A stretch of DNA of 64,000 bases from Nitratiruptor sp. YY09-18 (GTDB lineage Bacteria > Campylobacterota > Campylobacteria > Campylobacterales > Nitratiruptoraceae): the NCBI RefSeq assembly GCF_016593235.1, contig NZ_AP023065.1, forward strand, positions 1,302,001 through 1,366,000, written 5' to 3'. Positions 1 through 64,000 of this stretch are shown piece after piece. A model generated the notes under the pieces. It was not told where the DNA came from. It made no database searches and was given only the letters and a program-made list of their open reading frames with translations. Numbering within the stretch: the stretch's first letter is position 1; every line of letters starts with the position of its first letter. A program made the position numbers and the translations under genes.

Positions 1-472
1 ATTACTATTTGGTGCAAGAATTTCAAATTTTCCTGCACTATCATTAATAATTGATAATTTGCTAAGTTGTAACTCTTCTACTACATATAAAGCAATTACT
101 TTTGTCAAGATTTGCACATATGCAGACTTTCCACGCAACACTTTTGTAGCAGCTTTTGCCTCTACTTCGTTAAAAATAAAGTCTTGAATACCAAAAAAAT
201 CTCCATTTATTAAAATAAATTCATTTTCTTCTTTATAAGATTTGGTTTTTCTGTAGTAATTGATAATATTTTCTCTTTTTTCTAAATCGAGTTTACTTAT
301 AGCAGCGGCAAAAACAGCTGTTGTTTTTAAGTGGTCATAAAGAGGAATATTTGCCTTTGTTACAGGAAAATCCCTATTTTTAAAAGATGTCGCAGATGGT
401 ATAAATGTGGTATATTTTTTTAGCAGATATTCTAAACCTATAAAATCTGTTGTTTGATTACCATTAGTTTTT
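1..472 (-). pseudogene. cas10: cas10/csm1, second part in shifted frame, cut by window start
   Basis: This is the continuation of the type III CRISPR large subunit after a frameshift. Read on the minus strand one base off from the upstream ORF, it is open to the window edge. It encodes INGDFFGIQDFIF and, near the edge, SAGKFEILAPNN, which match the first palm domain of Cas10/Csm1, where family members have GDISGIQ and GGKF-like motifs. The break lies at a T5 run at 468-472 on the plus strand; one more base there would join the two frames. The GGDD palm, the rest of cas10 and any further csm genes would lie left of the window. It could be a real inactivating mutation or an assembly error. Confidence 0.75.
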
Positions 473-944
473 GTAGAGTTTTTAAATCTTTTTCAAAATA
501 TTCCCAAAGCTCTATATACTCATTTTTATCGCTTTTCTCTTCAGCATAAAAAATAGAATGGGGAGAGAGCTTATCTATTTTATACTCTTTTGTTTCATCA
601 AAAAGCCCTTTGAGTCTTTGTTTTTTAAAATCTTTAAACTCAACACTTTTATTGTAATTTTCAAAAGTCTCTCGTTCAAATCCACTTGCCATTCTATCTG
701 CAGCCGCTATTATCCATGAATTTTCATCCGAGTTTTCATTTACAATATGGTGTTCATAAGCATACTGATGATAGTTTTGCAAATCATTAAAATAATCTTG
801 CAAAATCTGAGCCGTATACGCACTATGTTTATATCCATAATTTTTACTTTTAAAAGGCTCTCTTAATGGTATCTCTGCCCTCTGCCCAAACTTCCCAATA
901 TCATGCAACAGTCCCGCAAGTGCCATCAAGTCAATATCTCTCAT
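438..944 (-). CDS. cas10: Cas10/Csm1 N-terminal HD domain (truncated by frameshift)
   Basis: N-terminal 168 residues of the Cas10/Csm1 subunit of a type III CRISPR effector, which in this family carries an HD nuclease domain and a palm domain that makes cyclic oligoadenylate. The HD motif LLHDIGKF (H14, D15) is intact, followed by HSAYTAQIL, an EHH motif and AAADRMASG, all typical of the HD fold. Translation leaves the Cas10 frame near residue 157 and stops 12 residues later, while the true continuation is found in another frame downstream. The ATG overlaps the cas6 stop codon (ATGA at 941-944), so the two genes are translationally coupled. Probably one frameshifted gene, not a stand-alone HD protein. 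Confidence 0.85.
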   Translation of the reverse strand: MRDIDLMALAGLLHDIGKFGQRAEIPLREPFKSKNYGYKHSAYTAQILQDYFNDLQNYHQYAYEHHIVNENSDENSWIIAAADRMASGFERETFENYNKSVEFKDFKKQRLKGLFDETKEYKIDKLSPHSIFYAEEKSDKNEYIELWEYFEKDLKTLQKLMVIKQQIL

Positions 945-1247
945 CGCAAATCCTCTACTTCAATTTTCCCAAGCCCAAAGCTTCCAAGTTTGCCAACCCC
1001 TACGATCTCACCATATTTTAAAAGTTCATACGTTTGTTTATCAAGCCCATCAACAACTATTTCTCCCACTATGCCTCCAACTTTCATTTTTGTTTTTTGT
1101 CTATTTGAATATCTTGAAAAATCCATAAATTTTAAATCTTTTTTTACAACTTTTGGAAACTTTTCAATTTTTTCATCAATTCCATCAAAAAAAAGCCTCT
1201 TCTTATAAATTGAAACTAAAATATCCTTTATATCAAGGTCGCAAAAA
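941..1247 (-). pseudogene. cas6: cas6, C-terminal part in shifted frame
   Basis: The C-terminal half of Cas6, the endoribonuclease that cuts precursor crRNA within the repeat. The frame is open from about 1247 downward, although its first ATG is at 1126, and encodes NFCDLDIKDIL followed by the glycine-rich end GVGKLGSFGLGKI that is typical of Cas6 RAMP proteins. It joins the upstream Cas6 ORF if one base is removed from the A4/T5 run at 1243-1251. It ends in an ATGA overlap with cas10. Without repair or ribosomal slippage no intact Cas6 can be made, which would stop crRNA processing from this locus unless another Cas6 exists in the genome. Confidence 0.75.
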
Positions 1248-1748
1248 TTTTCCCTCCCTCTTTATCCTGAGAGGCGTTACAAATCTTATCTTTACTTTTG
1301 GACAAAATTCGTCGCATTTAAAATTTTTTGGCTCTGTTTTTAGATTCTTAAACTCATTTTCAAACACAACCTCACCACCTAGATAAATCTTTTCTATCTC
1401 ATACTTTTTTCTATTTACCCCAAGTCCTTTTTGTGTTAGCATCCTATAAAGAGCACTTAATACATACGGATACTTTTGGCACGCTTCATTAAAAAGATAC
1501 AAGGAAAAATCAAGTTTTTTTGGCTTTAGTGTAAAATCGAACCTAAACTTGTGAAATCTATTTTTCTCTTCATAAAACTCATAATAGATACAGTTATCTT
1601 TTGCAAAGCAAGTTGAACATTCAAAAGAGGGATTTATGCAGACTACATCTTTGAGATTCACTCCAAAAGCACCACGTAGCATGGAGCCTATAAAGGGAGG
1701 TAATTGTGAAAAATTTCTTGCTAACACATTTATTTTAAAATATTTCAA
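1233..1748 (-). CDS. cas6: Cas6 N-terminal part (truncated by frameshift)
   Basis: N-terminal 171 residues of a Cas6 family CRISPR endoribonuclease. The start contains LPPFIGSMLRGAFG, the hallmark N-terminal RAMP motif of the PF10040 group, then a four-cysteine cluster CSTC and CIYY around residues 44-55 that probably binds zinc. The true Cas6 frame is left close to the end (after IKREGK) at a short A/T homopolymer, and translation stops at 1233. Cas6 is normally about 240-280 residues, so this ORF is about two thirds of it. It is transcribed away from cas2 with a 65-bp AT-rich gap in which I see no clear promoter box. Confidence 0.8.
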   Translation of the reverse strand: MKYFKINVLARNFSQLPPFIGSMLRGAFGVNLKDVVCINPSFECSTCFAKDNCIYYEFYEEKNRFHKFRFDFTLKPKKLDFSLYLFNEACQKYPYVLSALYRMLTQKGLGVNRKKYEIEKIYLGGEVVFENEFKNLKTEPKNFKCDEFCPKVKIRFVTPLRIKREGKFLRP

Positions 1749-1813
1749 AAAATTACCTTTAAATTTACAATTAATTTATTTTACATTCAAAAAATTTACA
1801 ATAAACTTAAATT

Positions 1814-2086
1814 ATGGAAGTTTTCATCATGTATGATATAAGCTGTGACAAAAAAAGAAATAGAGTAGAAAAGCTCCTTTCTTCTTATGGGTACAGAGTA
1901 AACTATTCAGTATTTGAGATTTCAATTTCAAAAGCCAAATACAAAAAACTCATACAAAATCTCAAAGATCTTACTTCAAAAAAAGATAATGTAAGAGTCT
2001 ATATCCTCACAAAAGAAGTTATTAAAAAATCTTTTAGATTACATTCTCATGAAGGAATATTTAATAATGAAGAGTTATATTTTTAG
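1814..2086 (+). CDS. cas2: CRISPR-associated endonuclease Cas2
   Basis: Cas2, the 90-residue structural partner of Cas1 in the spacer integration complex. It has the ferredoxin-like start EVFIMYDISCDKKRNRVEKLL with the conserved aspartate D8, and SYGYRVNYSVFEI, the second beta strand found in most Cas2 proteins. The length is normal. A second ATG at 1829 would remove the first beta strand, so 1814 is preferred. The 3' end overlaps the RT-Cas1 gene by 20 bases, and the Shine-Dalgarno of the latter sits inside this CDS. Divergent from cas6. Confidence 0.93.
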   Translation: MEVFIMYDISCDKKRNRVEKLLSSYGYRVNYSVFEISISKAKYKKLIQNLKDLTSKKDNVRVYILTKEVIKKSFRLHSHEGIFNNEELYF

Positions 2087-4202
2087 TAAAAAATTTGAAG
2101 ATATTTTTACAGCTGAACGTATCGCATACGAACTTAAAAAAGCAAACATTGAACATATCAAAGGTGATCTCTTTGATTTTGCTCCCCATAAGAGTTTTAC
2201 AATACCAAAAAACTCAGGTGATTTTCGCCAAATCTCCATACCAGATCAAAAAGCCAAAGTCATTCAAAAAATTCTTCATGATGAGCTCTCTTCAGTTTTA
2301 AAATTTAGTGATAGAAACTATGCTTATCAAAAGAACAAATCTCCTTTCAAAGCGATCAATAGAGTAAAACACATTATCAAAAATTACGATTTTATTCTCA
2401 AAGTCGACATCAAAGATTTCTTTGACTCTATCAATCACGAAAAACTCCTTGCAAAACTAAAAAATATTGTCAAAGATCCAAAAATAATCTATCTCATAGC
2501 GCTCTTTCTCAAGAATGGCTCTCTTTTCCATAACAAATGGATAGATAAAACTGAAGGTGTCTATCAAGGTGATGTCCTAAGCCCTCTATTGTCAAATATC
2601 TATATGCATAGTTTTGATATTAGCTGTGAAAAAGAAGGTATAGAATTTGTCCGTTTTGCAGATGATATGATATTTTTTGCTTCAACTTATAGCGAAGCAA
2701 GATCAATACTTAACAAAATCAAACAAAAACTCGCCCGAGAAGATCTTTCACTCCATCCTGACAAACTCTATATTACACACAAAAACAAGCCTTTTGAATA
2801 TTTAGGGATAAAATTTGATATACCAAACAATCTATTCTCTATTGAAAATGAAAGATTAATGAACAAAATCTCTACAATTTCCAAAGAGACCAAAAATCTC
2901 AATCTAGACCAAACCATCCAGAAACTCAATGAACATATTCAAAGCTTTCTCAACTATTATGCAAAGATAATCAACAATTACGAGCAGCTGCAACTCCTTC
3001 AACAAAGAGTAGATGAGATCGTTATCTCTAAAATAGTTCAAGCCAAATTGACCAAGACTATCACACGCAAAAAAGATTTTTTACATAAATTGTCATCGCT
3101 TCTAGCCTATACGCAAACAGACCCTGTATTCCTTGTTAGAAAAGCATATGAAGAGATTAAATTGAAAAATCCAAAATTAGCAGCCCAAAAAACAGTAGAG
3201 AGAAAAAAGCAAAATTTTTATAAAAATCATCTCAAAACAACAGAGCTTATCATATCAACTCCAGGCACATATCTCTCCTTTTCTCAAGGAAAGATAAAAA
3301 TCAAAACCCACAATCAAGCTATCAAAAAGATTCCATTCAAAAAAGTCCAAAGAATCATAATTCTCACAACAAGAAGTTCAATCTCCACATATCTGATAAA
3401 AAAATGTGCAGAAGAAAAAATTGATATAGATTTTATTTCAGAGAATGTACCATACGCCCTGCTTACATATCACAAAACAATAGCCAAAGAGCTCCATCTC
3501 AAACAACTCAAGCTCACCCTTTCACCAAAAGGATTGCATTATACCCAAAACCTCTACTATGCAAAAGCAAAAAACCAACGCAATCTTTTAAAATACTTCA
3601 ATCTCAGAAGAAAAGATGAAAAATTACAACATTATATAGACAAAATCTCTACTCTCATACCTAAAATAAAAAATGCAAAAGATACTAAAAACTTAATGGG
3701 TCTAGAAGCACAAATTAGCCAACTCTACTGGAATGGATTTAAAGTTATTACCCACTTATCACAATTCCAGCGAACCCACAAAAACTCCATTGACCCCATC
3801 AACCAAGCCCTTAACTATGGCTATGCCATACTTTATAATAGAATTCAATCAGCTCTTATAAAAGAGGGCTTGAATATCTACTACTCGTTTTTACACGCCA
3901 CAGATTATCGCAAACCAACATTAGTCTTTGATATGATAGAGCCTTTTCGTCAGCCAATTGTCGATCGTGAAATCATCTCCATTCTTACCAAAAATCAAAC
4001 CATAAAACAAAAAAATGGCAAACTCACTCCGGATTCAGTCAAACTCATTACCCAAAATATCCAAGAGCGCCTCGCATCTTTTACCAAAACAAAATATGGC
4101 AAAACTACCTATTTAAATCTTATCCATTTTGAAATGAACGCACTCAAAAAAGCTATCGAAAATGAAGATCCACATCACACATTTTTTATAGCAAAATATT
4201 AA
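2067..4202 (+). CDS. cas1: Reverse transcriptase-Cas1 fusion protein
   Basis: Fusion of a group II intron-type reverse transcriptase to the Cas1 integrase, known in type III systems to acquire spacers from RNA as well as DNA. RT domain about residues 40-380: KVDIKDFFDS with D114, QGDVLSPLLSN at 167-177, and the active site FADD at 197-200 (usually YADD). Cas1 domain about residues 392-711: GLEAQ with E547, LHATDY with H610, and FDMIEPFR with D622, so the metal-binding triad is complete. No Cas6 domain is fused; cas6 is separate. I chose the ATG at 2067 because GAAGGA lies 10 bases before it, while the in-frame ATG at 2049 has no ribosome site. Both catalytic centres look intact, in contrast to cas10 and cas6. 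Confidence 0.95.
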   Translation: MKSYIFSKKFEDIFTAERIAYELKKANIEHIKGDLFDFAPHKSFTIPKNSGDFRQISIPDQKAKVIQKILHDELSSVLKFSDRNYAYQKNKSPFKAINRVKHIIKNYDFILKVDIKDFFDSINHEKLLAKLKNIVKDPKIIYLIALFLKNGSLFHNKWIDKTEGVYQGDVLSPLLSNIYMHSFDISCEKEGIEFVRFADDMIFFASTYSEARSILNKIKQKLAREDLSLHPDKLYITHKNKPFEYLGIKFDIPNNLFSIENERLMNKISTISKETKNLNLDQTIQKLNEHIQSFLNYYAKIINNYEQLQLLQQRVDEIVISKIVQAKLTKTITRKKDFLHKLSSLLAYTQTDPVFLVRKAYEEIKLKNPKLAAQKTVERKKQNFYKNHLKTTELIISTPGTYLSFSQGKIKIKTHNQAIKKIPFKKVQRIIILTTRSSISTYLIKKCAEEKIDIDFISENVPYALLTYHKTIAKELHLKQLKLTLSPKGLHYTQNLYYAKAKNQRNLLKYFNLRRKDEKLQHYIDKISTLIPKIKNAKDTKNLMGLEAQISQLYWNGFKVITHLSQFQRTHKNSIDPINQALNYGYAILYNRIQSALIKEGLNIYYSFLHATDYRKPTLVFDMIEPFRQPIVDREIISILTKNQTIKQKNGKLTPDSVKLITQNIQERLASFTKTKYGKTTYLNLIHFEMNALKKAIENEDPHHTFFIAKY

Positions 4203-4252
4203 AAACGATGTTAGAACTTTTTATTTAAAATTGGTTTCAGTCTAAAACTAAA

Positions 4253-4282
4253 AACTCCCATTTCATGGAGTTATTATTTTTT
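4253..4282 (+). terminator. Terminator-like hairpin after RT-cas1
   Basis: Stem AACTCC (4253-4258) and GGAGTT (4267-4272) with an 8-base loop, followed after four bases by a T-rich run to 4282. It lies 50 bases after the RT-cas1 stop, as expected for the end of the cas2/RT-cas1 transcript. Confidence 0.55.
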
Positions 4283-4358
4283 CTTATAGTTCTAACTTCA
4301 GAGATTTTTAAAATTCTAAAAAGGAGATATTAGAACTTTTAGCTCTTTTTAAGTTTGG

Positions 4359-4387
4359 GAAGTACCATTTTACGGTCTTCTTTTTTT
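4359..4387 (+). terminator. Second terminator-like hairpin in the leader
   Basis: Stem GAAG-T-ACC (4359-4366) and GGTCTTC (4374-4380), with one bulged T and a 7-base loop, followed directly by seven T. It lies between a direct and an inverted copy of the GTTAGAAC motif, so it repeats the motif-hairpin-motif layout seen 100 bases upstream. Confidence 0.55.
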
Positions 4388-4597
4388 GCAAAGTTCTAAC
4401 ATCGCATTTTTAACACATAATTTTTTTCGATGTTAGAACTTTTTTGAAGTCAAAAATCCCCTATTGAAGGGAATTTAAGTTAAAATTAAGCACTTTTTGC
4501 ATATGATATTTGCATAGATGTTAGAACTTTTTTGGATATTTGAAAACTCGGTTGTTTTTAAGAAGAAGTCTTACTTATAAGTCTCATTGTATGGATT

Positions 4598-4871
4598 ATT
4601 TACCTATTGGACCCGATCTTAAGGGGATTGAGACATTAACTTCTATTGTAGGTGATGGAAAAAATATATAGTTGGGATTTACCTATTGGACCCGATCTGA
4701 AGGGGATTGAGACCTTTAAGATAAAGCTCTCTTTTTTCTGCATTGCTCATTGTCGCATTTACCTATTGGACCCGATCTGAAGGGGATTGAGACACTCTTC
4801 TATCTATATCAATCATCTTAACCTCCTTAAAATTTAAAAATTTACCTATTGGACCCGATCTTAAGGGGATT
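4598..4871 (+). CRISPR. CRISPR array, four repeats and three spacers
   Basis: Repeats of 37 bases begin ATTTACCTATTGGACC and end GGGGATTGAGAC, at 4598-4634, 4677-4713, 4757-4793, plus a last copy 4840-4871 that loses its final five bases. Copies differ only at one base (CTT/CTG). Spacers: 4635-4676 (42), 4714-4756 (43), 4794-4839 (46). The 3' end ATTGAGAC fits the eight-base 5' tag of type I/III crRNA, so transcription is on the plus strand from the leader at 4203-4597. All three spacers, reverse-complemented, are open in one frame. Spacer 3 reversed contains AAGGAGGTTAAGATG, a ribosome site plus start codon, so its crRNA would be antisense to a gene start. Confidence 0.93.
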
Positions 4872-4875
4872 TCGG

Positions 4876-5545
4876 TAACCAGGCGTAGGCTATGCTCGTT
4901 TCACTCGCATAAACGCCTCGCCGTGCGAGCCTAAAAAAGCCAAGCAGTTGGCTTTTTCTTCACGGCTCTCCCCTATTGGACCCGATTTGAAGTGAGCGAG
5001 GGCAAAACGCAGTTTTAGGACAACAACTGCTTGTTGTCCGTACCTGAGCGAAATCTGCGAGTATATGTGAGTCCTAAAATCAAGGATTTTAGTGACAAAC
5101 ATACAAGCAGATGGTTTACTTTGAAATAAATGAAGTTGAGCGAAGCGAAACAAGTTTATGGTTAAATTGCAAGCCAAAGGCTTGAGAAAGCAAACTGCTT
5201 TGCTTTCGTCACGAAGCGAAAGTCGTGAGTATATGCGAAGCCAAAATTCAAGGAATTTTGTGTCTGAGCATATGAGCGGCTCGTTTACCTTGAAGCAAAC
5301 GAAGTTGTGCGAAGCGAAACAAGTTTGCGGTTACTGCTTTATTTTAAAAATTTCAATAACCAGGCGTAGGCTGTATTGAAGAAATAACCGCAAATCTTGC
5401 ATTATTGCATAATGAAGATTTGCTTTAAGGTAACCTGTCAGTTTATATGTTCATCACTTCATTGCAAGCAATGAAGGATTCACATACATAAACTGCCGTC
5501 GCAAAAGCACGCAAAACAAGCAGTTGTTTTGCTAAGCAAGGCTTG
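4876..5545. repeat. Four copies of a hairpin-rich repeat element, tandem and inverted
   Basis: Almost gene-free stretch made of related units. Forward copies lie at about 5005-5163 and 5172-5335, reverse copies at about 4876-4960 (partial) and 5357-5545. Each unit has hairpin A (stem 9-10 bp, loop CTGC or its complement GCAG): stems at 4934-4957, 5018-5039, 5186-5207 and 5511-5532. Three have hairpin B (loop AAG, or AA in the third): 5074-5092, 5242-5260, 5457-5476. A third hairpin near the end is clearest at 5390-5423. The stem sequences differ between copies but stay perfectly paired. The linker between A and B has a shared core like GTATATGTGAGTCC, and unit ends share CAAGTTTGCGGTTA. TAACCAGGCGTAGGCT occurs at 4876 and 5357. 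Function unknown. Confidence 0.75.
4972..4992 (+). repeat. Degenerate CRISPR repeat fragment
   Basis: CCTATTGGACCCGATTTGAAG matches the inner part of the array repeat at 20 of 21 bases, 101 bases after the last array repeat. It joins the first reverse hairpin element to the first forward one. It lacks both ends of the repeat. Confidence 0.75.
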
Positions 5546-5555
5546 CTTTTGCTCC

Positions 5556-5570
5556 CCTATTAGACCCGAT
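5556..5570 (+). repeat. Second degenerate CRISPR repeat fragment
   Basis: CCTATTAGACCCGAT matches the repeat core at 14 of 15 bases. Like the copy at 4972 it is preceded by CTCC and follows a reverse-oriented hairpin element, so it marks the right border of the repeat-element cluster and probably the former end of the array. Confidence 0.65.
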
Positions 5571-5672
5571 TAATAAGTTTGTGGTTAAGATAGATCCTTC
5601 GCTTGTGCTCAGGATGACGAGACTTCTATTTTTAAAATATATTTTATAGACAATTTATGACGCTTTAAAGAT
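5571..5672. other. AT-rich gap before the small membrane gene
   Basis: About 100 bases without an ORF. It contains GATCCTTCGCTTGTGCTC followed by AGGATGACGA, a REP-like motif with a short inverted repeat (ATCCT and AGGAT), and otherwise AT-rich sequence that probably holds the promoter of the next gene. Confidence 0.35.
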
Positions 5673-5698
5673 GTATCCTTTCAAAAAAGAAAGGATAC
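5673..5698 (+). promoter_or_regulatory. Hairpin sequestering a ribosome binding site
   Basis: Perfect 10-bp stem GTATCCTTTC (5673-5682), loop of six A, GAAAGGATAC (5689-5698). The right arm contains the Shine-Dalgarno AAAGGA for the ATG at 5702, so the site is fully base-paired when the hairpin forms. This is the layout of a translational switch such as an RNA thermometer or a protein-controlled leader; which one cannot be told from sequence. Confidence 0.6.
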
Positions 5699-5701
5699 AA
5701 A

Positions 5702-5950
5702 ATGCAAGAATTTCTCTATCTGTTGGGGGGGGGTGCCAGCGCTTTTGTGGCAATATTTGTCTGGAGAACTTTTTTCTTCGTGAGTGCCATTGTGATGGCT
5801 TATGCCTTTATCAATAAAAGTTTAGATATAGGTGATGCGATCATGATGGTTTTGGGATATGCTTTGGTGGGTTTCGCGTGTATAATCATTGGAGGCTTGG
5901 CTATAATGTGGGCAGAAAAAATGAAGGGTGGAGACCATTTTAGTCATTGA
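5702..5950 (+). CDS. Small membrane protein with G9 tract, unknown function
   Basis: An 82-residue protein I do not recognise. It has two or three hydrophobic stretches (about residues 7-35 and 47-72) split by a short polar segment INKSLDIGD, and ends in a charged tail with WAEKMKGGDHFSH, so it is probably an integral inner-membrane protein with two or three helices. The start is fixed by AAAGGA six bases upstream, inside a hairpin. Codons 8-11 contain a run of nine G (5725-5733). Loss or gain of one G shifts the frame into early stops, so the present length is the ON state of a possible phase-variable gene. It is the only credible gene between the CRISPR array and the ovothiol operon. Confidence 0.6.
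   Translation: MQEFLYLLGGGASAFVAIFVWRTFFFVSAIVMAYAFINKSLDIGDAIMMVLGYALVGFACIIIGGLAIMWAEKMKGGDHFSH
5725..5733 (+). repeat. Homopolymer G9 inside a coding region
   Basis: Nine consecutive G at codons 8-11 of the small membrane gene. Campylobacter and Helicobacter use G8-G12 tracts as slipped-strand phase-variation switches; the length and early position here fit that use. Confidence 0.6.
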
Positions 5951-5953
5951 GAA

Positions 5954-5979
5954 TTTTGGGTATATATTTTGGGTATATA
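5954..5979 (+). repeat. Two tandem 13-bp repeats
   Basis: TTTTGGGTATATA occurs twice in direct succession just after the stop codon of the small membrane gene. Confidence 0.7.
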
Positions 5980-6047
5980 TATGGCCTTCCATACTCCTTT
6001 GGATCTATGTGGCGATTATGTTCTCTTGACATGCTCCCCATGTAATT

Positions 6048-6057
6048 GGGGGGGGGG
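6048..6057 (+). repeat. Homopolymer G10 in non-coding DNA
   Basis: Ten consecutive G in a 258-base stretch with no convincing gene (5951-6208). A CTCCCC run lies a few bases upstream and could pair with it. It may be a promoter-length switch or a relic of a lost phase-variable gene. Confidence 0.55.
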
Positions 6058-6094
6058 ATCAGGTAATAACAGCATATAATATAGGCTATAAACA

Positions 6095-6137
6095 CCTGGC
6101 ATAGGTTATGCAAACACGCTTGCATATATGCCCATAT
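6095..6137 (+). repeat. Relic copy of the hairpin-element end
   Basis: CCTGGCATAGGTTATGC here matches CCAGGCGTAGGCTATGC at 4879-4895 at 14 of 17 bases, and the similarity continues as a pattern (GCATATATGCC against GCATAAACGCC). It is a diverged extra copy of the end of the repeat element, outside the main cluster. Confidence 0.45.
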
Positions 6138-6156
6138 TGGATCTTTTAAAAAGTAG

Positions 6157-6193
6157 TCAGCTACCCCACGCCTAAAGGCGGGGGAGTAGCTGA
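6157..6193 (-). terminator. Strong terminator hairpin after the ovothiol operon
   Basis: Stem TCAGCTAC (6157-6164) with GTAGCTGA (6186-6193), continued by C and G runs and CGCC/GGCG closing a TAAA loop. Read on the minus strand it follows the zinc-finger gene stop at 6209 and is followed by CTACTTTTT. The GCCTTTAGGC core also resembles the end hairpins of IS200/IS605 elements, but no transposase is nearby. Confidence 0.65.
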
Positions 6194-6208
6194 TCCAAAT
6201 ATTCATTG

Positions 6209-6778
6209 CTAACGATTTTTAAAATCCACTCTACATCCAAATTCACTATCAAGTAAAAGATTCACTTTTTTCATTTTTTTATCAAACCCTCGGATTTTGA
6301 CCTCGATTTGCCCTTTTTGTAGTAGCTCTTTTGCCTGCTTTTTGGTTAAAGCTTTTCCGCCAAATCGCTTAATAGCATCTTTGAAAATAGCAAACTCGCA
6401 CCCCTCCTCCCACCTGCTGCATCCAAAACTGAGAGGATACTCCACTACATCTACCCCGCACACTGGGCAACTCCCAAGTGATTTTGCTGCAACTCCTGCT
6501 TCAAAGTCAACTTGCGCTAAATACTTCCCATCCTTTTGCACAAGCTCTACCCAATAAAGACGCTCAACCCCACTACTCATTCTAAAAGAGAGTTGGGCTG
6601 AATCCTTCAATAGTGCTCGCATCTCTTTGGGAGTGATAGTTGGGTGTCCAAGATGAGATAGGGAGCTTTTGCCGATGCTAAAGTCACACCCTTTTACAAA
6701 TCCAGCACACCCATAAAAGCTTCCTCTATCTACAACAGCCTTACCGCACTTTGGACACTTTCCCACTTTAGATTGCAT
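6209..6778 (-). CDS. Protein with two topoisomerase-type zinc-binding domains
   Basis: A 189-residue protein with two copies of a cysteine-rich module: CPKCGKAVVDRGSFYGCAGFVKGCDF near the N-terminus, and CPVCGVDVVEYPLSFGCSRWEEGCEF in the middle. Each has the C-x2-C and C-x(7-9)-C spacing of the C-terminal zinc ribbons of type IA topoisomerases, and each is followed by a KEMRALLK or KQAKELLQ segment. No topoisomerase catalytic domain is present. It probably binds nucleic acid, but no function can be assigned. It is the last gene of the ovothiol operon and overlaps the HIT gene by 11 bases. The ATG at 6778 and the one a codon earlier are equally possible. Confidence 0.7.
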   Translation of the reverse strand: MQSKVGKCPKCGKAVVDRGSFYGCAGFVKGCDFSIGKSSLSHLGHPTITPKEMRALLKDSAQLSFRMSSGVERLYWVELVQKDGKYLAQVDFEAGVAAKSLGSCPVCGVDVVEYPLSFGCSRWEEGCEFAIFKDAIKRFGGKALTKKQAKELLQKGQIEVKIRGFDKKMKKVNLLLDSEFGCRVDFKNR

Positions 6779-7133
6779 CAAGTTTTGCTCTTACTCTTTT
6801 GACAAACTCTGCCATCGAAGGCAACTGCACATTACCTTCTCGCTGCTCCTTGCCCCAGAGAGGCTCAGGGAAAAAACTGTCATTTTTAAATCTAGCTTGT
6901 ATGTGCCAGTGTACCTGGGGTACATAGTTGCCAAAGGAGGCAATATTAATCTTATCTGGTTTAAAATATTCAATCATCTCTTTTTCGATAATTTCCAGAG
7001 CTTTGTAAATTATCTCTTTTGTCGTTTTATCGCATTCACTCATCTCTTTACACTTCCTTTTTGCAAAGATTTTGAGCCACGGAATTTCACAAGGCTCTAT
7101 TTCTATATAAATATAAGTATTTTCATAAATCAT
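6768..7133 (-). CDS. HIT-family nucleotide hydrolase/transferase
   Basis: A 121-residue histidine-triad superfamily protein. The active-site region VPQVHWHIQARF has H75 and H77, but the third histidine of the classical H-x-H-x-H triad is replaced, as in several members of this branch, and FFPEPLWG follows as in proteobacterial diadenosine-tetraphosphate-hydrolase-like HIT proteins. It probably hydrolyses dinucleoside polyphosphates or nucleotide phosphoramidates in the cytoplasm. Its start overlaps the end of the PLP-lyase gene by four bases and its end overlaps the zinc-finger gene, so it is cotranscribed with ovoA. No specific link to ovothiol is known to me. Confidence 0.85.
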   Translation of the reverse strand: MIYENTYIYIEIEPCEIPWLKIFAKRKCKEMSECDKTTKEIIYKALEIIEKEMIEYFKPDKINIASFGNYVPQVHWHIQARFKNDSFFPEPLWGKEQREGNVQLPSMAEFVKRVRAKLDAI

Positions 7134-8218
7134 CCAAACTCCTTGTTGATAGCCTCCACAGCTTTAGCTATGATTTCTCGCTTTGTAGCTACATTCATGC
7201 GCATAAAACCACTTCCCTCTTTGCCAAACTCTATGCCGCTATTGAACCCTACTTTTGCTCCATGTATCATTTTGCTGCGCAGCTCTTTGTCGCTAAGTCC
7301 AAATTCTCTAAAATTGAGCCACAAAAGATAGGTTCCCTCTGGGATTTTTCTTTTTATTTTTGGTGTAAGATTTGCATCCACATACTCAATATTGCTACGC
7401 AGATACTCCTTGAGGACTTCAAGCCACTCATGCTCTTTATAAGCAGCAGTAATTGCCAAAATTCCAAGAGAATTGAGGGATAGATAGCTACTATATAGAG
7501 CTTTTATAAACTCTTCTCGCAAAATTTCATCTGGAATAATTGCATAGGCAGCCTGGAGCCCAGCGAGATTGAAACTTTTGCTCACTGCATAGAGTCCTAT
7601 GGTTTTAGGATGAATAGAAGCTGTTGGGATGTGCTTTTTCCATGTGATATCTGCATGTATCTCATCACTTATGATCACTTGTTCACCCATAATTTTGCTT
7701 AGCTTTTCTAGCTCCTCACGACTCCAGACTCTGCCTACAGGATTGTGGGGAGAGCAAAAGAGAAGCGCATCAAAACTTTTGTTTTGCAAATCATCAAAAT
7801 CGATCTCTCCATTTTGCAATGGATTTGTGACAAGTTCTTTACCATTTTTGGTCACAATGGAGAAAAAGGGAGGATAGATGGGAGGCTGGATAGCTACCCT
7901 TTTATAGGGTTTGATAGCCTGAGCGATAGCAGCAAGAACTCCAGGGACCGGGACAATCCACTTACGTTCTACTTTCCAATCAAAACGCCTCTTATGCCAA
8001 GAGATTATGCTCTCATAAAACTCATCTGCTACTATGTCATATCCCAAGTCGCCGCGATTAATGCGCTGCTTGAGGGCTTCTACTACTCCATCAGGCGCCG
8101 CAATATCCATATCAGCTACCCAAAGAGCGAGCAGATCGTCTCTACCAAATCGCTTCTTCAATCCATCCCACTTCTGGCTTCCGGGACGAGGAAGCACAAA
8201 TCTTAGCATTTTTTCCAT
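7130..8218 (-). CDS. ovoB: PatB/MalY-type PLP lyase, likely ovothiol sulfoxide lyase OvoB
   Basis: A 362-residue fold-type I PLP enzyme of the PatB/MalY C-S lyase family. SPHNPVGRVW (N159), SDEIH (D185) and SKSFNLAG with the Schiff-base lysine K214 are present, and the length is normal. The family cleaves C-S bonds, as in cystathionine. Its start overlaps the 3' end of ovoA by 16 bases. Ovothiol synthesis needs a PLP-dependent lyase to cleave the histidyl-cysteine sulfoxide made by OvoA, so OvoB is the best functional guess from context. Plain cystathionine beta-lyase remains possible. An in-frame ATG at 8209 is an alternative start. Confidence 0.82.
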   Translation of the reverse strand: MEKMLRFVLPRPGSQKWDGLKKRFGRDDLLALWVADMDIAAPDGVVEALKQRINRGDLGYDIVADEFYESIISWHKRRFDWKVERKWIVPVPGVLAAIAQAIKPYKRVAIQPPIYPPFFSIVTKNGKELVTNPLQNGEIDFDDLQNKSFDALLFCSPHNPVGRVWSREELEKLSKIMGEQVIISDEIHADITWKKHIPTASIHPKTIGLYAVSKSFNLAGLQAAYAIIPDEILREEFIKALYSSYLSLNSLGILAITAAYKEHEWLEVLKEYLRSNIEYVDANLTPKIKRKIPEGTYLLWLNFREFGLSDKELRSKMIHGAKVGFNSGIEFGKEGSGFMRMNVATKREIIAKAVEAINKEFG

Positions 8219-10230
8219 ACACTCACATCTGCTATGGTATGCTGGAATTTTCTTGCAGTCTCACGAATGACAAAAGGCTGATCAAAGCGATCAAGCAGCT
8301 CAAACTCTGGCTCCAAAATCTCTCGCAGCACTTCAAAACTCTCTTTTTCTCCTCCAAGCCAAGCATCTTTTGGAGTATAGGCCTCATCCCATGTATATGG
8401 ACTTGCTATCATCAAAACACCACTTTTATTGATCCGCTCTTTGATATCTTCTAAAAACTTCTTCGGATCATAAAGTCTATCGATAAGATTGAGCGCCATG
8501 ACAAGATCATAACCTGTGTAGAGAGGCCTAAGATTGCAAGCATCTGCTTGATAGAAGTGACAACACTGAGCAAGATTTGGTGCGATAAACGACTCAAGCG
8601 TTACGCTCTTTTCCTCCACTCTTTCACCCTCTATAGCAATTGCATAGTCAAAGCTTCCTTTCTCTTTAAGCTCATTTGCCACCATGATAAATCTGGCACT
8701 AAAATCAAGCCCCCATACCTCATCGAAGTATTTTGCTAGTTCAAACGTTCCTCGCCCAACAGCACAGCCAATATCGAGGGCTTTATTGAAGTTTGTCGTA
8801 TATTTGGCCGCTCTTTTAGCCAAAGTTGCCGGAAAATTTGGAACGCCGAAATACTCACTCCCATAGTGAAACTCACAGTATTGCGCTATCTCTTTGTCAC
8901 TTTCATAAAAACGCTGCTGCATCTCATCCTCCTCTCCTATGATATAGCGAAATCCTGCATGCTGGAAAAAGTGGCGGCGAAAGGCATAGCGGCTGAGAGG
9001 ATTTGCTTCATTGCCGCAAGAGATAAATGAACCACTTTTGATGATATTATGCCGATTATCAAATGTGGGGACACTAAAGTCATCGTAAACTGGATGGACT
9101 TTAAAGCCTTCAAAAGGATGGATAGGAGTCTGGGTCCATTGCCAGACATTGCCTATCACATCATAAAACTCTCCATGCTTAAATCTCTCTATGCTACAAG
9201 AGCTAAAGAAGTGGCGTAGCTCAATATTGGCATCATCTATCTGGCTTTGCGCATAGAGTCTGTGCCATTTGGCTTCTGTTGAGAGTGTGATATCTTTGCC
9301 AAGCTTTTGTGTAAGATAGTTGCAAAAGGCTTTGGCTTCGTGGTAGTTTACATCCACTGGCCAATCAAGTGGCAGAGGAAGCTCTTTATTGATTGCGCGG
9401 TATATCCATTCTCCATTTATTTTACGCCAAAATGTTGGGTGTTTTGCATCTTTGTAGCTGCGCCATTGCCACCCCTCCTCTTCCCAAAACTCCTCCCTCT
9501 CATATCCGCCATTTTCTACAAATTCCAAAAACTCACCATTACTCACAAGATATTTGCTCGCATAGAAGTCTTTGACAAGCACCTTTTCACTTCCAAACTC
9601 ATTGTCCCAACCATAAAAAAGAGGATTTTCTTTGCTTCTACCAAGTTCAACCAAGCCACCTGCTACTTTGATAAGCTCATTTTTTGGAAAAGTGGTAGTT
9701 GAGAACTCTTCGCAAACTGGTACGATAAAATCATCCTCTTTGAGATATTTGAGATCCAATTGACGAAAAAGAACACTAGAAGTTTCTAGGTGAATAAGCT
9801 CATGCTCAATCCCCATCAAAATAATCCACCATGGACTCTCCCAACCAATCGGCTTATCAAGAGATAATCTATCAATAAGATCCAAAACTATCTGTTTTAC
9901 TTCCTGACGGTACTCTCTTACCTCCCTAACTTGTGGCCAATCGTAATGACTGCTATCAAGATCATCCCAGCTCATCTCATCTACACCGATTGCAAAGATC
10001 GACTCGTACTCCTCATTGACACGCTTATCTATAAGTTTTGCAAGGCGGAGTTTATTGATATAAAATACTGCAGTATGTCCATAGTAAAAGATCAGAGGAT
10101 GACGCAGAGGCTCTGGCTGCTGATAAAAAGCTACATCATTTTTCAAAAGATCAAATAGTTTCTCATAGGTCTTATAACTCCATAAAAAATAGGAGCGGAT
10201 CTGCTCTTTGGTAATATTTTCTAGCTGCAC
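8203..10230 (-). CDS. ovoA: OvoA: 5-histidylcysteine sulfoxide synthase / N-methyltransferase
   Basis: Three-domain ovothiol synthase of 675 residues. The N-terminal DinB-like domain has GH52 and the iron-binding EHELIHLET (H143, H147). The middle formylglycine-generating-enzyme/sulfatase-modifying domain (about 190-435) has GNVWQWT and GFRYI. The C-terminal SAM methyltransferase (about 480-670) has LDIGCAVGRG. In the known pathway the first two domains oxidatively couple histidine to cysteine and the third methylates the imidazole of the thiol product. All three parts appear complete, so this is the full fusion rather than an EgtB-like enzyme. The start is GTG with AGGA close upstream. First gene of an operon with the PLP lyase. 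Confidence 0.93.
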   Translation of the reverse strand: MQLENITKEQIRSYFLWSYKTYEKLFDLLKNDVAFYQQPEPLRHPLIFYYGHTAVFYINKLRLAKLIDKRVNEEYESIFAIGVDEMSWDDLDSSHYDWPQVREVREYRQEVKQIVLDLIDRLSLDKPIGWESPWWIILMGIEHELIHLETSSVLFRQLDLKYLKEDDFIVPVCEEFSTTTFPKNELIKVAGGLVELGRSKENPLFYGWDNEFGSEKVLVKDFYASKYLVSNGEFLEFVENGGYEREEFWEEEGWQWRSYKDAKHPTFWRKINGEWIYRAINKELPLPLDWPVDVNYHEAKAFCNYLTQKLGKDITLSTEAKWHRLYAQSQIDDANIELRHFFSSCSIERFKHGEFYDVIGNVWQWTQTPIHPFEGFKVHPVYDDFSVPTFDNRHNIIKSGSFISCGNEANPLSRYAFRRHFFQHAGFRYIIGEEDEMQQRFYESDKEIAQYCEFHYGSEYFGVPNFPATLAKRAAKYTTNFNKALDIGCAVGRGTFELAKYFDEVWGLDFSARFIMVANELKEKGSFDYAIAIEGERVEEKSVTLESFIAPNLAQCCHFYQADACNLRPLYTGYDLVMALNLIDRLYDPKKFLEDIKERINKSGVLMIASPYTWDEAYTPKDAWLGGEKESFEVLREILEPEFELLDRFDQPFVIRETARKFQHTIADVSVWKKC

Positions 10231-10320
10231 ATTTCCTCTTTTTTTCTTTTAATTGTAACATAGCAGGTTTTCATTAAGGCTACCTATATTACAATGGATA
10301 AAAATTTCAAAAGGAGTATA

Positions 10321-10734
10321 ATGAAAAAAGTTTTCCTTATAGTTACAATTGCACTTTCACTCTTTGCCCAGATCACTTGGCAAAACGATTTTGAAAAAGC
10401 ATACAAAGAGTCTTTAGAAAGCGGCAAGCCCCTTTTTGTGTTTATAGAGCGGCGCTATCCTCCATGTAAATGGTGCGAGAGAATGCAGCGAACCACTTTA
10501 GCCGATCAAAATATCAGTAACTATATCAATAACAACTTCATTCCCGTCAAACTTGAAAAATCAACAAGCTCGTATCCATCGGAGCTCTATCCACGCTATG
10601 TTCCTACGATATATGTTATCAAAGGGGAATACGTTATAAAAAAGATTATAGGATATTGGAATAAAAATGATTTTTGGAGTGATCTAAGAGACGTAGAGAG
10701 ATTACTTAATAGCAAAAGTAAAAGAAACAAGTAA
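10321..10734 (+). CDS. Secreted thioredoxin-like protein with CKWC motif
   Basis: A 137-residue periplasmic thioredoxin-fold protein. A signal peptide MKKVFLIVTIALSLFAQ is followed by FEKAYKESLESGKPLFVFI and PPCKWCERM, with the CxxC redox pair, then the cis-proline region RYVPTIYVI. This is the DUF255/thioredoxin_7 type found in thiol-disulfide exchange and cytochrome c maturation. AAAGGAG lies before the ATG at 10321, which makes it a better start than the upstream in-frame ATG at 10294. Monocistronic, divergent from ovoA. Confidence 0.8.
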   Translation: MKKVFLIVTIALSLFAQITWQNDFEKAYKESLESGKPLFVFIERRYPPCKWCERMQRTTLADQNISNYINNNFIPVKLEKSTSSYPSELYPRYVPTIYVIKGEYVIKKIIGYWNKNDFWSDLRDVERLLNSKSKRNK

Positions 10735-10812
10735 TTAAGATAAATTGAGTCCTAATTAAGCTTGTTTGGATACTATTTTTGCATAGCATACCTACAATTG
10801 AAAGGATGAAAG

Positions 10813-12765
10813 ATGGAAAAAGTACCTGTTTTTGACCCGACTCCTAGAATAAAAGAGCGTGCTCGCATTAATTCTATGGATCAGTATTGGCAAATGGTAA
10901 AAGAGGCTGAGAGTGATTATGAAGGATTTTGGGACAGACTGGCAAAAGAGAAGATTAATTGGCGAGAGTCTTATACAAAAGTACTGGATGAGAGTGATGC
11001 GCCGTTTTATAAATGGTTCGTAGGTGGTAAGCTCAATGTCACTGAGCAGTGTATCGATAGACACTTAGAAAACAGAAAAAACAAAGCTGCAATTATTTGG
11101 GAAGGTGAGCCGGGGGACAAAAGAGTTATCACCTATCTTGATCTTTACTATGAAGTGAACAAGTTTGCAAATCTTCTCAAAAACAAGTTTGGTATCAAAA
11201 AAGGTGATCGCGTTGTTATCTATATGCCAATGATTCCAGAAGCTGCTTTTGCAATGCTAGCGTGTGCGAGAATCGGAGCGATTCACTCAGTAGTTTTTGG
11301 TGGATTTAGCACCGAAGCCTTGCGCGATCGTATTGCTGATGCACAAGCAAAACTCGTCATCACTGCTGATGGAGCATATAGACGCGGTAAACCATATCTT
11401 CTCAAACCTGTTGTAGATGTGGCACTCTCAAAAGATTGTGAGAGTGTAGAAGCAGTATTGGTAGTAAGAAGAAACAACGAAGAGATCAAGTGGCATGAGG
11501 GAAGAGACTATGACTACTTTGAGCTAGTCAAAGATATGCCTACTCGTTGTGAGCCTGAAATCATGGACAGTGAAGATCCACTCTTCTTGCTCTATACTTC
11601 AGGCAGTACCGGCAAGCCAAAAGGTGTGCAGCATTCACAAGCTGGATATATTCTGTGGGCACAACTGACAATGGAGTGGGTATTTGATATCAAGGATACT
11701 GATACTTACTGGTGTACTGCTGATATCGGCTGGATTACAGGGCATACATATATTGTTTATGGACCATTAGCTGCAGGTGGTACAACCCTCATGTACGAAG
11801 GAACTCCCACATATCCAGATGCTGGTAGATGGTGGAGAATGATTGAAGAGCACAAAGTCAACCAGTTCTATACAGCACCGACTGCTATTCGCCTCTTGCA
11901 CAAACTTGGACCAGACGAGCCAGACAAATATGATCTTAGCAGCCTCTATATCCTCGGAACTGTAGGTGAACCTATCAACCCGGATGCTTGGATGTGGTAC
12001 TTTGAAAAAGTGGGTGGCGGACAGTGCCCAATTGTGGATACCTGGTGGCAGACTGAAACAGGAGGCCACATGATTAGTCCACTTCCAGGTGCAACTCCAA
12101 TCAAACCAGGCTCAGCCACCTTCCCACTTCCAGGAATCTTTGCTGAGATCATCGATAAAGATGGCAATAAAATGCCTCCAAATGAAAAAGGGTATCTCTG
12201 TATCACCAAGCCTTGGCCAAGTATGATTAGAACTATCTGGGGAGATCCAGATAGATTTGTCAAAAGCTACTTTGGCACATGTAAAAAAGATGGAAAGCCA
12301 GTCTATTTCAGTGGGGATGGTGCGATTTATGATGAAGATGGCTACATCTGGATCACAGGACGTATGGATGATGTGATTAATGTCAGCGGTCACCGCCTAG
12401 GCACTGCAGAGATCGAAGCAGCTATCGGCCACCATCCAAGAGTTGCAGAGTGCGCAGTTGTGGGAAAACCGCATGAAGTGAAGGGAGAGAGTGTCTTCGC
12501 ATTTGTAGTGCTCAAAGACGATGAAGGCATGGCAGATGAGATGGAACTCATCAAAGAGATCAATGAAGTAATCACAAAAGATATCGGGCCACTTGCAAAA
12601 TGCGACGAGATAGCATTTGTACCGGGCTTGCCAAAAACAAGAAGCGGGAAGATCATGCGAAGAATCCTCAGAGCCATCGCAAAAGGTGAAGAGATCAAAC
12701 AAGATACTTCAACACTCGAAGATCCAAGTGTTGTAGAAAAGATTATCCAAATCGTACAAAAGTAA
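10813..12765 (+). CDS. acsA: Acetyl-CoA synthetase
   Basis: AMP-forming acetate-CoA ligase of 650 residues, the normal length. The adenylate-forming motif [24 protein letters not shown] and the hinge region [20 protein letters not shown] are present. The C-terminal [11 protein letters not shown] contains the lysine that is acetylated in known Acs enzymes. It activates acetate with ATP and CoA in the cytoplasm. The Sir2 homologue at 20980 could in principle deacetylate this lysine, as CobB does elsewhere. AAAGGATGAAAG precedes the ATG. Single gene ending in a hairpin shared with the convergent operon. Confidence 0.97.
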
Positions 12766-12781
12766 GAGGCCTAGCCTCTTA
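12763..12781. terminator. Bidirectional hairpin built from two stop codons
   Basis: TAAGAGGC (12763-12770), loop CTA, GCCTCTTA (12774-12781). The TAA of acsA and the TAA of the convergent zinc-ribbon gene form the base of the stem. On the minus strand it is followed by a short CTTTT. Confidence 0.7.
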
Positions 12782-13045
12782 CAGACCACATCCTCTGCTT
12801 CCACAACCTCCACTAGTTATGTGAAACTCCTCCTCATAGCCGCAAAATTCACACCTATAAATTACATTTGTAGTACCACTACACCCCATACTTTTACTGC
12901 GCTTGATGGTTATGCTTTCACGATCACACTCAGGACAAAAGCCCCTTTGTATTTTGCTCAGCTTCTTGCCCTTTTGCTGCAAAAAGAGAATATATGCCAA
13001 AGTCCCTAAAGCTACAACAATAACGAGAACTACAAAGGTATACAT
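12779..13045 (-). CDS. Membrane-anchored zinc-ribbon small protein
   Basis: An 88-residue protein with one N-terminal membrane helix (VVLVIVVALGTLAYILFL, about residues 5-22), then CPEC at about 37-40 and CEFC at about 65-68 forming a probable four-cysteine zinc ribbon, and a cysteine/glycine-rich tail GGCGSRGCGL. The ribbon would face the cytoplasm if the N-terminus is outside; this is not certain. Its ATG directly follows the stop codon of the Sel1 gene, so it is the last gene of the mutS operon. Function not recognised. Confidence 0.7.
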   Translation of the reverse strand: MYTFVVLVIVVALGTLAYILFLQQKGKKLSKIQRGFCPECDRESITIKRSKSMGCSGTTNVIYRCEFCGYEEEFHITSGGCGSRGCGL

Positions 13046-13303
13046 CTACTCTCTTGCAAAGACGCTTGAGGTGGAGCAGATTGTTTGGAGCATATATTTT
13101 GCATCGAGATTTCCTCGCCTATTGGCTCTTTTCCACCACTCTATAGCTTTTTCCTGAGACTTTTCTACGCCCCACCCTTCATAATACATCATACCTATAT
13201 AGTACATCGCCTCTGCATCGCCCTCTTTTGCCAAAGCTTTGAAAAGCGGCAACGCCTCTTCAAATTTATCTGCTTCAAAGAGCTCTATAGCCTTATTTAG
13301 CAT
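13046..13303 (-). CDS. Sel1-repeat small protein
   Basis: An 85-residue protein made of about two Sel1/TPR-like repeats: EEALPLFKALAKEGDAEAMY, then IGMMYYEGWGVEKSQEKAIEWW, the classic Sel1 pattern with the GWGV turn. No signal peptide, so it is probably a cytoplasmic protein-interaction module. GGAGGG lies before its ATG and overlaps the end of the MutS gene, so translation is coupled. Confidence 0.8.
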   Translation of the reverse strand: MLNKAIELFEADKFEEALPLFKALAKEGDAEAMYYIGMMYYEGWGVEKSQEKAIEWWKRANRRGNLDAKYMLQTICSTSSVFARE

Positions 13304-16222
13304 CTACCCTCCTTTTTCTGTGTAATGGAGTTTCAATCCCTCTTCACTCATGATAAATCCGTTAATAATGATCTTACCGTCATGCACCATCTTGTGATGT
13401 TTTGCACAAAGAGGAATGAGATTGTATTTGTGATTTGCTTTGAAGTGGTCTATAAATCCCTCTTTTGCTCTCATTTGCGGTGCGATATGATGTACCTCTT
13501 CGACTGGCGCATTGCATATTGCACACTTTGTTAAGTATACCTTTTTATTATAACGGCTACGTCTTCTCTCTTTGAGTAGTTCTACCTCACTCTTTTGTCC
13601 AGTCAACTCTTTGCGTATCACATAAGCATACTCTAAAAACTTTTTATCCATATGGAGAGCTTTTGCAAACTCAAGTCCATACATGGTGCTTCCACTTCCA
13701 ACTTGCAACTTCCTATCATAGATGAGCCTATCTTTTTCTTCATCATAATAAACTCCAAGATGCAAAAAAACGATATTTGGAAGCTCTTTGATATCTTTGA
13801 TAGAAGAGAGCTGGTGCAGATGTGTAGCAAAGACAAAGTAACTGCCGATTTCACTGAGTCTCTTTATCGCAGCACTCACGATTGAGAGAGCCGAATAGGT
13901 CTCCGTCCCATGGCTTATCTCATCACCAAGAACAAGTGAGTTTGCCGTAGCGCGATTGAAGATGTTTTTGAGTTCTAGCATCTCTATAGCAAATGTAGAG
14001 AGACCTTTGTAGAGATTATCTTTTGAGACAATTCTCGTAAAAATTTTATCTATAAGTCCAAAGCGCATCTTCGCCGCTGGCACAAAAAAACCAGCCTGCG
14101 CCATTACTACTGCAATCCCGATACTCTTCATAAGCGAGCTTTTGCCGCTAGAGTTGATACCATAGAGCAGTACTCCTCGCACCTCTTTGCCACCACTTGC
14201 TTCGATGGTTACATGCTCATGCTCACTTTGAACACTCCCTAGCAGCAAATCATTAGGAATATAGATACCATTCTCTTCGCGCGATTCTATAATGGGGTGG
14301 CGCAGAGCAATAAACTCTAGCTGTTGCTCATCTACAATCTCTGGTCTTGCATAGTTATAAATCTTGGCCACCTTAGCACCACTGATAGCAAAATCAAGCT
14401 CTCCAATATACTCTATCAATTTTTCAAGCAATGCGCTAAACTGCAGCTCCAGTTCTTCTAATGTCTCCATGTAGCTCTTTTTTACTAGAGCTACCAAGCG
14501 CGATTGCAAAGCAATATACTCTTGAGAGAGATCTTCTATGTAACTATTTGTAAGTTTGACACTGTTTTTGAGGCGCTTAATCTGAAAATCTTTGAAAAAG
14601 TGGTGCTCTCCATCTACTGTTACAAAACTTTGTACTAGTTTTTCTTCGATAAGTTTATAGCGATTTTTTGTAAGATTGATAAAAAATCCCTCACTCTCTA
14701 GCCAACCCAAAGAGACGAAAGATTCGTCTTTGTCAAAAAAACCTTGAATATGCCCTACAAACTGCTCTAGTTTTGCAAGAATCTGTGCAATCTCCTCTTC
14801 AATTTTATCTATGAAGAGATTGACTCCTTCATTGAAAATATTTCCTTCAATCTGATCGCGACGATACCTAGCGCTTTGCTCAAGATCAAAAATACGCTCA
14901 AGGGATGTGCGAAAAGTGTGAATATCTTCAAAATTAAAATGAGCAATATCTACTTTGCTCCCCTCCAATTCCTTATAAATCTTCTCAATAGCATACAATG
15001 AGGTGTGCAAATAGTTTATCTCAAATGGGTGGAGCTTTTTGAGTTTTATACGACGCAAAATGCGCTCGATATCATAGACTTGCTTCAAGAGGCGCTCAAA
15101 CTTTTCGTAACTATCCAAAAACAGCTCTGTTAAATCATAGCGCCTTTGCAGCTCTTTTTGATCTTGGATTGGATTGAGAAGTCTCTCTTTTAAAAGCCTC
15201 TTGCCAAGGGGTGTGGATGTTTGGTCGAGGAGTTTGAGAAGTGTCATCTCCTCTGGATCACGTGAGATAATATTGAGCTGCTCAAGAGCGTTATTGCCTA
15301 GATAGACATAGCGTTTATTCCCTAAAAACTGCGGCCGCATCAGTTTTTGCACCAAAGATGGGTCGTGATCAATTATAAAATCGATCAAAAGCACTAGTGC
15401 CTCACTCGCATATGGAAAGCGCTCTAGATCGAGATACTCAATGGGTGAAAGAATTGAGTGAATTGCGTAGATGGATGCAAAGAGTTCGTTTTGGTAGTCA
15501 ATTTTGGCTCTAGAAGTATTGGTATTATATGTGTAGTGTTCAAGCTCTAGGTAGCTTTGTACAAACTCTCTGTCTACATCACCATCGTATGTGAGGATAA
15601 TTTCACTCGTCTGGTAAGTCTGCAAAAGTGTAAAGAGTTCATCAAGTGCAAAAGTTTTATCATCTTTGGTTGAATAGAGCTGATTGACAAAACATTTGCC
15701 TGTAGTCACATCTACCGCTGCATACCCAGCATAGTAGCTTCCTTTATTGGAACCCACAATGATAGAAGCGATGAAATTCTCCGTAGGCTCAGCCTGATAG
15801 TCAAAATTGGTACCGGGAGATATGATATTAGCGATATAGCGCTTGACATTTGGTGGCTCACCCTTTTGGCGCACTAAGACTACAGTATATTTCTTGCTCT
15901 GTACAAGGCGGCTTAGATAGCGTTCAAGTGCAAAGTTTGGCACTCCTGCCATCAATGGATTGGCGATGGAATTTTCTATGATAGCTTTGTTTTTGCGAGT
16001 GAGTTGGATATTGAGAAACTCTGCTATCTCTTTGGCTTTGCCGATTTTGAGCTCATCATTATTGACTTCATATACCTCAAAAAAAGAGCCTATCTCCATC
16101 AAAACTACGGTATTTTGTCCATACTTTTGTTCAAAATAGCGCTGCAATTCAAAGTAGATTTCTGTGAGGAGTCGCTTTTTATCATTGAGAAGCTCATACA
16201 GATGCGATAGCTCTTTTTCCAA
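13304..16222 (-). CDS. MutS-family protein with C-terminal HNH endonuclease (MutS7-like)
   Basis: A MutS homologue of about 970 residues. Near the N-terminus [10 protein letters not shown] carries the F-x-E mismatch-recognition motif. The lever and clamp follow, then the ATPase with GINSSGKSS (Walker A), [10 protein letters not shown] (Walker B and signature) and FATHLHQL. The last 90 residues form an HNH nuclease zinc module, [16 protein letters not shown] and [10 protein letters not shown]. This architecture is that of the MutS7 subfamily known from marine Epsilonproteobacteria, octocoral mitochondria and giant viruses, proposed to recognise and nick mismatches without MutL. The longest ORF starts with ATG at 16306 but would overlap divergent pyrF and its promoter; I prefer TTG at 16222, six bases after AAAGGG. 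Confidence 0.9.
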
Positions 16223-16264
16223 CCAAACCCTTTTTTTGTATAATTTTAGCAAAAAAGGCGTAAA

Positions 16265-16948
16265 ATGGAACTTTGTGTAGCACTCGATCTCCCCTCGCGC
16301 GAGCAAAATCTCTCTTTAGCAAAAGAGCTCAAAGATTTCCCTGTCTGGCTCAAAGTTGGTCTGCGCAGCTATATACGAGACGGAAAAGAGTTTATACAAG
16401 ATCTCAAATCCATTAACACGAAGTTTAAGATTTTTGCAGACCTCAAGCTCTACGATATCCCAAACACTATGGCAGATGCAGCTGAGGAACTTACAAAAAT
16501 TGGTATTGAGATGTTCAATATCCATGCAAGTGCTGGAAGAGAGGCTATGCAAACTGTTATGCATCGACTTGAACAGTTTTCCAAAAGGCCTCTTGTACTA
16601 GCTGTAACCGTTCTCACATCCTTTAATGAAGAGCAGTTTCGATCTATCTATAATGCTTCAATTGATGAAAAAGCTACACAATTTGCCAAAGATGCTTATG
16701 AAGCTGGGCTCGATGGTGTTGTTTGCAGTGTGTTTGAGAGCAAAAGGATCAAGCAGATAATATCTTCTGATTTCATCACCCTCACACCAGGCATTCGCCC
16801 CTTTGGAGAAGACGCAGGAGATCAAAAACGTGTAGCAGGCATTGAGATGGCAAAAGCTAATGAAAGTGATATCATCGTCGTTGGGCGCCCAATATACAAA
16901 GCCAAAAACCCCAAAGAGGTGGTAGAAAAAATATTGACAAAACTGTGA
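16265..16948 (+). CDS. pyrF: Orotidine 5'-phosphate decarboxylase
   Basis: Last step of UMP synthesis, a cytoplasmic TIM-barrel enzyme of 227 residues. ALDLP with the first catalytic aspartate, [13 protein letters not shown] with the D-K-x-x-D catalytic array, and TPGIRPFG with the phosphate-binding loop are all present. The promoter is probably TATAAT at 16239-16244, which also lies in the long version of the divergent mutS ORF. The last codons, TTG ACA, serve as the -35 box of the tRNA-Ser promoter. Confidence 0.96.
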
Positions 16949-16962
16949 TTTTTTTCTATAAT
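16934..16962 (+). promoter_or_regulatory. Consensus sigma-70 promoter of tRNA-Ser
   Basis: TTGACA (16934-16939), 17 bases, TATAAT (16957-16962); both boxes are perfect. The -35 and part of the spacer lie inside the pyrF coding region. The tRNA starts 14 bases after the -10 box. Confidence 0.85.
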
Positions 16963-16975
16963 GCCAACTCCACAA

Positions 16976-17067
16976 GGACAGGTGGGTGAGCTGGCTGAAA
17001 CCACCTCCCTGCTAAGGAGGCGTACCCATTGCGGGTACCGAGGGTTCGAATCCCTCCCTGTCCGCCA
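16976..17067 (+). tRNA. tRNA-Ser (anticodon GCT)
   Basis: Acceptor stem GGACAGG (16976-16982) pairs with CCTGTCC (17057-17063). The D-arm begins TGGGTGAGCTGGC, the anticodon stem is CTCCC/GGAGG around loop TGCTAA with anticodon GCT, and a long variable arm (GTACCCATTGCGGGTACC) marks a class II tRNA. The T-arm has GGTTCGAATCC and the CCA end is encoded. Confidence 0.95.
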
Positions 17068-17151
17068 CGACTTCTCCATTTTTCTTCAAAATTATTCAGC
17101 ATTTATGCAATTTTTGTTATACTCTTATAATCAAAAACGAGGAGTTTTTCT

Positions 17152-18582
17152 ATGCATTTTATTAAAAAATCATTTGCAATTGCATTATCTTTATTTGCCA
17201 CATCTCTTTTTGCAGCAAACTATCCCTCAAGTCCGATAAGCAATATAGAAAACACAATTGTCTCTCAACATAGTGGTATCTATACAATTACTGGCTATTT
17301 TGCTCCATATAAATTTAGCAATGATGCAAAATCAAATTGGACTTATACAGCCGCTCCTGATGGCCCTACTTTCCAACTTCTTGGTGATACAAGCGAAGAA
17401 AACATTAAAAAATACGGAATTTTTGGATGGAAGCCTGTCAATGTAAAACCAAATCCACCAATGTTTTATATGATACATTATGGCAATGGAAAATTTGACT
17501 GGTTACTCTTTCAAAAAGATCAAAACAACAACTGCACCAACATTTATAAACTTGTGGGGCAAAACCCTAACACAAAAGCATTTAATTATGATATTGATGG
17601 TGATGGCAAAATTGACAAACTAAGCAACCTAGGATGTACAATATCTGGTAATAAAGTAAGATTCTATAAAATCAATAATTATGTTGATGCAAATGGAGCA
17701 AGCAGTTCGAGTAGTTCTAGCTATGCAAATAATGAACAGCTCTCATTCCCAGCGTATGCCAAAAAAGCTGAACCTACACAAGAAAATGCCCAAAAAGTCG
17801 CAGCTATTATAGCAATGAATCCAGATGATACTCTCAACTTTTTTGCACTCAATAGTGTTGCAGATGATGAGATATCAAACATGAAAATGCTCAAACAATC
17901 AAATACAATTCTTACAAAAAGTATTATCAAATATACAATTATGAATCAAATACTTAACGAAGTAGTAAATGAGACTGAGCAGTGTGAAGAGGGGGGAACT
18001 GTATCATATAATGGTGTTGGTTCTGAAGCGAGTGGAGGAGACGTCACCATTGCGTACAATAATTGCCAAGAATATGGTGTAACTCTCAATGGAAAGATAC
18101 ATGCTGAGATTAAAGACCTTGATCCAAATGCACAAGAGTTCAAAACTACAAATATTTCATTCTTGTCAGACTTTTCTATAAGAACACAACATCCAACTAT
18201 CACTATTACATATAAAGCTGGCAGCTATATCAACACAAGAATAAACAGTTTTGATGCATACTATATACCAAACGATATGACTATTACCACCTCATATATA
18301 GCGAGTCTCAACAGTCAAAAATTTGGTCTTCAAAACTGCATTATGAATCTAAAATATCTTAACTATTCTGGAAACCTAGATTTTTCAATGTTGCAAGGGA
18401 GAATATATGTAGATACAGATCTCTCAAAATATGTGGACCTTGATACACGTTTCCATCCTCCTGTCCATTTTGTATATGAAAACGGTATACTCACTAGTGG
18501 TGAAGGGCATTTTCTCATGAACAACAAAAAACTCACAATAAAAGCCACTGGTGATGGTGGCTATACAACATTAATTGAATAA
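17152..18582 (+). CDS. Secreted protein of unknown function with poly-serine linker
   Basis: A 476-residue protein that I do not recognise. Signal peptide MHFIKKSFAIALSLFATSLFA. An N-terminal domain (about 25-180) ends with DIDGDGKIDKL, an EF-hand/dockerin-like calcium loop. A run of seven serines (about 185-191) forms a linker. The C-terminal domain is rich in beta-strand patterns (TYKAGSYINTRINSFDAYYIP) and has few cysteines. It is probably periplasmic or surface-exposed. The stop codon overlaps the start of the next gene, an outer-membrane barrel, so the two are likely coupled and may work together. Confidence 0.65.
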   Translation: MHFIKKSFAIALSLFATSLFAANYPSSPISNIENTIVSQHSGIYTITGYFAPYKFSNDAKSNWTYTAAPDGPTFQLLGDTSEENIKKYGIFGWKPVNVKPNPPMFYMIHYGNGKFDWLLFQKDQNNNCTNIYKLVGQNPNTKAFNYDIDGDGKIDKLSNLGCTISGNKVRFYKINNYVDANGASSSSSSSYANNEQLSFPAYAKKAEPTQENAQKVAAIIAMNPDDTLNFFALNSVADDEISNMKMLKQSNTILTKSIIKYTIMNQILNEVVNETEQCEEGGTVSYNGVGSEASGGDVTIAYNNCQEYGVTLNGKIHAEIKDLDPNAQEFKTTNISFLSDFSIRTQHPTITITYKAGSYINTRINSFDAYYIPNDMTITTSYIASLNSQKFGLQNCIMNLKYLNYSGNLDFSMLQGRIYVDTDLSKYVDLDTRFHPPVHFVYENGILTSGEGHFLMNNKKLTIKATGDGGYTTLIE

Positions 18583-19414
18583 ATTATCTCTTTTCCCTCT
18601 TTTTCCGGCAGTTCTAGCTGCTGGTAATCTCACCTTTGGTCTACATTTTGATCATGAAATCTCATACTATTTCGTTGAAGATAAACAAAGACACCTTAAA
18701 TCTAAACTTGAATTTCCAAAAAATGTAACAAGTCTAGCGATACGATATGATCAAACTATACAAAATTTTTCTTACTCTTTTGGTACTAATATTGTATTAG
18801 ATTCAAAAACACAAAAAGGCAAAGACTTTGATTGGCAAGATAACAGACTCGCTGTATTTTCAAGTTCCTTCAATAAAATCACAAAATATCGTCATTACCA
18901 CTTTGATCTTGCATACAAAGTCAATAATCATGCAGCACTGTTTGGAAGAGTAAAATATAAAAAAATATTACAAGAGTGGCACAATACCACTCAAACGAAC
19001 TATTTTAAAAACAGTTTTATAAAAGTTGATGGAAAGAGTCTTGCATTTGAAGAAAAGCGATATCAATATCACTTAGGAGTCAAATACCATGAAAATGTAG
19101 CAAACAATATAACTTTCTCTCTCACTCCCTCTCTTGTATTTGCCCAGGTCAAAACAAAAGATTACCACATTTTGAGAAATTTTTACGTAACGCAGCACCC
19201 AAAATGTTTTGGTTATAGCTTACAGGGAGGATTACAATATCGCATAACAAAAAAATCTGCTATGCTACTTTTTACTTCATATACTTATATGCAAGATAAA
19301 AATACTCCTATGCACTACTTTTCCGATTTTTCGAAGAAGCTGTTTTTGCGCCTCCCCTCCTCTTACACCAATAAATCCCTCAATTTTGGATTTTCCTATT
19401 CAATTTCTTTCTAG
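18575..19414 (+). CDS. Outer-membrane beta-barrel protein, unknown function
   Basis: A 279-residue protein with a short hydrophobic start (LSLFPLFPAVLAAG) that may be a signal peptide, alternating amphipathic strands rich in Y and F, and a C-terminal SYSISF ending in phenylalanine, the usual outer-membrane insertion signal. The start codon would be TTG and overlaps the preceding stop codon by eight bases; no ATG lies near. Length is like an omptin or a 12-strand porin, but I see no family motif. It faces the octaheme cytochrome gene tail to tail with no gap. Confidence 0.6.
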   Translation: MNKLSLFPLFPAVLAAGNLTFGLHFDHEISYYFVEDKQRHLKSKLEFPKNVTSLAIRYDQTIQNFSYSFGTNIVLDSKTQKGKDFDWQDNRLAVFSSSFNKITKYRHYHFDLAYKVNNHAALFGRVKYKKILQEWHNTTQTNYFKNSFIKVDGKSLAFEEKRYQYHLGVKYHENVANNITFSLTPSLVFAQVKTKDYHILRNFYVTQHPKCFGYSLQGGLQYRITKKSAMLLFTSYTYMQDKNTPMHYFSDFSKKLFLRLPSSYTNKSLNFGFSYSISF

Positions 19415-20770
19415 CTACTTATACGCTGCGCTCTTTTGCAATAGAAAGTGGCTGAGTACCTCTTGATTTGGCCACGACTCCATACCCCACTCTTTGAGAT
19501 CTTTTTGCAACTCATCCAGACTCTTATCCTGATGGCAAGCATAGCATGCATTGGTCTTGGGTGGCATATGAAAGAGCTTCGTTTCTGCAGGAGGAACAAA
19601 ACGAAACATATGGCTACGCACTGTCAAAGGCGATTTGCCCGTATGGCGTCCCGTTTTTGGCATGTGACACTCAATACAGAGTGATCCTTTTGAGTCAACT
19701 TTATGATGGGTGTGAGCTTCGAGGCTCTTTTGATGTGGGCCTATAATGCTTCCAAAACTGTGACACTTCATACAAGCTGCATTGCCCTCCGGCTTTTGGG
19801 CAACATTCGTAAGCCTATGTGGATTGTGGCAATTGATGCATGTTATGCCGTGTTGATACATAGCATCTCTTACATACTCATTTCCTTGTGTTCTATTTTT
19901 CTTAGCCTGTCCTGTTGGCCAAAACTCTTTGGTCTCATGCCCATAGATAAATGGTGCTACAAGTTTATACTTTATGAGAGGACGGCCAGGCTCATAGCCA
20001 AAAGGATAATCCTTTGCCTCCATCCACAGCTCTTTGATATCCATCTTTTCAAGTCTCTTGTCTCTATTGCGCATATGGCACTGCAAACAGACTTCTGTCG
20101 CTCTGATAGGATCGTAGCTTGTTGCTTTGTAGATAGGATTGGCCTTTGGGTCTTTGCTATGTGAACTTCCAGGACCATGGCAACTCTCACACGCAATTGC
20201 AGGCTCAACCCGCTTCTCTCTACTCATATATCCGGTAAAGTGGCATCCATCACAGGTATTTGATGTAGGAAACTGCTTATTATCATGGGGATATGCATCA
20301 TGATACCAGTATTTATATGGCTTGAAATGCTGCCATTTTTTGGTTTGGGTATTCCACTGATAGTTTCCCAGGCGAAAATCTGGCTTGCCATTGATAGTAG
20401 CTGGTATCATATAGCGCTGCTTAAACTTACTTCCGATTGTGTATTTGATATCACTAAGATTGAAATCTGCATCTGCCGGCAGCTTGCTAAAATCTGCAAC
20501 TATTACTTTTGGGTTCTTCTTAGCATCTTGAATCATTTTACTATGCATTGAGTGTATCCAGTCATTATACTGCTCTTTGTGGCACTCTCTACATTTACCA
20601 GAACCTACATATTCTGCCCCTTTTTGCGCAGCTGGTTGCAAGTCTGCCTCTAATCCGATATGTGGTTTTGTAAGCTGTACATAATAGGATGCAATTTTTG
20701 GCTTGAGCATTTGCCAACCTAAGAATATAACTATGATAACAACAACGAGACTAAGGAGTACCTTCTTCAC
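19415..20770 (-). CDS. Octaheme c-type cytochrome
   Basis: A 451-residue multiheme cytochrome with an N-terminal membrane helix or uncleaved signal (LLSLVVVIIVIFLGWQML). I count eight CxxCH heme sites: CRECH, CDGCH, CESCH, CLQCH, CINCH, CMKCH, CIECH and CYACH. Histidine-rich stretches give distal ligands. The first site, GKCRECHKEQYNDWIHSMHSKM, resembles cytochrome c554-like families. Octaheme proteins of this phylum include hydroxylamine oxidoreductase-like enzymes, but I cannot place this one firmly. It probably moves electrons in the periplasm, anchored to the inner membrane. Single gene; a small gene and the sirtuin lie upstream on the same strand and may be cotranscribed. Confidence 0.85.
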   Translation of the reverse strand: MKKVLLSLVVVIIVIFLGWQMLKPKIASYYVQLTKPHIGLEADLQPAAQKGAEYVGSGKCRECHKEQYNDWIHSMHSKMIQDAKKNPKVIVADFSKLPADADFNLSDIKYTIGSKFKQRYMIPATINGKPDFRLGNYQWNTQTKKWQHFKPYKYWYHDAYPHDNKQFPTSNTCDGCHFTGYMSREKRVEPAIACESCHGPGSSHSKDPKANPIYKATSYDPIRATEVCLQCHMRNRDKRLEKMDIKELWMEAKDYPFGYEPGRPLIKYKLVAPFIYGHETKEFWPTGQAKKNRTQGNEYVRDAMYQHGITCINCHNPHRLTNVAQKPEGNAACMKCHSFGSIIGPHQKSLEAHTHHKVDSKGSLCIECHMPKTGRHTGKSPLTVRSHMFRFVPPAETKLFHMPPKTNACYACHQDKSLDELQKDLKEWGMESWPNQEVLSHFLLQKSAAYK

Positions 20771-20980
20771 TTATATCCTTTTTTCTTTAGTCTCACACAT
20801 TTTTGCTAAATTTTTCATAACTTCTTTGCAAAAAATGTCACTATCATCACTTTTGTTGTAGAGTCTGCAGTATATTCTTCTATATAATAGAACAATCTGT
20901 TCTATTTCATTGATGGTAATATCACTCTTGCGCGAATTTTTATGGAGAATTTTTGCCAATTGCAAGGGATTCGTGATCAT
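20771..20980 (-). CDS. Small hypothetical protein
   Basis: A 69-residue basic protein starting MITNPLQLAKILHKN, mostly helical, with two cysteines (YCRLYN and IFCKEV) and no signal or membrane segment. I do not recognise it. The ATG overlaps the sirtuin stop codon (TAATG), so it is translated with it; a TTG six codons upstream is an alternative start. It ends directly before the octaheme cytochrome gene. Confidence 0.55.
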   Translation of the reverse strand: MITNPLQLAKILHKNSRKSDITINEIEQIVLLYRRIYCRLYNKSDDSDIFCKEVMKNLAKMCETKEKRI

Positions 20981-21798
20981 TACGACTTTTGATAGCAAGT
21001 GTATATCATATCTAGAGCCTCTTTACCTCCATATGCTAGAGGGACATCACTTTCATCTGGCTCTCTAGGATTTATGCGAATGAGTGTAGCGCCGAAGTCC
21101 TTAGCAATTTCCTCATCCATCATCCTCACCGTTGGCACTGCTTTGCCAGCTCCAATTTCCACGATAACCAATTTTCCATCAATGTGATGAAGAAATTGTG
21201 CAAAGCGTGATTCTTGCTCTCTTGCTCTTGTATCTACCCAGTTCCAATCCCCAAACATCAATATATTTGGCCGTGCTATTGCGCTACAGTTGATACATCG
21301 TGGGAGCGGCTCTAATGCCTTGAAATTCTCCTCATCGATCTCCACTTCCACACCATTTGCACTCCAAATTACTTCACTGCATGGCTGCGTACACTGCATG
21401 AAATGGATCGATCCATGTATTTCATAGATTTTATCTTCAGCAAAACCGGCTTTTTGAAACTGTCCATCTACATTGGAAGTAAAGACGAAATAATCCTTTT
21501 TATCTTGTGCAATTTTGAGAAGTTTTGCAAAACCTTCATGGGGTTGCGTTTTTCGATAAAGATTGAGTCTATGACCATAAAAAGCCCAGGCAAGGTGAGG
21601 ATCATCTTCAAACCAGCGAGGATTTGCAAGCTCTTCAAATCGTAATCCCAACCTTTTTGCCGCGGGATATGCCCTCCAAAAACCCTCAGAGCCCCTAAAG
21701 TCTGGCAGACCACTATCAACACCCATTCCAGCCCCTGCACTGATAAGAAGGTAATCAGCTTCTTTGATGGCATTTGCTGCTTCTTGTATCATCTGCAC
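20980..21798 (-). CDS. Sir2-family NAD-dependent protein deacylase
   Basis: Sirtuin of 272 residues. NAD-binding AGAGMGVDSGLPDFRG (residues 21-36), TSNVDGQF, and the catalytic EIHGS with H128. A zinc site is formed by C136, C140, C168 and C171. It removes acyl groups from lysine using NAD. A bacterial target known in other species is acetyl-CoA synthetase, which is encoded at 10813-12765; the link is inference. The protein is a little longer than CobB and its zinc-site insert is longer. Followed by a TAATG-coupled small gene. Confidence 0.92.
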   Translation of the reverse strand: MQMIQEAANAIKEADYLLISAGAGMGVDSGLPDFRGSEGFWRAYPAAKRLGLRFEELANPRWFEDDPHLAWAFYGHRLNLYRKTQPHEGFAKLLKIAQDKKDYFVFTSNVDGQFQKAGFAEDKIYEIHGSIHFMQCTQPCSEVIWSANGVEVEIDEENFKALEPLPRCINCSAIARPNILMFGDWNWVDTRAREQESRFAQFLHHIDGKLVIVEIGAGKAVPTVRMMDEEIAKDFGATLIRINPREPDESDVPLAYGGKEALDMIYTCYQKS

Positions 21799-21830
21799 AC
21801 CTTTTGCTACTATAATAAAAAGGATACCAT

Positions 21831-21974
21831 ATGCAAAGAAAAGATGTTATTACAGCAATTATTATTTTTCTAGGACTCTCAGCTGCAGTAATGATAGGTA
21901 AATGGATTGCCTATAAGAGTGCAGGGGTGACACCCCATGAAGTGTACAAAAAGCTTAACCAAACTTCCCAGTAA
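21831..21974 (+). CDS. 47-residue single-pass membrane protein
   Basis: Small ORF starting [15 protein letters not shown] with one hydrophobic helix (about residues 7-27) and a polar tail [22 protein letters not shown] lies about six bases before the ATG. It sits in the otherwise empty gap between the sirtuin and pstB, on the opposite strand to both, and its last 20 bases overlap the end of pstB. Reasonable codon use and ribosome site support it, but there is no family evidence. Confidence 0.5.
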
Positions 21975-22740
21975 TGTACTCTTCTGAGAGTTTAGCTTTT
22001 GGATTGATAAAAAACTCTTCTGTAATACCTAATTCGATTAGTTCACCCATATACATAAATGCTGTATAGTCGCTCACTCTTGCGGCTTGCTGCATATTGT
22101 GTGTCACAATAACTATAGTCATCTGCTCTTTGAGCTCAATGACAAGTTCTTCAATTGCTTGGGTACTAATAGGGTCAAGTGCACTTGTTGGCTCATCAAA
22201 AAGTAAGACTTTTGGTTTCACAGCAACTGCACGGGCGATACAAAGACGCTGCTGCTGCCCGCCTGAGAGTGCATTTGCATCATCTTTGAGACGGTCTTTC
22301 ACCTCATTCCAAAGTGCTGCACCCTTTAGCGCCTCTTCAACTCTATCCTTGAGTTCCGTTTTGTTTTTAATCCCTTGAAGTCGCAGTCCATATGCAACAT
22401 TATCGAAAATACTCATAGGAAAAGGGGTTGGTTTTTGAAATATCATTCCAATTTTGACACGAAGCGCTATAAGGTCGATCTTTTTATCAAGAATATTGCG
22501 CCCCTCAAAGATTATCTCTCCCTCATAGCGATTTCCTGGATAGAGATCATGAATACGGTTGAGACTTCTAAGGAGTGTCGACTTCCCACAACCACTTGGA
22601 CCTATCATAGCTGTAACTCTGTTTTTGGCTATTGGGAGGTTGATATTTTTAAGTGCTGGCTTATCGCTTCCATTGTAGTAGAAGCTAAAATTTTTGATAT
22701 CAATTTCACGCGGTTCTTTGACTTCACACAGTATTGCCAT
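21955..22740 (-). CDS. pstB: Phosphate ABC transporter ATP-binding protein
   Basis: ATPase of the high-affinity phosphate importer, 261 residues. GPSGCGKST (Walker A), the PstB-specific start [37 protein letters not shown] (signature), [11 protein letters not shown] (Walker B) and THNMQQA are all intact. It works as a dimer under PstA and PstC on the inner membrane. Last gene of the pst operon, directly after pstA. Confidence 0.97.
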
Positions 22741-23568
22741 CTATTTCACCTTCTTTCTAATGATCAATCGTCCTACTATATTTACAAAGAGCACAAAAGC
22801 ACCTAATATAAACGCAGCTGCCCAACCAAGATCGATCCAGTCTTCATACGGACTTGTAGCAAAATTGAACATTGTCACAGTGAGTGAACTCATTGCCTCA
22901 TTGAGATTGGTTGTAAAGAAGTTATTGTTAAAAGATGTAAAGAGTAGTGGTGCAGTCTCACCGGCAATACGGGCAACAGAAAGCAAAATACCAGTAATCA
23001 TCCCTACCTTTGCTCCACGGTAAACTACCTGCATGATAACTTTGTATTTTGGAGCGCCCAAGGCATAAGCTGCTTCTCGAAGCTGGCGTGAAACGAGAGA
23101 GAGCATATCATCAGTAGTGCGCAGTACTATTGGTATCATCATTATCGCTAATGCCACAGCACCTGCCCATCCATTGAAATGTCCCACAGGCTCAACTAAA
23201 ATTGCATAGACAAACGCACCTATGACAATTGATGGTGCACTCATCATGATGTCACTGATATCACGTAAAAAGTTTGAAAATTTGGAGTTACCACCATATT
23301 CACTCAAGAATGTACCAGCTAAAATTCCCAAAGGAATACCTATAAGAGAGGCTACACTCACGAGAATGAGTTGTCCTACCAACGCATTACGCAACCCTCC
23401 ATGCATTCCCGGAGGTGCTGTATCTTTGACAAAAATATCCCAGCTCATAGCACTCATACCCTTGCTCACAAGGGTCCAAAGAATCCAAAACAAAAAAAGA
23501 AGTCCCAAAAGAGCTGCAAGTGTTGAGAGAACCATAATTATAATATTGATGATCTTTCTTTGTCTCAT
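22741..23568 (-). CDS. pstA: Phosphate ABC transporter permease PstA
   Basis: Inner-membrane permease of 275 residues with about six helices. The transporter EAA-type loop REAAYALGAPKYKVIMQVVYRGAKVGMITG contacts PstB, and GETAPLLFTSF is typical of PstA. The start overlaps the pstC stop by four bases. Paired with PstC to form the phosphate channel. Confidence 0.96.
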   Translation of the reverse strand: MRQRKIINIIIMVLSTLAALLGLLFLFWILWTLVSKGMSAMSWDIFVKDTAPPGMHGGLRNALVGQLILVSVASLIGIPLGILAGTFLSEYGGNSKFSNFLRDISDIMMSAPSIVIGAFVYAILVEPVGHFNGWAGAVALAIMMIPIVLRTTDDMLSLVSRQLREAAYALGAPKYKVIMQVVYRGAKVGMITGILLSVARIAGETAPLLFTSFNNNFFTTNLNEAMSSLTVTMFNFATSPYEDWIDLGWAAAFILGAFVLFVNIVGRLIIRKKVK

Positions 23569-24425
23569 TTAGCAGCCCTTACTTTTCTAAGAAAATAGAA
23601 TTTTGCCAAAGCTATGACCACAAAACTAATGACAAATAAAATGAGGGCTAAATAGAAGAGACTTGAGTAGTAGAGATCACTATCAGCTTCTGTGAATTCA
23701 TTGGCCAGTGTCACTGGAATACTTGTAGCTGGATCTGTAAGGTGTTTTGGAATCTTGTGGGCATTTCCCATAACAAATGTTACTGCCATTGTCTCACCTA
23801 TAGCTCGTCCCAATGCAAGGATAATAGATCCAATAATCCCAGCTTTTGCAAAAGGAATGACAACATCTTTGACCACATCCCATTTAGTCGCACCTAATGC
23901 ATAGGCAGACTCTTTGAGAACATCAGGGGTGGTATTCATACTGTCTCTTGTAATGGCAGCCATAAAGGGTAAGATCATGATAGCTAACACAAATCCAGCA
24001 GTCAAAAGTCCTAGCCCATTACCCCCAAACCAATCACGCACATAGGGAGCAAAGAAAAAGAGCCCCCACATTCCATAAATGATTGAAGGGATGGCTGCAA
24101 GTAGTTCGATCGCTGTACCAATAGGACCTTTTAGAATATTTGGAGAGATTTCAGTCAAAAATATTGCTACACCTATTGCAATAGGTGTAGCCAAAAGCAT
24201 AGCAATTGCTGTAGACATTATAGAGCCATAAATTGCAGGAAGCCCTCCAAAGATATCCATATTTGGAGCCCATTTTGTATTGACTAAAAACTTCAAACCA
24301 AAAGCTTGAATCGCAGGAAGGGCTTCTTTGAAGAGGATTGCAAAGATTGCTATGAGGGCTATGAGTATTGATATGGCAGATATGAGCGCAAGATTTTTAA
24401 ACAGCCAATCAAGAGCTTTACTCAT
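23565..24425 (-). CDS. pstC: Phosphate ABC transporter permease PstC
   Basis: Inner-membrane permease of 286 residues, about six helices. KESAYALGATKWDVVKDVVIPFAKAGIIG is the ATPase-contact loop and GRAIGETMAVTFVMGN is the PstC signature. First gene after a 147-base gap from the porin gene; this gap holds a terminator-like stem, a second inverted repeat and a possible Pho-box unit, so pstCAB may have its own promoter. Confidence 0.96.
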   Translation of the reverse strand: MSKALDWLFKNLALISAISILIALIAIFAILFKEALPAIQAFGLKFLVNTKWAPNMDIFGGLPAIYGSIMSTAIAMLLATPIAIGVAIFLTEISPNILKGPIGTAIELLAAIPSIIYGMWGLFFFAPYVRDWFGGNGLGLLTAGFVLAIMILPFMAAITRDSMNTTPDVLKESAYALGATKWDVVKDVVIPFAKAGIIGSIILALGRAIGETMAVTFVMGNAHKIPKHLTDPATSIPVTLANEFTEADSDLYYSSLFYLALILFVISFVVIALAKFYFLRKVRAAK

Positions 24426-24479
24426 GAAGATTTCTCCATTATTTTATTACGTGATTATACAAGAAAATGCTTGCATTTT

Positions 24480-24489
24480 GATTACAAAT
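24480..24489. promoter_or_regulatory. Possible Pho-box unit before pstC
   Basis: GATTACAAAT is identical to the first ten bases of the repeat unit at 26879 before pstS/phoU. It lies 55 bases upstream of the pstC start. A single unit only, so this is tentative. Confidence 0.3.
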
Positions 24490-24506
24490 GAGGATCAGAT
24501 TTTGGA

Positions 24507-24547
24507 GTAGGCAAGGGATCAAAAGAGTAAGAATGAAACTTGCCTAC
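24507..24547. repeat. Inverted repeat between porin gene and pstC
   Basis: GTAGGCAAG (24507-24515) and CTTGCCTAC (24539-24547) form a perfect 9-bp stem with a 23-base loop, just downstream of the terminator-like stem. It could stabilise mRNA ends or act in differential expression of porin and pstCAB. Confidence 0.5.
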
Positions 24548-24556
24548 CACAAAATC

Positions 24557-24577
24557 GGTAAGAGGTTTCCTCTTACC
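24557..24577 (-). terminator. Terminator hairpin at the end of the porin gene
   Basis: GGTAAGAGG (24557-24565), TTT, CCTCTTACC (24569-24577). On the minus strand the stem includes the porin stop codon and is followed by GATTTTG. It shares the TAAGAGG/CCTCTTA core with two other hairpins in this window. Confidence 0.6.
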
Positions 24578-25748
24578 ATTTAACCTCTGCAGTGAGAAGA
24601 TATTCCATCTTATCGTTATTTACATCAGGTTGATTGTCTGTATACTTATCAACATTTGCAATAAACTTTACGTTTTTGTTGTAAGTGTATGCAACACCGG
24701 CGATGAGGTTTTTCTTCGTATAGTCAAGGTTGCTAGTAGGAGTAACCTTCCAGTGATCATAACGGGCCAATATGCTCCATTTTGGTACTGGTCTAAGCTC
24801 TCCATTAACACTCCATCCCTTTCCATCGTGAGGACCGCCATCATTGTCATCTTTCATCCAGTGACCAGCAATGAGAAACATTGGATTATTGTATGCAGCA
24901 TGGAATCCGGTCATAGTATCTTTACCATAACCGTTATCTGTTCCGGTGAGATATCTTCCATAAAATGAGAAATTGAGCCACTCATCACTTGTAGCATGAA
25001 CGTGTTTGCGGCCAGTACCAAATGCTTCATAAGTAAATCTCCAATCGATACTTTGACCTGTTCCTCTTTTGATACTATGGTAACCTCCATTATTAACTAA
25101 AGCAATTTGACTAGTGAAATAGTTAGTTTTAGTAACAAAATTTGCACCTAGAGAAGCAGAGTCAATAACGCGTGCAGCATTATGGGTTTCAACAAATGTC
25201 TCAGAAATAGATCTATAGAGCCAGCCATGGTGTTCTTCATAATCGATCCAAGCTCTATGCACCTGACCAAATTCTACACCAGTATATGGCAAAATATTAT
25301 CAAGATATATATATGCATATTTGAGCCTTGTTATCCAGTCGCCATTATTGAGCTGACGGGTATCAAGAGTCAGTCTTACATAGTCATGTTTATCCCAGAA
25401 CGCTTGTACTTGGAAGTAATTTCTCCTTGTCTCAAAAGCACTTCTATCATCTCTTGCTTCATCATCATAGTCTGTATAATGGTATCCAAGATAGTGTAAG
25501 CCATTGATTTTGAGTTTTGGGACTTTACTAAAAACAGTTGTAGCCTTAATCTCTTTTTTCATATTTTCTTGAATCTCTTGCGTGGTCTTATAGACTTCAT
25601 CTTTTGAAATAAATTCACCCAAAGAGACTCTATTTGGACCCGGTTTAGTATAAATTGCGCCAGTATCTTTATCCTGATAAAGAGTGATAGTGCCAGCCAC
25701 TGCAGATGTTGCTACAAGTGCAGCTAAACTCAATGCAATTTTTTTCAT
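24573..25748 (-). CDS. Outer-membrane porin, probably for phosphate
   Basis: A 391-residue protein with a signal peptide (MKKIALSLAALVATSAVA), a periplasmic start containing a short helical segment (KTTQEIQENMKKEIKA), then many amphipathic strands, ending in EYLLTAEVKW. A terminal aromatic residue is the usual barrel signal. The general pattern is that of OprP/OprO-type phosphate porins. Its place between pstS and pstC argues for an outer-membrane channel for phosphate, expressed with the Pst importer. This is inference from context; the sequence alone only shows a porin-like barrel. Confidence 0.8.
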   Translation of the reverse strand: MKKIALSLAALVATSAVAGTITLYQDKDTGAIYTKPGPNRVSLGEFISKDEVYKTTQEIQENMKKEIKATTVFSKVPKLKINGLHYLGYHYTDYDDEARDDRSAFETRRNYFQVQAFWDKHDYVRLTLDTRQLNNGDWITRLKYAYIYLDNILPYTGVEFGQVHRAWIDYEEHHGWLYRSISETFVETHNAARVIDSASLGANFVTKTNYFTSQIALVNNGGYHSIKRGTGQSIDWRFTYEAFGTGRKHVHATSDEWLNFSFYGRYLTGTDNGYGKDTMTGFHAAYNNPMFLIAGHWMKDDNDGGPHDGKGWSVNGELRPVPKWSILARYDHWKVTPTSNLDYTKKNLIAGVAYTYNKNVKFIANVDKYTDNQPDVNNDKMEYLLTAEVKW

Positions 25749-25781
25749 TGCAACCCTTTTTGATAATTGAAGATTATTGCC

Positions 25782-25804
25782 GCAAGGGATTTGATATCCC
25801 TTGC
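25782..25804 (-). terminator. Attenuator-like hairpin between pstS and porin
   Basis: GCAAGGGAT (25782-25790), five-base loop, ATCCCTTGC (25796-25804); perfect 9-bp stem 14 bases after the pstS stop. No T run follows on the minus strand, so it more likely protects the pstS mRNA end or attenuates read-through than stops it. Confidence 0.55.
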
Positions 25805-25817
25805 ATTTTTGAGATGG

Positions 25818-26834
25818 TTATTTGCTCTTTGGAGCGATTCCGTGTATTTTCCAATATTCGCGGATCATATCTTTTGTAGTTGCAGGAAGTGGAATATAGC
25901 CTAGTTTTTTTGCTGCAGCATCTCCATTTTTGAATGCCCAGTCAAAAAAGGCTGTAATTTCTTTATCTTTTTCTTGCTTTTCACGTGGGAGAAGAATAAA
26001 AGTTCCTGCTACAATCGGATAACTATTATCTCCTGGTTGCAATGCCAATACTTGATAGAAGTGGTTTTTGGGGCTCCATTTTGCATGTGCAGCTGCTGCT
26101 TTGAAGTTCTCTTCTACAGGTTTTACCCATTTGCCACTCTTTGTCTGAATAGTTGCAGCAGTGAAGTTATTTTGAAGCTTGTATGCATACTCGACATATC
26201 CAATGCTGTAAGGAGTCTGCTTGAGGATATTGCTCACTCCCTCATTTCCTTTACCGCCAATGCCCACTGGCCAATCCACTGCTTTTCCTACTCCTACATT
26301 GTTTGCCCACTCATCACTTACTGCACTGAGAAAATATGTGAAATTAAAAGTAGTACCACTACCATCGCTTCTATGAACTACTACGATTTTTTTGTGGGGG
26401 AGTTTAAGGCCTGGATTATCTTCAGCGATAGCTTTATCATCCCAAAATTTGATCTTGCCAAGATAGATATTTGCTATATCTTTGTTTTCAAGTTTGAGCT
26501 CCATATCGCCAATGCCTGGAAGATTGTATGCTACAACGATGCTTCCGATAACTGCAGGAAATTGATAGAGTCTTTTTTTGTCCAATTTTCTTGGCTTGAG
26601 AGGCTTGTCACTTGCACCAAAATCTACAATTCTTGCACTTACTTGTTTGATTCCGCCACCACTACCAATTGACTGATAGTTGATCTCTACACCTGTAGCT
26701 TTGTGGTAATCATATGCCCATTGATAGTATAAAGGTGCAGGGAATGTTGCACCAGCACCACTAATTTTTGTAGCATTTGCACCACTCACAAGCACCATTG
26801 CTGCTACTGATGTGAAAGCAATCTTCTTAAGCAT
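25818..26834 (-). CDS. pstS: Phosphate-binding protein PstS
   Basis: Periplasmic phosphate receptor of 338 residues. Signal peptide MLKKIAFTSVAAMVLVSGANA. GAGATFPAPLYYQWAYDY, SIGSGGGIKQV, DFGASDKPL and HRSDGSGTTFNFTYFLS are the phosphate-contact and family motifs. First gene of the pst operon, transcribed from a shared intergenic region with phoU that contains Pho-box-like repeats. Confidence 0.97.
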   Translation of the reverse strand: MLKKIAFTSVAAMVLVSGANATKISGAGATFPAPLYYQWAYDYHKATGVEINYQSIGSGGGIKQVSARIVDFGASDKPLKPRKLDKKRLYQFPAVIGSIVVAYNLPGIGDMELKLENKDIANIYLGKIKFWDDKAIAEDNPGLKLPHKKIVVVHRSDGSGTTFNFTYFLSAVSDEWANNVGVGKAVDWPVGIGGKGNEGVSNILKQTPYSIGYVEYAYKLQNNFTAATIQTKSGKWVKPVEENFKAAAAHAKWSPKNHFYQVLALQPGDNSYPIVAGTFILLPREKQEKDKEITAFFDWAFKNGDAAAKKLGYIPLPATTKDMIREYWKIHGIAPKSK

Positions 26835-26878
26835 TCAGTCTCCTTTTGAATTGTTTTATTGAAATATTAAAACAATTA

Positions 26879-26918
26879 GATTACAAATTGGTTACAATTA
26901 TGCAATCAATTTGTAATC
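26879..26918. promoter_or_regulatory. Pho-box-like repeats between pstS and phoU
   Basis: Three 11-bp units in a row, GATTACAAATT, GGTTACAATTA and TGCAATCAATT, plus a perfect inverted repeat GATTACAAATTG (26879-26890) and CAATTTGTAATC (26907-26918). The 11-bp phasing is that of PhoB-type operators. For phoU a TATAAT lies at 26928-26933. A response regulator of phosphate starvation is expected to bind here; none is encoded next to it. Confidence 0.45.
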
Positions 26919-26969
26919 GTTTTTGATTATAATGCATAAAAATTGTCAAATATACTCGAAGGATAAAGC

Positions 26970-27635
26970 ATGCTCAAAAGTTATGAGGAAAAACTTAACG
27001 CCATCCAAAATATGGTAAAAGATGCTTCACAAAAAGTTGTCAATGCGCACAAGATTGCCCTTGATTCTTTTACCAATAAAGATATAGATGAGTTCCGATC
27101 TGTGCTAGATCTTGTCAAATCACTCGATGATGAGGCAAGAGCAATAGACAATGAAATTGTAAAAGTCATAGCACTCTATGGACCTGAAGCAAGTCAGCTG
27201 CGAGAACTCATCGCATATATTAAACTTACGAATGAAATTGTACGTATTGGTGATTATGCAAAGACATACGCGAAAAACATCTCTCGCCATATCCAAAATG
27301 AGATAGAGTTTAGTGCTCTTGATGATTATATAATTCAGCTTCATGAAACGGCGATTGAGGCGTTGGAGTATGCTCTGAGTATGTTAGATGCAAATGTTGA
27401 AGAAGTAGATGACCTCTATCATAAAGCACTCGTTGAAGAGAGTAAAACAGATGAGATTTTCAAACTCTTTGAAAAAGAGCTCCTAGCCGATCTGTGTAAA
27501 GAGCGTGAAAAGATCTCTGACTACCTCAATGTCTTATCTACTTGTCGCAAACTAGAAAGAACTGGAGATAGAGCTGTAGAGATTGCAAAACTGCTACTCT
27601 TTGCCAAAAAAGGTGGAAAATTAGAAAATTTCTAG
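26970..27635 (+). CDS. phoU: Phosphate signalling regulator PhoU
   Basis: A 221-residue, all-helical protein made of two PhoU repeats, each with the metal-binding pattern seen as SLDDEARAIDNEIVKVIALYGPEASQLRELIAYIKLTNEIVRIGDYAKTYA split over helices, and again SKTDEIFKLFEKELLADL and LERTGDRAVEIAKLL. It tunes PstSCAB uptake and the phosphate two-component system. Divergent from pstS, a layout that lets one operator control both. Followed directly by tRNA-Met on the other strand. Confidence 0.93.
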   Translation: MLKSYEEKLNAIQNMVKDASQKVVNAHKIALDSFTNKDIDEFRSVLDLVKSLDDEARAIDNEIVKVIALYGPEASQLRELIAYIKLTNEIVRIGDYAKTYAKNISRHIQNEIEFSALDDYIIQLHETAIEALEYALSMLDANVEEVDDLYHKALVEESKTDEIFKLFEKELLADLCKEREKISDYLNVLSTCRKLERTGDRAVEIAKLLLFAKKGGKLENF

Positions 27636-27638
27636 AAG

Positions 27639-27715
27639 TGGTAGCTGGGGACGGACTTGAACCGTCGACCTCCGGCTTATGAGACCAGCGCTCTCACCAG
27701 CTGAGCTACCCAGCC
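27639..27715 (-). tRNA. tRNA-Met (anticodon CAT)
   Basis: On the minus strand GGCTGGG pairs with CCCAGCT (one G-T pair). D-arm TAGCTCAGCTGGTGAGAGC, anticodon stem GCTGGT/GCCGG around CTCATAA with anticodon CAT, T-arm CGGTTCAAGTCCG and an encoded CCA. The 5' end has a normal paired first base, so it is the elongator type. Confidence 0.93.
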
Positions 27716-27727
27716 AAAGCGAGTGAA

Positions 27728-27756
27728 ATTATACTTCAAATCATCTTGCTTGTCAA
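27728..27756 (-). promoter_or_regulatory. Consensus sigma-70 promoter of tRNA-Met
   Basis: On the minus strand TTGACA (27756-27751), 17 bases, TATAAT (27733-27728), 12 bases before the tRNA. Both boxes are perfect, as for the tRNA-Ser promoter. Confidence 0.85.
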
Positions 27757-27784
27757 TATTTGTATCTTTTGATAGACTAATGCA

Positions 27785-29635
27785 ATGAGACTCTTATGGC
27801 TTTTTCTCTTCACTTCGCTGCTCTTTGCACAGAGTACTATACATATCGATCAAAATTTTTCTACCAATATCACTCCCTCTACATACTATTTTCTCGATCA
27901 ATTTGGAAAACTCACCGAGTTCGATGTACGAAAAAATGATAAACTATTCAAAAAAATAGGCAAAAAGAAACTTATTCTTGGATACCATGATAGTGCCAAT
28001 CTCTGGCTCAAGCTCAAAATCAAAAACGATACAAACCAAACACTTCAAAAAGTTCTTGAATATGACTATCCTATTCAAGAAAAAATTTGGTTCTATGCAG
28101 ATGGCAGGACATTTTTGGGAGGATATCTTTTTAAACCATCTGTATCGCGCTATATCACACATCCTCTCTTTTTGACCTTCAAACCGTATGAGACCAAAGA
28201 GATACTCATCAAGGCAAGAGATGAAAATGTAGGGCTCATAGCAAAACTCAATCTTCTTAACTTCCAAGATTTTCTCGACAAAAATGAAAAAGCAAAAGTA
28301 ATAAATATGCTCTTTTTTGGAAGCATTTTCTCGCTCCTTCTTTACAATCTTTTTTTGCTCTTTCTCACACGCAATATCAGCTATCTATTTTATATAGGTA
28401 TGATGGGAAGCTTTTTTGTCTTAGAACTGTTTGAGGGGGGCTTTTTCTCTATATATACTCCTTGGGTCTACTTTTCACAAAATGTTATCTATACGCTCCT
28501 GTTGCTTATGGCCCTCTCGATCATAATGTTTACACTCTATTTTCTTGAGATACCAAAAAATTTTCCCAAAATCTATAGATTTATTCAATTTTTAGCTGTT
28601 GTATTAATAATTGTTTATATCTTAAACATCACACAAATCCTGCCGACTATCTTTCAACGACTCCTCTATATGTCTCTCTTTTTAGTAATCATTATACTTG
28701 GAATATATGCTTATAAGAGGGGTGTAACCCAGGCTAAATACTACCTTGCTGGATGGATGTTGCTCTTTTTCAATACTGTTCTTTTAGGACTCAACCAGGC
28801 AGGAATTGTGGCTTGGATAGACTATTTTCCTTATATTGGCAAAATTGCGATCTTTGCTGAAGCGATACTTTTTTCTATGGCTCTCTCAGCTCTTATCAAT
28901 ACCTACAAAGAGGAAAAAGAGCGTGCTGTACAAGCACTCCTTGAGCAGACTGAAAACTACGCCAAAAGAATGGAAGAGTATGCTGATAAAAAAACGAGAC
29001 AGCTTCATAAAAGTGTCAAAGAAAAGGAGACACTGCTAAAAGAGTTGCACCATAGAGTCAAAAACAATCTCCAAATCATCATATCGCTCTTGCGTCTCCA
29101 AAGTGATACAGTAGATGATACAAGAGCAAAGCAGGTACTTTCTGAAGCAGAAAATCGCATTAAGGCTCTGAGCACTATCCATGAAATGCTCTACAAAAAT
29201 AGATCTTTTCAGTATATAGATATAGCAAGCTATTTTGATTTCTTAACACAAGAGATAGTTGAATCTCTCTCTCATGACAAGAAAATTACTTACTCTATCC
29301 AGAGTAATACAGCTCTCTCAATGGAAAAAGCGATATATTGCGGTCTTATTCTCAATGAGCTTGTAACAAATGCAATCAAGTATGCTTTTGAAGATGAGGG
29401 TCATATTACAATAAAGTTTATCAAAGAGGGTGAGTGCTATAACTTTGTAGTTGCAGATAATGGAAAAGGTATAGATAGTAAAACAGCAAAAAAATCTCTT
29501 GGATTAGAACTCGTGGAGACACTAATAAAAAATCAATTAAAAGGGGAGATTCATATAGATTCCAAAAATGGAACCAAATTTAGTTTAATTTTCTGTGAAT
29601 CTCCCCCTTCCCCGAAAATAGCAACGAAGCAATAA
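27785..29635 (+). CDS. 7TM-DISM sensor histidine kinase (HisKA_2)
   Basis: A 616-residue membrane kinase. Signal peptide, periplasmic 7TMR-DISM extracellular domain (about 20-170), seven helices (about 173-372), a coiled coil (about 375-415), then a HisKA_2 dimerisation domain LLKELHHRVKNNLQI with the phospho-acceptor H422, and an ATPase with LNELVTNAIKYAF and DNGKG. The DISM receptor group is thought to sense small ligands or carbohydrates. The response regulator encoded convergently at 29679 is the probable partner. Confidence 0.9.
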   Translation: MRLLWLFLFTSLLFAQSTIHIDQNFSTNITPSTYYFLDQFGKLTEFDVRKNDKLFKKIGKKKLILGYHDSANLWLKLKIKNDTNQTLQKVLEYDYPIQEKIWFYADGRTFLGGYLFKPSVSRYITHPLFLTFKPYETKEILIKARDENVGLIAKLNLLNFQDFLDKNEKAKVINMLFFGSIFSLLLYNLFLLFLTRNISYLFYIGMMGSFFVLELFEGGFFSIYTPWVYFSQNVIYTLLLLMALSIIMFTLYFLEIPKNFPKIYRFIQFLAVVLIIVYILNITQILPTIFQRLLYMSLFLVIIILGIYAYKRGVTQAKYYLAGWMLLFFNTVLLGLNQAGIVAWIDYFPYIGKIAIFAEAILFSMALSALINTYKEEKERAVQALLEQTENYAKRMEEYADKKTRQLHKSVKEKETLLKELHHRVKNNLQIIISLLRLQSDTVDDTRAKQVLSEAENRIKALSTIHEMLYKNRSFQYIDIASYFDFLTQEIVESLSHDKKITYSIQSNTALSMEKAIYCGLILNELVTNAIKYAFEDEGHITIKFIKEGECYNFVVADNGKGIDSKTAKKSLGLELVETLIKNQLKGEIHIDSKNGTKFSLIFCESPPSPKIATKQ

Positions 29636-29678
29636 AATTATACTTTTTAAGTGTTGCAAAAGTGTTGCAATCTCGAAA

Positions 29679-30332
29679 TTAGTCCAAAATCACTCCAATT
29701 CCTGTAATTGTACGTATACATTCTTTGGAAATCTTTTGTCTTAACCTATGAATAAGACTTCGTCTCGTCGATTCACTTATCGGCTCATCAGGCCAAAGAG
29801 TATATTCAATAGTTGGAAACTGTACCACTCTTCCTCTATTTTTGAGCAAAAGATCTAGCAAGCTCTTCTCTTTCCCTGTGAGAATAATCTCTTTGTTATC
29901 ACGAATAATCATGTTTTTTCGAGGATCATACAAAATATTTCCACAAATATTGATAACCTCTTGCTCCCCTTTCTTATGCTTTGTGGCCATCTTGACTGCT
30001 GCATAGAGTTCGGCTCTGCGAAAGGGTTTGATCAAATAGGCGTGGGGCTCACACTCTAGCGCTCCACTCATACTCTTCTCATCTGAGTAAGCAGTCAAGA
30101 ATATCACAGGGATACCAAGCTCTTTAAACTCTTTGCACCCTTCTATCCCGCTTTTAGGACCAGCGAGATAGATATCGAGCAAGACTACATCAGGACTACA
30201 TTTTTTTGCTATCTCTATAGCCTCTTCTACACTATCACTTATATAGCAGCTCTCTATTCCATATTGTCGCAGCGTAGATTTGATTTCTAATGCAACAAGA
30301 CTCTCATCTTCAACTATTAAAACTTTTTTCAT
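29679..30332 (-). CDS. Response regulator with winged-helix output domain
   Basis: A 217-residue two-component regulator. Receiver domain with VEDE, phospho-acceptor D53 in LLDIYL, T/S in FLTAYSDE and lysine in LIKPF. The C-terminal part (about 125-217) is an OmpR-like winged helix with LTGKEKSLLDLLLKNRGRVV and STRRSLIHRLRQKI. It ends facing the 7TM kinase gene, 43 bases away, and probably pairs with it. Its start is two bases from the AsmA-like gene stop, so it is transcribed after it. Confidence 0.88.
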   Translation of the reverse strand: MKKVLIVEDESLVALEIKSTLRQYGIESCYISDSVEEAIEIAKKCSPDVVLLDIYLAGPKSGIEGCKEFKELGIPVIFLTAYSDEKSMSGALECEPHAYLIKPFRRAELYAAVKMATKHKKGEQEVINICGNILYDPRKNMIIRDNKEIILTGKEKSLLDLLLKNRGRVVQFPTIEYTLWPDEPISESTRRSLIHRLRQKISKECIRTITGIGVILD

Positions 30333-30333
30333 T

Positions 30334-31827
30334 TTAAAATAGATTGTTTAGCAAACCTTTCGCACCTGCTGGAATTTTTGACTTCACTTTATCTCCAAGC
30401 CTCTTATTTAGTTCTTTCTTCACGCGACCTTTAATTAACTCTTTTGCATCGAGGCTAATTTTTGGATTTTGAATATTCCCATGGATTTTAACAAAAACTG
30501 GCCTTTTTTGAATCTCAATGCGGAGTTTCGCATCGACAATCTTTTTATCCAGATCCACCAAAGCCCTCTTTGCACTTATGTGAGTGAGCCTACTCTCCAT
30601 ATCAAGATCAGAGAGAATTCTCTTTTTATTGATAGTACTATCGATGGTAGTAAGTTTATACACTTCGCGTGTGATATCAAAATTTGCCATTTGCGAGAGC
30701 AAAAAACTCATCTTGTTTGGCAAAATATGTCCATCATGTGCTTGTGCATGGAGTGATCCTTGCTGTGTGAGAATATTATAGTCTAGCTGAGCATCAACAC
30801 GTGAATCAAAAATTTTAGGGTAATAAAGCATATGGGTCAAAGCCACTGTTTGTATTTTTGCTATATTTGCAGTAAGTTTATTGTTGAGAAGCTTGATATG
30901 CACATCACCACCTAGTGTTTTACTATGCGCTGCAACATAGAGATTTTTATCTTTTTTGATTTTACCTGTAATGGTGATCTTGCCTCGCATCTTTTGATGC
31001 GTAAGAAAGTAGAGTTTACCAAGATCTGGTACATAGAGTGTATATGGTGCCTCTAAAGTTCCTGTTTTAATATTAAAAAGTGCACTATTTGTTGCAATAT
31101 TGGCTACATTTGTAGTGACTCTAGCTTTGCTTTTAATGCGATTATTTGCAAGATTGCTGTGCTGCATAGCTTTAAAAGTAATCGCAACATTCTCCAGGCC
31201 AAACTGCTCTTTGAGCACTTTGGGATCTGTTTTTCCCTGGGTTATAGTCGAATCAATTTTTCCATGGAGTTTTTCAAAATTATCGATAACGATCTTTGTA
31301 TCGATTTTGGCATCTGCAATATGTGGCTGATAGAGCATATACAAAATCTTAGCAAGATCTGCATGGGCGACGTTTGCTTTGAGGAGTTTTGGCTCAAAAT
31401 CTTTAAGTGTTAGATTATACGTTGTAGCAGATCCTACTACTTTTGCTGTACCGTTTACAAGAAGTTTCTCTTTATTACCTGCTACATCACCTATTGTATA
31501 GAGTGATCCGCGAAGCTTTTGCCCAGTAATTGGCTCAATATCAGCCAAATTTTTCACATCTATAATATAGTGAATATTCATACTGCGTGCAAATGGATCA
31601 AACTCTCCTTGAGCTTTGATAATGCTGCTTTTTCCAAGTTTGAGTGTTACATGCATAGGAACTATCTGAAAATCTGTAAGAGTTGCTTTGACTGGCAGGC
31701 GTTTATTGAGCTCTTTTTCGATATATGGCTTAAGAATGCCATTTCCACTTTTTGTAAAAATCAACCAATAGCCTCCGCCAAGCACTACTACTATAATTGC
31801 TAAGAGTAACAACAGAAATTTTTTCAT
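30334..31827 (-). CDS. AsmA-like envelope protein
   Basis: A 497-residue protein with one N-terminal membrane anchor (LLLLLAIIVVVLGGGYWLIF), then long beta-rich sequence, and a C-terminal KGRVKKELNKRLGDKVKS segment like that at the ends of AsmA/DUF748-type proteins. The opening KPYIEKELNKRLPVKATLTDFQI is typical of AsmA domains. Members of this superfamily bridge the envelope and move phospholipids. The exact subfamily is not clear. Followed by the response regulator gene on the same strand. Confidence 0.7.
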   Translation of the reverse strand: MKKFLLLLLAIIVVVLGGGYWLIFTKSGNGILKPYIEKELNKRLPVKATLTDFQIVPMHVTLKLGKSSIIKAQGEFDPFARSMNIHYIIDVKNLADIEPITGQKLRGSLYTIGDVAGNKEKLLVNGTAKVVGSATTYNLTLKDFEPKLLKANVAHADLAKILYMLYQPHIADAKIDTKIVIDNFEKLHGKIDSTITQGKTDPKVLKEQFGLENVAITFKAMQHSNLANNRIKSKARVTTNVANIATNSALFNIKTGTLEAPYTLYVPDLGKLYFLTHQKMRGKITITGKIKKDKNLYVAAHSKTLGGDVHIKLLNNKLTANIAKIQTVALTHMLYYPKIFDSRVDAQLDYNILTQQGSLHAQAHDGHILPNKMSFLLSQMANFDITREVYKLTTIDSTINKKRILSDLDMESRLTHISAKRALVDLDKKIVDAKLRIEIQKRPVFVKIHGNIQNPKISLDAKELIKGRVKKELNKRLGDKVKSKIPAGAKGLLNNLF

Positions 31828-31987
31828 TATAAATCCTTTCTATCAAAAAATAATAAGCTTCTAGAATTAATTATACACTAAATGACTAATAGAACCATAA
31901 AATTATTTAATTTAGTCAGCTAGACTAAAATTTAATGATATGCATAGTTTATTTTAAGTTATATTTAAGTTTATTAAGTGTAAAATT

Positions 31988-32014
31988 TTGGCACTAGAAA
32001 ACAGTGAGTGACAA
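31988..32014 (+). promoter_or_regulatory. CIRCE-like operator of groESL
   Basis: TTGGCACTA, nine bases, GAGTGACAA. Consensus CIRCE is TTAGCACTC-N9-GAGTGCTAA, so each half matches at seven of nine positions with exact spacing. A TAAAAT -10 box lies at 31981-31986, placing the transcription start inside the operator. HrcA repression of groESL is therefore likely; no hrcA gene is in this window. Confidence 0.65.
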
Positions 32015-32035
32015 ATCACATAAAAGGAGGCAGCA

Positions 32036-32305
32036 ATGAATTTCCAACCACTTGGAAACAGAGTTTTGGTAGAAAGAGTAGATGAACCTGAAAAAACACC
32101 ATCTGGTATTATTATCCCAGACAATGCAAAAGAAAAACCGCTTGAGGGAAATGTTTTGGCAATCGGTCCAGAAGTAGAAGAAGAGGGTCACATTAAAGTA
32201 GGTGATAGAGTTGTTTTTGCAAAATACAGCGGAACTGAAATTACACTTGAAGGCAAAGAGTATCTCATTCTACAAACTGATGATATTCTTGGAATTTTGA
32301 AATAA
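32036..32305 (+). CDS. groES: Co-chaperonin GroES
   Basis: The 10-kDa lid of the GroEL folding chamber, 89 residues. [16 protein letters not shown], the mobile loop [14 protein letters not shown], and [11 protein letters not shown] are all standard. AAAGGAGG lies nine bases before the ATG. Cotranscribed with groEL from a promoter overlapped by a CIRCE-like site. Confidence 0.97.
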
Positions 32306-32316
32306 GAAGGGGGTGA

Positions 32317-33960
<1,644 letters not shown>

Positions 33961-33969
33961 TCCCTTCCC

Positions 33970-34953
33970 TCACCCAAACTTTTTGAGTATCTCATCTACC
34001 TTTGACCTCTTGATTTTTTGCACCATCACTACTTCATTTGTTTGCTTTTCTTCTTTGTACTCATCAAATATATAGAAGTTATTGTTGTAATTCTCTTTGA
34101 TAGTATGATAGGTATTGTCTTTGCGTGGATCTCTCTCGATGAGATAGTGATCTTTACCAAGAATTACTTTGCGCAATAATATATCATCTACCTCTTCGAT
34201 GAGAAACTCTATTTTTTCTTTTTCTATAATACCACCTTCTTGAAGTTTTTTGCGCAGTTTCAAAAGCATTTTGGGATAGTCACTAGCAACGAAATCCGCG
34301 CCTCTTTCATACATGGCAAGTGCTAGATCCTCTTCATTGACAGTCCAAACTCCCACTTTGAGATGAATATGGTGTGCAAATTTATTAGCTTTGGCTGTAG
34401 CTATACGGTAGTGGGGCAATACAAGAGCACATCCAAGCTGCTTGGCCTCGGGAATTTTCCCTGGAGGGTAGCTATAAACTAAACCTGTAGCAATTGTGCT
34501 ATCAAGGCGCTTTACTTCGCTCATAACCTCTTCATAAAAGCTTATGATACACACATTTTGTTGCATCTGCTGCTCTTGCACAAGCTCTACTACCTTTTGG
34601 CAAATTTCAGGCTCTTTGATCTCCAAAAACATAGCGATTTTACCTCTTGCGACTTCAAGTGCTTCAACGAGAGTTGCTACAGGTTCGCTATCTTCGATAA
34701 GGATATTCTCTTTGATATATGAAAACTCTAGCTCTTTTGCCTCTTTTGCTATCCCTGCCACTCTATCAAAATCACTATCGTGTAAAAGTATCAACTCCCC
34801 ATCTTTGGTGCTGCGAATATCCACTTCTACAATATCAGCTTTGATGCGAATAGCATGCTTGATGCCCTTGATTGTGTTTTCGGGAGCCTCCAATCCTCCA
34901 CCCCTGTGGGCTATGACACCAAATGGCTTAGTATGCAGAGCCTTTTTAATCAT
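33970..34953 (-). CDS. Glycerophosphodiester phosphodiesterase with C-terminal extension
   Basis: A 327-residue protein. The first 230 residues form a GDPD TIM barrel with IAHRGG, ENTIKG, VEVDIRSTKDGELILLHD and WTVNE, so it should hydrolyse glycerophosphodiesters to glycerol 3-phosphate. There is no signal peptide. The last 90 residues (KIEFLIEEVDDILLRKVILGKDHYLIERDP onward, split by acidic patches) are not part of the family barrel and I do not recognise them. Last gene of a long minus-strand operon; it overlaps the YtfJ-like gene by eight bases. Confidence 0.85.
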   Translation of the reverse strand: MIKKALHTKPFGVIAHRGGGLEAPENTIKGIKHAIRIKADIVEVDIRSTKDGELILLHDSDFDRVAGIAKEAKELEFSYIKENILIEDSEPVATLVEALEVARGKIAMFLEIKEPEICQKVVELVQEQQMQQNVCIISFYEEVMSEVKRLDSTIATGLVYSYPPGKIPEAKQLGCALVLPHYRIATAKANKFAHHIHLKVGVWTVNEEDLALAMYERGADFVASDYPKMLLKLRKKLQEGGIIEKEKIEFLIEEVDDILLRKVILGKDHYLIERDPRKDNTYHTIKENYNNNFYIFDEYKEEKQTNEVVMVQKIKRSKVDEILKKFG

Positions 34954-35467
34954 TTGCGATCCTTTCTTGGAGAATTTTTAGCGCATCTTGCTGCTGTTTT
35001 GGAGTCAGTTTCCCAGTGTGGGCAAAGAGGACTTTGAGGTCTTTATCAAGAATGAGGATATTCATAGCATTATCTGCCATATGCCACTCTTTGACAAAAT
35101 TTTTGTGAAAATCTTTGACATAGAGGGTACGGGGGAATTGCTGTTGCTTCTTTCGAAGGATTGAAGAGAGTACAAAGTTTGGTATCCATGTAGCTGCCAT
35201 ATTGATAACAACTACAGAGTTGAAACGCTCTTTGGGAAAGTGCAACTGTTTTACTTTTTCAAAAAACTGCGCATTTTGATCCTTTTTATCCGGATCTACA
35301 TAGACAAAGAGAGTCACTTTACCTCTGAGGGTCTTGGTATCAAATGGCTTCTTTGTCCCCACACAGTAGCCTTGCTTACCTTGAAGGATCACATGCTGAG
35401 GCATTTGGCCTATTTCAATAGCATACAAAGAAGCTACCATGCAAACCAAAAAAAGAAACTTTTTCAT
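34946..35467 (-). CDS. YtfJ-family periplasmic thioredoxin-fold protein
   Basis: A 173-residue protein with signal peptide MKKFLFLVCMVASLYA, then GKVTLFVYVDPDKKDQN, a thioredoxin-like strand where the redox cysteines are absent, and VLFAHTGKLT near the end. This matches the YtfJ family of unknown function. It follows tonB at nine bases and overlaps the GDPD gene. Confidence 0.75.
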   Translation of the reverse strand: MKKFLFLVCMVASLYAIEIGQMPQHVILQGKQGYCVGTKKPFDTKTLRGKVTLFVYVDPDKKDQNAQFFEKVKQLHFPKERFNSVVVINMAATWIPNFVLSSILRKKQQQFPRTLYVKDFHKNFVKEWHMADNAMNILILDKDLKVLFAHTGKLTPKQQQDALKILQERIAND

Positions 35468-35476
35468 CCAATCTCC

Positions 35477-36232
35477 TTATTTGAGTCTATACTCTATCGG
35501 TACTTCGATAACAACGCTTTTATGTGGTTTTGGAAACTCCTGTGCTGCACGCTTTATTGTACTCATTGCAGCTTTGTCTAATATTTTATACCCACTCGAT
35601 TGTACCACATGCAAAGCCTCAATTTTGCCATTAGGTAAAAGAGTAAAGGCAACCTTGACAACTCCTTGGCGATGGAGCTTGCGTGCCATACGCGGATAGT
35701 AGCGATTATGCAGTATTGCTATGCGGATCTGATCGATGTAGCTGTGAAGATACTGCTTTGCATACGAAACTGTTTTATGAGGAGTTTGGGGATGCGGTGA
35801 AGTTTGAGCGTGTGGTAGAGTCTGGGTCTGTACAGTTTTCTCTTCTGGTTTAGGAGGAGCTTCGATGCTCTTTTGTTGCTTTACTTCTTTTGATTGAGCT
35901 ACCCTTTTTGCAATGTTTCTCTTTCTTCTCGCTTTATGCACAATCCTTTTTTTCTTGTGCGCAACCTCTCTTTTAGCTTTTCTAATTACTCTTTTTGGTA
36001 CCACTTTCTTTGGTTTTCGCAGAGGCTTTTTGATAATTTTCTTCTGAGGTTCTTTTGGCTGCTTTGGAGTTTGTACTTTTTTGACCTTTTTTGCAATTTT
36101 TGGCTGGATAAGCTTTATATCAGCTATATTGATAGCACGTTGTTGTTGCATATGAATTGGAAAGTGAATGGAAGAGAAGAGAAAGAAAAGGAAAGTATAG
36201 AGAAAGAGTGTAATAAAAAATGCCCGTTTCAT
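35477..36232 (-). CDS. tonB: TonB energy-transducing protein
   Basis: A 251-residue TonB. N-terminal membrane anchor (FFITLFLYTFLFFLFSSI), a long lysine/arginine/proline-rich periplasmic spacer (about residues 45-150), and the C-terminal TonB domain with YYPRMARKLHRQGVVKV and the end VIEVPIEYRLK. It transmits proton-motive force from ExbBD to outer-membrane receptors. The spacer is unusually basic. Overlaps exbD by four bases. Confidence 0.92.
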   Translation of the reverse strand: MKRAFFITLFLYTFLFFLFSSIHFPIHMQQQRAINIADIKLIQPKIAKKVKKVQTPKQPKEPQKKIIKKPLRKPKKVVPKRVIRKAKREVAHKKKRIVHKARRKRNIAKRVAQSKEVKQQKSIEAPPKPEEKTVQTQTLPHAQTSPHPQTPHKTVSYAKQYLHSYIDQIRIAILHNRYYPRMARKLHRQGVVKVAFTLLPNGKIEALHVVQSSGYKILDKAAMSTIKRAAQEFPKPHKSVVIEVPIEYRLK

Positions 36233-36603
36233 TTGACCGTTTCGACAGCTATATTTTCAAATCCTTCCCTCTTGAGTAGATCGAGTACCTGGATGAAAGT
36301 GAGAAATTTGCTATTTTTGTCACTGCGAATAATCACATTACTCTTTTTATTTATCTGTTTGAATCTCTTGGCCAGCTCCTCAAGGGAAATCTTTTTACTA
36401 TCAAGATAGATATTGCCATTTTTGTCGATAGAAATTGCAATTTTTTTCAGTGGAAGCTCTTTTGTAGAGCTAGCTTGGGGAAGATCCAAAGGGATCACAC
36501 CTTTAGCGATAAATGTAGCTGTGGTAAGGACAATAACGAGTAAAACCAGCATAATATCAATAAATGGGATGACATTTATCTGATCGAATTTTTTAAGCTT
36601 CAT
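36229..36603 (-). CDS. exbD: Biopolymer transport protein ExbD
   Basis: A 124-residue inner-membrane protein with one helix (IDIMLVLLVIVLTTATFI) containing the proton-path aspartate in FIDIML, followed by a periplasmic domain with LDLPQASST. Partner of ExbB and TonB. Overlaps exbB by 11 bases and tonB by four. Confidence 0.95.
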   Translation of the reverse strand: MKLKKFDQINVIPFIDIMLVLLVIVLTTATFIAKGVIPLDLPQASSTKELPLKKIAISIDKNGNIYLDSKKISLEELAKRFKQINKKSNVIIRSDKNSKFLTFIQVLDLLKREGFENIAVETVK

Positions 36604-37018
36604 GTACTATATCCCAACGAGCTAGCAATACTTCAGCTTTGCGTGTGAGATAGTTATACATCATAGTAGCAGGAATTGCTACTACTAATCCCATGGCTGT
36701 AGCTTTAAGTGCAAGAGCTAGACCAATCATGATCTGCTGGGTATTTGCGATGCCGTGCTGGCCCATAGTATAGAATGTAAGCATGATGCCCAGCACTGTT
36801 CCTAGCAGTCCGATATAGGGAGCCGATGAAGCGATTGTAGCAATGAGTGAGAGGTAGTTCGTCACAGCAATTTCAAGCTCCTCTTTTTTTGCATATCTAT
36901 TTACATCTACACTACGATAAAAGAGAAGTCTTTCAATAAAAAACCATACACTCACAAAACTCATGAATCCTAAAAAACCTAAAATTCCATAATCAATAAA
37001 CTCTTTTAAATGGTTCAT
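36593..37018 (-). CDS. exbB: Biopolymer transport protein ExbB
   Basis: A 141-residue MotA/TolQ/ExbB proton channel subunit with three helices. APYIGLLGTVLGIMLTFY and ALALKATAMGLVVAIPATMMYNYL are the family signatures. Short compared with E. coli ExbB but normal for this phylum. Its start overlaps the histidine-kinase stop by four bases. Confidence 0.94.
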   Translation of the reverse strand: MNHLKEFIDYGILGFLGFMSFVSVWFFIERLLFYRSVDVNRYAKKEELEIAVTNYLSLIATIASSAPYIGLLGTVLGIMLTFYTMGQHGIANTQQIMIGLALALKATAMGLVVAIPATMMYNYLTRKAEVLLARWDIVHEA

Positions 37019-37830
37019 CTTGCAACCTTTGCTAAATTTAGACAGATTTTAGTTCCATGTGATTTTTTTGACTCAATTCTCACCTCTATTCCCTCTTCGT
37101 CACAAAATCTCTTCACAATAGCCAAACCTATCCCATATCCTTTTTGATGGGGACTGCTACTATAATAGCGCTCAAAAATTGCACAAATCTCTTCCTCATT
37201 CATGCCAACACCACTATCAGCTATACAGAGTCTGCAATCTTGCAACGATATAGCAATCTGCTGTTTTGGTTCAGTAAATTTCACACCATTTGCAAGTATA
37301 TTATCAATTACTTTTGCAAAACCATAGCGAGGCAGTTTTACCTCGCAACTATGTAAATCGAGTATAACATCTCTTTCTTTGAGTAAATCTTTAAAGAGTT
37401 CTAGCCTCTCTTGCACAAGCTCTTTAGCATCAAATATGACATACTCTTTTTTGATAGAGCCTTTGATAAAGTGCTCAAGATCTTTGTAAAGGCGCTGCAA
37501 CTGCTTAGTAGCAAGCTTAATACGCTCGATCTTTTTGCTATCGCAGTTTTTGAGTAGCTGCAAATTTGCATCGATTGTAGCCACGGGAATATTGAGCTCA
37601 TGAAGGGTATCACTTACAAAATCTTCTAGCTCCTTGTTGCGCTCTTCCAAAGAAGCTGCAGCAAAGTGCGCAAAAAAAAGCCCTAAAATAAAAGAGAGCC
37701 CCATACTTATACCAAGAGCTATCCACAGTGGAGCATGGATCGATTTGTATACAAAATATCCACAAAACAATGCAACTGCTTGCACTATTACAAAGAGGAG
37801 CGCAAATGCTATTTTGTCACTAGGCTTCAA
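37015..37830 (-). CDS. Sensor histidine kinase
   Basis: A 271-residue kinase with two membrane helices (about 9-28 and 34-57) and almost no periplasmic loop, so it probably senses within the membrane or through a partner. The dimerisation domain has SDTLHELNIP with H77, in place of the more usual HEL(R/K)TP. N-box DNILANGVKF, G1 DSGVGM, F-box IFERYYSS and G2 GYGIGLAI are present. Its start overlaps the response-regulator gene by 11 bases, so the two form one system, encoded directly before exbB-exbD-tonB. Confidence 0.88.
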   Translation of the reverse strand: MKPSDKIAFALLFVIVQAVALFCGYFVYKSIHAPLWIALGISMGLSFILGLFFAHFAAASLEERNKELEDFVSDTLHELNIPVATIDANLQLLKNCDSKKIERIKLATKQLQRLYKDLEHFIKGSIKKEYVIFDAKELVQERLELFKDLLKERDVILDLHSCEVKLPRYGFAKVIDNILANGVKFTEPKQQIAISLQDCRLCIADSGVGMNEEEICAIFERYYSSSPHQKGYGIGLAIVKRFCDEEGIEVRIESKKSHGTKICLNLAKVAR

Positions 37831-38467
37831 GCCTGTATCCTACCCCACGAATATTACTGATTCTCTCTTTGCCAAAAATATTTTTGAGTCTGGCAATATA
37901 GACGCGCAAAGCCCCATCGCTTGGATCTGCATCACTCCAAAGCTCTTCAAAAATCTCTTCTTTACTCACAACTTTTCCCCTTCTTTGCCATAAAAGTTCC
38001 AGAAGTTTTGCCTCCTTGCTTTGAAGTATATAAGTTTCATCACCTTTTTGCAGTGTCAAAGATTCAAGGTCACATGTCACATCACCTATCTGAAATTTTT
38101 GACTTTTGCCAGCTCGGCGCATAACTGCCTCAATACGCAACAATAACTCTTCCAAATCCACAGGTTTTGTCAAAAAATCGTCTGCACCTTCCCTGAAGCT
38201 TTGTTTGAGTGCATCTTGTTTACTTGTAAGAAAAATTGTAGGTGTATTAATGTTATTTTTGCGAAAAGATTCTAAAATGGCTACACCATCTCCATCTGGA
38301 AGCTTAATATCAAGTAAAAAAAGGTCATACTCTCTTTGATAACTCTCCTGCATTGCAGCCTCAAATGAGCGCACCCAGACTACTTCATAACCGCTTTGAA
38401 TCAAAAACTCTTCTATAGTCTCTCCAAAGAGTATATCATCCTCCACATACAAGATAGACCTATGCAT
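37820..38467 (-). CDS. OmpR-family response regulator
   Basis: A 215-residue regulator. Receiver with YVEDD, D53 in LLDIKLPDGDG, and lysine in LTKPVDLEE. Winged-helix domain from about 120 with QSKEAKLLELLWQRRGKVVSKEEI and VRGVGYRL-like end IRGVGYRLEA. It probably controls its own operon, including the TonB system, but no operator is evident. Overlaps pyrC by eight bases and the kinase by 11. Confidence 0.93.
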   Translation of the reverse strand: MHRSILYVEDDILFGETIEEFLIQSGYEVVWVRSFEAAMQESYQREYDLFLLDIKLPDGDGVAILESFRKNNINTPTIFLTSKQDALKQSFREGADDFLTKPVDLEELLLRIEAVMRRAGKSQKFQIGDVTCDLESLTLQKGDETYILQSKEAKLLELLWQRRGKVVSKEEIFEELWSDADPSDGALRVYIARLKNIFGKERISNIRGVGYRLEA

Positions 38468-39461
38468 CCACTCTCCAAGTCAACTCTTTGCCCGCAAACA
38501 TCGGTACTACATCATTATAGCTTTGTGGAACTGTAAAAGGCTCTTTAATGAGCCGCACCTCTTTTTGCGGAGGAGTGATAGCGTAAATTTTTTGTGCATT
38601 ATCACTCACAAATTTTTGTAAATTCTCAAGCACTCCTGCTGCTTCAAAAAGCTGTGCCAAAGCAGGCAGGGCAATTGGTGCCGTAAACACTCCGGCTGCA
38701 CAGCCGGGAGCCTCCTTTTTGTCTCTTGGATGTGGAGCACTATCACTCCCAAACATCACCTTCTCATGTGCCATAAAAGCTACTTTGCGCAAAGCCATAC
38801 GATCTTCTGGTCTCTTAGCTATTGGTTTACAGAATAGATGTGGCTGTAAAAGTCCTCCAGCTACATCATCAAGAGTAATATAGAGATGGTGGAGTGTGAT
38901 AGTAGCATAGAGATTTTCATAACGCATCAATGCATCTACTGCATCTTTTGTAGTGATATGTTCCATGATAATCGTAAGATCTGGAAATCTTTTGGCAATG
39001 CGCTCATAAATAGGTATAAATTCGGCTTCTCTATCCATCACAAAGCCATTGGTCTCTCCGTGAACACATAGAGGAATGCCAAGCTCACTCATAGCTTCAA
39101 GTGTTGGTGCGAGTGCATCTACACTAAAATTATCTACGCCATCTTCACTATTTGTAGTAATTCCTGCAGGGTAGAGTTTAATAGCAAGGATATCATCTTT
39201 GACCTGCTCCAAAAACTCATAGTCATACTCTGGTCTAAAAAAGAGAGTCATATATGGCTTAAATACCTCATCATCGATTGCCTCTAGGATACGCTCTTTA
39301 TATTCTTGCACCATCTGTTTGGTCGTAATCGGTGGAATGAGATTTGGCATTACAAGAGCACCAGCAAAACTAGCGGCACTTAAGGGAGCAACAGTTTTGA
39401 GCATCTGGTTATCACGCAGATGCAGATGCATATCAAGTGGAGATTGGAGCGTTAATTGCAT
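38460..39461 (-). CDS. pyrC: Dihydroorotase
   Basis: A 333-residue type II dihydroorotase of pyrimidine synthesis, a zinc amidohydrolase. MHLHLRD with the two metal histidines, PNLIPP, CVHGET, EHITT and FGSDSAPHP with the catalytic aspartate are all present. Its start overlaps the phosphomannomutase gene by 29 bases. Oddly it sits upstream of a two-component system and tonB genes, with which it shares overlapping ends, although it has no functional link to them. Confidence 0.96.
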   Translation of the reverse strand: MQLTLQSPLDMHLHLRDNQMLKTVAPLSAASFAGALVMPNLIPPITTKQMVQEYKERILEAIDDEVFKPYMTLFFRPEYDYEFLEQVKDDILAIKLYPAGITTNSEDGVDNFSVDALAPTLEAMSELGIPLCVHGETNGFVMDREAEFIPIYERIAKRFPDLTIIMEHITTKDAVDALMRYENLYATITLHHLYITLDDVAGGLLQPHLFCKPIAKRPEDRMALRKVAFMAHEKVMFGSDSAPHPRDKKEAPGCAAGVFTAPIALPALAQLFEAAGVLENLQKFVSDNAQKIYAITPPQKEVRLIKEPFTVPQSYNDVVPMFAGKELTWRVDA

Positions 39462-40827
39462 GAGCTACCTTTTTGAGAAGTTCTATTGTTTTTTGTTGAT
39501 AAAGTTTTGCAAGTTCTGGGCTTTTGGCTTCAAATCGTGTCACAAGTACAGGGGTAGTATTGGATGCTCTCACAAGTGCCCAACCCTCATCAAACATAAT
39601 TCTTACACCATCTACATCTATAATATCCTGCATTTTAGGAAAATCTGTTGGCGGAGCTATAAGGGCTTCTTTAAGTTTCTCTATAATGGCAAACTTTGTC
39701 TCTTCGCTGGTATGGATCTTAATTTCTGGTGTATTATAGACCTTTGGAAGTGAGGCTACTTCTGCATCAAGATCAACTCCCCTATATACAAGCTCAAGTA
39801 CTCTTAGCATTGCATATATTGCATCATCATATCCATAGTAGCGATCGTTAAAAAAGAGATGTCCGCTCACTTCTGCTGCGAAATCAGCACTGGTCTGAGC
39901 AATTTTGACTTTGAGATTGCTATGGCCTGTTTTATACATAATCGCTTTGCCAATTTTATTTATCTCATCATACATTACCTGTGAGCATTTTACTTCACCT
40001 ATGACTGTTGGATTTTGCATTGTTTTCGCAAAAACAATCGCTAGTTCATCTCCTTTGAAATTGTGCTGCTGCGTTAGCACTGCAATACGGTCTGCATCCC
40101 CATCAAAAGCAAAGCCAAGAGATATATTTTTTTGTTTCATTATTTGCTCTAAATCTCGGAGATTTTCTTCCTCACTTGGGTCTGGATGGTGATTGGGAAA
40201 TCTACCGTCTGGCTCACAATAGAGCCCCTCATACATAATACCAAGATTTTGCAAAATTGGTTCAACCACAATACCGGCTACACCATTACCACAATCGATA
40301 GCAATTTTTTGTCCAAAATTTTGTAAATGCGCAAAATTTTCCAGCATATATGCGATATAGCGCTCTTTCGCATTAATAGGATAAAAGTCTTCTCTGTCTG
40401 GGATAACAATATTACTGCCAAGTACTTCTTCACCTAGTGTATAAATATCACTTCCAAAAAAAGGTTTTTTATCTACTGTGATTTTGAAACCATTATATTC
40501 AGGTGGATTATGAGAACCCGTAATCATCACCGAAGCACTGGGCGTTACCTTTTGGTCATTTATCATAAATGTTTGATAATTGCTAAAATAGTTAACGCCT
40601 GTAGGCACCATTCCCATGCCAAGCACTCTCTTCCCTGCTGCATTGATACCACTGGTTAGCCACCCAAAAAGTGTCGGTGAATGAGCCCGTGCGTCATAGC
40701 CGACCGCAATATACTCTCCAGGTACCTTTTTAGCCAAAAAATACCCTATTTTTTTTGTCATTGCTTCATCAAGCTCTTTGGCAAAAATTCCTCGAATATC
40801 ATATTCACGGAAAACAGTCTTAGCCAT
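39433..40827 (-). CDS. Phosphomannomutase/phosphoglucomutase
   Basis: A 464-residue alpha-D-phosphohexomutase. REYDIRGIF, the phosphoserine loop VMITGSHNPPEYNG, metal-binding FDGDADRI, and the sugar-specificity region GEVKCSQ with the later ASNTTP phosphate loop. It interconverts hexose 1- and 6-phosphates for surface polysaccharide precursors. Family members with this motif set (AlgC/ManB type) often use both mannose and glucose. Follows the CopZ-like gene at 19 bases. Confidence 0.93.
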   Translation of the reverse strand: MAKTVFREYDIRGIFAKELDEAMTKKIGYFLAKKVPGEYIAVGYDARAHSPTLFGWLTSGINAAGKRVLGMGMVPTGVNYFSNYQTFMINDQKVTPSASVMITGSHNPPEYNGFKITVDKKPFFGSDIYTLGEEVLGSNIVIPDREDFYPINAKERYIAYMLENFAHLQNFGQKIAIDCGNGVAGIVVEPILQNLGIMYEGLYCEPDGRFPNHHPDPSEEENLRDLEQIMKQKNISLGFAFDGDADRIAVLTQQHNFKGDELAIVFAKTMQNPTVIGEVKCSQVMYDEINKIGKAIMYKTGHSNLKVKIAQTSADFAAEVSGHLFFNDRYYGYDDAIYAMLRVLELVYRGVDLDAEVASLPKVYNTPEIKIHTSEETKFAIIEKLKEALIAPPTDFPKMQDIIDVDGVRIMFDEGWALVRASNTTPVLVTRFEAKSPELAKLYQQKTIELLKKVAHAINAPIST

Positions 40828-40846
40828 ATCTTCCCTTCTATTTTAT

Positions 40847-41242
40847 TTATACTTGAGTTTGTAAAAAAGATTTAAAAAGTTTTTTGCAACATTTCCCACT
40901 AGGATTGCGAACACTACATGCACAAAATCGAGCTTTCTTCTTCTCATATTCTTCAAAATGTATCTCATCGGCTTGGGCAATAGTATAGCCAAAGCAAAAG
41001 CATATAGTCGCATCCAAATCGGCTGATTTGTAAGCGGTTTTGCGAATAAGATCGTCATTGCTAAAGGTCTGCAAACCGCTAAAATAGACCACATCACATG
41101 CATGGTTTTTACAAAAATAGTAAGTTTTTTCTCTCTCAAGTTTTGCAATATCCTTGAGATTATGTAAAAGATTTTCAAATTTGAGCTTTTTCCCTTCGCC
41201 TTTACATTTTGGGCAGTGCTCTGGTATAAAAAATTCCATCAC
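40847..41242 (-). CDS. CopZ-like iron-sulfur/zinc-binding protein
   Basis: A 131-residue cysteine-rich protein. CPKC near the start, then TYYFCKNHACDVVYF and ATICFCFGYT, the pattern of the N-terminal [2Fe-2S]/zinc domain of Archaeoglobus CopZ (zf_CopZ), followed by CACSVRNPSGKCC, as in the standalone bacterial members. No MerR or HMA domain follows. It may be a metallochaperone; the metal is not known. It lies six bases after trkH and is part of the same transcript. Confidence 0.72.
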   Translation of the reverse strand: MMEFFIPEHCPKCKGEGKKLKFENLLHNLKDIAKLEREKTYYFCKNHACDVVYFSGLQTFSNDDLIRKTAYKSADLDATICFCFGYTIAQADEIHFEEYEKKKARFCACSVRNPSGKCCKKLFKSFLQTQV

Positions 41243-41248
41243 AATCCT

Positions 41249-42703
41249 TTAAAATTTCTTCCAAAACTCTCGCGAAAAGAGAATAATAAAAGTATAAAAC
41301 TCTAGCCTTCCTATAATCATAAAAAATGCTAACAACACTTTATCAAAATCGCTAAAGATTGTGAAATTATCTGCCGGTCCCACATGACCAAAACCTGGAC
41401 CAATATTGCCAATTACTGCGATTGCTGCACTCATAGCAGTAAGATAGTCATACCCTTTAGCAAAGAGATAGAATGAGCAAAGCAAAGTAGTAAGAAAATA
41501 GATAAAGAAAAAGCCACTGACACTTCCAAGAACTTTGCTACGGACTCTTTGCCCATCGATATAAACACCTATGACTGCGTTGGGATGGAGGATCTGCTTG
41601 ATTTGTGCACCAAGGTTTTTGAGAAGTACCACATAGCGTATCACTTTGACACCACCTGCCGTACTTCCGGCATTGGCTCCGATGAACATAGGAATGAAAA
41701 TAATAGCTATTGCCACACTCGACCACTGCCCATAATCTGTGGAAGCAAAACCTGTGGTAGTAATGATAGATGAAATAGTAAAAAAGGAGTGAGTGACGGC
41801 ATGGAAGAGATTATCATGACCTATGAATATATGCGTAAGGCTCAAAGCAACTGAGAGAAATACAAATATTACTGTATACCAGACAACCTCCTCGCTCCTA
41901 TACCCGCTAAAATCTTTGGAAAATGCTTTGAGGTGAGCAATGAAGTTAATACCACTTAAAAACATAAAAACTGTTGTAATCCATAAAATAAAGCTATTAT
42001 TTTGCCAAAAACCTAGGCTTGCATTTTTAGTAGAAAAACCGCCCGTAGATATTGTGGAGAATGCATGATTGATCGCATCAAAAAGATTCATGCCTCCTAG
42101 ATAGAGCAAAAGCGTATCTGCAACTGTTAAAGCTACATAAACTGCCCAGAGTCTCTTGGCTGTATCTTTGATTTTAGGTGTAAGCTTTTCTAGAGTTACT
42201 CCTGTCGATTCAGCTTTAAAGAGTGTAAGAGATCCTGTAGGATTTATAATTGTAAGAAGTCCAACTCCCAAAACTATTATCCCCATACCTCCCAGCCAGT
42301 GATAGAGACTGCGCAGCATTAAAGTAGTATGGGAGAGTGATTCTATATCGTTATAGATAGTAGCCCCTGTAGTAGTAAATCCACTAATCGCTTCAAAAAA
42401 AGCCTGAGCAGGGGTAATATGGGACGTAAGATAAAGTCCTATTCCACCTCCAACTCCAAGAAGTATCCATACCAGATTAACTGCAAAGATACCCTCTTTT
42501 ATACTCATCTGGGCTGGGTGCTTCCAAAGCAACGAAAAAATCAGATAATGAAAAAGGAAAAATAATAGATTGAAAATAAGATAGGCTTTAATCGATTCAT
42601 GATAGATAAGTCCAGTAATAGAAGGAATTGCTAAAAAGAGTGAGAGTACAAGCCCAATAGTTGAGAGAAATTTTGTAATATTTTTTAGAGAGTGTAAATC
42701 CAC
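41249..42703 (-). CDS. trkH: Potassium uptake protein TrkH
   Basis: A 484-residue membrane subunit of the Trk/Ktr potassium transporter with four M1-P-M2 repeats. The filter-like loops show as SGFTTTGATI, STGGFSTKN, TTTGFASTDYG and GNIGPGFG. About ten helices. Works with TrkA, whose gene overlaps by 19 bases upstream. Confidence 0.95.
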   Translation of the reverse strand: MDLHSLKNITKFLSTIGLVLSLFLAIPSITGLIYHESIKAYLIFNLLFFLFHYLIFSLLWKHPAQMSIKEGIFAVNLVWILLGVGGGIGLYLTSHITPAQAFFEAISGFTTTGATIYNDIESLSHTTLMLRSLYHWLGGMGIIVLGVGLLTIINPTGSLTLFKAESTGVTLEKLTPKIKDTAKRLWAVYVALTVADTLLLYLGGMNLFDAINHAFSTISTGGFSTKNASLGFWQNNSFILWITTVFMFLSGINFIAHLKAFSKDFSGYRSEEVVWYTVIFVFLSVALSLTHIFIGHDNLFHAVTHSFFTISSIITTTGFASTDYGQWSSVAIAIIFIPMFIGANAGSTAGGVKVIRYVVLLKNLGAQIKQILHPNAVIGVYIDGQRVRSKVLGSVSGFFFIYFLTTLLCSFYLFAKGYDYLTAMSAAIAVIGNIGPGFGHVGPADNFTIFSDFDKVLLAFFMIIGRLEFYTFIILFSREFWKKF

Positions 42704-44004
42704 TTTTTAATCCTCTCCTCTAGATAAGATTTTGAAAATACTGCTATTACATCCAAAGCTTTGAGAGTGGTTTTTTGCTCCAAAGGCTTGATTTCGCCAT
42801 CACGGATAATGTAAAACCGTGCATCATCAAGAGCAAGAGGCTTGATCTTTTGATCAATAAGGTGAGAGTTTGGAAAGATTTTGCGCATAAAAATCGTTCC
42901 TCTTCCGCCACAATAGTGACGCTCGGATATTACTAGGCTTGATGCAATCTTTTCTAAAATAGAATAGTAGGCACTCATTTTAGGCCCTCGTACTGCAACG
43001 ATGCCAAGCTTGTGCATCAAAGAGTAAAACTCCATATCGTTATTGACAGCTACGCTCTTTTTGACGCCATACTCTTTTGCCTCGAGGCAGCGTATGATAT
43101 TGTCTTCATCATCGCTACTGGTTGAGATTATCATATCAGCACTTTTGACATTCTCCTCTTCAAAAATAGCGTGCTCAATGTAGCGGCTGTTAATGACAGT
43201 CGCCCTATTTTGCAACACTTCTGAAGCACGCTTGCATAACTCTGGATCAGTCTCAATGATTTTGAGCTCCACCTTCTCTTCCAAAAAGGCCTTTGCAATC
43301 TCTAGTCCCAAAAGCTCAGCTCCAAAAATCGCTATCTTTTTTATCTGCTTTGGAGCATGGCGATTGAGCCCATTGCACAACTCTTTGATGCGCTCTTTAT
43401 CCCCAAAAAGGTACAAAAGATCATTTTGCTCAATTTTTTCATTCTTTGCTGGGATGAGAAACTTTTTGTTGCGTTCAATCCCCACGACAATCGTATCTTT
43501 TGTACAAAGCTCTTCCATAGTGGTATATTGCGGCTCGTCTACAACCACTGAAACGAGGGTAAATGGAGTAAAAATGAAATTTTTAACATTATTTGCCTTT
43601 GGATAATTAAGCAAAAGTTTGATTGAGCTTGCAGCTGCGATAAAAGGAAAAACTGCTTCATGTATTCCTATCTTTTTGGCAATGGAGCTCTTCGCAAAGA
43701 ATGGGTTGCGCAGACGTATGATTTTCTTTTTGACATTGATCGCATCATCTGCAATGAGTGTGGAGATGAGATTGGCTTCGTCATTATCTGTTACAGCGAT
43801 AAATATATCATACTCTCGCTCCATAAGCGATTTGTAGGTATCTGGATCTTCAATGTTGCCAAAAAGAGGCATCACATCGATAGATTCAGTAAGCCTTGAG
43901 AGAGCATCTTGATTTTTATCTATTATAATGATGTTGTGCTTGATTGAGAGAGTTTGTGCTAACTTAAACCCTACTCTCCCTGCTCCAGCAATTATAATAT
44001 CCAT
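42685..44004 (-). CDS. trkA: Trk potassium regulator TrkA
   Basis: A 439-residue cytoplasmic gating subunit with two RCK units. Each begins with a nucleotide-binding Rossmann motif: IIIAGAGRVGFKLAQ at the N-terminus and IAIFGAELLGLEIAK-like in the middle. TrkA-C domains follow each. It binds NAD(H)/nucleotides and controls TrkH. First gene of the long minus-strand gene run, 36 bases after the efflux operon. Confidence 0.94.
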   Translation of the reverse strand: MDIIIAGAGRVGFKLAQTLSIKHNIIIIDKNQDALSRLTESIDVMPLFGNIEDPDTYKSLMEREYDIFIAVTDNDEANLISTLIADDAINVKKKIIRLRNPFFAKSSIAKKIGIHEAVFPFIAAASSIKLLLNYPKANNVKNFIFTPFTLVSVVVDEPQYTTMEELCTKDTIVVGIERNKKFLIPAKNEKIEQNDLLYLFGDKERIKELCNGLNRHAPKQIKKIAIFGAELLGLEIAKAFLEEKVELKIIETDPELCKRASEVLQNRATVINSRYIEHAIFEEENVKSADMIISTSSDDEDNIIRCLEAKEYGVKKSVAVNNDMEFYSLMHKLGIVAVRGPKMSAYYSILEKIASSLVISERHYCGGRGTIFMRKIFPNSHLIDQKIKPLALDDARFYIIRDGEIKPLEQKTTLKALDVIAVFSKSYLEERIKKWIYTL

Positions 44005-44040
44005 CTTTGCCTTCTTTCATGCAAGATAAGTAAATAATAG

Positions 44041-45123
44041 CTAAAAAAGCTTTCCAATTTTTTTAAATCCATAGTAGTAAAGTAAAATACCCAAGAGCAT
44101 TACACCAGCAAAGTATGGCCACAGATCTACAAATGAAGTGCCGCGAAAAAATATACTCTCCGCTCCTTCAATATAATAGCGAAGAGGTGAGAAGAGTGAG
44201 AGCTTTTGCAAAATTGGATGCATTGCATAAATAGGTGTCCAAGCACCACTCAAAAATATTATTGGCATCATTATGAGAATAGCAAGTTGAGCTACTTGCA
44301 TAATGTCTCTTGCTACTGCAGCTATGAAAAGCCCAATACCAGCACTGCTAAGAATATAGAAAAAACTAAGAAGCACAAAAGCCCAAAAAGAGCCATTCAT
44401 TGGAGTATCAAATGCCCAAAGAATTACAAATCCAACAGAAATAATCGTTCCTATCAGATTGATAACCACTTGTGAGAGACTCTTTGCTAAAATTATTATC
44501 TTTGCATCCACAGGCATCAAGAGCATGAGATCCCATGTACCATCCTCTTTCTCTTTCACAAAAACCATCGCTGTGAGAATGACACTTAGGAGCGTAATCA
44601 CTGAGAGAAGCTCAGCTAGAGATATGAACATATGCGTGTCCGCATTTTGATTGAAAAGTTTATGGGTTTTAAGCTCAACTGGTAGATGCAGTTTTTGAAA
44701 TTCCAAAATGATATTTTGCAAGTAACTAAGCGTTATGAAGCTTTGCGCTGCAGCAGTAGAGTCTAAAAGCACATTGATGGTTGCTTTTTTACCTTGAGCA
44801 TAGTTTTTGGCAAATTCTCTATCAAAAATAATGCCTACCATAATATCTTTGTTAAATATTGCTTTGCGAAGATTTCGCTCATTTAAAAATGCTTTTGGTT
44901 TTTTAAACTCTGGCGTATGAAAATGTGAAAGGATCTTTTGGCTTACTCCACCACCGGTATAGTCTACATAACCAATCGTTACATTTCTTGGTTTTACCGC
45001 TATGCCAGCCCCAGCAATATAGACATCGAGAGTAAAAAAATAAAGCACAGCCAAAACCAATAGCGGAATTCGCAAAAAAGTGAGTATCTCTTTGATAAAA
45101 GTGACTATAAAGGAGCGTATCAT
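44041..45123 (-). CDS. ABC-2 type permease (second of pair)
   Basis: A 360-residue permease with one N-terminal helix, a large extracytoplasmic domain (about 40-170) and five C-terminal helices, the YbhR/YbhS or ABC2_membrane_3 layout. FVKEKEDGTWDLMLLMPV and MPIIFLSGAWTPI are typical. Probably the partner of the preceding permease and the tandem ATPase in drug export. Last gene of the seven-gene operon; overlaps the gene before it by four bases. Confidence 0.88.
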   Translation of the reverse strand: MIRSFIVTFIKEILTFLRIPLLVLAVLYFFTLDVYIAGAGIAVKPRNVTIGYVDYTGGGVSQKILSHFHTPEFKKPKAFLNERNLRKAIFNKDIMVGIIFDREFAKNYAQGKKATINVLLDSTAAAQSFITLSYLQNIILEFQKLHLPVELKTHKLFNQNADTHMFISLAELLSVITLLSVILTAMVFVKEKEDGTWDLMLLMPVDAKIIILAKSLSQVVINLIGTIISVGFVILWAFDTPMNGSFWAFVLLSFFYILSSAGIGLFIAAVARDIMQVAQLAILIMMPIIFLSGAWTPIYAMHPILQKLSLFSPLRYYIEGAESIFFRGTSFVDLWPYFAGVMLLGILLYYYGFKKIGKLF

Positions 45124-46235
45124 CGCATCTCCTTTTTTAGTAGCAGTGTACCGACCAAAAAGTAGAGGAGAAAAAATCCTACAAGTATTGCTAGATAGAG
45201 TATATTTTTTTGCGATGCAAAGCCTTGCCCAATGAGAAATGTATCATAAATGATATGGTTGTAGTACATCACGGGAAAGAGATGTGCTTCGATATAAGAC
45301 TCCCCTTTCATCGATGAAATCGGCATCAAGATACCAGAGTACAAAAATCCAGGAATTACCGTCACAATAACAGTAAGTACTACCGCAACAATCTGGCGCT
45401 TTGTAATGATAGAGATGAGAAGCCCTATTGAGAGACTTATGAGCACATAGAGTTCGCTTGCTACCCAATAGAGGAAGAAACTTCCTCGAAAGGGGACTTC
45501 AAAGATATAAAGTGCTAAGATAAAAAGCAAAAATATAGTAACAGAGTGCAAAAGAAATACGGGTATCAATTTTGCAGCCAAAAACTCAGACTTTGAAAGT
45601 GGCGATGCGTAAAAATTAAAAATAGTGCCTTTCTCTTTCTCTTTGACAATCAAAAGAGTCGAAAGCAGCGCAGGAGCTATCAGAAGTACCAAACCGATAA
45701 GACCTGGAACTATCGCATCCTCATCACGCATTGCCTGGTTAAAGAGTGTGCGCTGGTTGATTGCAATTTTTGGCTTGAGACCCATCTTCGCTCCGATATC
45801 TTGGGCAGCTTTGAGTATAGTTCCTTCTATATAACTTTGAATGGTTAGCGCTCGCATGGGAAAAGAGCCATCCACAAAAATTCCCATCTCACTTTTTTGC
45901 CCATGGAGCAGGCGCTTTTCAAAGGAGCTTGGGATGATAACGATTGCATCGATTTTTGCCTGCTTCATGAGGCGCAGGGCCTTTTGCTCACTCACTTGAG
46001 AGAGTGTTGGAGCAAAATATTTGGAGTGCTCAAATTTTCCTATCAGCTCAGCTGAGAGCTTGCTCGCATCATTATCGATAAGTAGCACTCTTGCATGCGT
46101 CACTTCAAGCCGTATCCCATATCCAAAGAGAAGGAGTATCATTGTTGGTACAAGATAGACCAGATAGATAAGTTTTGTACGAACAAGTTCTATAAACTCT
46201 TTGCGCATGTAGGCATAGATTGTGCGAAATCTCAT
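45120..46235 (-). CDS. ABC-2 type permease (first of pair)
   Basis: A 371-residue permease of the same layout as the next gene. Extracytoplasmic domain between the first helix (LIYLVYLVPTMILLLFGYGI) and the last five. IVKEKEKGTIFNFYASPLSKSEFL is the cytoplasmic coupling segment. With the other permease it likely forms a heterodimer. Overlaps the ATPase gene and the other permease by four bases each. Confidence 0.88.
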   Translation of the reverse strand: MRFRTIYAYMRKEFIELVRTKLIYLVYLVPTMILLLFGYGIRLEVTHARVLLIDNDASKLSAELIGKFEHSKYFAPTLSQVSEQKALRLMKQAKIDAIVIIPSSFEKRLLHGQKSEMGIFVDGSFPMRALTIQSYIEGTILKAAQDIGAKMGLKPKIAINQRTLFNQAMRDEDAIVPGLIGLVLLIAPALLSTLLIVKEKEKGTIFNFYASPLSKSEFLAAKLIPVFLLHSVTIFLLFILALYIFEVPFRGSFFLYWVASELYVLISLSIGLLISIITKRQIVAVVLTVIVTVIPGFLYSGILMPISSMKGESYIEAHLFPVMYYNHIIYDTFLIGQGFASQKNILYLAILVGFFLLYFLVGTLLLKKEMR

Positions 46236-47851
46236 TGATTTGCCTTATAATAATAAAGAAATATATCCTCAAAACTTTTAGCTTCAGGATGCTTTTTGTA
46301 TAGATTTTCAACTCTATCATCAACGATCTTTTTCCCACGCTTAAGCACTACGACTCTATCGCAAAACTCCGCTTCACTCATATAGTGTGTGGTGATAAGA
46401 ATCGAAATGCCCCACTTTTGTTTTAGCTGCTTCAAAAGTTCCCAAAACTGCGCTCTTGCAATGGCATCTACACCACTTGTTGGCTCATCCAAAAAGAGCA
46501 CCACAGGCTCATGCAAAAGCGCAGCTGCTACCGAAAAACGCTGATTGACTCCTAGAGGCAAAGAGGTTGGAAAATCATCCATAAACTTCTCAAATCCTAA
46601 CTCATGGGCATAGCGCTCTATGCGCTCAAGCGCTTCAAGAGGAGGAATTTGGTGCATATTGGCAAAGTAGATGAGATTTTCTCGCACTGTGAGATCTTTA
46701 TACAGAGCAAAGCGCTGGGATACATAGCCAATTTTTGCCTTGAGATCTTGTCTATCTTGCCCACTTTTAATAGGTTTTCCTAAAAGATAGAGCTCACCTT
46801 CATCTATTGGGTAAAGCCCCAAAAGCATCTTGATAAATGTTGTCTTGCCAGCACCATTTGCTCCAAGCAGTCCCAAAATCTCACCACGCCTGAGCACCAT
46901 ATCTATATGATCATCTGCCACGAAATCACCAAAACGCTTCGTAAGACCTCGTGCCTCCATGACCACTTCTGGAAGCTCAATGGCAACTTTACGCTCGGCA
47001 ATCTCAATCTTTGGAGGGATTTTGTTGTGCTGTAAGGCGCTTACAAAGAATATATCTTCGAGGGTTGCTTCTTTATGCTTTGCTGGCAAGGGTTGAAGCG
47101 AATAGGTCTTCCCATGGATTGTAAAGCACTCTTGGCACTCTGTTGGCTCGTAGACATACTCTTTAATTGAATCCACTAACTCCTCTGCCTTGCCACTTGC
47201 AATGATGCTACCCTCTTCAAAAAGCAATACCTTATCCATCTTTTGTGCCTCTTGCATATAGGCTGTGCTTACTAGTGCAATGGTCCCCTCTTCTTTGCGA
47301 ATATTATCGAGAATTTCCCAAAGCTCAAGACGGCTGAGGGGATCGACTCCCGTCGTTGGCTCATCAAGCAGTAGCAGTTTTGGCCGATGCAAGAGAGTGC
47401 AAATAAGTGAGAGTTTTTGACGCATCCCACCACTCAAATTTCCAGCAAGTCTATCTGTAAACTCTGCCAATCCTGCCATTTCAAGAAGTCGCTGACGATA
47501 AGCGTAAAATTTCTCATCCTTTTTTAGGCTCCTAATATCCGTGAAAAAATCGAGATGCTCGCCGACACTCAGTGTATCATAGAGCACAAGTCCCAGGCCT
47601 TGCGGCATGAGGCCTATATCTTTTTTGATTTTTTCAGCCTCTTTGGGTGAATGGTATGTCACATCACCAAAGCGCACTTCCCCTTCAAAAGGTATCACTC
47701 CAGCAATTGCATGCATAAGCGAACTTTTGCCAGCTCCATCTGCTCCAATGAAGCCTACAATCTCTCCTCTTTGTGCTTCAAGGCTAGCATGAGCGATACC
47801 TACGCGCTTTTTGTAGCGAACTGTAACATTCTTAACCTCTAAGAGCGCCAT
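46232..47851 (-). CDS. Tandem ABC transporter ATPase (YbhF-like)
   Basis: A 539-residue protein with two ATPase domains in one chain. Domain 1: GADGAGKSS, LSGGMRQKL, LLLDEPTTG, but the switch histidine is replaced (VSTAYM). Domain 2: GANGAGKTT, LFLDEPTSG and TTHYMSEAE with histidine, but the signature is degenerate (LPLGVNQRF). The standard site is thus formed by the Walker/histidine of domain 2 and the signature of domain 1; the other site is degenerate. It powers the two permeases encoded after it. Confidence 0.92.
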   Translation of the reverse strand: MALLEVKNVTVRYKKRVGIAHASLEAQRGEIVGFIGADGAGKSSLMHAIAGVIPFEGEVRFGDVTYHSPKEAEKIKKDIGLMPQGLGLVLYDTLSVGEHLDFFTDIRSLKKDEKFYAYRQRLLEMAGLAEFTDRLAGNLSGGMRQKLSLICTLLHRPKLLLLDEPTTGVDPLSRLELWEILDNIRKEEGTIALVSTAYMQEAQKMDKVLLFEEGSIIASGKAEELVDSIKEYVYEPTECQECFTIHGKTYSLQPLPAKHKEATLEDIFFVSALQHNKIPPKIEIAERKVAIELPEVVMEARGLTKRFGDFVADDHIDMVLRRGEILGLLGANGAGKTTFIKMLLGLYPIDEGELYLLGKPIKSGQDRQDLKAKIGYVSQRFALYKDLTVRENLIYFANMHQIPPLEALERIERYAHELGFEKFMDDFPTSLPLGVNQRFSVAAALLHEPVVLFLDEPTSGVDAIARAQFWELLKQLKQKWGISILITTHYMSEAEFCDRVVVLKRGKKIVDDRVENLYKKHPEAKSFEDIFLYYYKANQ

Positions 47852-48989
47852 AATTTTTCCCTACAAAGAGCAGTAACAGTGCAGTAGTTCCAATAAGTGA
47901 GAAAACAAGAGCGGCATGCATACCAAAATGCTCCCAAAGTAGTCCACACACATAAGCACCAAGCGCTCCAAAGAGAGCGACTCCTGCATAAAATACCCCA
48001 TAGACTGAACCTTTATTATCACTTTGCATGGCTATATAGGCTCTTGTGGCATTAAGAGTTGCTACGGTAAAGAGTCCAAAAAAGGCAAAAGCTATCCACG
48101 TAAGCAATGGCCTTTGCAAAAAGAGCAGCACAAGTGAAATAATCCCACTGATAAAGCCAAAAGCCATGATCTTGAGCGCTCCCACATTATCAATAAAAGC
48201 TCCCAAAAGATAGCTGGTAAGCGTTTGGGTACCTGTAGAGATAGCAAACAGCAGAGGAATGATCATCACAGCAACCCCTACACTCTTTGCTTGCAATGTC
48301 AAAAAAGCATCACTCCACATGAAAAAGATAAAGAGAAAATAAAAAAGAAGCATCCTAATAACACGCTTATCTTTTGCAGTGATGCGAAACTTCTGGGATT
48401 TTGGCTTTTTGGGCACATCTTTGACAAAAAATATCACTAAAATAAGACCTATGAGTCCGGGAATTATGGTAAAGAAAAAAATGGAGCGAAAAACCTCCCC
48501 ACTCTCTCCAAGTTTCCACAGAAGAAAAAAGGCAAGAAGCGTTCCTGTAAACTCCCCTGCGATATCAAGTGTCTTATGAAAACCAAAAGTTTTACCGATA
48601 CTCTTTTTCTTACTAAAACTTGCTATCAAAACATCTTTTGGCGCACTACGCAACGCCTTGCCAAGACGCTCTGCTCCCCTCAAAGCTGCAACACTTTTGT
48701 AGCTATGTGAAAACCCTATGAGAGGTTTACTCAAAGCTGAGAGCGCATATCCACTCACAACCAAAGGCTTGACAATTCCATAGCGATCGCTAATGAAACC
48801 AGAGAGTAGACGCAGAGCATACGAGACAAAGGTAGCAATAGCTACAATAATTCCAAGCTTATCGACCCCTTCGTGAAGCACCACTACCACAAAAATCGGC
48901 AAAATTGGATTGATCATAGCTGTAGCCATATCCGTAAAGAAGCTTACAAAGCCCAATATGACTACATTGCGGTCAATTTCCTTCATCAA
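47832..48989 (-). CDS. MFS transporter
   Basis: A 385-residue major facilitator with 12 helices. The loop 2-3 motif appears as SGFISDRYGIVKPLV, close to the G-x-x-x-D-R consensus. GAERLGKALRSAPKDVLIASF resembles the fosmidomycin/arabinose-efflux type of MFS. The substrate is unknown. It lies between the HlyD protein and the ABC ATPase in one operon, with overlaps on both sides, so one locus encodes two kinds of transporter. Confidence 0.85.
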   Translation of the reverse strand: MMKEIDRNVVILGFVSFFTDMATAMINPILPIFVVVVLHEGVDKLGIIVAIATFVSYALRLLSGFISDRYGIVKPLVVSGYALSALSKPLIGFSHSYKSVAALRGAERLGKALRSAPKDVLIASFSKKKSIGKTFGFHKTLDIAGEFTGTLLAFFLLWKLGESGEVFRSIFFFTIIPGLIGLILVIFFVKDVPKKPKSQKFRITAKDKRVIRMLLFYFLFIFFMWSDAFLTLQAKSVGVAVMIIPLLFAISTGTQTLTSYLLGAFIDNVGALKIMAFGFISGIISLVLLFLQRPLLTWIAFAFFGLFTVATLNATRAYIAMQSDNKGSVYGVFYAGVALFGALGAYVCGLLWEHFGMHAALVFSLIGTTALLLLFVGKNYGALRG

Positions 48990-50143
48990 AGCTCCGGAAT
49001 CTCATCGAGTGATTTTGGAAGTCCTTTTCCATCAAGAGATATGACTCCGATTGCTGGAAGTCCGAGTTTTAGCAAAGGATCTGGCTTGAGAGGCTTGAGA
49101 TGTACTGCATAGACCCTTTGGATCCTGTCACTCCTTACAGCTACCTCTTTGGGAGTAAATTCTGCTTTTTGCGCTATGCGTACCACCTCAGCCGCAATTG
49201 GTCTATTGGGATAGGCATCCAAAAATATCACTGCCTTATCGTGTAGCTTGATTTTGCCGTTGGAGAGCGTATCGACATATATTTTGAGATAGAGTGTTTT
49301 TGGATCGATGAGCGTTGCTATTGGCATACCAGCACCCAATACTTCGCCACTATTTGCAATTTTTTCCACCACATATCCATCCAGGGGACTTTTGAGAGTA
49401 AGCTCTGCGATGATAGCTTCGATCTGTCCTTTTTGTGCTTTGAGAGCTTCGATCCCTTTTTTGAGCCCTGCAACCGCCTCACGTAAAGCATCGAGACTCT
49501 TTTGAGCAGCCTTTGCATCCACTACATCGCTTCTAGCGATAGCGATGGCTTGGAGAAGTTGTGCTTTTTTTGCTTTGAGTGCTTGCAGCTTGTTTCTATC
49601 TGTTTTGTATTTAAGTGTAATCTCTTCCAATTTGTGTCTTTGGATCAGCCTTTTTTTATAGAGATCTTTGATACGCAGATAGTCTTTCTGATCTTGTGCT
49701 GCGACCTCCTTTTGCGAAGCTATAGCGCTTTGGAGCTCTTGGAGCTGCTTCTCTTTTGCTCGAAAAGCTAATATGGCTTTTTTAAGAAGCTCGGGAATCT
49801 TCGTCTCATTGATTCTAAGCTCAATCTCTTTGACTTTGAGCTCTTTTTGCTTTGCTTCTATCTGCTTTTGAAGAGCCTCTTTTTGCTTTTGAAACTCTTT
49901 GCTCTCTAAAACAGCTATTACATCACCTTTTTTGATTGCATCTCCATCATCGAAGAATATCCTTGCCACTCTCCCAGGATATTTAGTATTGAGATTGACA
50001 AGATCGCCATCAAATCTCCCAACCCCTTCGATTAAGTTTGGTGGCAACTCTTTTGGGTGGAGTTTGATATAAATAAGCAGTGCAGCTACTATAAAAAGAG
50101 CTAAAGCAAAAAAGCCAACCCAATATTTTTGGACTATTTTCAT
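48986..50143 (-). CDS. HlyD-family periplasmic adaptor
   Basis: A 385-residue membrane-fusion protein. One helix (FFALALFIVAALLIYI), first half of the lipoyl domain with GRVARIFFDDGDAIKKGDVIAVLE, a long alpha-helical hairpin (about 85-235), and the second lipoyl half with LKSPLDGYVVEKIANSGEVL. It probably links the ABC transporter to an outer-membrane channel such as the TolC homologue encoded at 54343. Overlaps both neighbours by four bases. Confidence 0.9.
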   Translation of the reverse strand: MKIVQKYWVGFFALALFIVAALLIYIKLHPKELPPNLIEGVGRFDGDLVNLNTKYPGRVARIFFDDGDAIKKGDVIAVLESKEFQKQKEALQKQIEAKQKELKVKEIELRINETKIPELLKKAILAFRAKEKQLQELQSAIASQKEVAAQDQKDYLRIKDLYKKRLIQRHKLEEITLKYKTDRNKLQALKAKKAQLLQAIAIARSDVVDAKAAQKSLDALREAVAGLKKGIEALKAQKGQIEAIIAELTLKSPLDGYVVEKIANSGEVLGAGMPIATLIDPKTLYLKIYVDTLSNGKIKLHDKAVIFLDAYPNRPIAAEVVRIAQKAEFTPKEVAVRSDRIQRVYAVHLKPLKPDPLLKLGLPAIGVISLDGKGLPKSLDEIPEL

Positions 50144-51000
50144 ACTAGATCCTTTAATACTTCTTGAGTCTTTTGTCGTCCAATCTCAATGATCTCATAA
50201 GCTTTATGAAAATCAAGTGTTCCAGCGATGCTTTTTGGTATCTCAATCAATACATCTGGAGGATAGCCGCCAATGCGGTAGTTTGAAAGGGTTCTTTGCA
50301 TAGAATCAATGGTCATATCGATAATATCAAAAAGATGATACTCATCTTGTTTATCTTCAAAAATTTTTCTCGCCTTTTCTACCATATCATTTGCAATTAC
50401 CTCAAGCTTCGACTCTTTTTGTATTACCTCATTCGGTATTTTAACCTTTGGCGGTTCTCCTTCTCCAAGCAACGATACTGCTATAGTTAAATCACTAGGA
50501 GATGCCATAGTAGGGGCTACTGGCAACGGATTCAAAATACCTCCATCTACTAAAAGCATTCCCTCTTTTTCAATAGGCGTAAAAAAGGAAGGAATAGCAA
50601 TAGAAGCGCGGATAGCTTCCAAGAGATCACCTTCTTGGAACCATACCTCCCTATTGCGCTTAAGATCAGTAGCAACAGCTGTATAATTGATAGAAAGATC
50701 TTCTATTTTGACATCTCCCATAATCTGCCTAAGTTTTCTCATCACACGATCTCCGCCCACAAGACCGCGCTTATCAAAGGAAAAATCTAAAAGCTTCATC
50801 ACATCAAATGCATCAAGCCCCAAAACCCACTCTTTATATTCATCCAATTTTCCAGCAGCCCAAAGACCTCCAATGAGAGCACCCATAGAAGCACCACTAA
50901 TAGCAGTAATCTCAAAATGCTTCGCAAGCTCCTCTATAGCGCCAATATGGGCATATCCTCGCGCTCCCCCGCTACCAAGTACTAAAGCGATCTTTTTCAT
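50140..51000 (-). CDS. Patatin-like phospholipase (RssA-like)
   Basis: A 286-residue patatin-family lipid acyl hydrolase. Oxyanion loop VLGSGGARGYAHIG, nucleophile motif GASMGAL (serine), and the catalytic aspartate in DGGILNPLP. No signal peptide, so it is probably cytoplasmic or membrane-associated. It sits between the TetR regulator and the HlyD adaptor, with four-base overlaps, which is unusual company for an efflux operon; it may remodel lipids damaged by the exported compound, but this is a guess. Confidence 0.9.
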   Translation of the reverse strand: MKKIALVLGSGGARGYAHIGAIEELAKHFEITAISGASMGALIGGLWAAGKLDEYKEWVLGLDAFDVMKLLDFSFDKRGLVGGDRVMRKLRQIMGDVKIEDLSINYTAVATDLKRNREVWFQEGDLLEAIRASIAIPSFFTPIEKEGMLLVDGGILNPLPVAPTMASPSDLTIAVSLLGEGEPPKVKIPNEVIQKESKLEVIANDMVEKARKIFEDKQDEYHLFDIIDMTIDSMQRTLSNYRIGGYPPDVLIEIPKSIAGTLDFHKAYEIIEIGRQKTQEVLKDLV

Positions 51001-51605
51001 TGTTGCACACCTTGCAAAAAGAGCTCCACAACTTTTGTTGGGCGCAGATCCTCACCATGGATGAGCCAATACTCTACATAACCGTTAGTAAAAGAGTTAA
51101 AGAGATATGCGAGCTTCAAAAAGTTCTCCTCTTTCAAAGGCTTATGCACATGCATCTTCGCAAACCACGATGCAACCATTTTATGAATTGGCTCAATAAG
51201 AGCATATTGTCTCTTTTCCATTTTGAGAAAATAGAACGGATCACCCATCAATGGATCTTCAATCGCTCTTCTTTTTTGTTGAAATACCTCAAATTTCAAC
51301 CTCACATAAATTTGTAGACACTGTAGAGGATCTTCGATATTTTTTGTGTGCTCTTTGAGCAATGCATGAAACTTCTTTATCTGATACTCAACGTAAGCTA
51401 AAAAGAGATCCTCTTTAGAAGCAAAAATCTTATACAATGCCCCCACTGATATTCCAAGATATTTGGCAATATCTTGCATTTTGAGCTGTGCAAATCCCTC
51501 TTTTTCGATCAAATTGGAGATCTCTTCAAGAAATATCTTGCGTTTTGTTGCTTGGACTTTAAGCTTTAGTATCTCTTTCATCAATGCCTCTTCATTTGCA
51601 ATCAT
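50997..51605 (-). CDS. TetR-family transcriptional regulator
   Basis: A 202-residue repressor. The N-terminal HTH (about 20-65) has EEISNLIEKEGFAQLKMQDIAKYLGISVGALYKIFASKEDLF split in the usual helices, and the C-terminal domain binds a ligand. It is the first gene of the ABC/MFS operon and faces the EmrAB-TolC operon across 67 bases, so it probably represses both from the palindrome in this gap. Confidence 0.92.
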   Translation of the reverse strand: MIANEEALMKEILKLKVQATKRKIFLEEISNLIEKEGFAQLKMQDIAKYLGISVGALYKIFASKEDLFLAYVEYQIKKFHALLKEHTKNIEDPLQCLQIYVRLKFEVFQQKRRAIEDPLMGDPFYFLKMEKRQYALIEPIHKMVASWFAKMHVHKPLKEENFLKLAYLFNSFTNGYVEYWLIHGEDLRPTKVVELFLQGVQQ

Positions 51606-51645
51606 TATATCTCAGCCATTCTTAATGAAAAATTATATATCATTT

Positions 51646-51664
51646 TTGTGAATCTCATTCACAA
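51646..51664. promoter_or_regulatory. Palindromic operator for the TetR regulator
   Basis: TTGTGAAT, CTC, ATTCACAA: perfect 8-bp half-sites in the 67-base gap between the divergent efflux operons. A TATATA-like -10 box for the plus strand lies just upstream at 51634-51639, and the start site would fall in the palindrome. Confidence 0.65.
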
Positions 51665-51672
51665 GGGTAGCA

Positions 51673-52788
51673 ATGAGCAAAAAGATCGGCTCAATTATAA
51701 TCATTTTACTTCTAATCTTTTTTGGATGGCTTGGATTTGATTATCTGCACTATAGAAAAGTCAATGCTGTCAGTGACGCAGCATTTATCAAAAGTGATGA
51801 TCTAGCACTGCTTAGTTTCAAAGTTGGTGGCAAAGTGATTGCAATGAATAAAAATGAGCACCAAAAGATCAAAAAAGGTGAAGTGCTAGCGCAAATTGAT
51901 CCTACCGACTTTCTGAAAGCAAAAGAGAAATTAATGCATAAAAAAGAGGCACTTGAAAAAAAGATAGAGGCTTTGCAGCTTAAGCGCGTAAGAGTGCAAA
52001 AAAACCTTACTCTCCAAAGCCTGATAGCAGATCAAGAGATAGAGGCTCTTGGTAAAGAGATAGCAGCAAAAAATGCACAATGCGAGGCTTTGGGGGCAAA
52101 ACTGGAAAAAATTGCAAAAGATGAGCAGCGTTTCAAAGTCCTCTTGCAAAAAAGACTTATAGCAAGAGAAAAATATGAGACTATCCATACGCAAAGAGTT
52201 GCACTCCAAAAAGAGCTCAAAGCGATGCAAAAAGCTATAGAAGCACTGCACATCAAGCAGCAAGAGCTAGGCAACAGAGCAAAAATTGCAAAAAACCAAA
52301 AAAATTCTATCAAAGAGCTTGCTAAACAGATCGCATCACTCACAAAAGAGAAAGCCGCCCTGGCTAGCACAATCGATGAACTCAATCTCAAAATCTCCTA
52401 CACAAAGCTCTTTGCTCCATTTGATGGAGTTATTGCCAAGAAGTTTTTTGATGCTCCAAAAGTGATCAAAAAAGGTAGTCCTGTCTATGCTATTACAGAT
52501 CCTATGAAGCTTTACTGCGAAGTGCTGCTTTCAGAAAAAAAGATGCACGGAGTTAAACCCGGCAATAGCGTAAAAATAGAAGTAGATGCAGTGCCGGATA
52601 AAACATATAATGGTGTTGTTGAATCGATTGCTCCTACATCTGCAGCCACTTTTAGCTTGGTGCCTCGCGATATAGCAAGCGGCGAGTTCACGAAGCTCGA
52701 CCAGCGCTTCAAAGTACGCATAAAGCTTGATAATATCGAAGGACTTCGTGCAGGTATGGGTGCAACTGTGGCAATAGAGAGGAGATAG
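51673..52788 (+). CDS. EmrA-like HlyD adaptor
   Basis: A 371-residue membrane-fusion protein. One helix (IIIILLLIFFGWLGFDYL), lipoyl half ALLSFKVGGKVIAMNKNEHQKIKKGEVLAQIDP, long coiled-coil hairpin (about 95-235), second half with YTKLFAPFDGVIAKKFF, and a beta-barrel. The EmrA-type partner of the DHA2 transporter encoded directly after it. AAGGGTAGCA precedes the ATG. Start of the emrAB-tolC-like operon. Confidence 0.93.
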   Translation: MSKKIGSIIIILLLIFFGWLGFDYLHYRKVNAVSDAAFIKSDDLALLSFKVGGKVIAMNKNEHQKIKKGEVLAQIDPTDFLKAKEKLMHKKEALEKKIEALQLKRVRVQKNLTLQSLIADQEIEALGKEIAAKNAQCEALGAKLEKIAKDEQRFKVLLQKRLIAREKYETIHTQRVALQKELKAMQKAIEALHIKQQELGNRAKIAKNQKNSIKELAKQIASLTKEKAALASTIDELNLKISYTKLFAPFDGVIAKKFFDAPKVIKKGSPVYAITDPMKLYCEVLLSEKKMHGVKPGNSVKIEVDAVPDKTYNGVVESIAPTSAATFSLVPRDIASGEFTKLDQRFKVRIKLDNIEGLRAGMGATVAIERR

Positions 52789-52789
52789 C

Positions 52790-54346
52790 ATGGCGATGCC
52801 GGCTGAAGATGTCATCTTGGATGAAGGAAAAAAACCGTGGTATATAACTCCTGCTGAGCGTGCTATATACTCTGTCATTGTAATGGTTGGTGCTTTTATG
52901 GCAATCTTAGATACGACTGTTGTAGATGTCATAGTTCCCAAACTTACCGGACCACTTGCTACCGATCTGTATGGTGTGCAATGGATCATCACAAGCTACA
53001 TGATAGCTGCTGCGATTGGCTTGCTCATTACTGAGTGGCTTATCAAAAATTTTGGCTCAAAAAAGATCTTTTTGGCAGGAGTGGCTCTCTTTACAGCTGC
53101 TTCCTTTGCATGCGGCATCTCCAATGCACTCGAAGAGATGATCCTCTTTCGCGTATTACAAGGCATTGGCGAAGCCTTTATTATGGTTACAAGCCATATC
53201 ATGATTTTTAGCTACTTTCCTCCCCACCAAAAGGGTTTGGCTATGGGAATATTTGCACTTGGTGTAAGCTTTGCTCCATCTTTGGGTCCTACTATTGGTG
53301 GATATCTCACTGAGTTTTATAACTGGCGTATGGTATTTTTCATCAATGTACCCGTAGGTATTTTGCTTCTTGTAGCCGGATTAATCTTTTTGCCAAGAGA
53401 GCGTCTCTTTGAAAAGCTACGCTTCAATTTTACTAGTTTTATACTCCTTAGTTTTGCTACAGTTTCGCTCCTTGTCATGCTCTCAAAAGGGCAGCAGTAT
53501 GGCTGGCTTCACAGCTCCTTTATCATTGTTCTCCTCTTGTGTGCCATCATTGGATTTTTGCTCTACGCACTTGTAGAACTCAACTCCCAATTTAAGCTCA
53601 TCGATTTTTCACTGTTTAAAAATCCCGACTTTTTCAATGGAATGATGATCTACTTTTTTATCCTTGGCTTTTCTATGTATCAATACTTCTACCTCCTACC
53701 CATTTACTATGAGCGCATTAAGATGCTCCCTACTCTGGGTGCCGGTATAGCCGTCTTTGCATTTGCAGTCTTTATAGGAATCTTCTCACCCATTGCAGGC
53801 ATCCTTGCAGATAAAATCGGAGCCAAAAAGGCTGTAGCCCTTGCAGCCTTTGTCTATGTGATTACTTCTGTGCTTTTGCTGCCAAAACTCAATTACTACA
53901 CCCCCATGCATCAAGCAATGCTTTTAACTATTCCTTTTGGTATAGGTATGGGACTCTTCTTTGCTCCTGTGACAGTAATGGTGATGCAAAGCGCACCACC
54001 CCATAAAGGCGAACTAGCAATTGTTCTCATGGACTACTTTCGCTTTGTAGGTGGAAGTTTTGGCACGGCTCTTGCTACCAATAATATGGAATATTTTAAA
54101 AATATGCACTTTTTACGCATGAATGAGCTGCAAAACTATGAATATATTGGTTATTTCTTGCATAAACTCCAAAACCTCTTAGGTATCAGCTGGGAGCAGA
54201 TCAAGATCATTTTTGGCAGCTACGAAGAGTTTATGAGTTTTAACTACGGCTTTTACAACACCTTCATGCATGCTGGATATTGGGGAGTTTTTGGTACGAT
54301 ATTTGTACTTTTGCTCTTTTTGATAAAACCAAAGGAGAACCTATGA
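52790..54346 (+). CDS. EmrB-like MFS drug transporter (DHA2 family)
   Basis: A 518-residue, 14-helix proton antiporter. AILDTTVVDVIVPKL is the DHA2 motif in helix 1, GxxxG-like LGPTIGGYLTEFYNWRMVFFINVPVG is the motif C region of helix 5. It exports hydrophobic compounds through EmrA and TolC. One base after emrA; overlaps the tolC start (ATGA). Confidence 0.94.
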   Translation: MAMPAEDVILDEGKKPWYITPAERAIYSVIVMVGAFMAILDTTVVDVIVPKLTGPLATDLYGVQWIITSYMIAAAIGLLITEWLIKNFGSKKIFLAGVALFTAASFACGISNALEEMILFRVLQGIGEAFIMVTSHIMIFSYFPPHQKGLAMGIFALGVSFAPSLGPTIGGYLTEFYNWRMVFFINVPVGILLLVAGLIFLPRERLFEKLRFNFTSFILLSFATVSLLVMLSKGQQYGWLHSSFIIVLLLCAIIGFLLYALVELNSQFKLIDFSLFKNPDFFNGMMIYFFILGFSMYQYFYLLPIYYERIKMLPTLGAGIAVFAFAVFIGIFSPIAGILADKIGAKKAVALAAFVYVITSVLLLPKLNYYTPMHQAMLLTIPFGIGMGLFFAPVTVMVMQSAPPHKGELAIVLMDYFRFVGGSFGTALATNNMEYFKNMHFLRMNELQNYEYIGYFLHKLQNLLGISWEQIKIIFGSYEEFMSFNYGFYNTFMHAGYWGVFGTIFVLLLFLIKPKENL

Positions 54347-55635
54347 GAAAATTATTAGCTATATTGTCACTTTTTTTGCCGCTTGTTGCCCAAGACTATA
54401 TTCAAATAATCCATAAAGTAAACAATTCCCTCCTTTTACAGCAAGCTGGCAAACTCACTGAGGCTTCCAAAAAAATGGTACAAGCTGCCCAAGGCAAAAA
54501 TCTCCCCACTCTCGATGTTTCACTCCAAGTAATCCATCTCAAAGATACACCTACTATGTATCTGCATATGCCACGCACCCCTGTCATGGCTCTCCCCATG
54601 GGCAAACAGGAGCAGTGGCAAGGAGAGCTGCGGCTAACCTATCCTCTCTTTAGTGGTTTTGCCATTACAGCTGCTACGCAAAAAGCGAAGCTAGAGTATG
54701 AAAAGGCAAAACTCAAAAAAGATGATCTCAAAAGAAATCTCTATATGCAAACTACGATGCTCTATAGCTCCATCTATGCACTCAAGCAAAAGCTCCAGGC
54801 TCTCCAAAGGGCAAAAAAAGCGATAGATCTCGCATATAAAAAAGCACAAGGCTTTTACAACAAAGGATTGCTAGCTCCAAGCGAACTCTACAATATCCAA
54901 GCAAAAAAGTATAAAATTGCAGCGGATATCACGCAGACAAAGGGGCAAATTACTGCACTTTTCAATAATCTCTCATATCTTCTCAATATAAAAATTTCTA
55001 CTACCGATGAGCTTACATCACTACCCATGCCACAAAAATCACAGATCCTCCAAAGTGCCCTCCAGCAAAGAGAGGATCTATTAGCTTTATATAAGAGCTT
55101 AGGCATTGACCAAGAGGATATTATCCTTGCAAAAAGCACATATTATCCCAAAATCGCACTCTTCGCTGCGCTTAAAAAGCATGGCGATAGCATGGCTCTT
55201 AATGGCGATGGGTTTACCAATGCTGACCAAAGCTATGTAGGAGCAGCAGTACAGTGGAATCTCTTTTCTGGTTTTAGTGATAAGCAAAGAGTAGAGGCAG
55301 CTAAGATGAAAAAAGCAGCAACAACTTTGCAAATAGCAGAGTACAAGCAAAGAATCACAACGAATATCGAAAATGCTTTTGTCAAGCTCACAGCACTCAA
55401 GCAAAAACTCAAAAGCGCAACATCGCAAGTCAAAGCGCAGCTAGAGTACTATAAACTCACTCAAGGAAGATTTGACAATCAATTAGCAAGTGCAGATGAA
55501 CTCAGTCGCTCAATTGCTGATCTTGCAGCGGCAAGAGCGCAAAAGGCTGCAATTGAAGCACAAATTTTCAATCAAGTAGCCTATATCTATCTTCTTGGTG
55601 GACTCAAAAATTTTGAAAAAATAGCTCTTCGTTGA
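54343..55635 (+). CDS. TolC-like outer-membrane efflux protein
   Basis: A 430-residue outer-membrane factor. Signal peptide MRKLLAILSLFLPLVAQ, two OEP repeats with long helices (KAKLEYEKAKLKKDDLKRNL and KKAATTLQIAEYKQRI) and the strand segments LTYPLFSGF and VQWNLFSGF, the TolC tunnel pattern. The ATG at 54343 has AAAGGAG upstream and overlaps the transporter stop, so it is preferred to the in-frame ATG at 54280. Completes a three-part drug pump and may also serve the ABC system on the other strand. Confidence 0.93.
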   Translation: MRKLLAILSLFLPLVAQDYIQIIHKVNNSLLLQQAGKLTEASKKMVQAAQGKNLPTLDVSLQVIHLKDTPTMYLHMPRTPVMALPMGKQEQWQGELRLTYPLFSGFAITAATQKAKLEYEKAKLKKDDLKRNLYMQTTMLYSSIYALKQKLQALQRAKKAIDLAYKKAQGFYNKGLLAPSELYNIQAKKYKIAADITQTKGQITALFNNLSYLLNIKISTTDELTSLPMPQKSQILQSALQQREDLLALYKSLGIDQEDIILAKSTYYPKIALFAALKKHGDSMALNGDGFTNADQSYVGAAVQWNLFSGFSDKQRVEAAKMKKAATTLQIAEYKQRITTNIENAFVKLTALKQKLKSATSQVKAQLEYYKLTQGRFDNQLASADELSRSIADLAAARAQKAAIEAQIFNQVAYIYLLGGLKNFEKIALR

Positions 55636-55658
55636 TAAGAGGCAAAACCTCTTATCAA
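55632..55658. terminator. Bidirectional hairpin between tolC and amt
   Basis: TTGATAAGAGG (55632-55642), loop CAAAA, CCTCTTATCAA (55648-55658); perfect 11-bp stem. It includes the stop codons of both convergent genes, as at 12763. Confidence 0.7.
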
Positions 55659-56881
55659 TACTCTTTGATATACGCTTTTTCTCCATGGAGTGCTTCATCA
55701 AGCCCCTCTATCTCATCATCACGGCTTACACGAAGTCCAATCATTTTATCTACAATTTTAAATATTATATAACTCAAAACTACAGTGTATATGCCAACGA
55801 CAAGCAGAGCCAGGAACTCTTTACCCAAAAGTCCTACTCCACCCCCATACAATAGTCCGTTTACGCCACCAATATTCTCTTTGGCAAAGATACCTAGCAA
55901 GATAGCTCCTAGCATCCCGCCAACACCATGCACACCAAAAACATCGAGACTATCGTCATATTTGAATCTATTCTTGAGATATACCACCGCCCAAAAACAG
56001 ACAATAGCAGCTACTACCCCAATTACAAGACCGCCAAAAATATCTACAAATCCAGAAGCTGGAGTGATTGTAGCAAGTCCTGCAATGATACCGGTAAAAA
56101 GACCAAGACTTGTAGGCTTTTTAAACTTGATCCACTCAAGTATCATCCATACAAGCCCCCCTACAATCGCTGCTAGAGTGGTAACAAATGCTGCACTTAC
56201 AGCTTGTGCATTCAGAGCTAGTGCGCTTCCACCGTTAAATCCAAACCATCCAAACCACAAAAGCCCTGTTCCTATAGCAACAAGTGGCAAAGAGGAGGGA
56301 AGCATAAAAGGCTCTTTGCGTTTTCCAAGCATAATAGCACCTACAAGTGCAGCAAGTCCACTGGTCTCATGCAACACTATCCCACCTGCAAAATCAAGAA
56401 CTCCCATATTTCCAAGCCAGCCACCACCCCAGATCCAGTGAGCTACCGGGAAATAGACGATCGTTGACCAAAGGAAAGAAATTAAAATCCACGCACCAAA
56501 CTTCATTCTCTCCACAAATGCTCCAGCCATAAGTGCTGTGGCAATTGCTGCAAAGGTCATCTGAAAAAATATAAAGAGATAGTGGTAGAGATTTGGTGCA
56601 GAAGGTGCTGTATCAGATGGTTTGATACTATGGAGGAAAAAATACCTCAAATCTCCTATTATGCCTTGGACATCTCCTCCAAATGTGAGCGAGTATCCAT
56701 AGGCTATCCAGACCAAACTCACTATCCCAAAAGCCACCATCACCATCATGATGGTATTGAGAATGCTTTTGACTTTTGTAAGCCCACCATAAAAGAGTGC
56801 AAGTGCCGGCACACTCATAAGAAGTACAAAAGCAGTAGAAACAAGTATCCAGACATTGTCAGCAATTACAATTTTCTCCAT
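55655..56881 (-). CDS. amt: Ammonium transporter Amt
   Basis: A 408-residue Amt/Rh channel with 11 helices. The start FVLLMSVPALALFYGGL, the pore histidine in WIWGGGWLGNMGVLDFAGG-like and the second in DDSLDVFGVHGVGGMLG are present. It imports ammonium across the inner membrane and is gated by the PII protein encoded 24 bases upstream in the same transcript. No signal peptide. Confidence 0.96.
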   Translation of the reverse strand: MEKIVIADNVWILVSTAFVLLMSVPALALFYGGLTKVKSILNTIMMVMVAFGIVSLVWIAYGYSLTFGGDVQGIIGDLRYFFLHSIKPSDTAPSAPNLYHYLFIFFQMTFAAIATALMAGAFVERMKFGAWILISFLWSTIVYFPVAHWIWGGGWLGNMGVLDFAGGIVLHETSGLAALVGAIMLGKRKEPFMLPSSLPLVAIGTGLLWFGWFGFNGGSALALNAQAVSAAFVTTLAAIVGGLVWMILEWIKFKKPTSLGLFTGIIAGLATITPASGFVDIFGGLVIGVVAAIVCFWAVVYLKNRFKYDDSLDVFGVHGVGGMLGAILLGIFAKENIGGVNGLLYGGGVGLLGKEFLALLVVGIYTVVLSYIIFKIVDKMIGLRVSRDDEIEGLDEALHGEKAYIKEY

Positions 56882-56905
56882 TTTGTATCCTTAAAAAATA
56901 TTTAA

Positions 56906-57437
<532 letters not shown>

Positions 57438-58715
57438 ATGAAACTTGATGAACTCAAAACTGCAGGTCATCTTCCAACACTCATCGCAGCCTTTTTGTAC
57501 TTTGATTTTAGCTTCATGGTGTGGACGATGCTAGGTCCACTTGCAACGGAGATCGCTTCTTCTTTAGCCAAACATGGTTATATAGTTGATGCCAACCAAA
57601 AGGCAACGATGCTTGCTATCCCGATACTTGGCGGAGCGATACTGAGAATTGTACTTGGATTTTTGGTTGATAACATTGGAGCTAAAAAGACAGCGATTAT
57701 CGCTCAGTTCATCGTCATCGCTTCACTTTTTTATGCATTTTTACGGGGCGAATCGATCACCTATACTGAGCTTTTGATGGTGGCTGTAGGACTTGGATTT
57801 GCAGGAGCCAGCTTTGCGGTGGCACTTCCTCAGGCCGGACAGTGGTATCCACCACGTCTGCAAGGCGTTGTTTTGGGACTAGCGGGGGCTGGAAATATAG
57901 GCGTGGTGATTGACTACATCTTTGCACCAAAGATCGCTGAGATTTGGGGATGGCCTGCGGTCTTTTTGGTTGGCGGCATTTTATCCACAATTATCCTTGT
58001 TACCTATATCATTATGGCAAAGGATGCACCGCCCGAGGTGTATACACCAAGAAAGAAAAAGCTCAGTGACTACATCAAACTTTTGCAAGACAAGGACACT
58101 TGGTGGTTTAGCCTCTTTTATGCAGTAAGTTTTGGTGGATTTGTAGGGTTTGCCAACTATATGAAAGTCTATTTGATGGATGTCTATAAAGATGAGATGG
58201 CACAAATTGGATTGCAGCTTTTGAATGAGCCAAATGTGCAGGTGATTGCAGGCTATTTCGGGGCTCTTTGTATCTTTGCCGGAGCAATGCTGAGACCTGT
58301 TGGCGGGGCAATTGCAGATAAGATGGGTGGCGTAAAATCACTCTATATTTTTTATGGAGCAGTCGCTCTTTTGGCACTTTTGAATGCAACCGTAGTGCAC
58401 AATTTTTATATGGCTATTGTTGTGCTTTTTCTTATTATGGCAAGTCTTGGCATGGCAAACGGTGCCGTTTTTCAGCTTGTGCCACAAAGATTTGGCAAAG
58501 ATATGGGTATAATGACCGGAATTGTTGGGTGTGCCGGAGGACTTGGCGGAACGGCGCTTGTGAAGACGCTTGGATGGAGTAAAGCGGCTTTTAACAATTA
58601 CAGCACAGGCTTTTTTATCTTTGCTGTAATCGCCGCTATGGCTATAATTGGGCTTAGTATGGTAAAAACGAGATGGAGAACGACCTGGGGAGTCCATGCA
58701 GGAGGAAGAATATAG
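57438..58715 (+). CDS. narK: Nitrate/nitrite transporter NarK
   Basis: A 425-residue MFS transporter of the nitrate/nitrite porter family with 12 helices. Nitrate signatures GLAGAGNIGVVI in helix 5 and GIVGCAGGLGG in helix 11, with QAGQWYPPRLQGVVLGLA before the first. It brings nitrate in for the NasA-type reductase encoded downstream. AAAGGAAACAAG precedes the ATG at 57438; the in-frame ATG at 57402 has no ribosome site. The next gene starts directly after the stop. Confidence 0.93.
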   Translation: MKLDELKTAGHLPTLIAAFLYFDFSFMVWTMLGPLATEIASSLAKHGYIVDANQKATMLAIPILGGAILRIVLGFLVDNIGAKKTAIIAQFIVIASLFYAFLRGESITYTELLMVAVGLGFAGASFAVALPQAGQWYPPRLQGVVLGLAGAGNIGVVIDYIFAPKIAEIWGWPAVFLVGGILSTIILVTYIIMAKDAPPEVYTPRKKKLSDYIKLLQDKDTWWFSLFYAVSFGGFVGFANYMKVYLMDVYKDEMAQIGLQLLNEPNVQVIAGYFGALCIFAGAMLRPVGGAIADKMGGVKSLYIFYGAVALLALLNATVVHNFYMAIVVLFLIMASLGMANGAVFQLVPQRFGKDMGIMTGIVGCAGGLGGTALVKTLGWSKAAFNNYSTGFFIFAVIAAMAIIGLSMVKTRWRTTWGVHAGGRI

Positions 58716-60323
58716 ATGAGTTATAGACTCAGCGCCTTTGGTCTTGCCAAAGGCAAAGAGCTTCAAAGCGATGATGCTTACGGCGTAAAAAGATGTGATG
58801 ATATTGTCATAGGGGTGCTTTGCGATGGAGTGGGTAGCGCCCTTGGAGGCAGAGATGCCGCACAAAGAGTAGTAAACTACATGCTCAACAATTTCAAACA
58901 GCGACCAAGAAGCTGGAGCATTGAAAAATCGCTGGAGATTTTTATCAAAAATATCAATGCTATCTTATACCAAGAGTCTTTGGCCCAATTTGAGCGTTCA
59001 GAGCTTTTAACCACGCTTAGTATTGTCATTATTCAGGGCAATCGTCTCTATGGAGCCAATGTAGGAGACAGCCCTATTTTTTTGCTTCGAGATGGCATGT
59101 TGCAAAAACTCTCTTTTGATCACGTTGAAGAGAACTCCCATATTCTTTTGCAGGCTCTTGGAATGGAAAAAGAGGTAGAACCATACTTTTTTGAAAATTT
59201 TATTCATCCAAAAGATAGGATATTGCTTTGCAGTGATGGAGTTACGGCAGTTTTAGATGAAAATGAATTGCAAACAAGAAGTAGATTTGATGCTGCGTCT
59301 ATTATTATTAAGTATGCTAGCAAAAAGGTAGACGATAATCTCCCCGATGATACAAGTGTAGTTGTCATTGAGATCAATGAGCTGGATAAAAAAAGCACTC
59401 TAAAGCAATTGAATCTCCCTATTCCAAAAAGCCTTCAAAAAGATAAAATCATTGATGGATATAGACTTATCAAACCTTTGAATGAGAGAACTTGGCTTGT
59501 TGAAAACAAAGGCAAAAAATATGTTATGAAATTTGCTGCAGCAACTGATAATCAAGAACAGCTCGATCTATTCATACAAGAAGCATGGAATGCCACGAGA
59601 CTCAATGCCGGTTTTTTCCCAAAGGCCGTTATTCCAAAAAAAAGAAGCTATCGATACTATATCATGGAATATATAGAGGGTGAGACACTGACCAAACGGA
59701 TCAAAAAACGCCCTTTACATGTAGATGAAGCGATCGATCTTGGCAAATTTTTGCTCAAAAGCACCCAGTATCTTCTCAAATACAACCTCGTTCATGGAGA
59801 TATCAAACCTGAAAATATCATCATTAAGCAAAGAAAAGAAAAAGCGACCTTCAAACTGGTCGATTTTGGCTCAATTGTTGAGATCTTTTCCATAGCCAAT
59901 CGCGCCGGTACTCCAAGCTTTTTGGCTCCCGAACGTTTCAGGGGTGAGGCGATCAGTGAATCGAGTGAAATTTTCGCAATAGGAGTAACGCTCTATCTGT
60001 CTCTAACTAAGCACTATCCATACGGTGAGATAGAGCCATTTCAAAAACCAACTTTTAAAAAACCAAAACCAGTAACCCATTTTAATAAAAAAGTACCTCT
60101 TTGGTTAGAGTCAGTTATTATGCGAGCGATTGAACGGGATAAAAAGAGACGCTATAAACACTACAGCGAAATGATGTATGAGCTTGAAAATCCCAAAAAA
60201 GTCAAACCCTATTTTGATCCATCTGCATCACTTATAGAGAGAGAACCAGTAAAAGTTTACAAAGCTGCATTCATTATCTCTTTTTTCATCAACTGCATTC
60301 TCCTCTTTTTATTGCTCAAATAA
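58716..60323 (+). CDS. PP2C phosphatase-Ser/Thr kinase fusion
   Basis: A 535-residue bifunctional protein. N-terminal PP2C phosphatase (1-235): QSDDAYGV, LCDGVGSALGG (D37), VGDSPIFLL, LCSDGVT and DDTSV metal-site motifs. C-terminal protein kinase (about 245-505): KYVMKFA lysine, HGDIKPENIII where HRD is changed to HGD, VDFGS and GTPSFLAPERF. A C-terminal helix anchors it to the membrane. Fusions of this type are found beside narK and assimilatory nitrate reductase genes in several proteobacteria, so it probably controls nitrate assimilation; the target is unknown. Confidence 0.92.
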   Translation: MSYRLSAFGLAKGKELQSDDAYGVKRCDDIVIGVLCDGVGSALGGRDAAQRVVNYMLNNFKQRPRSWSIEKSLEIFIKNINAILYQESLAQFERSELLTTLSIVIIQGNRLYGANVGDSPIFLLRDGMLQKLSFDHVEENSHILLQALGMEKEVEPYFFENFIHPKDRILLCSDGVTAVLDENELQTRSRFDAASIIIKYASKKVDDNLPDDTSVVVIEINELDKKSTLKQLNLPIPKSLQKDKIIDGYRLIKPLNERTWLVENKGKKYVMKFAAATDNQEQLDLFIQEAWNATRLNAGFFPKAVIPKKRSYRYYIMEYIEGETLTKRIKKRPLHVDEAIDLGKFLLKSTQYLLKYNLVHGDIKPENIIIKQRKEKATFKLVDFGSIVEIFSIANRAGTPSFLAPERFRGEAISESSEIFAIGVTLYLSLTKHYPYGEIEPFQKPTFKKPKPVTHFNKKVPLWLESVIMRAIERDKKRRYKHYSEMMYELENPKKVKPYFDPSASLIEREPVKVYKAAFIISFFINCILLFLLLK

Positions 60324-60382
60324 TATACAACTTTTTTGAATATTTTTCCATAAAATAGCTTAAAGCAATTGAAGGAGCACAG

Positions 60383-61942
60383 ATGAGTGCAGTTGAGAGC
60401 TTTATCAACTATAAAGCCACTACCGGTATGCAGTGTGGGAGCTACTCCATCGATCTGCCGCCACTCAAAGAGAATGAGCAGTATCGCTTCCATTTTGATG
60501 CAACCAAATGTATCGGATGCCACTGCTGTGAAGTGGCGTGCAATGAACAAAACAACAATCCAGCCGAAGTTAAATGGAGAAGAGTCGGAGAGGTTGAGGG
60601 AGGAGAATTTCCAAATGTATTGCAGATGTTTTTATCGATGAGCTGCAACCACTGCATCGATCCGGCATGTCTCAAAGGCTGTCCTACAAACAGTTATATA
60701 AAAATAGACAACGGTATCGTTATACACGATGATGAAGCCTGCATCGGATGCCAATACTGCACCTGGAACTGTCCCTATGATGTCCCCGTTTTTGATACGA
60801 AGCGCCATATCGTCACAAAGTGCCATATGTGCTATGAGCGTATTGAAGTCAACCAGACACCGTCTTGCGTGCAAGCCTGCCCTGAAGGAGCCATCGAGAT
60901 AGAGGTTGTCAATATCGATGAATGGTTAGACGGAAAAATCGATCAAGAAGCAAATGCACCGGGGCTTATTGATGCAAGAGTAACCGGATCTACCACAAGA
61001 TTTACTCTTCCTGAAAATTTGCCTGAAAAGCTTGAGCCTATGGACAAAGATCTCATCAAACCAGCCAACAAAGAGTGGCCGCTTGTCTTTATGACGGTCT
61101 TTACCCAAATCAGTCTCATTGGATTTGGAGCCATTTTTTTAGGTGATCTTGGAAGTAAATTCACCGCTTTACCAAGCCCAAGTTTTACAATGGCTTTTGT
61201 TGTTTTTATGCTTAGTGCCATAGGTCTGCCTCTATCGGCTCTGCATCTTGGGCGCCCTTTCAAGGCATTAAGTGCAATGAAAAATATCAAAACCTCATGG
61301 CTTAGCAAAGAAGCCGCAGCCCTTGGCGTTTTTGCAGAAGGTATTGGTATTGTTGCGCTGCTTTATTACTTTCATATCGATGGATTTTTTCGCCTTTTTC
61401 TTGAAGCACTCATCCTTGGTATAGGAATCTATGGGATATATGCCCAATCGATGATCTATAGGATTCCGGCCAAACCAACCTGGAATACTGTTTTGACAAC
61501 CTATACCTTTTTTACAACAGGCTACATTGCAACAACTCTTTTAGCTCTTATGGCAATTATTCAAGGATGGAGTGAAGTAGCCAATATTTTGCTTGTCTTT
61601 ACAATTTTGCTTGGAGCCATGCACCTATATCTCTTCTTGGAATCACAAAAATTGTATGAAAAAAACAACTACCAGATCCAAAAAGCAAAAAAGCTTCTAC
61701 AAAGCAGTTTTGCAAATCTGTACAGATTTAGAAAAGCCTCTTTGCCAATAGCAGCGCTTCTTTTGCCGCTTCTATCCATAATTGCACTCAATGCAGGTTC
61801 AATCGGTTTTGCCTTTTTGTTTGTGTTATCGGCAGTTCTTTTGGGATTTGCAAGCGAAATAGTGGGGAGACTCCTTTTTTATACAACGGCCATCAAAACA
61901 GGCATGCCGGGCAACTTTTTTGCTGGTGCTCAGAGACCATAA
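60383..61942 (+). CDS. DmsB-DmsC fusion: Fe-S and membrane anchor subunit
   Basis: A 519-residue fusion. The first 200 residues are a DmsB/NrfC-type ferredoxin with four [4Fe-4S] sites: CIGCHCCEVAC, CNHCIDPACLKGCP, CIGCQYCTWNCP and CHMCYERI with CVQACP. Residues about 225-519 form a DmsC-like anchor with eight helices (SAIGLPLSALHLGRPFKA). It should take electrons from quinol and pass them to the molybdopterin subunit encoded ten bases later. A membrane-quinol feed for a NasA-type enzyme is unusual, since most known NasA enzymes use NADH or ferredoxin. Confidence 0.9.
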   Translation: MSAVESFINYKATTGMQCGSYSIDLPPLKENEQYRFHFDATKCIGCHCCEVACNEQNNNPAEVKWRRVGEVEGGEFPNVLQMFLSMSCNHCIDPACLKGCPTNSYIKIDNGIVIHDDEACIGCQYCTWNCPYDVPVFDTKRHIVTKCHMCYERIEVNQTPSCVQACPEGAIEIEVVNIDEWLDGKIDQEANAPGLIDARVTGSTTRFTLPENLPEKLEPMDKDLIKPANKEWPLVFMTVFTQISLIGFGAIFLGDLGSKFTALPSPSFTMAFVVFMLSAIGLPLSALHLGRPFKALSAMKNIKTSWLSKEAAALGVFAEGIGIVALLYYFHIDGFFRLFLEALILGIGIYGIYAQSMIYRIPAKPTWNTVLTTYTFFTTGYIATTLLALMAIIQGWSEVANILLVFTILLGAMHLYLFLESQKLYEKNNYQIQKAKKLLQSSFANLYRFRKASLPIAALLLPLLSIIALNAGSIGFAFLFVLSAVLLGFASEIVGRLLFYTTAIKTGMPGNFFAGAQRP

Positions 61943-61951
61943 GGAGAGGAA

Positions 61952-64000
61952 ATGATACAAAAAATAAAAGACTTTTTAGGATTTGATGTAAAACAAGCTG
62001 AAAATACAATGGTAGATGATCGGGTTTTTGGTAAGGTGCCAAAAGCGAAAAAGCCTGATTTTTGGGTGAGATCGACCTGCGGATATTGTGGGGTTGGATG
62101 CGGACTTTATATTGGTGTGAAAGATAAAAAAGCCGTCTTTACCAAAGGAAATCCTATGCACCCAGTCAATATCGGCACTCTTTGTCCAAAGGGGATGAGT
62201 GAGCATCAGATGCTCTATGCACAAAATAGAGTTTTATATCCAAAAATCAAAAAAGGTGGACGCCTCGAAAATGTTGGCTGGAATGAAGCTTTCAGTGAAG
62301 CAGCAAAGCGTATCAAAACAATACAGTCAACCTATGGTAAAAACAGTTTTGCAGTCATTTCAACCGGACAGCTTTTAACTGAAGAGTTTTACGCTCTTGG
62401 CAAGTTTGTGCAACTTGGACTTGATACTAGAAATTACGATGGGAACACGACACTTTGCATGGCAAGTGCGGTAAGCGGATACAAGCAAAGCTTTAGAAGC
62501 GATGGGCCGGTTGCAAGTTACGCAGATATTGCAAAAGCAGAAGTTGTCTTTGTCGTTGGAGCAAATTTGGCGGACAATCACCCAATTATCGTCCATCATT
62601 TGATGAAAAACAGAAACAATAAAACAGTTGTGGTCATTGATCCAAGACGCAGCAAAACAAGCCAGCTTGCTGATATTTATCTGCCAATCAAACCAAGAAC
62701 AGATCTGGCACTTTTTAATGGCTTAGCCTACATCATATGGGAGCAGGGATGGTTTGATGAGAAGTTTATCACATCAAGAACTAATGGCTGGAGAGAATTT
62801 GTCAAACATATCCAATCATACAAGCCGGCTGAAGTTGCTCACCTTACAGGTATTGATACAAAGACGCTGTATCGATTGGCACAGCTTTTTGCAAACAATA
62901 AAAGCCTTATTTGCTGGACGATGGGTATCAACCAATCAGCACAAGGCACCGATACAGTCAGTGCGATCAATAATTTAGCTCTTATGACAGGCAATATCGG
63001 CAAAGAGGGAACGGGAGCTTTTAGCATAACCGGTCAGTGCAACGCCATGGGAACAAGAGAGTTTGGATTTACCTCATCGATTCCTGGATATAGAAAGTTT
63101 GAAAGTCATCAAGATAGAAAAGAGTTTGCAAAACTCATCGATGTGCCAGTTGAGTGGATACCAGACTCCAGAGGCTACAAATATGCCGAAATTATTGAAG
63201 CGATAGAAAAAGAGGAGATCAAAGGACTTTGGGTTGTTTGCACCAATCCGCTTGTAAGTTTTCCAAATCAAAAGCGATTACGCAAAGCTTTGAAAAAACT
63301 GGATTTCTTGCTTGTGCAAGATGCATTTATGAGTGATACCGCACAAATTGCAGATATTGTCTTTGCGGCGGCTACATGGGGAGAAAAGGAAGGATGCTAT
63401 ACCAATAGTGAGCGACGCTGTAATAAAGCCAACAAAGCAGTTGAGCCTCCAGCTATGAGTAAAAGCGATTTTGAGATTGTTTTGGAGTTTAGCAAATACT
63501 TTCAAAGGCATGATAGACTCTTTGGCGGATGGAAAGAGCCAAAAGATGCCTTTGAAGAGATAAGAAAGATTAGTAGAGGCAGACTTTGTGATTATAGTGG
63601 CATGAACTATGAAAAGATCGAATCCCTTGGAGGGATCCAGTGGCCTTGCAATGAACAGTATCCCAATGGCTGTAAACGTCTTTATGGTGAAGATATGAAG
63701 TTTATGCACAAAGATGGCAAGGCACGATTTATCTGTGCCGAGTTTAAGCCACTGGAAGAGACGCCAAACAAAGAGTTTCCATTTATTCTCAATACCGGTC
63801 GAACTGTGGAGCATTTTCATACCAGAACCAAAACAGGCCAAATCAAGATATTAAATGATTTGGCACCCCAGGCCTGGATCGATATCAATCCAAAAGATGC
63901 AAAAAAGCTTGGAGTCAAAAACTACGATAAAGTCTGGCTCACAAGTCCTAGAGGCAAAATAGAAAATCTAATCGTTCGAGTAACCCAGCTTGTCGCCCCT
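61952..64000 (+). CDS. nasA: NasA-type molybdopterin nitrate reductase, partial
   Basis: Open reading frame of 683 codons without stop at the window end; the C-terminus is missing. CGYCGVGCGLYIG and GTLCPKG hold the N-terminal [4Fe-4S] cluster. TTLCMASAVSGY carries the cysteine that ligates molybdenum in Nap/Nas enzymes. GNIGKEGTGAFSITGQCNAMGTRE and NTGRTVEHFHTRT, read in pieces, are typical of assimilatory nitrate reductase. No Tat signal is at the N-terminus (MIQKIKDFLGFDV), so it is cytoplasmic. AAGGAGAGGA lies directly before the ATG. It reduces nitrate to nitrite; a formate dehydrogenase function is less likely given narK. Confidence 0.9.
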   Translation, partial: MIQKIKDFLGFDVKQAENTMVDDRVFGKVPKAKKPDFWVRSTCGYCGVGCGLYIGVKDKKAVFTKGNPMHPVNIGTLCPKGMSEHQMLYAQNRVLYPKIKKGGRLENVGWNEAFSEAAKRIKTIQSTYGKNSFAVISTGQLLTEEFYALGKFVQLGLDTRNYDGNTTLCMASAVSGYKQSFRSDGPVASYADIAKAEVVFVVGANLADNHPIIVHHLMKNRNNKTVVVIDPRRSKTSQLADIYLPIKPRTDLALFNGLAYIIWEQGWFDEKFITSRTNGWREFVKHIQSYKPAEVAHLTGIDTKTLYRLAQLFANNKSLICWTMGINQSAQGTDTVSAINNLALMTGNIGKEGTGAFSITGQCNAMGTREFGFTSSIPGYRKFESHQDRKEFAKLIDVPVEWIPDSRGYKYAEIIEAIEKEEIKGLWVVCTNPLVSFPNQKRLRKALKKLDFLLVQDAFMSDTAQIADIVFAAATWGEKEGCYTNSERRCNKANKAVEPPAMSKSDFEIVLEFSKYFQRHDRLFGGWKEPKDAFEEIRKISRGRLCDYSGMNYEKIESLGGIQWPCNEQYPNGCKRLYGEDMKFMHKDGKARFICAEFKPLEETPNKEFPFILNTGRTVEHFHTRTKTGQIKILNDLAPQAWIDINPKDAKKLGVKNYDKVWLTSPRGKIENLIVRVTQLVAP

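Follow-up and report, generated by a model that had tools for sequence, protein, structure and literature searches.

A structured repeat family of Campylobacterales located at the ends of genes and in the terminal repeat of CRISPR arrays

Beyond the distal end of a CRISPR array in Nitratiruptor sp. YY09-18, a strain for which III-A and II-C CRISPR systems have been reported (PMC9723563), hairpin-forming units lie between pieces of CRISPR repeat, which raises the question of whether they are mobile elements that landed in the array or material that the CRISPR machinery itself placed there. The window analyzed here is a stretch of 64,000 nt, positions 1302001-1366000 of contig 1 in a genome of 1.757 Mb (G000 in our numbering of genomes; L numbers denote loci). 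A preliminary description had placed four related units in 700 gene-free bases, bounded by repeat pieces, and had offered two origins for them: mobile hairpin elements inserting at CRISPR repeats, or RT-Cas1 integration of structured RNA. All of the parts that it listed are present, the array repeat does end at 4871 with further pieces starting at 4972 and 5556, and the window ORF scan gives no ORF of at least 100 aa in 4203-6208. The features of the locus are the following.

2049-4202, + strand: RT-Cas1 fusion gene upstream of the array (Pfam RVT_1, 1.8e-38; Cas_Cas1, 7.6e-61)
4598-4871, + strand: CRISPR array of three full repeats, ATTTACCTATTGGACCCGATCTKAAGGGGATTGAGAC, and a cut last repeat; an orthologous array is present in G015 (L215)
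4840-4871, + strand: last array repeat, cut at ...AAGGGGATT, the array end
4872-4971, - strand: divergent reverse unit, type B, with P1, a P1b hairpin with CTGC loop, and P2; ends GGTTACCGA
4934-4957, in the reverse unit: CTGC-loop hairpin AAAAAGCCAA, perfectly paired
4972-4992, + strand: trimmed repeat piece CCTATTGGACCCGATTTGAAG, from repeat matches
4993-5164, + strand: unit U1, type A (178 bits, family model)
within 5014-5036: CTGC-loop hairpin GGACAACAA, perfectly paired
5166-5333, + strand: unit U2, type A, in tandem with U1 (153 bits, family model)
within 5187-5208: CTGC-loop hairpin GAAAGCAAA, perfectly paired
5356-5374, - strand: fragment of a type B unit, AATAACCAGGCGTAGGCTG, a repeat-family match
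5385-5555, - strand: unit U3, type A, divergent (143 bits, family model)
within 5511-5532: CTGC-loop hairpin GCAAAACAA, perfectly paired
5556-5571, + strand: trimmed repeat piece CCTATTAGACCCGATT, also at the orthologous G015 locus
5572-5587, + strand: 3' remnant of one more type A unit, AATAAGTTTGTGGTTA, preserved in G015 (L215)
about 6085-6140, - strand: P2-stem-like fragment of a type B unit, weak and identified by eye, also found 3' of the G015 array

The stretch from 4872 to 5587 consists of three near-complete units of about 170 nt (two forward, one reverse), the divergent reverse unit and the 3' remnant, connected by trimmed pieces of CRISPR repeat; CCTATTGGACCCGAT has 6 matches against a chance expectation of 0.7. 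U1 begins with TGAGCGAGG at a repeat position identical to that in other arrays. The type B unit scores 36 bits with the family model, as against 143-178 bits for the other units of the window, and was aligned with copies from G015, G009, G017 and G025. The four hairpins with different stems and a common CTGC loop were all recovered, while the second set, with tips AAG, AAG and AA, proved to be the top of each unit's second stem. The 3' remnant and the unit-like fragments at 5356-5374 and about 6085-6140 had been overlooked. Separately, the roughly 400 bases between the RT-Cas1 gene and the array hold five copies of GATGTTAGAACTTTT (4207-4531; four direct and one inverted), a sequence matched 6 times in the window against 0.5 expected by chance.

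An alignment of 33 copies, U1-U3 included, yields a fold with three stem regions and 55 base pairs in which 90.9% of the cells are paired. Double compensatory changes occur in 41 of these 55 pairs; none of 500 shuffles reaches the observed pairing or change values, and sliding one partner by one to three columns lowers pairing to 33-46%. Against a tree-aware null, in which each column was evolved along the tree of the 33 sequences, the alignment has 335 double-change cells where 300 simulations give 73.6 +/- 11.8 (maximum 113), and a covariation score of 0.50 where the null gives 0.14. The suggestion that selection acts on a folded molecule is upheld by these comparisons among 33 relatives. 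At two sites in P2, GA faces GA in 27 and 28 of the 33 sequences, a signature that we read as that of tandem sheared G.A pairs, and in P1 GA/GA (12 sequences) interchanges with the Watson-Crick steps AA/TT (6) and TA/TA (4). G.U cells outnumber A.C cells on the sense strand (59 versus 27), indicating that the folded strand reads in the sense of the host gene. Rfam 15 contains no relevant family at either permissive or gathering thresholds; the GTGAG..AC ends had suggested that the units might derive from a group II intron, an idea that was dropped as no intron family was matched in that search.

How widely the units are dispersed was addressed with several searches. BLAST over the window's taxonomic family, which can miss divergent copies, finds relatives in 13 of 22 genomes, with 4 to 34 matches per genome (34 in G017, nine in G018, eight in G020 and four in the window's own genome). 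With a covariance model, 18 of the 298 genomes sampled from the class have matches, among at most nine candidates scored per genome: the strong ones belong to the window's family and to G120, of another family, and weaker ones in further families of Campylobacterales keep the P1b loop and a GAGTATAT...ATACGA motif. Across GTDB contigs, which may leave out near relatives of the window genome, the core pattern is confined to Campylobacterales, including a MAG named Nitratiruptor, apart from three isolated hits that we take to be chance. Viral contigs gave zero matches to the core pattern, and phage and plasmid collections only chance matches of 27-33 nt. The units are a previously undescribed structured family of Campylobacterales elements. 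The preliminary description had reasoned that a mere REP-type repeat landing here by accident would be scattered, with neither a link to CRISPR repeats nor covariation; the copies are indeed scattered, but both the link and the covariation exist.

At three G017 loci (L083, L088 and L093) a type B unit sits within the CTGC hairpin of a type A unit, with no target duplication visible at L083 and L088; such nesting shows that members of the family have moved into one another. Whole-unit tandem duplications occur after tsf in G010 (L105), after a grpE-like gene in G020 (L116) and as U1-U2 in the window.

Most copies sit at gene ends, many of them exactly at a stop codon. Leaving aside G017 and the CRISPR copies, the gene preceding a unit usually runs in the sense direction, with its stop at element position 0 to +5, which is the case for about 10 genes. 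Here the names radA, rny, grpE, fabG, tsf, frr and nusB are our presumptive ones, read from the translations; tsf, frr and fabG are among the element-bearing gene ends in several species. Where orthologues could be compared (radA, rny, grpE, fabG and L085), genes with the element have TGA, supplied by the element itself, in the codon that is TAA or TAG in orthologues without it, as listed here with a slash at the junction.

GACTGGATG/TGAGC in G012; /TAA in G011, G000 and G015
CATAAA/TGAGC in G017; /TAA in G018 and G020
GCAAGA/TGAGC in G017; GCAAGR/TAA in G021, G018 and G020
GCTAAA/TGAGC in G020; /TAG in G017
ATGTATATG/TGAGC in G000; ATGTATATG/TAA in G016 and G018; TTA/TAA in G001 and G015; ATGTATATG/TGA in G020, which has no element there

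The 5' junction therefore coincides with the boundary between sense codons and stop. One exception is the G018 gene that we read as nusB, which extends into the element, and in G017 a purine-rich tract of 7-9-nt repeats usually separates stop and element. These tracts, seen at the flanks of units at L065-L089, are degenerate (GGTTGAA, GGTGGTAAG, GGGGATAAG), lie between stop and unit and again downstream, and are often followed by CCAATGT-type heptamers. The frr and tsf positions are ancient and have been passed on by vertical descent; the main signs of recent movement are thus the expansion in G017 and the empty sites. At gene-end copies neither a terminal inverted repeat nor a clear 3' boundary could be made out, nor could a target duplication at stop-codon copies.

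The second recurrent position is in CRISPR arrays. We compiled every array of the GACCCGATNNNAAGGGGATTGAGAC class in the family and inspected its distal end: units occupy the leader-distal end of nine of the 11 (arrays 1 and 2 of G000, that of G009, arrays b and c of G015, that of G018 and three in G020), the exceptions being G015 array a and the G002 array, and one more array-end unit was found in G025, of another family. Type A units join in the sense direction directly after GACCCGATTTnAAG (GACCCGATTTnAAG/TGAGC) in G000 (twice), G015, G009, G018 and G020, a junction that, in 397 genomes sampled, occurs nowhere beyond the family. Insertion at CRISPR repeats, one of the two origins originally proposed, is in this respect borne out across several unrelated lineages, but not as the only target, given that most copies lie at gene ends. 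Were units placed at random among 500 transcript ends, the array hits in G000, G015, G018 and G020 would have a chance probability of about 1e-15, a value that ignores shared ancestry, takes the number of sites as given and uses hand-counted loci. A single clade of array copies is rejected by the AU test (p=0.00123); some of the seemingly independent arrivals could reflect recombination between arrays. More cautiously put, no fewer than three lineages of the element reached the same repeat position.

The array insertions in G020/G018 and in G000 array 2 have 6-nt ends, GTGAGC...GCTCAC or GCTTAC (with one mismatch in G000 array 2 and G018), and a 5-6-nt duplication, TTTGA(G) or TTTAA, with a mismatch in one copy. 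Longer repeat overlaps of 13-21 nt surround composite insertions, and in the window, G015, G009 and G025 the repeats next to the units have lost 5 to 20 nt. Some further features of individual arrays were noted: at G018:C1:587350-588873 (L216 1350-2900) a transposase gene, IS110-family-like by eye, interrupts a CRISPR array inside a spacer; near 12743 of G020:C65 (L119) an apparent leader is followed by a single unit-split repeat, an array without spacers; and the second array of the window's own genome has two identical spacers side by side (1290860-1291020; L033 4900-5050).

How the cluster in the window came about can be read from G015. Array c of that genome is the orthologue of the window array, with the same repeat type, reverse type B unit, CCTATTAGACCCGATT plus AATAAGTTTGTGGTTA and downstream gene, but it has no U1-U3. 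U1 is 95% identical to the copy in G015 array b, and over the U1-U2 tandem the identity with the tail of that array is 90%. The simplest account is thus a tail exchange in which the window lineage received U1-U3 and one extra repeat piece from a different array, although U1-U3 may instead have been lost from G015. The repeat pieces of the window are remnants of terminal repeats and not evidence of spacer acquisition.

Could the CRISPR adaptation machinery nevertheless have made these arrangements, with Cas1 or RT-Cas1 capturing structured RNA or DNA as oversized spacers? Some units do lie between two repeat copies (G015 L215, G025 L218, G009 L109), and the RT-bearing genomes G000, G009, G015 and G025 all have array copies. 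However, the flanking repeats are trimmed and not whole, the position is leader-distal and not leader-proximal, the units are some 170 nt long with most copies outside arrays, and no reverse transcriptase (PF00078) was detected in G017, with its 34 copies, or in G020, with its three array insertions (a draft genome, 99% complete). We regard this origin as highly improbable, and integration of structured RNA by RT-Cas1, as first proposed, finds no backing. An ordinary REP element mobilized by a RAYT (Y1) transposase would account for non-coding hairpins in both orientations and for type B units entering type A units with no visible target duplication; yet the Y1 family (PF01797), the other family covered by our search for a mobilizing enzyme, has no match in G000, G010, G015, G017, G018 or G020, which leaves the REP-type partner raised at the outset without a candidate in these six genomes, and units with three stem regions and precise stop-codon junctions are not palindromes of 20-40 bp. 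This explanation is improbable. With no Y1 transposase in six genomes and no reverse transcriptase in G017 and G020, neither RAYT nor RT-Cas1 appears to be needed for movement.

Two further explanations were weighed. The terminal repeat of one ancestral array might have received a unit just once, the insertion then being copied to all arrays as they duplicated and recombined, in keeping with the sister copies within G020 and between G018 and G020 and with the U1-U2 tail common to two arrays of G000 and G015; but besides the rejection of one clade, array copies occupy at least three places in the element tree and the arrays differ in the 5' halves of their repeats, so that we consider this slightly more improbable still than a RAYT-driven element. 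The units might instead be immobile now, conserved functional 3'-UTR RNAs (for stability or termination) that spread long ago through recombination and were kept by selection, with the array transcript needing a 3' cap. Strong covariation, sense orientation at gene and array ends, and conservation of the frr and tsf copies across species (frr even across genera) would fit, and against them stand the empty sites at the same genes in close relatives, the 34-copy expansion in G017 only, the TIR-like termini and duplicated targets seen within array repeats and the type B units nested within type A hairpins; on balance we find it unlikely. Probably, then, the units are a MITE- or bcr1-like structured family that lands at the 3' ends of transcripts, the cluster having grown by arrivals and tail swaps. 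Such non-coding mobile elements of about 170 nt would give a sense transcript folding into P1 (three-way, with the CTGC hairpin), P2, a long stem interrupted by tandem G.A steps, and P3. They would insert at the 3' ends of transcribed units, either at stop codons, where the initial TGA of the element becomes the stop, or at one fixed spot in the last repeat of GACCCGAT...AAGGGGATTGAGAC-class arrays, presumably transposed by an enzyme acting in trans. Successive arrivals and tail exchange between arrays would then have built the cluster in the window.

Position and covariation together suggest a putative function: units at stop codons and array ends are probably transcribed together with their host, whose RNA, be it an mRNA or the CRISPR transcript, would then have the folded unit as its 3' end, with a putative role in RNA 3'-end stability. 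It is tempting to speculate, though we hold it possible but doubtful, that the element system recognizes the surroundings of the stop codon and a corresponding site in the terminal CRISPR repeat, that the folded unit serves as the 3' end of both mRNAs and pre-crRNA, and that on arrays it may be a domesticated 3' cap with an effect on the stability of the pre-crRNA or the recombination of the array tail.

Among known repeats, the bcr1-bcr3 elements of the Bacillus cereus group, summarized in PMC3446304 (citing Kristoffersen 2011 and Okstad 2004) as MITE-like, interspersed and often transcribed in UTRs, are similar in being short, non-coding, MITE-like and interspersed. The likeness to what that summary gives is one of kind only, as they belong to another lineage, and the units here have their junctions precisely at stop codons and turn up repeatedly in the terminal repeat of CRISPR arrays. 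REP/BIME elements, imperfect palindromes of 20-40 bp with a GTAG/CGTC-type head and a RAYT transposase (PMC2817692, PMC3733652), share the hairpins, both orientations, gene-end location and pairing kept by complementary changes; the units differ in their length of about 170 nt, their three stems with tandem GA, their TGAGC start in place of such a head and the lack of a detectable Y1 transposase in element-rich genomes. MITEs are likewise short and non-coding, and the short TIR and the duplication of 5-6 nt seen in two array lineages are reminiscent of them, although the TIR here is only 6 nt and the internal fold is conserved by covariation. Insertion sequences in CRISPR-cas loci (PMC10359306, for ISs in cas genes) are also mobile DNA landing in a CRISPR locus; the units, however, are non-coding, recur at the same nucleotide of the terminal repeat and leave the upstream array intact.

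In our judgement the cluster represents a genuine family of structured, mobile repeats, comparable in kind to MITE, REP and bcr elements but a new family in itself, with two unusually precise landing sites. Small structured repeats of bacteria are usually described by copy number alone; here, precise junctions, empty sites, covariation and two reused sites make the questions of what mobilizes them and why they are found at gene ends directly testable. Their recurrence at the last repeat turns attention to array tails, a rarely studied part of CRISPR arrays, and asks whether these need, tolerate or attract a structured 3' end.
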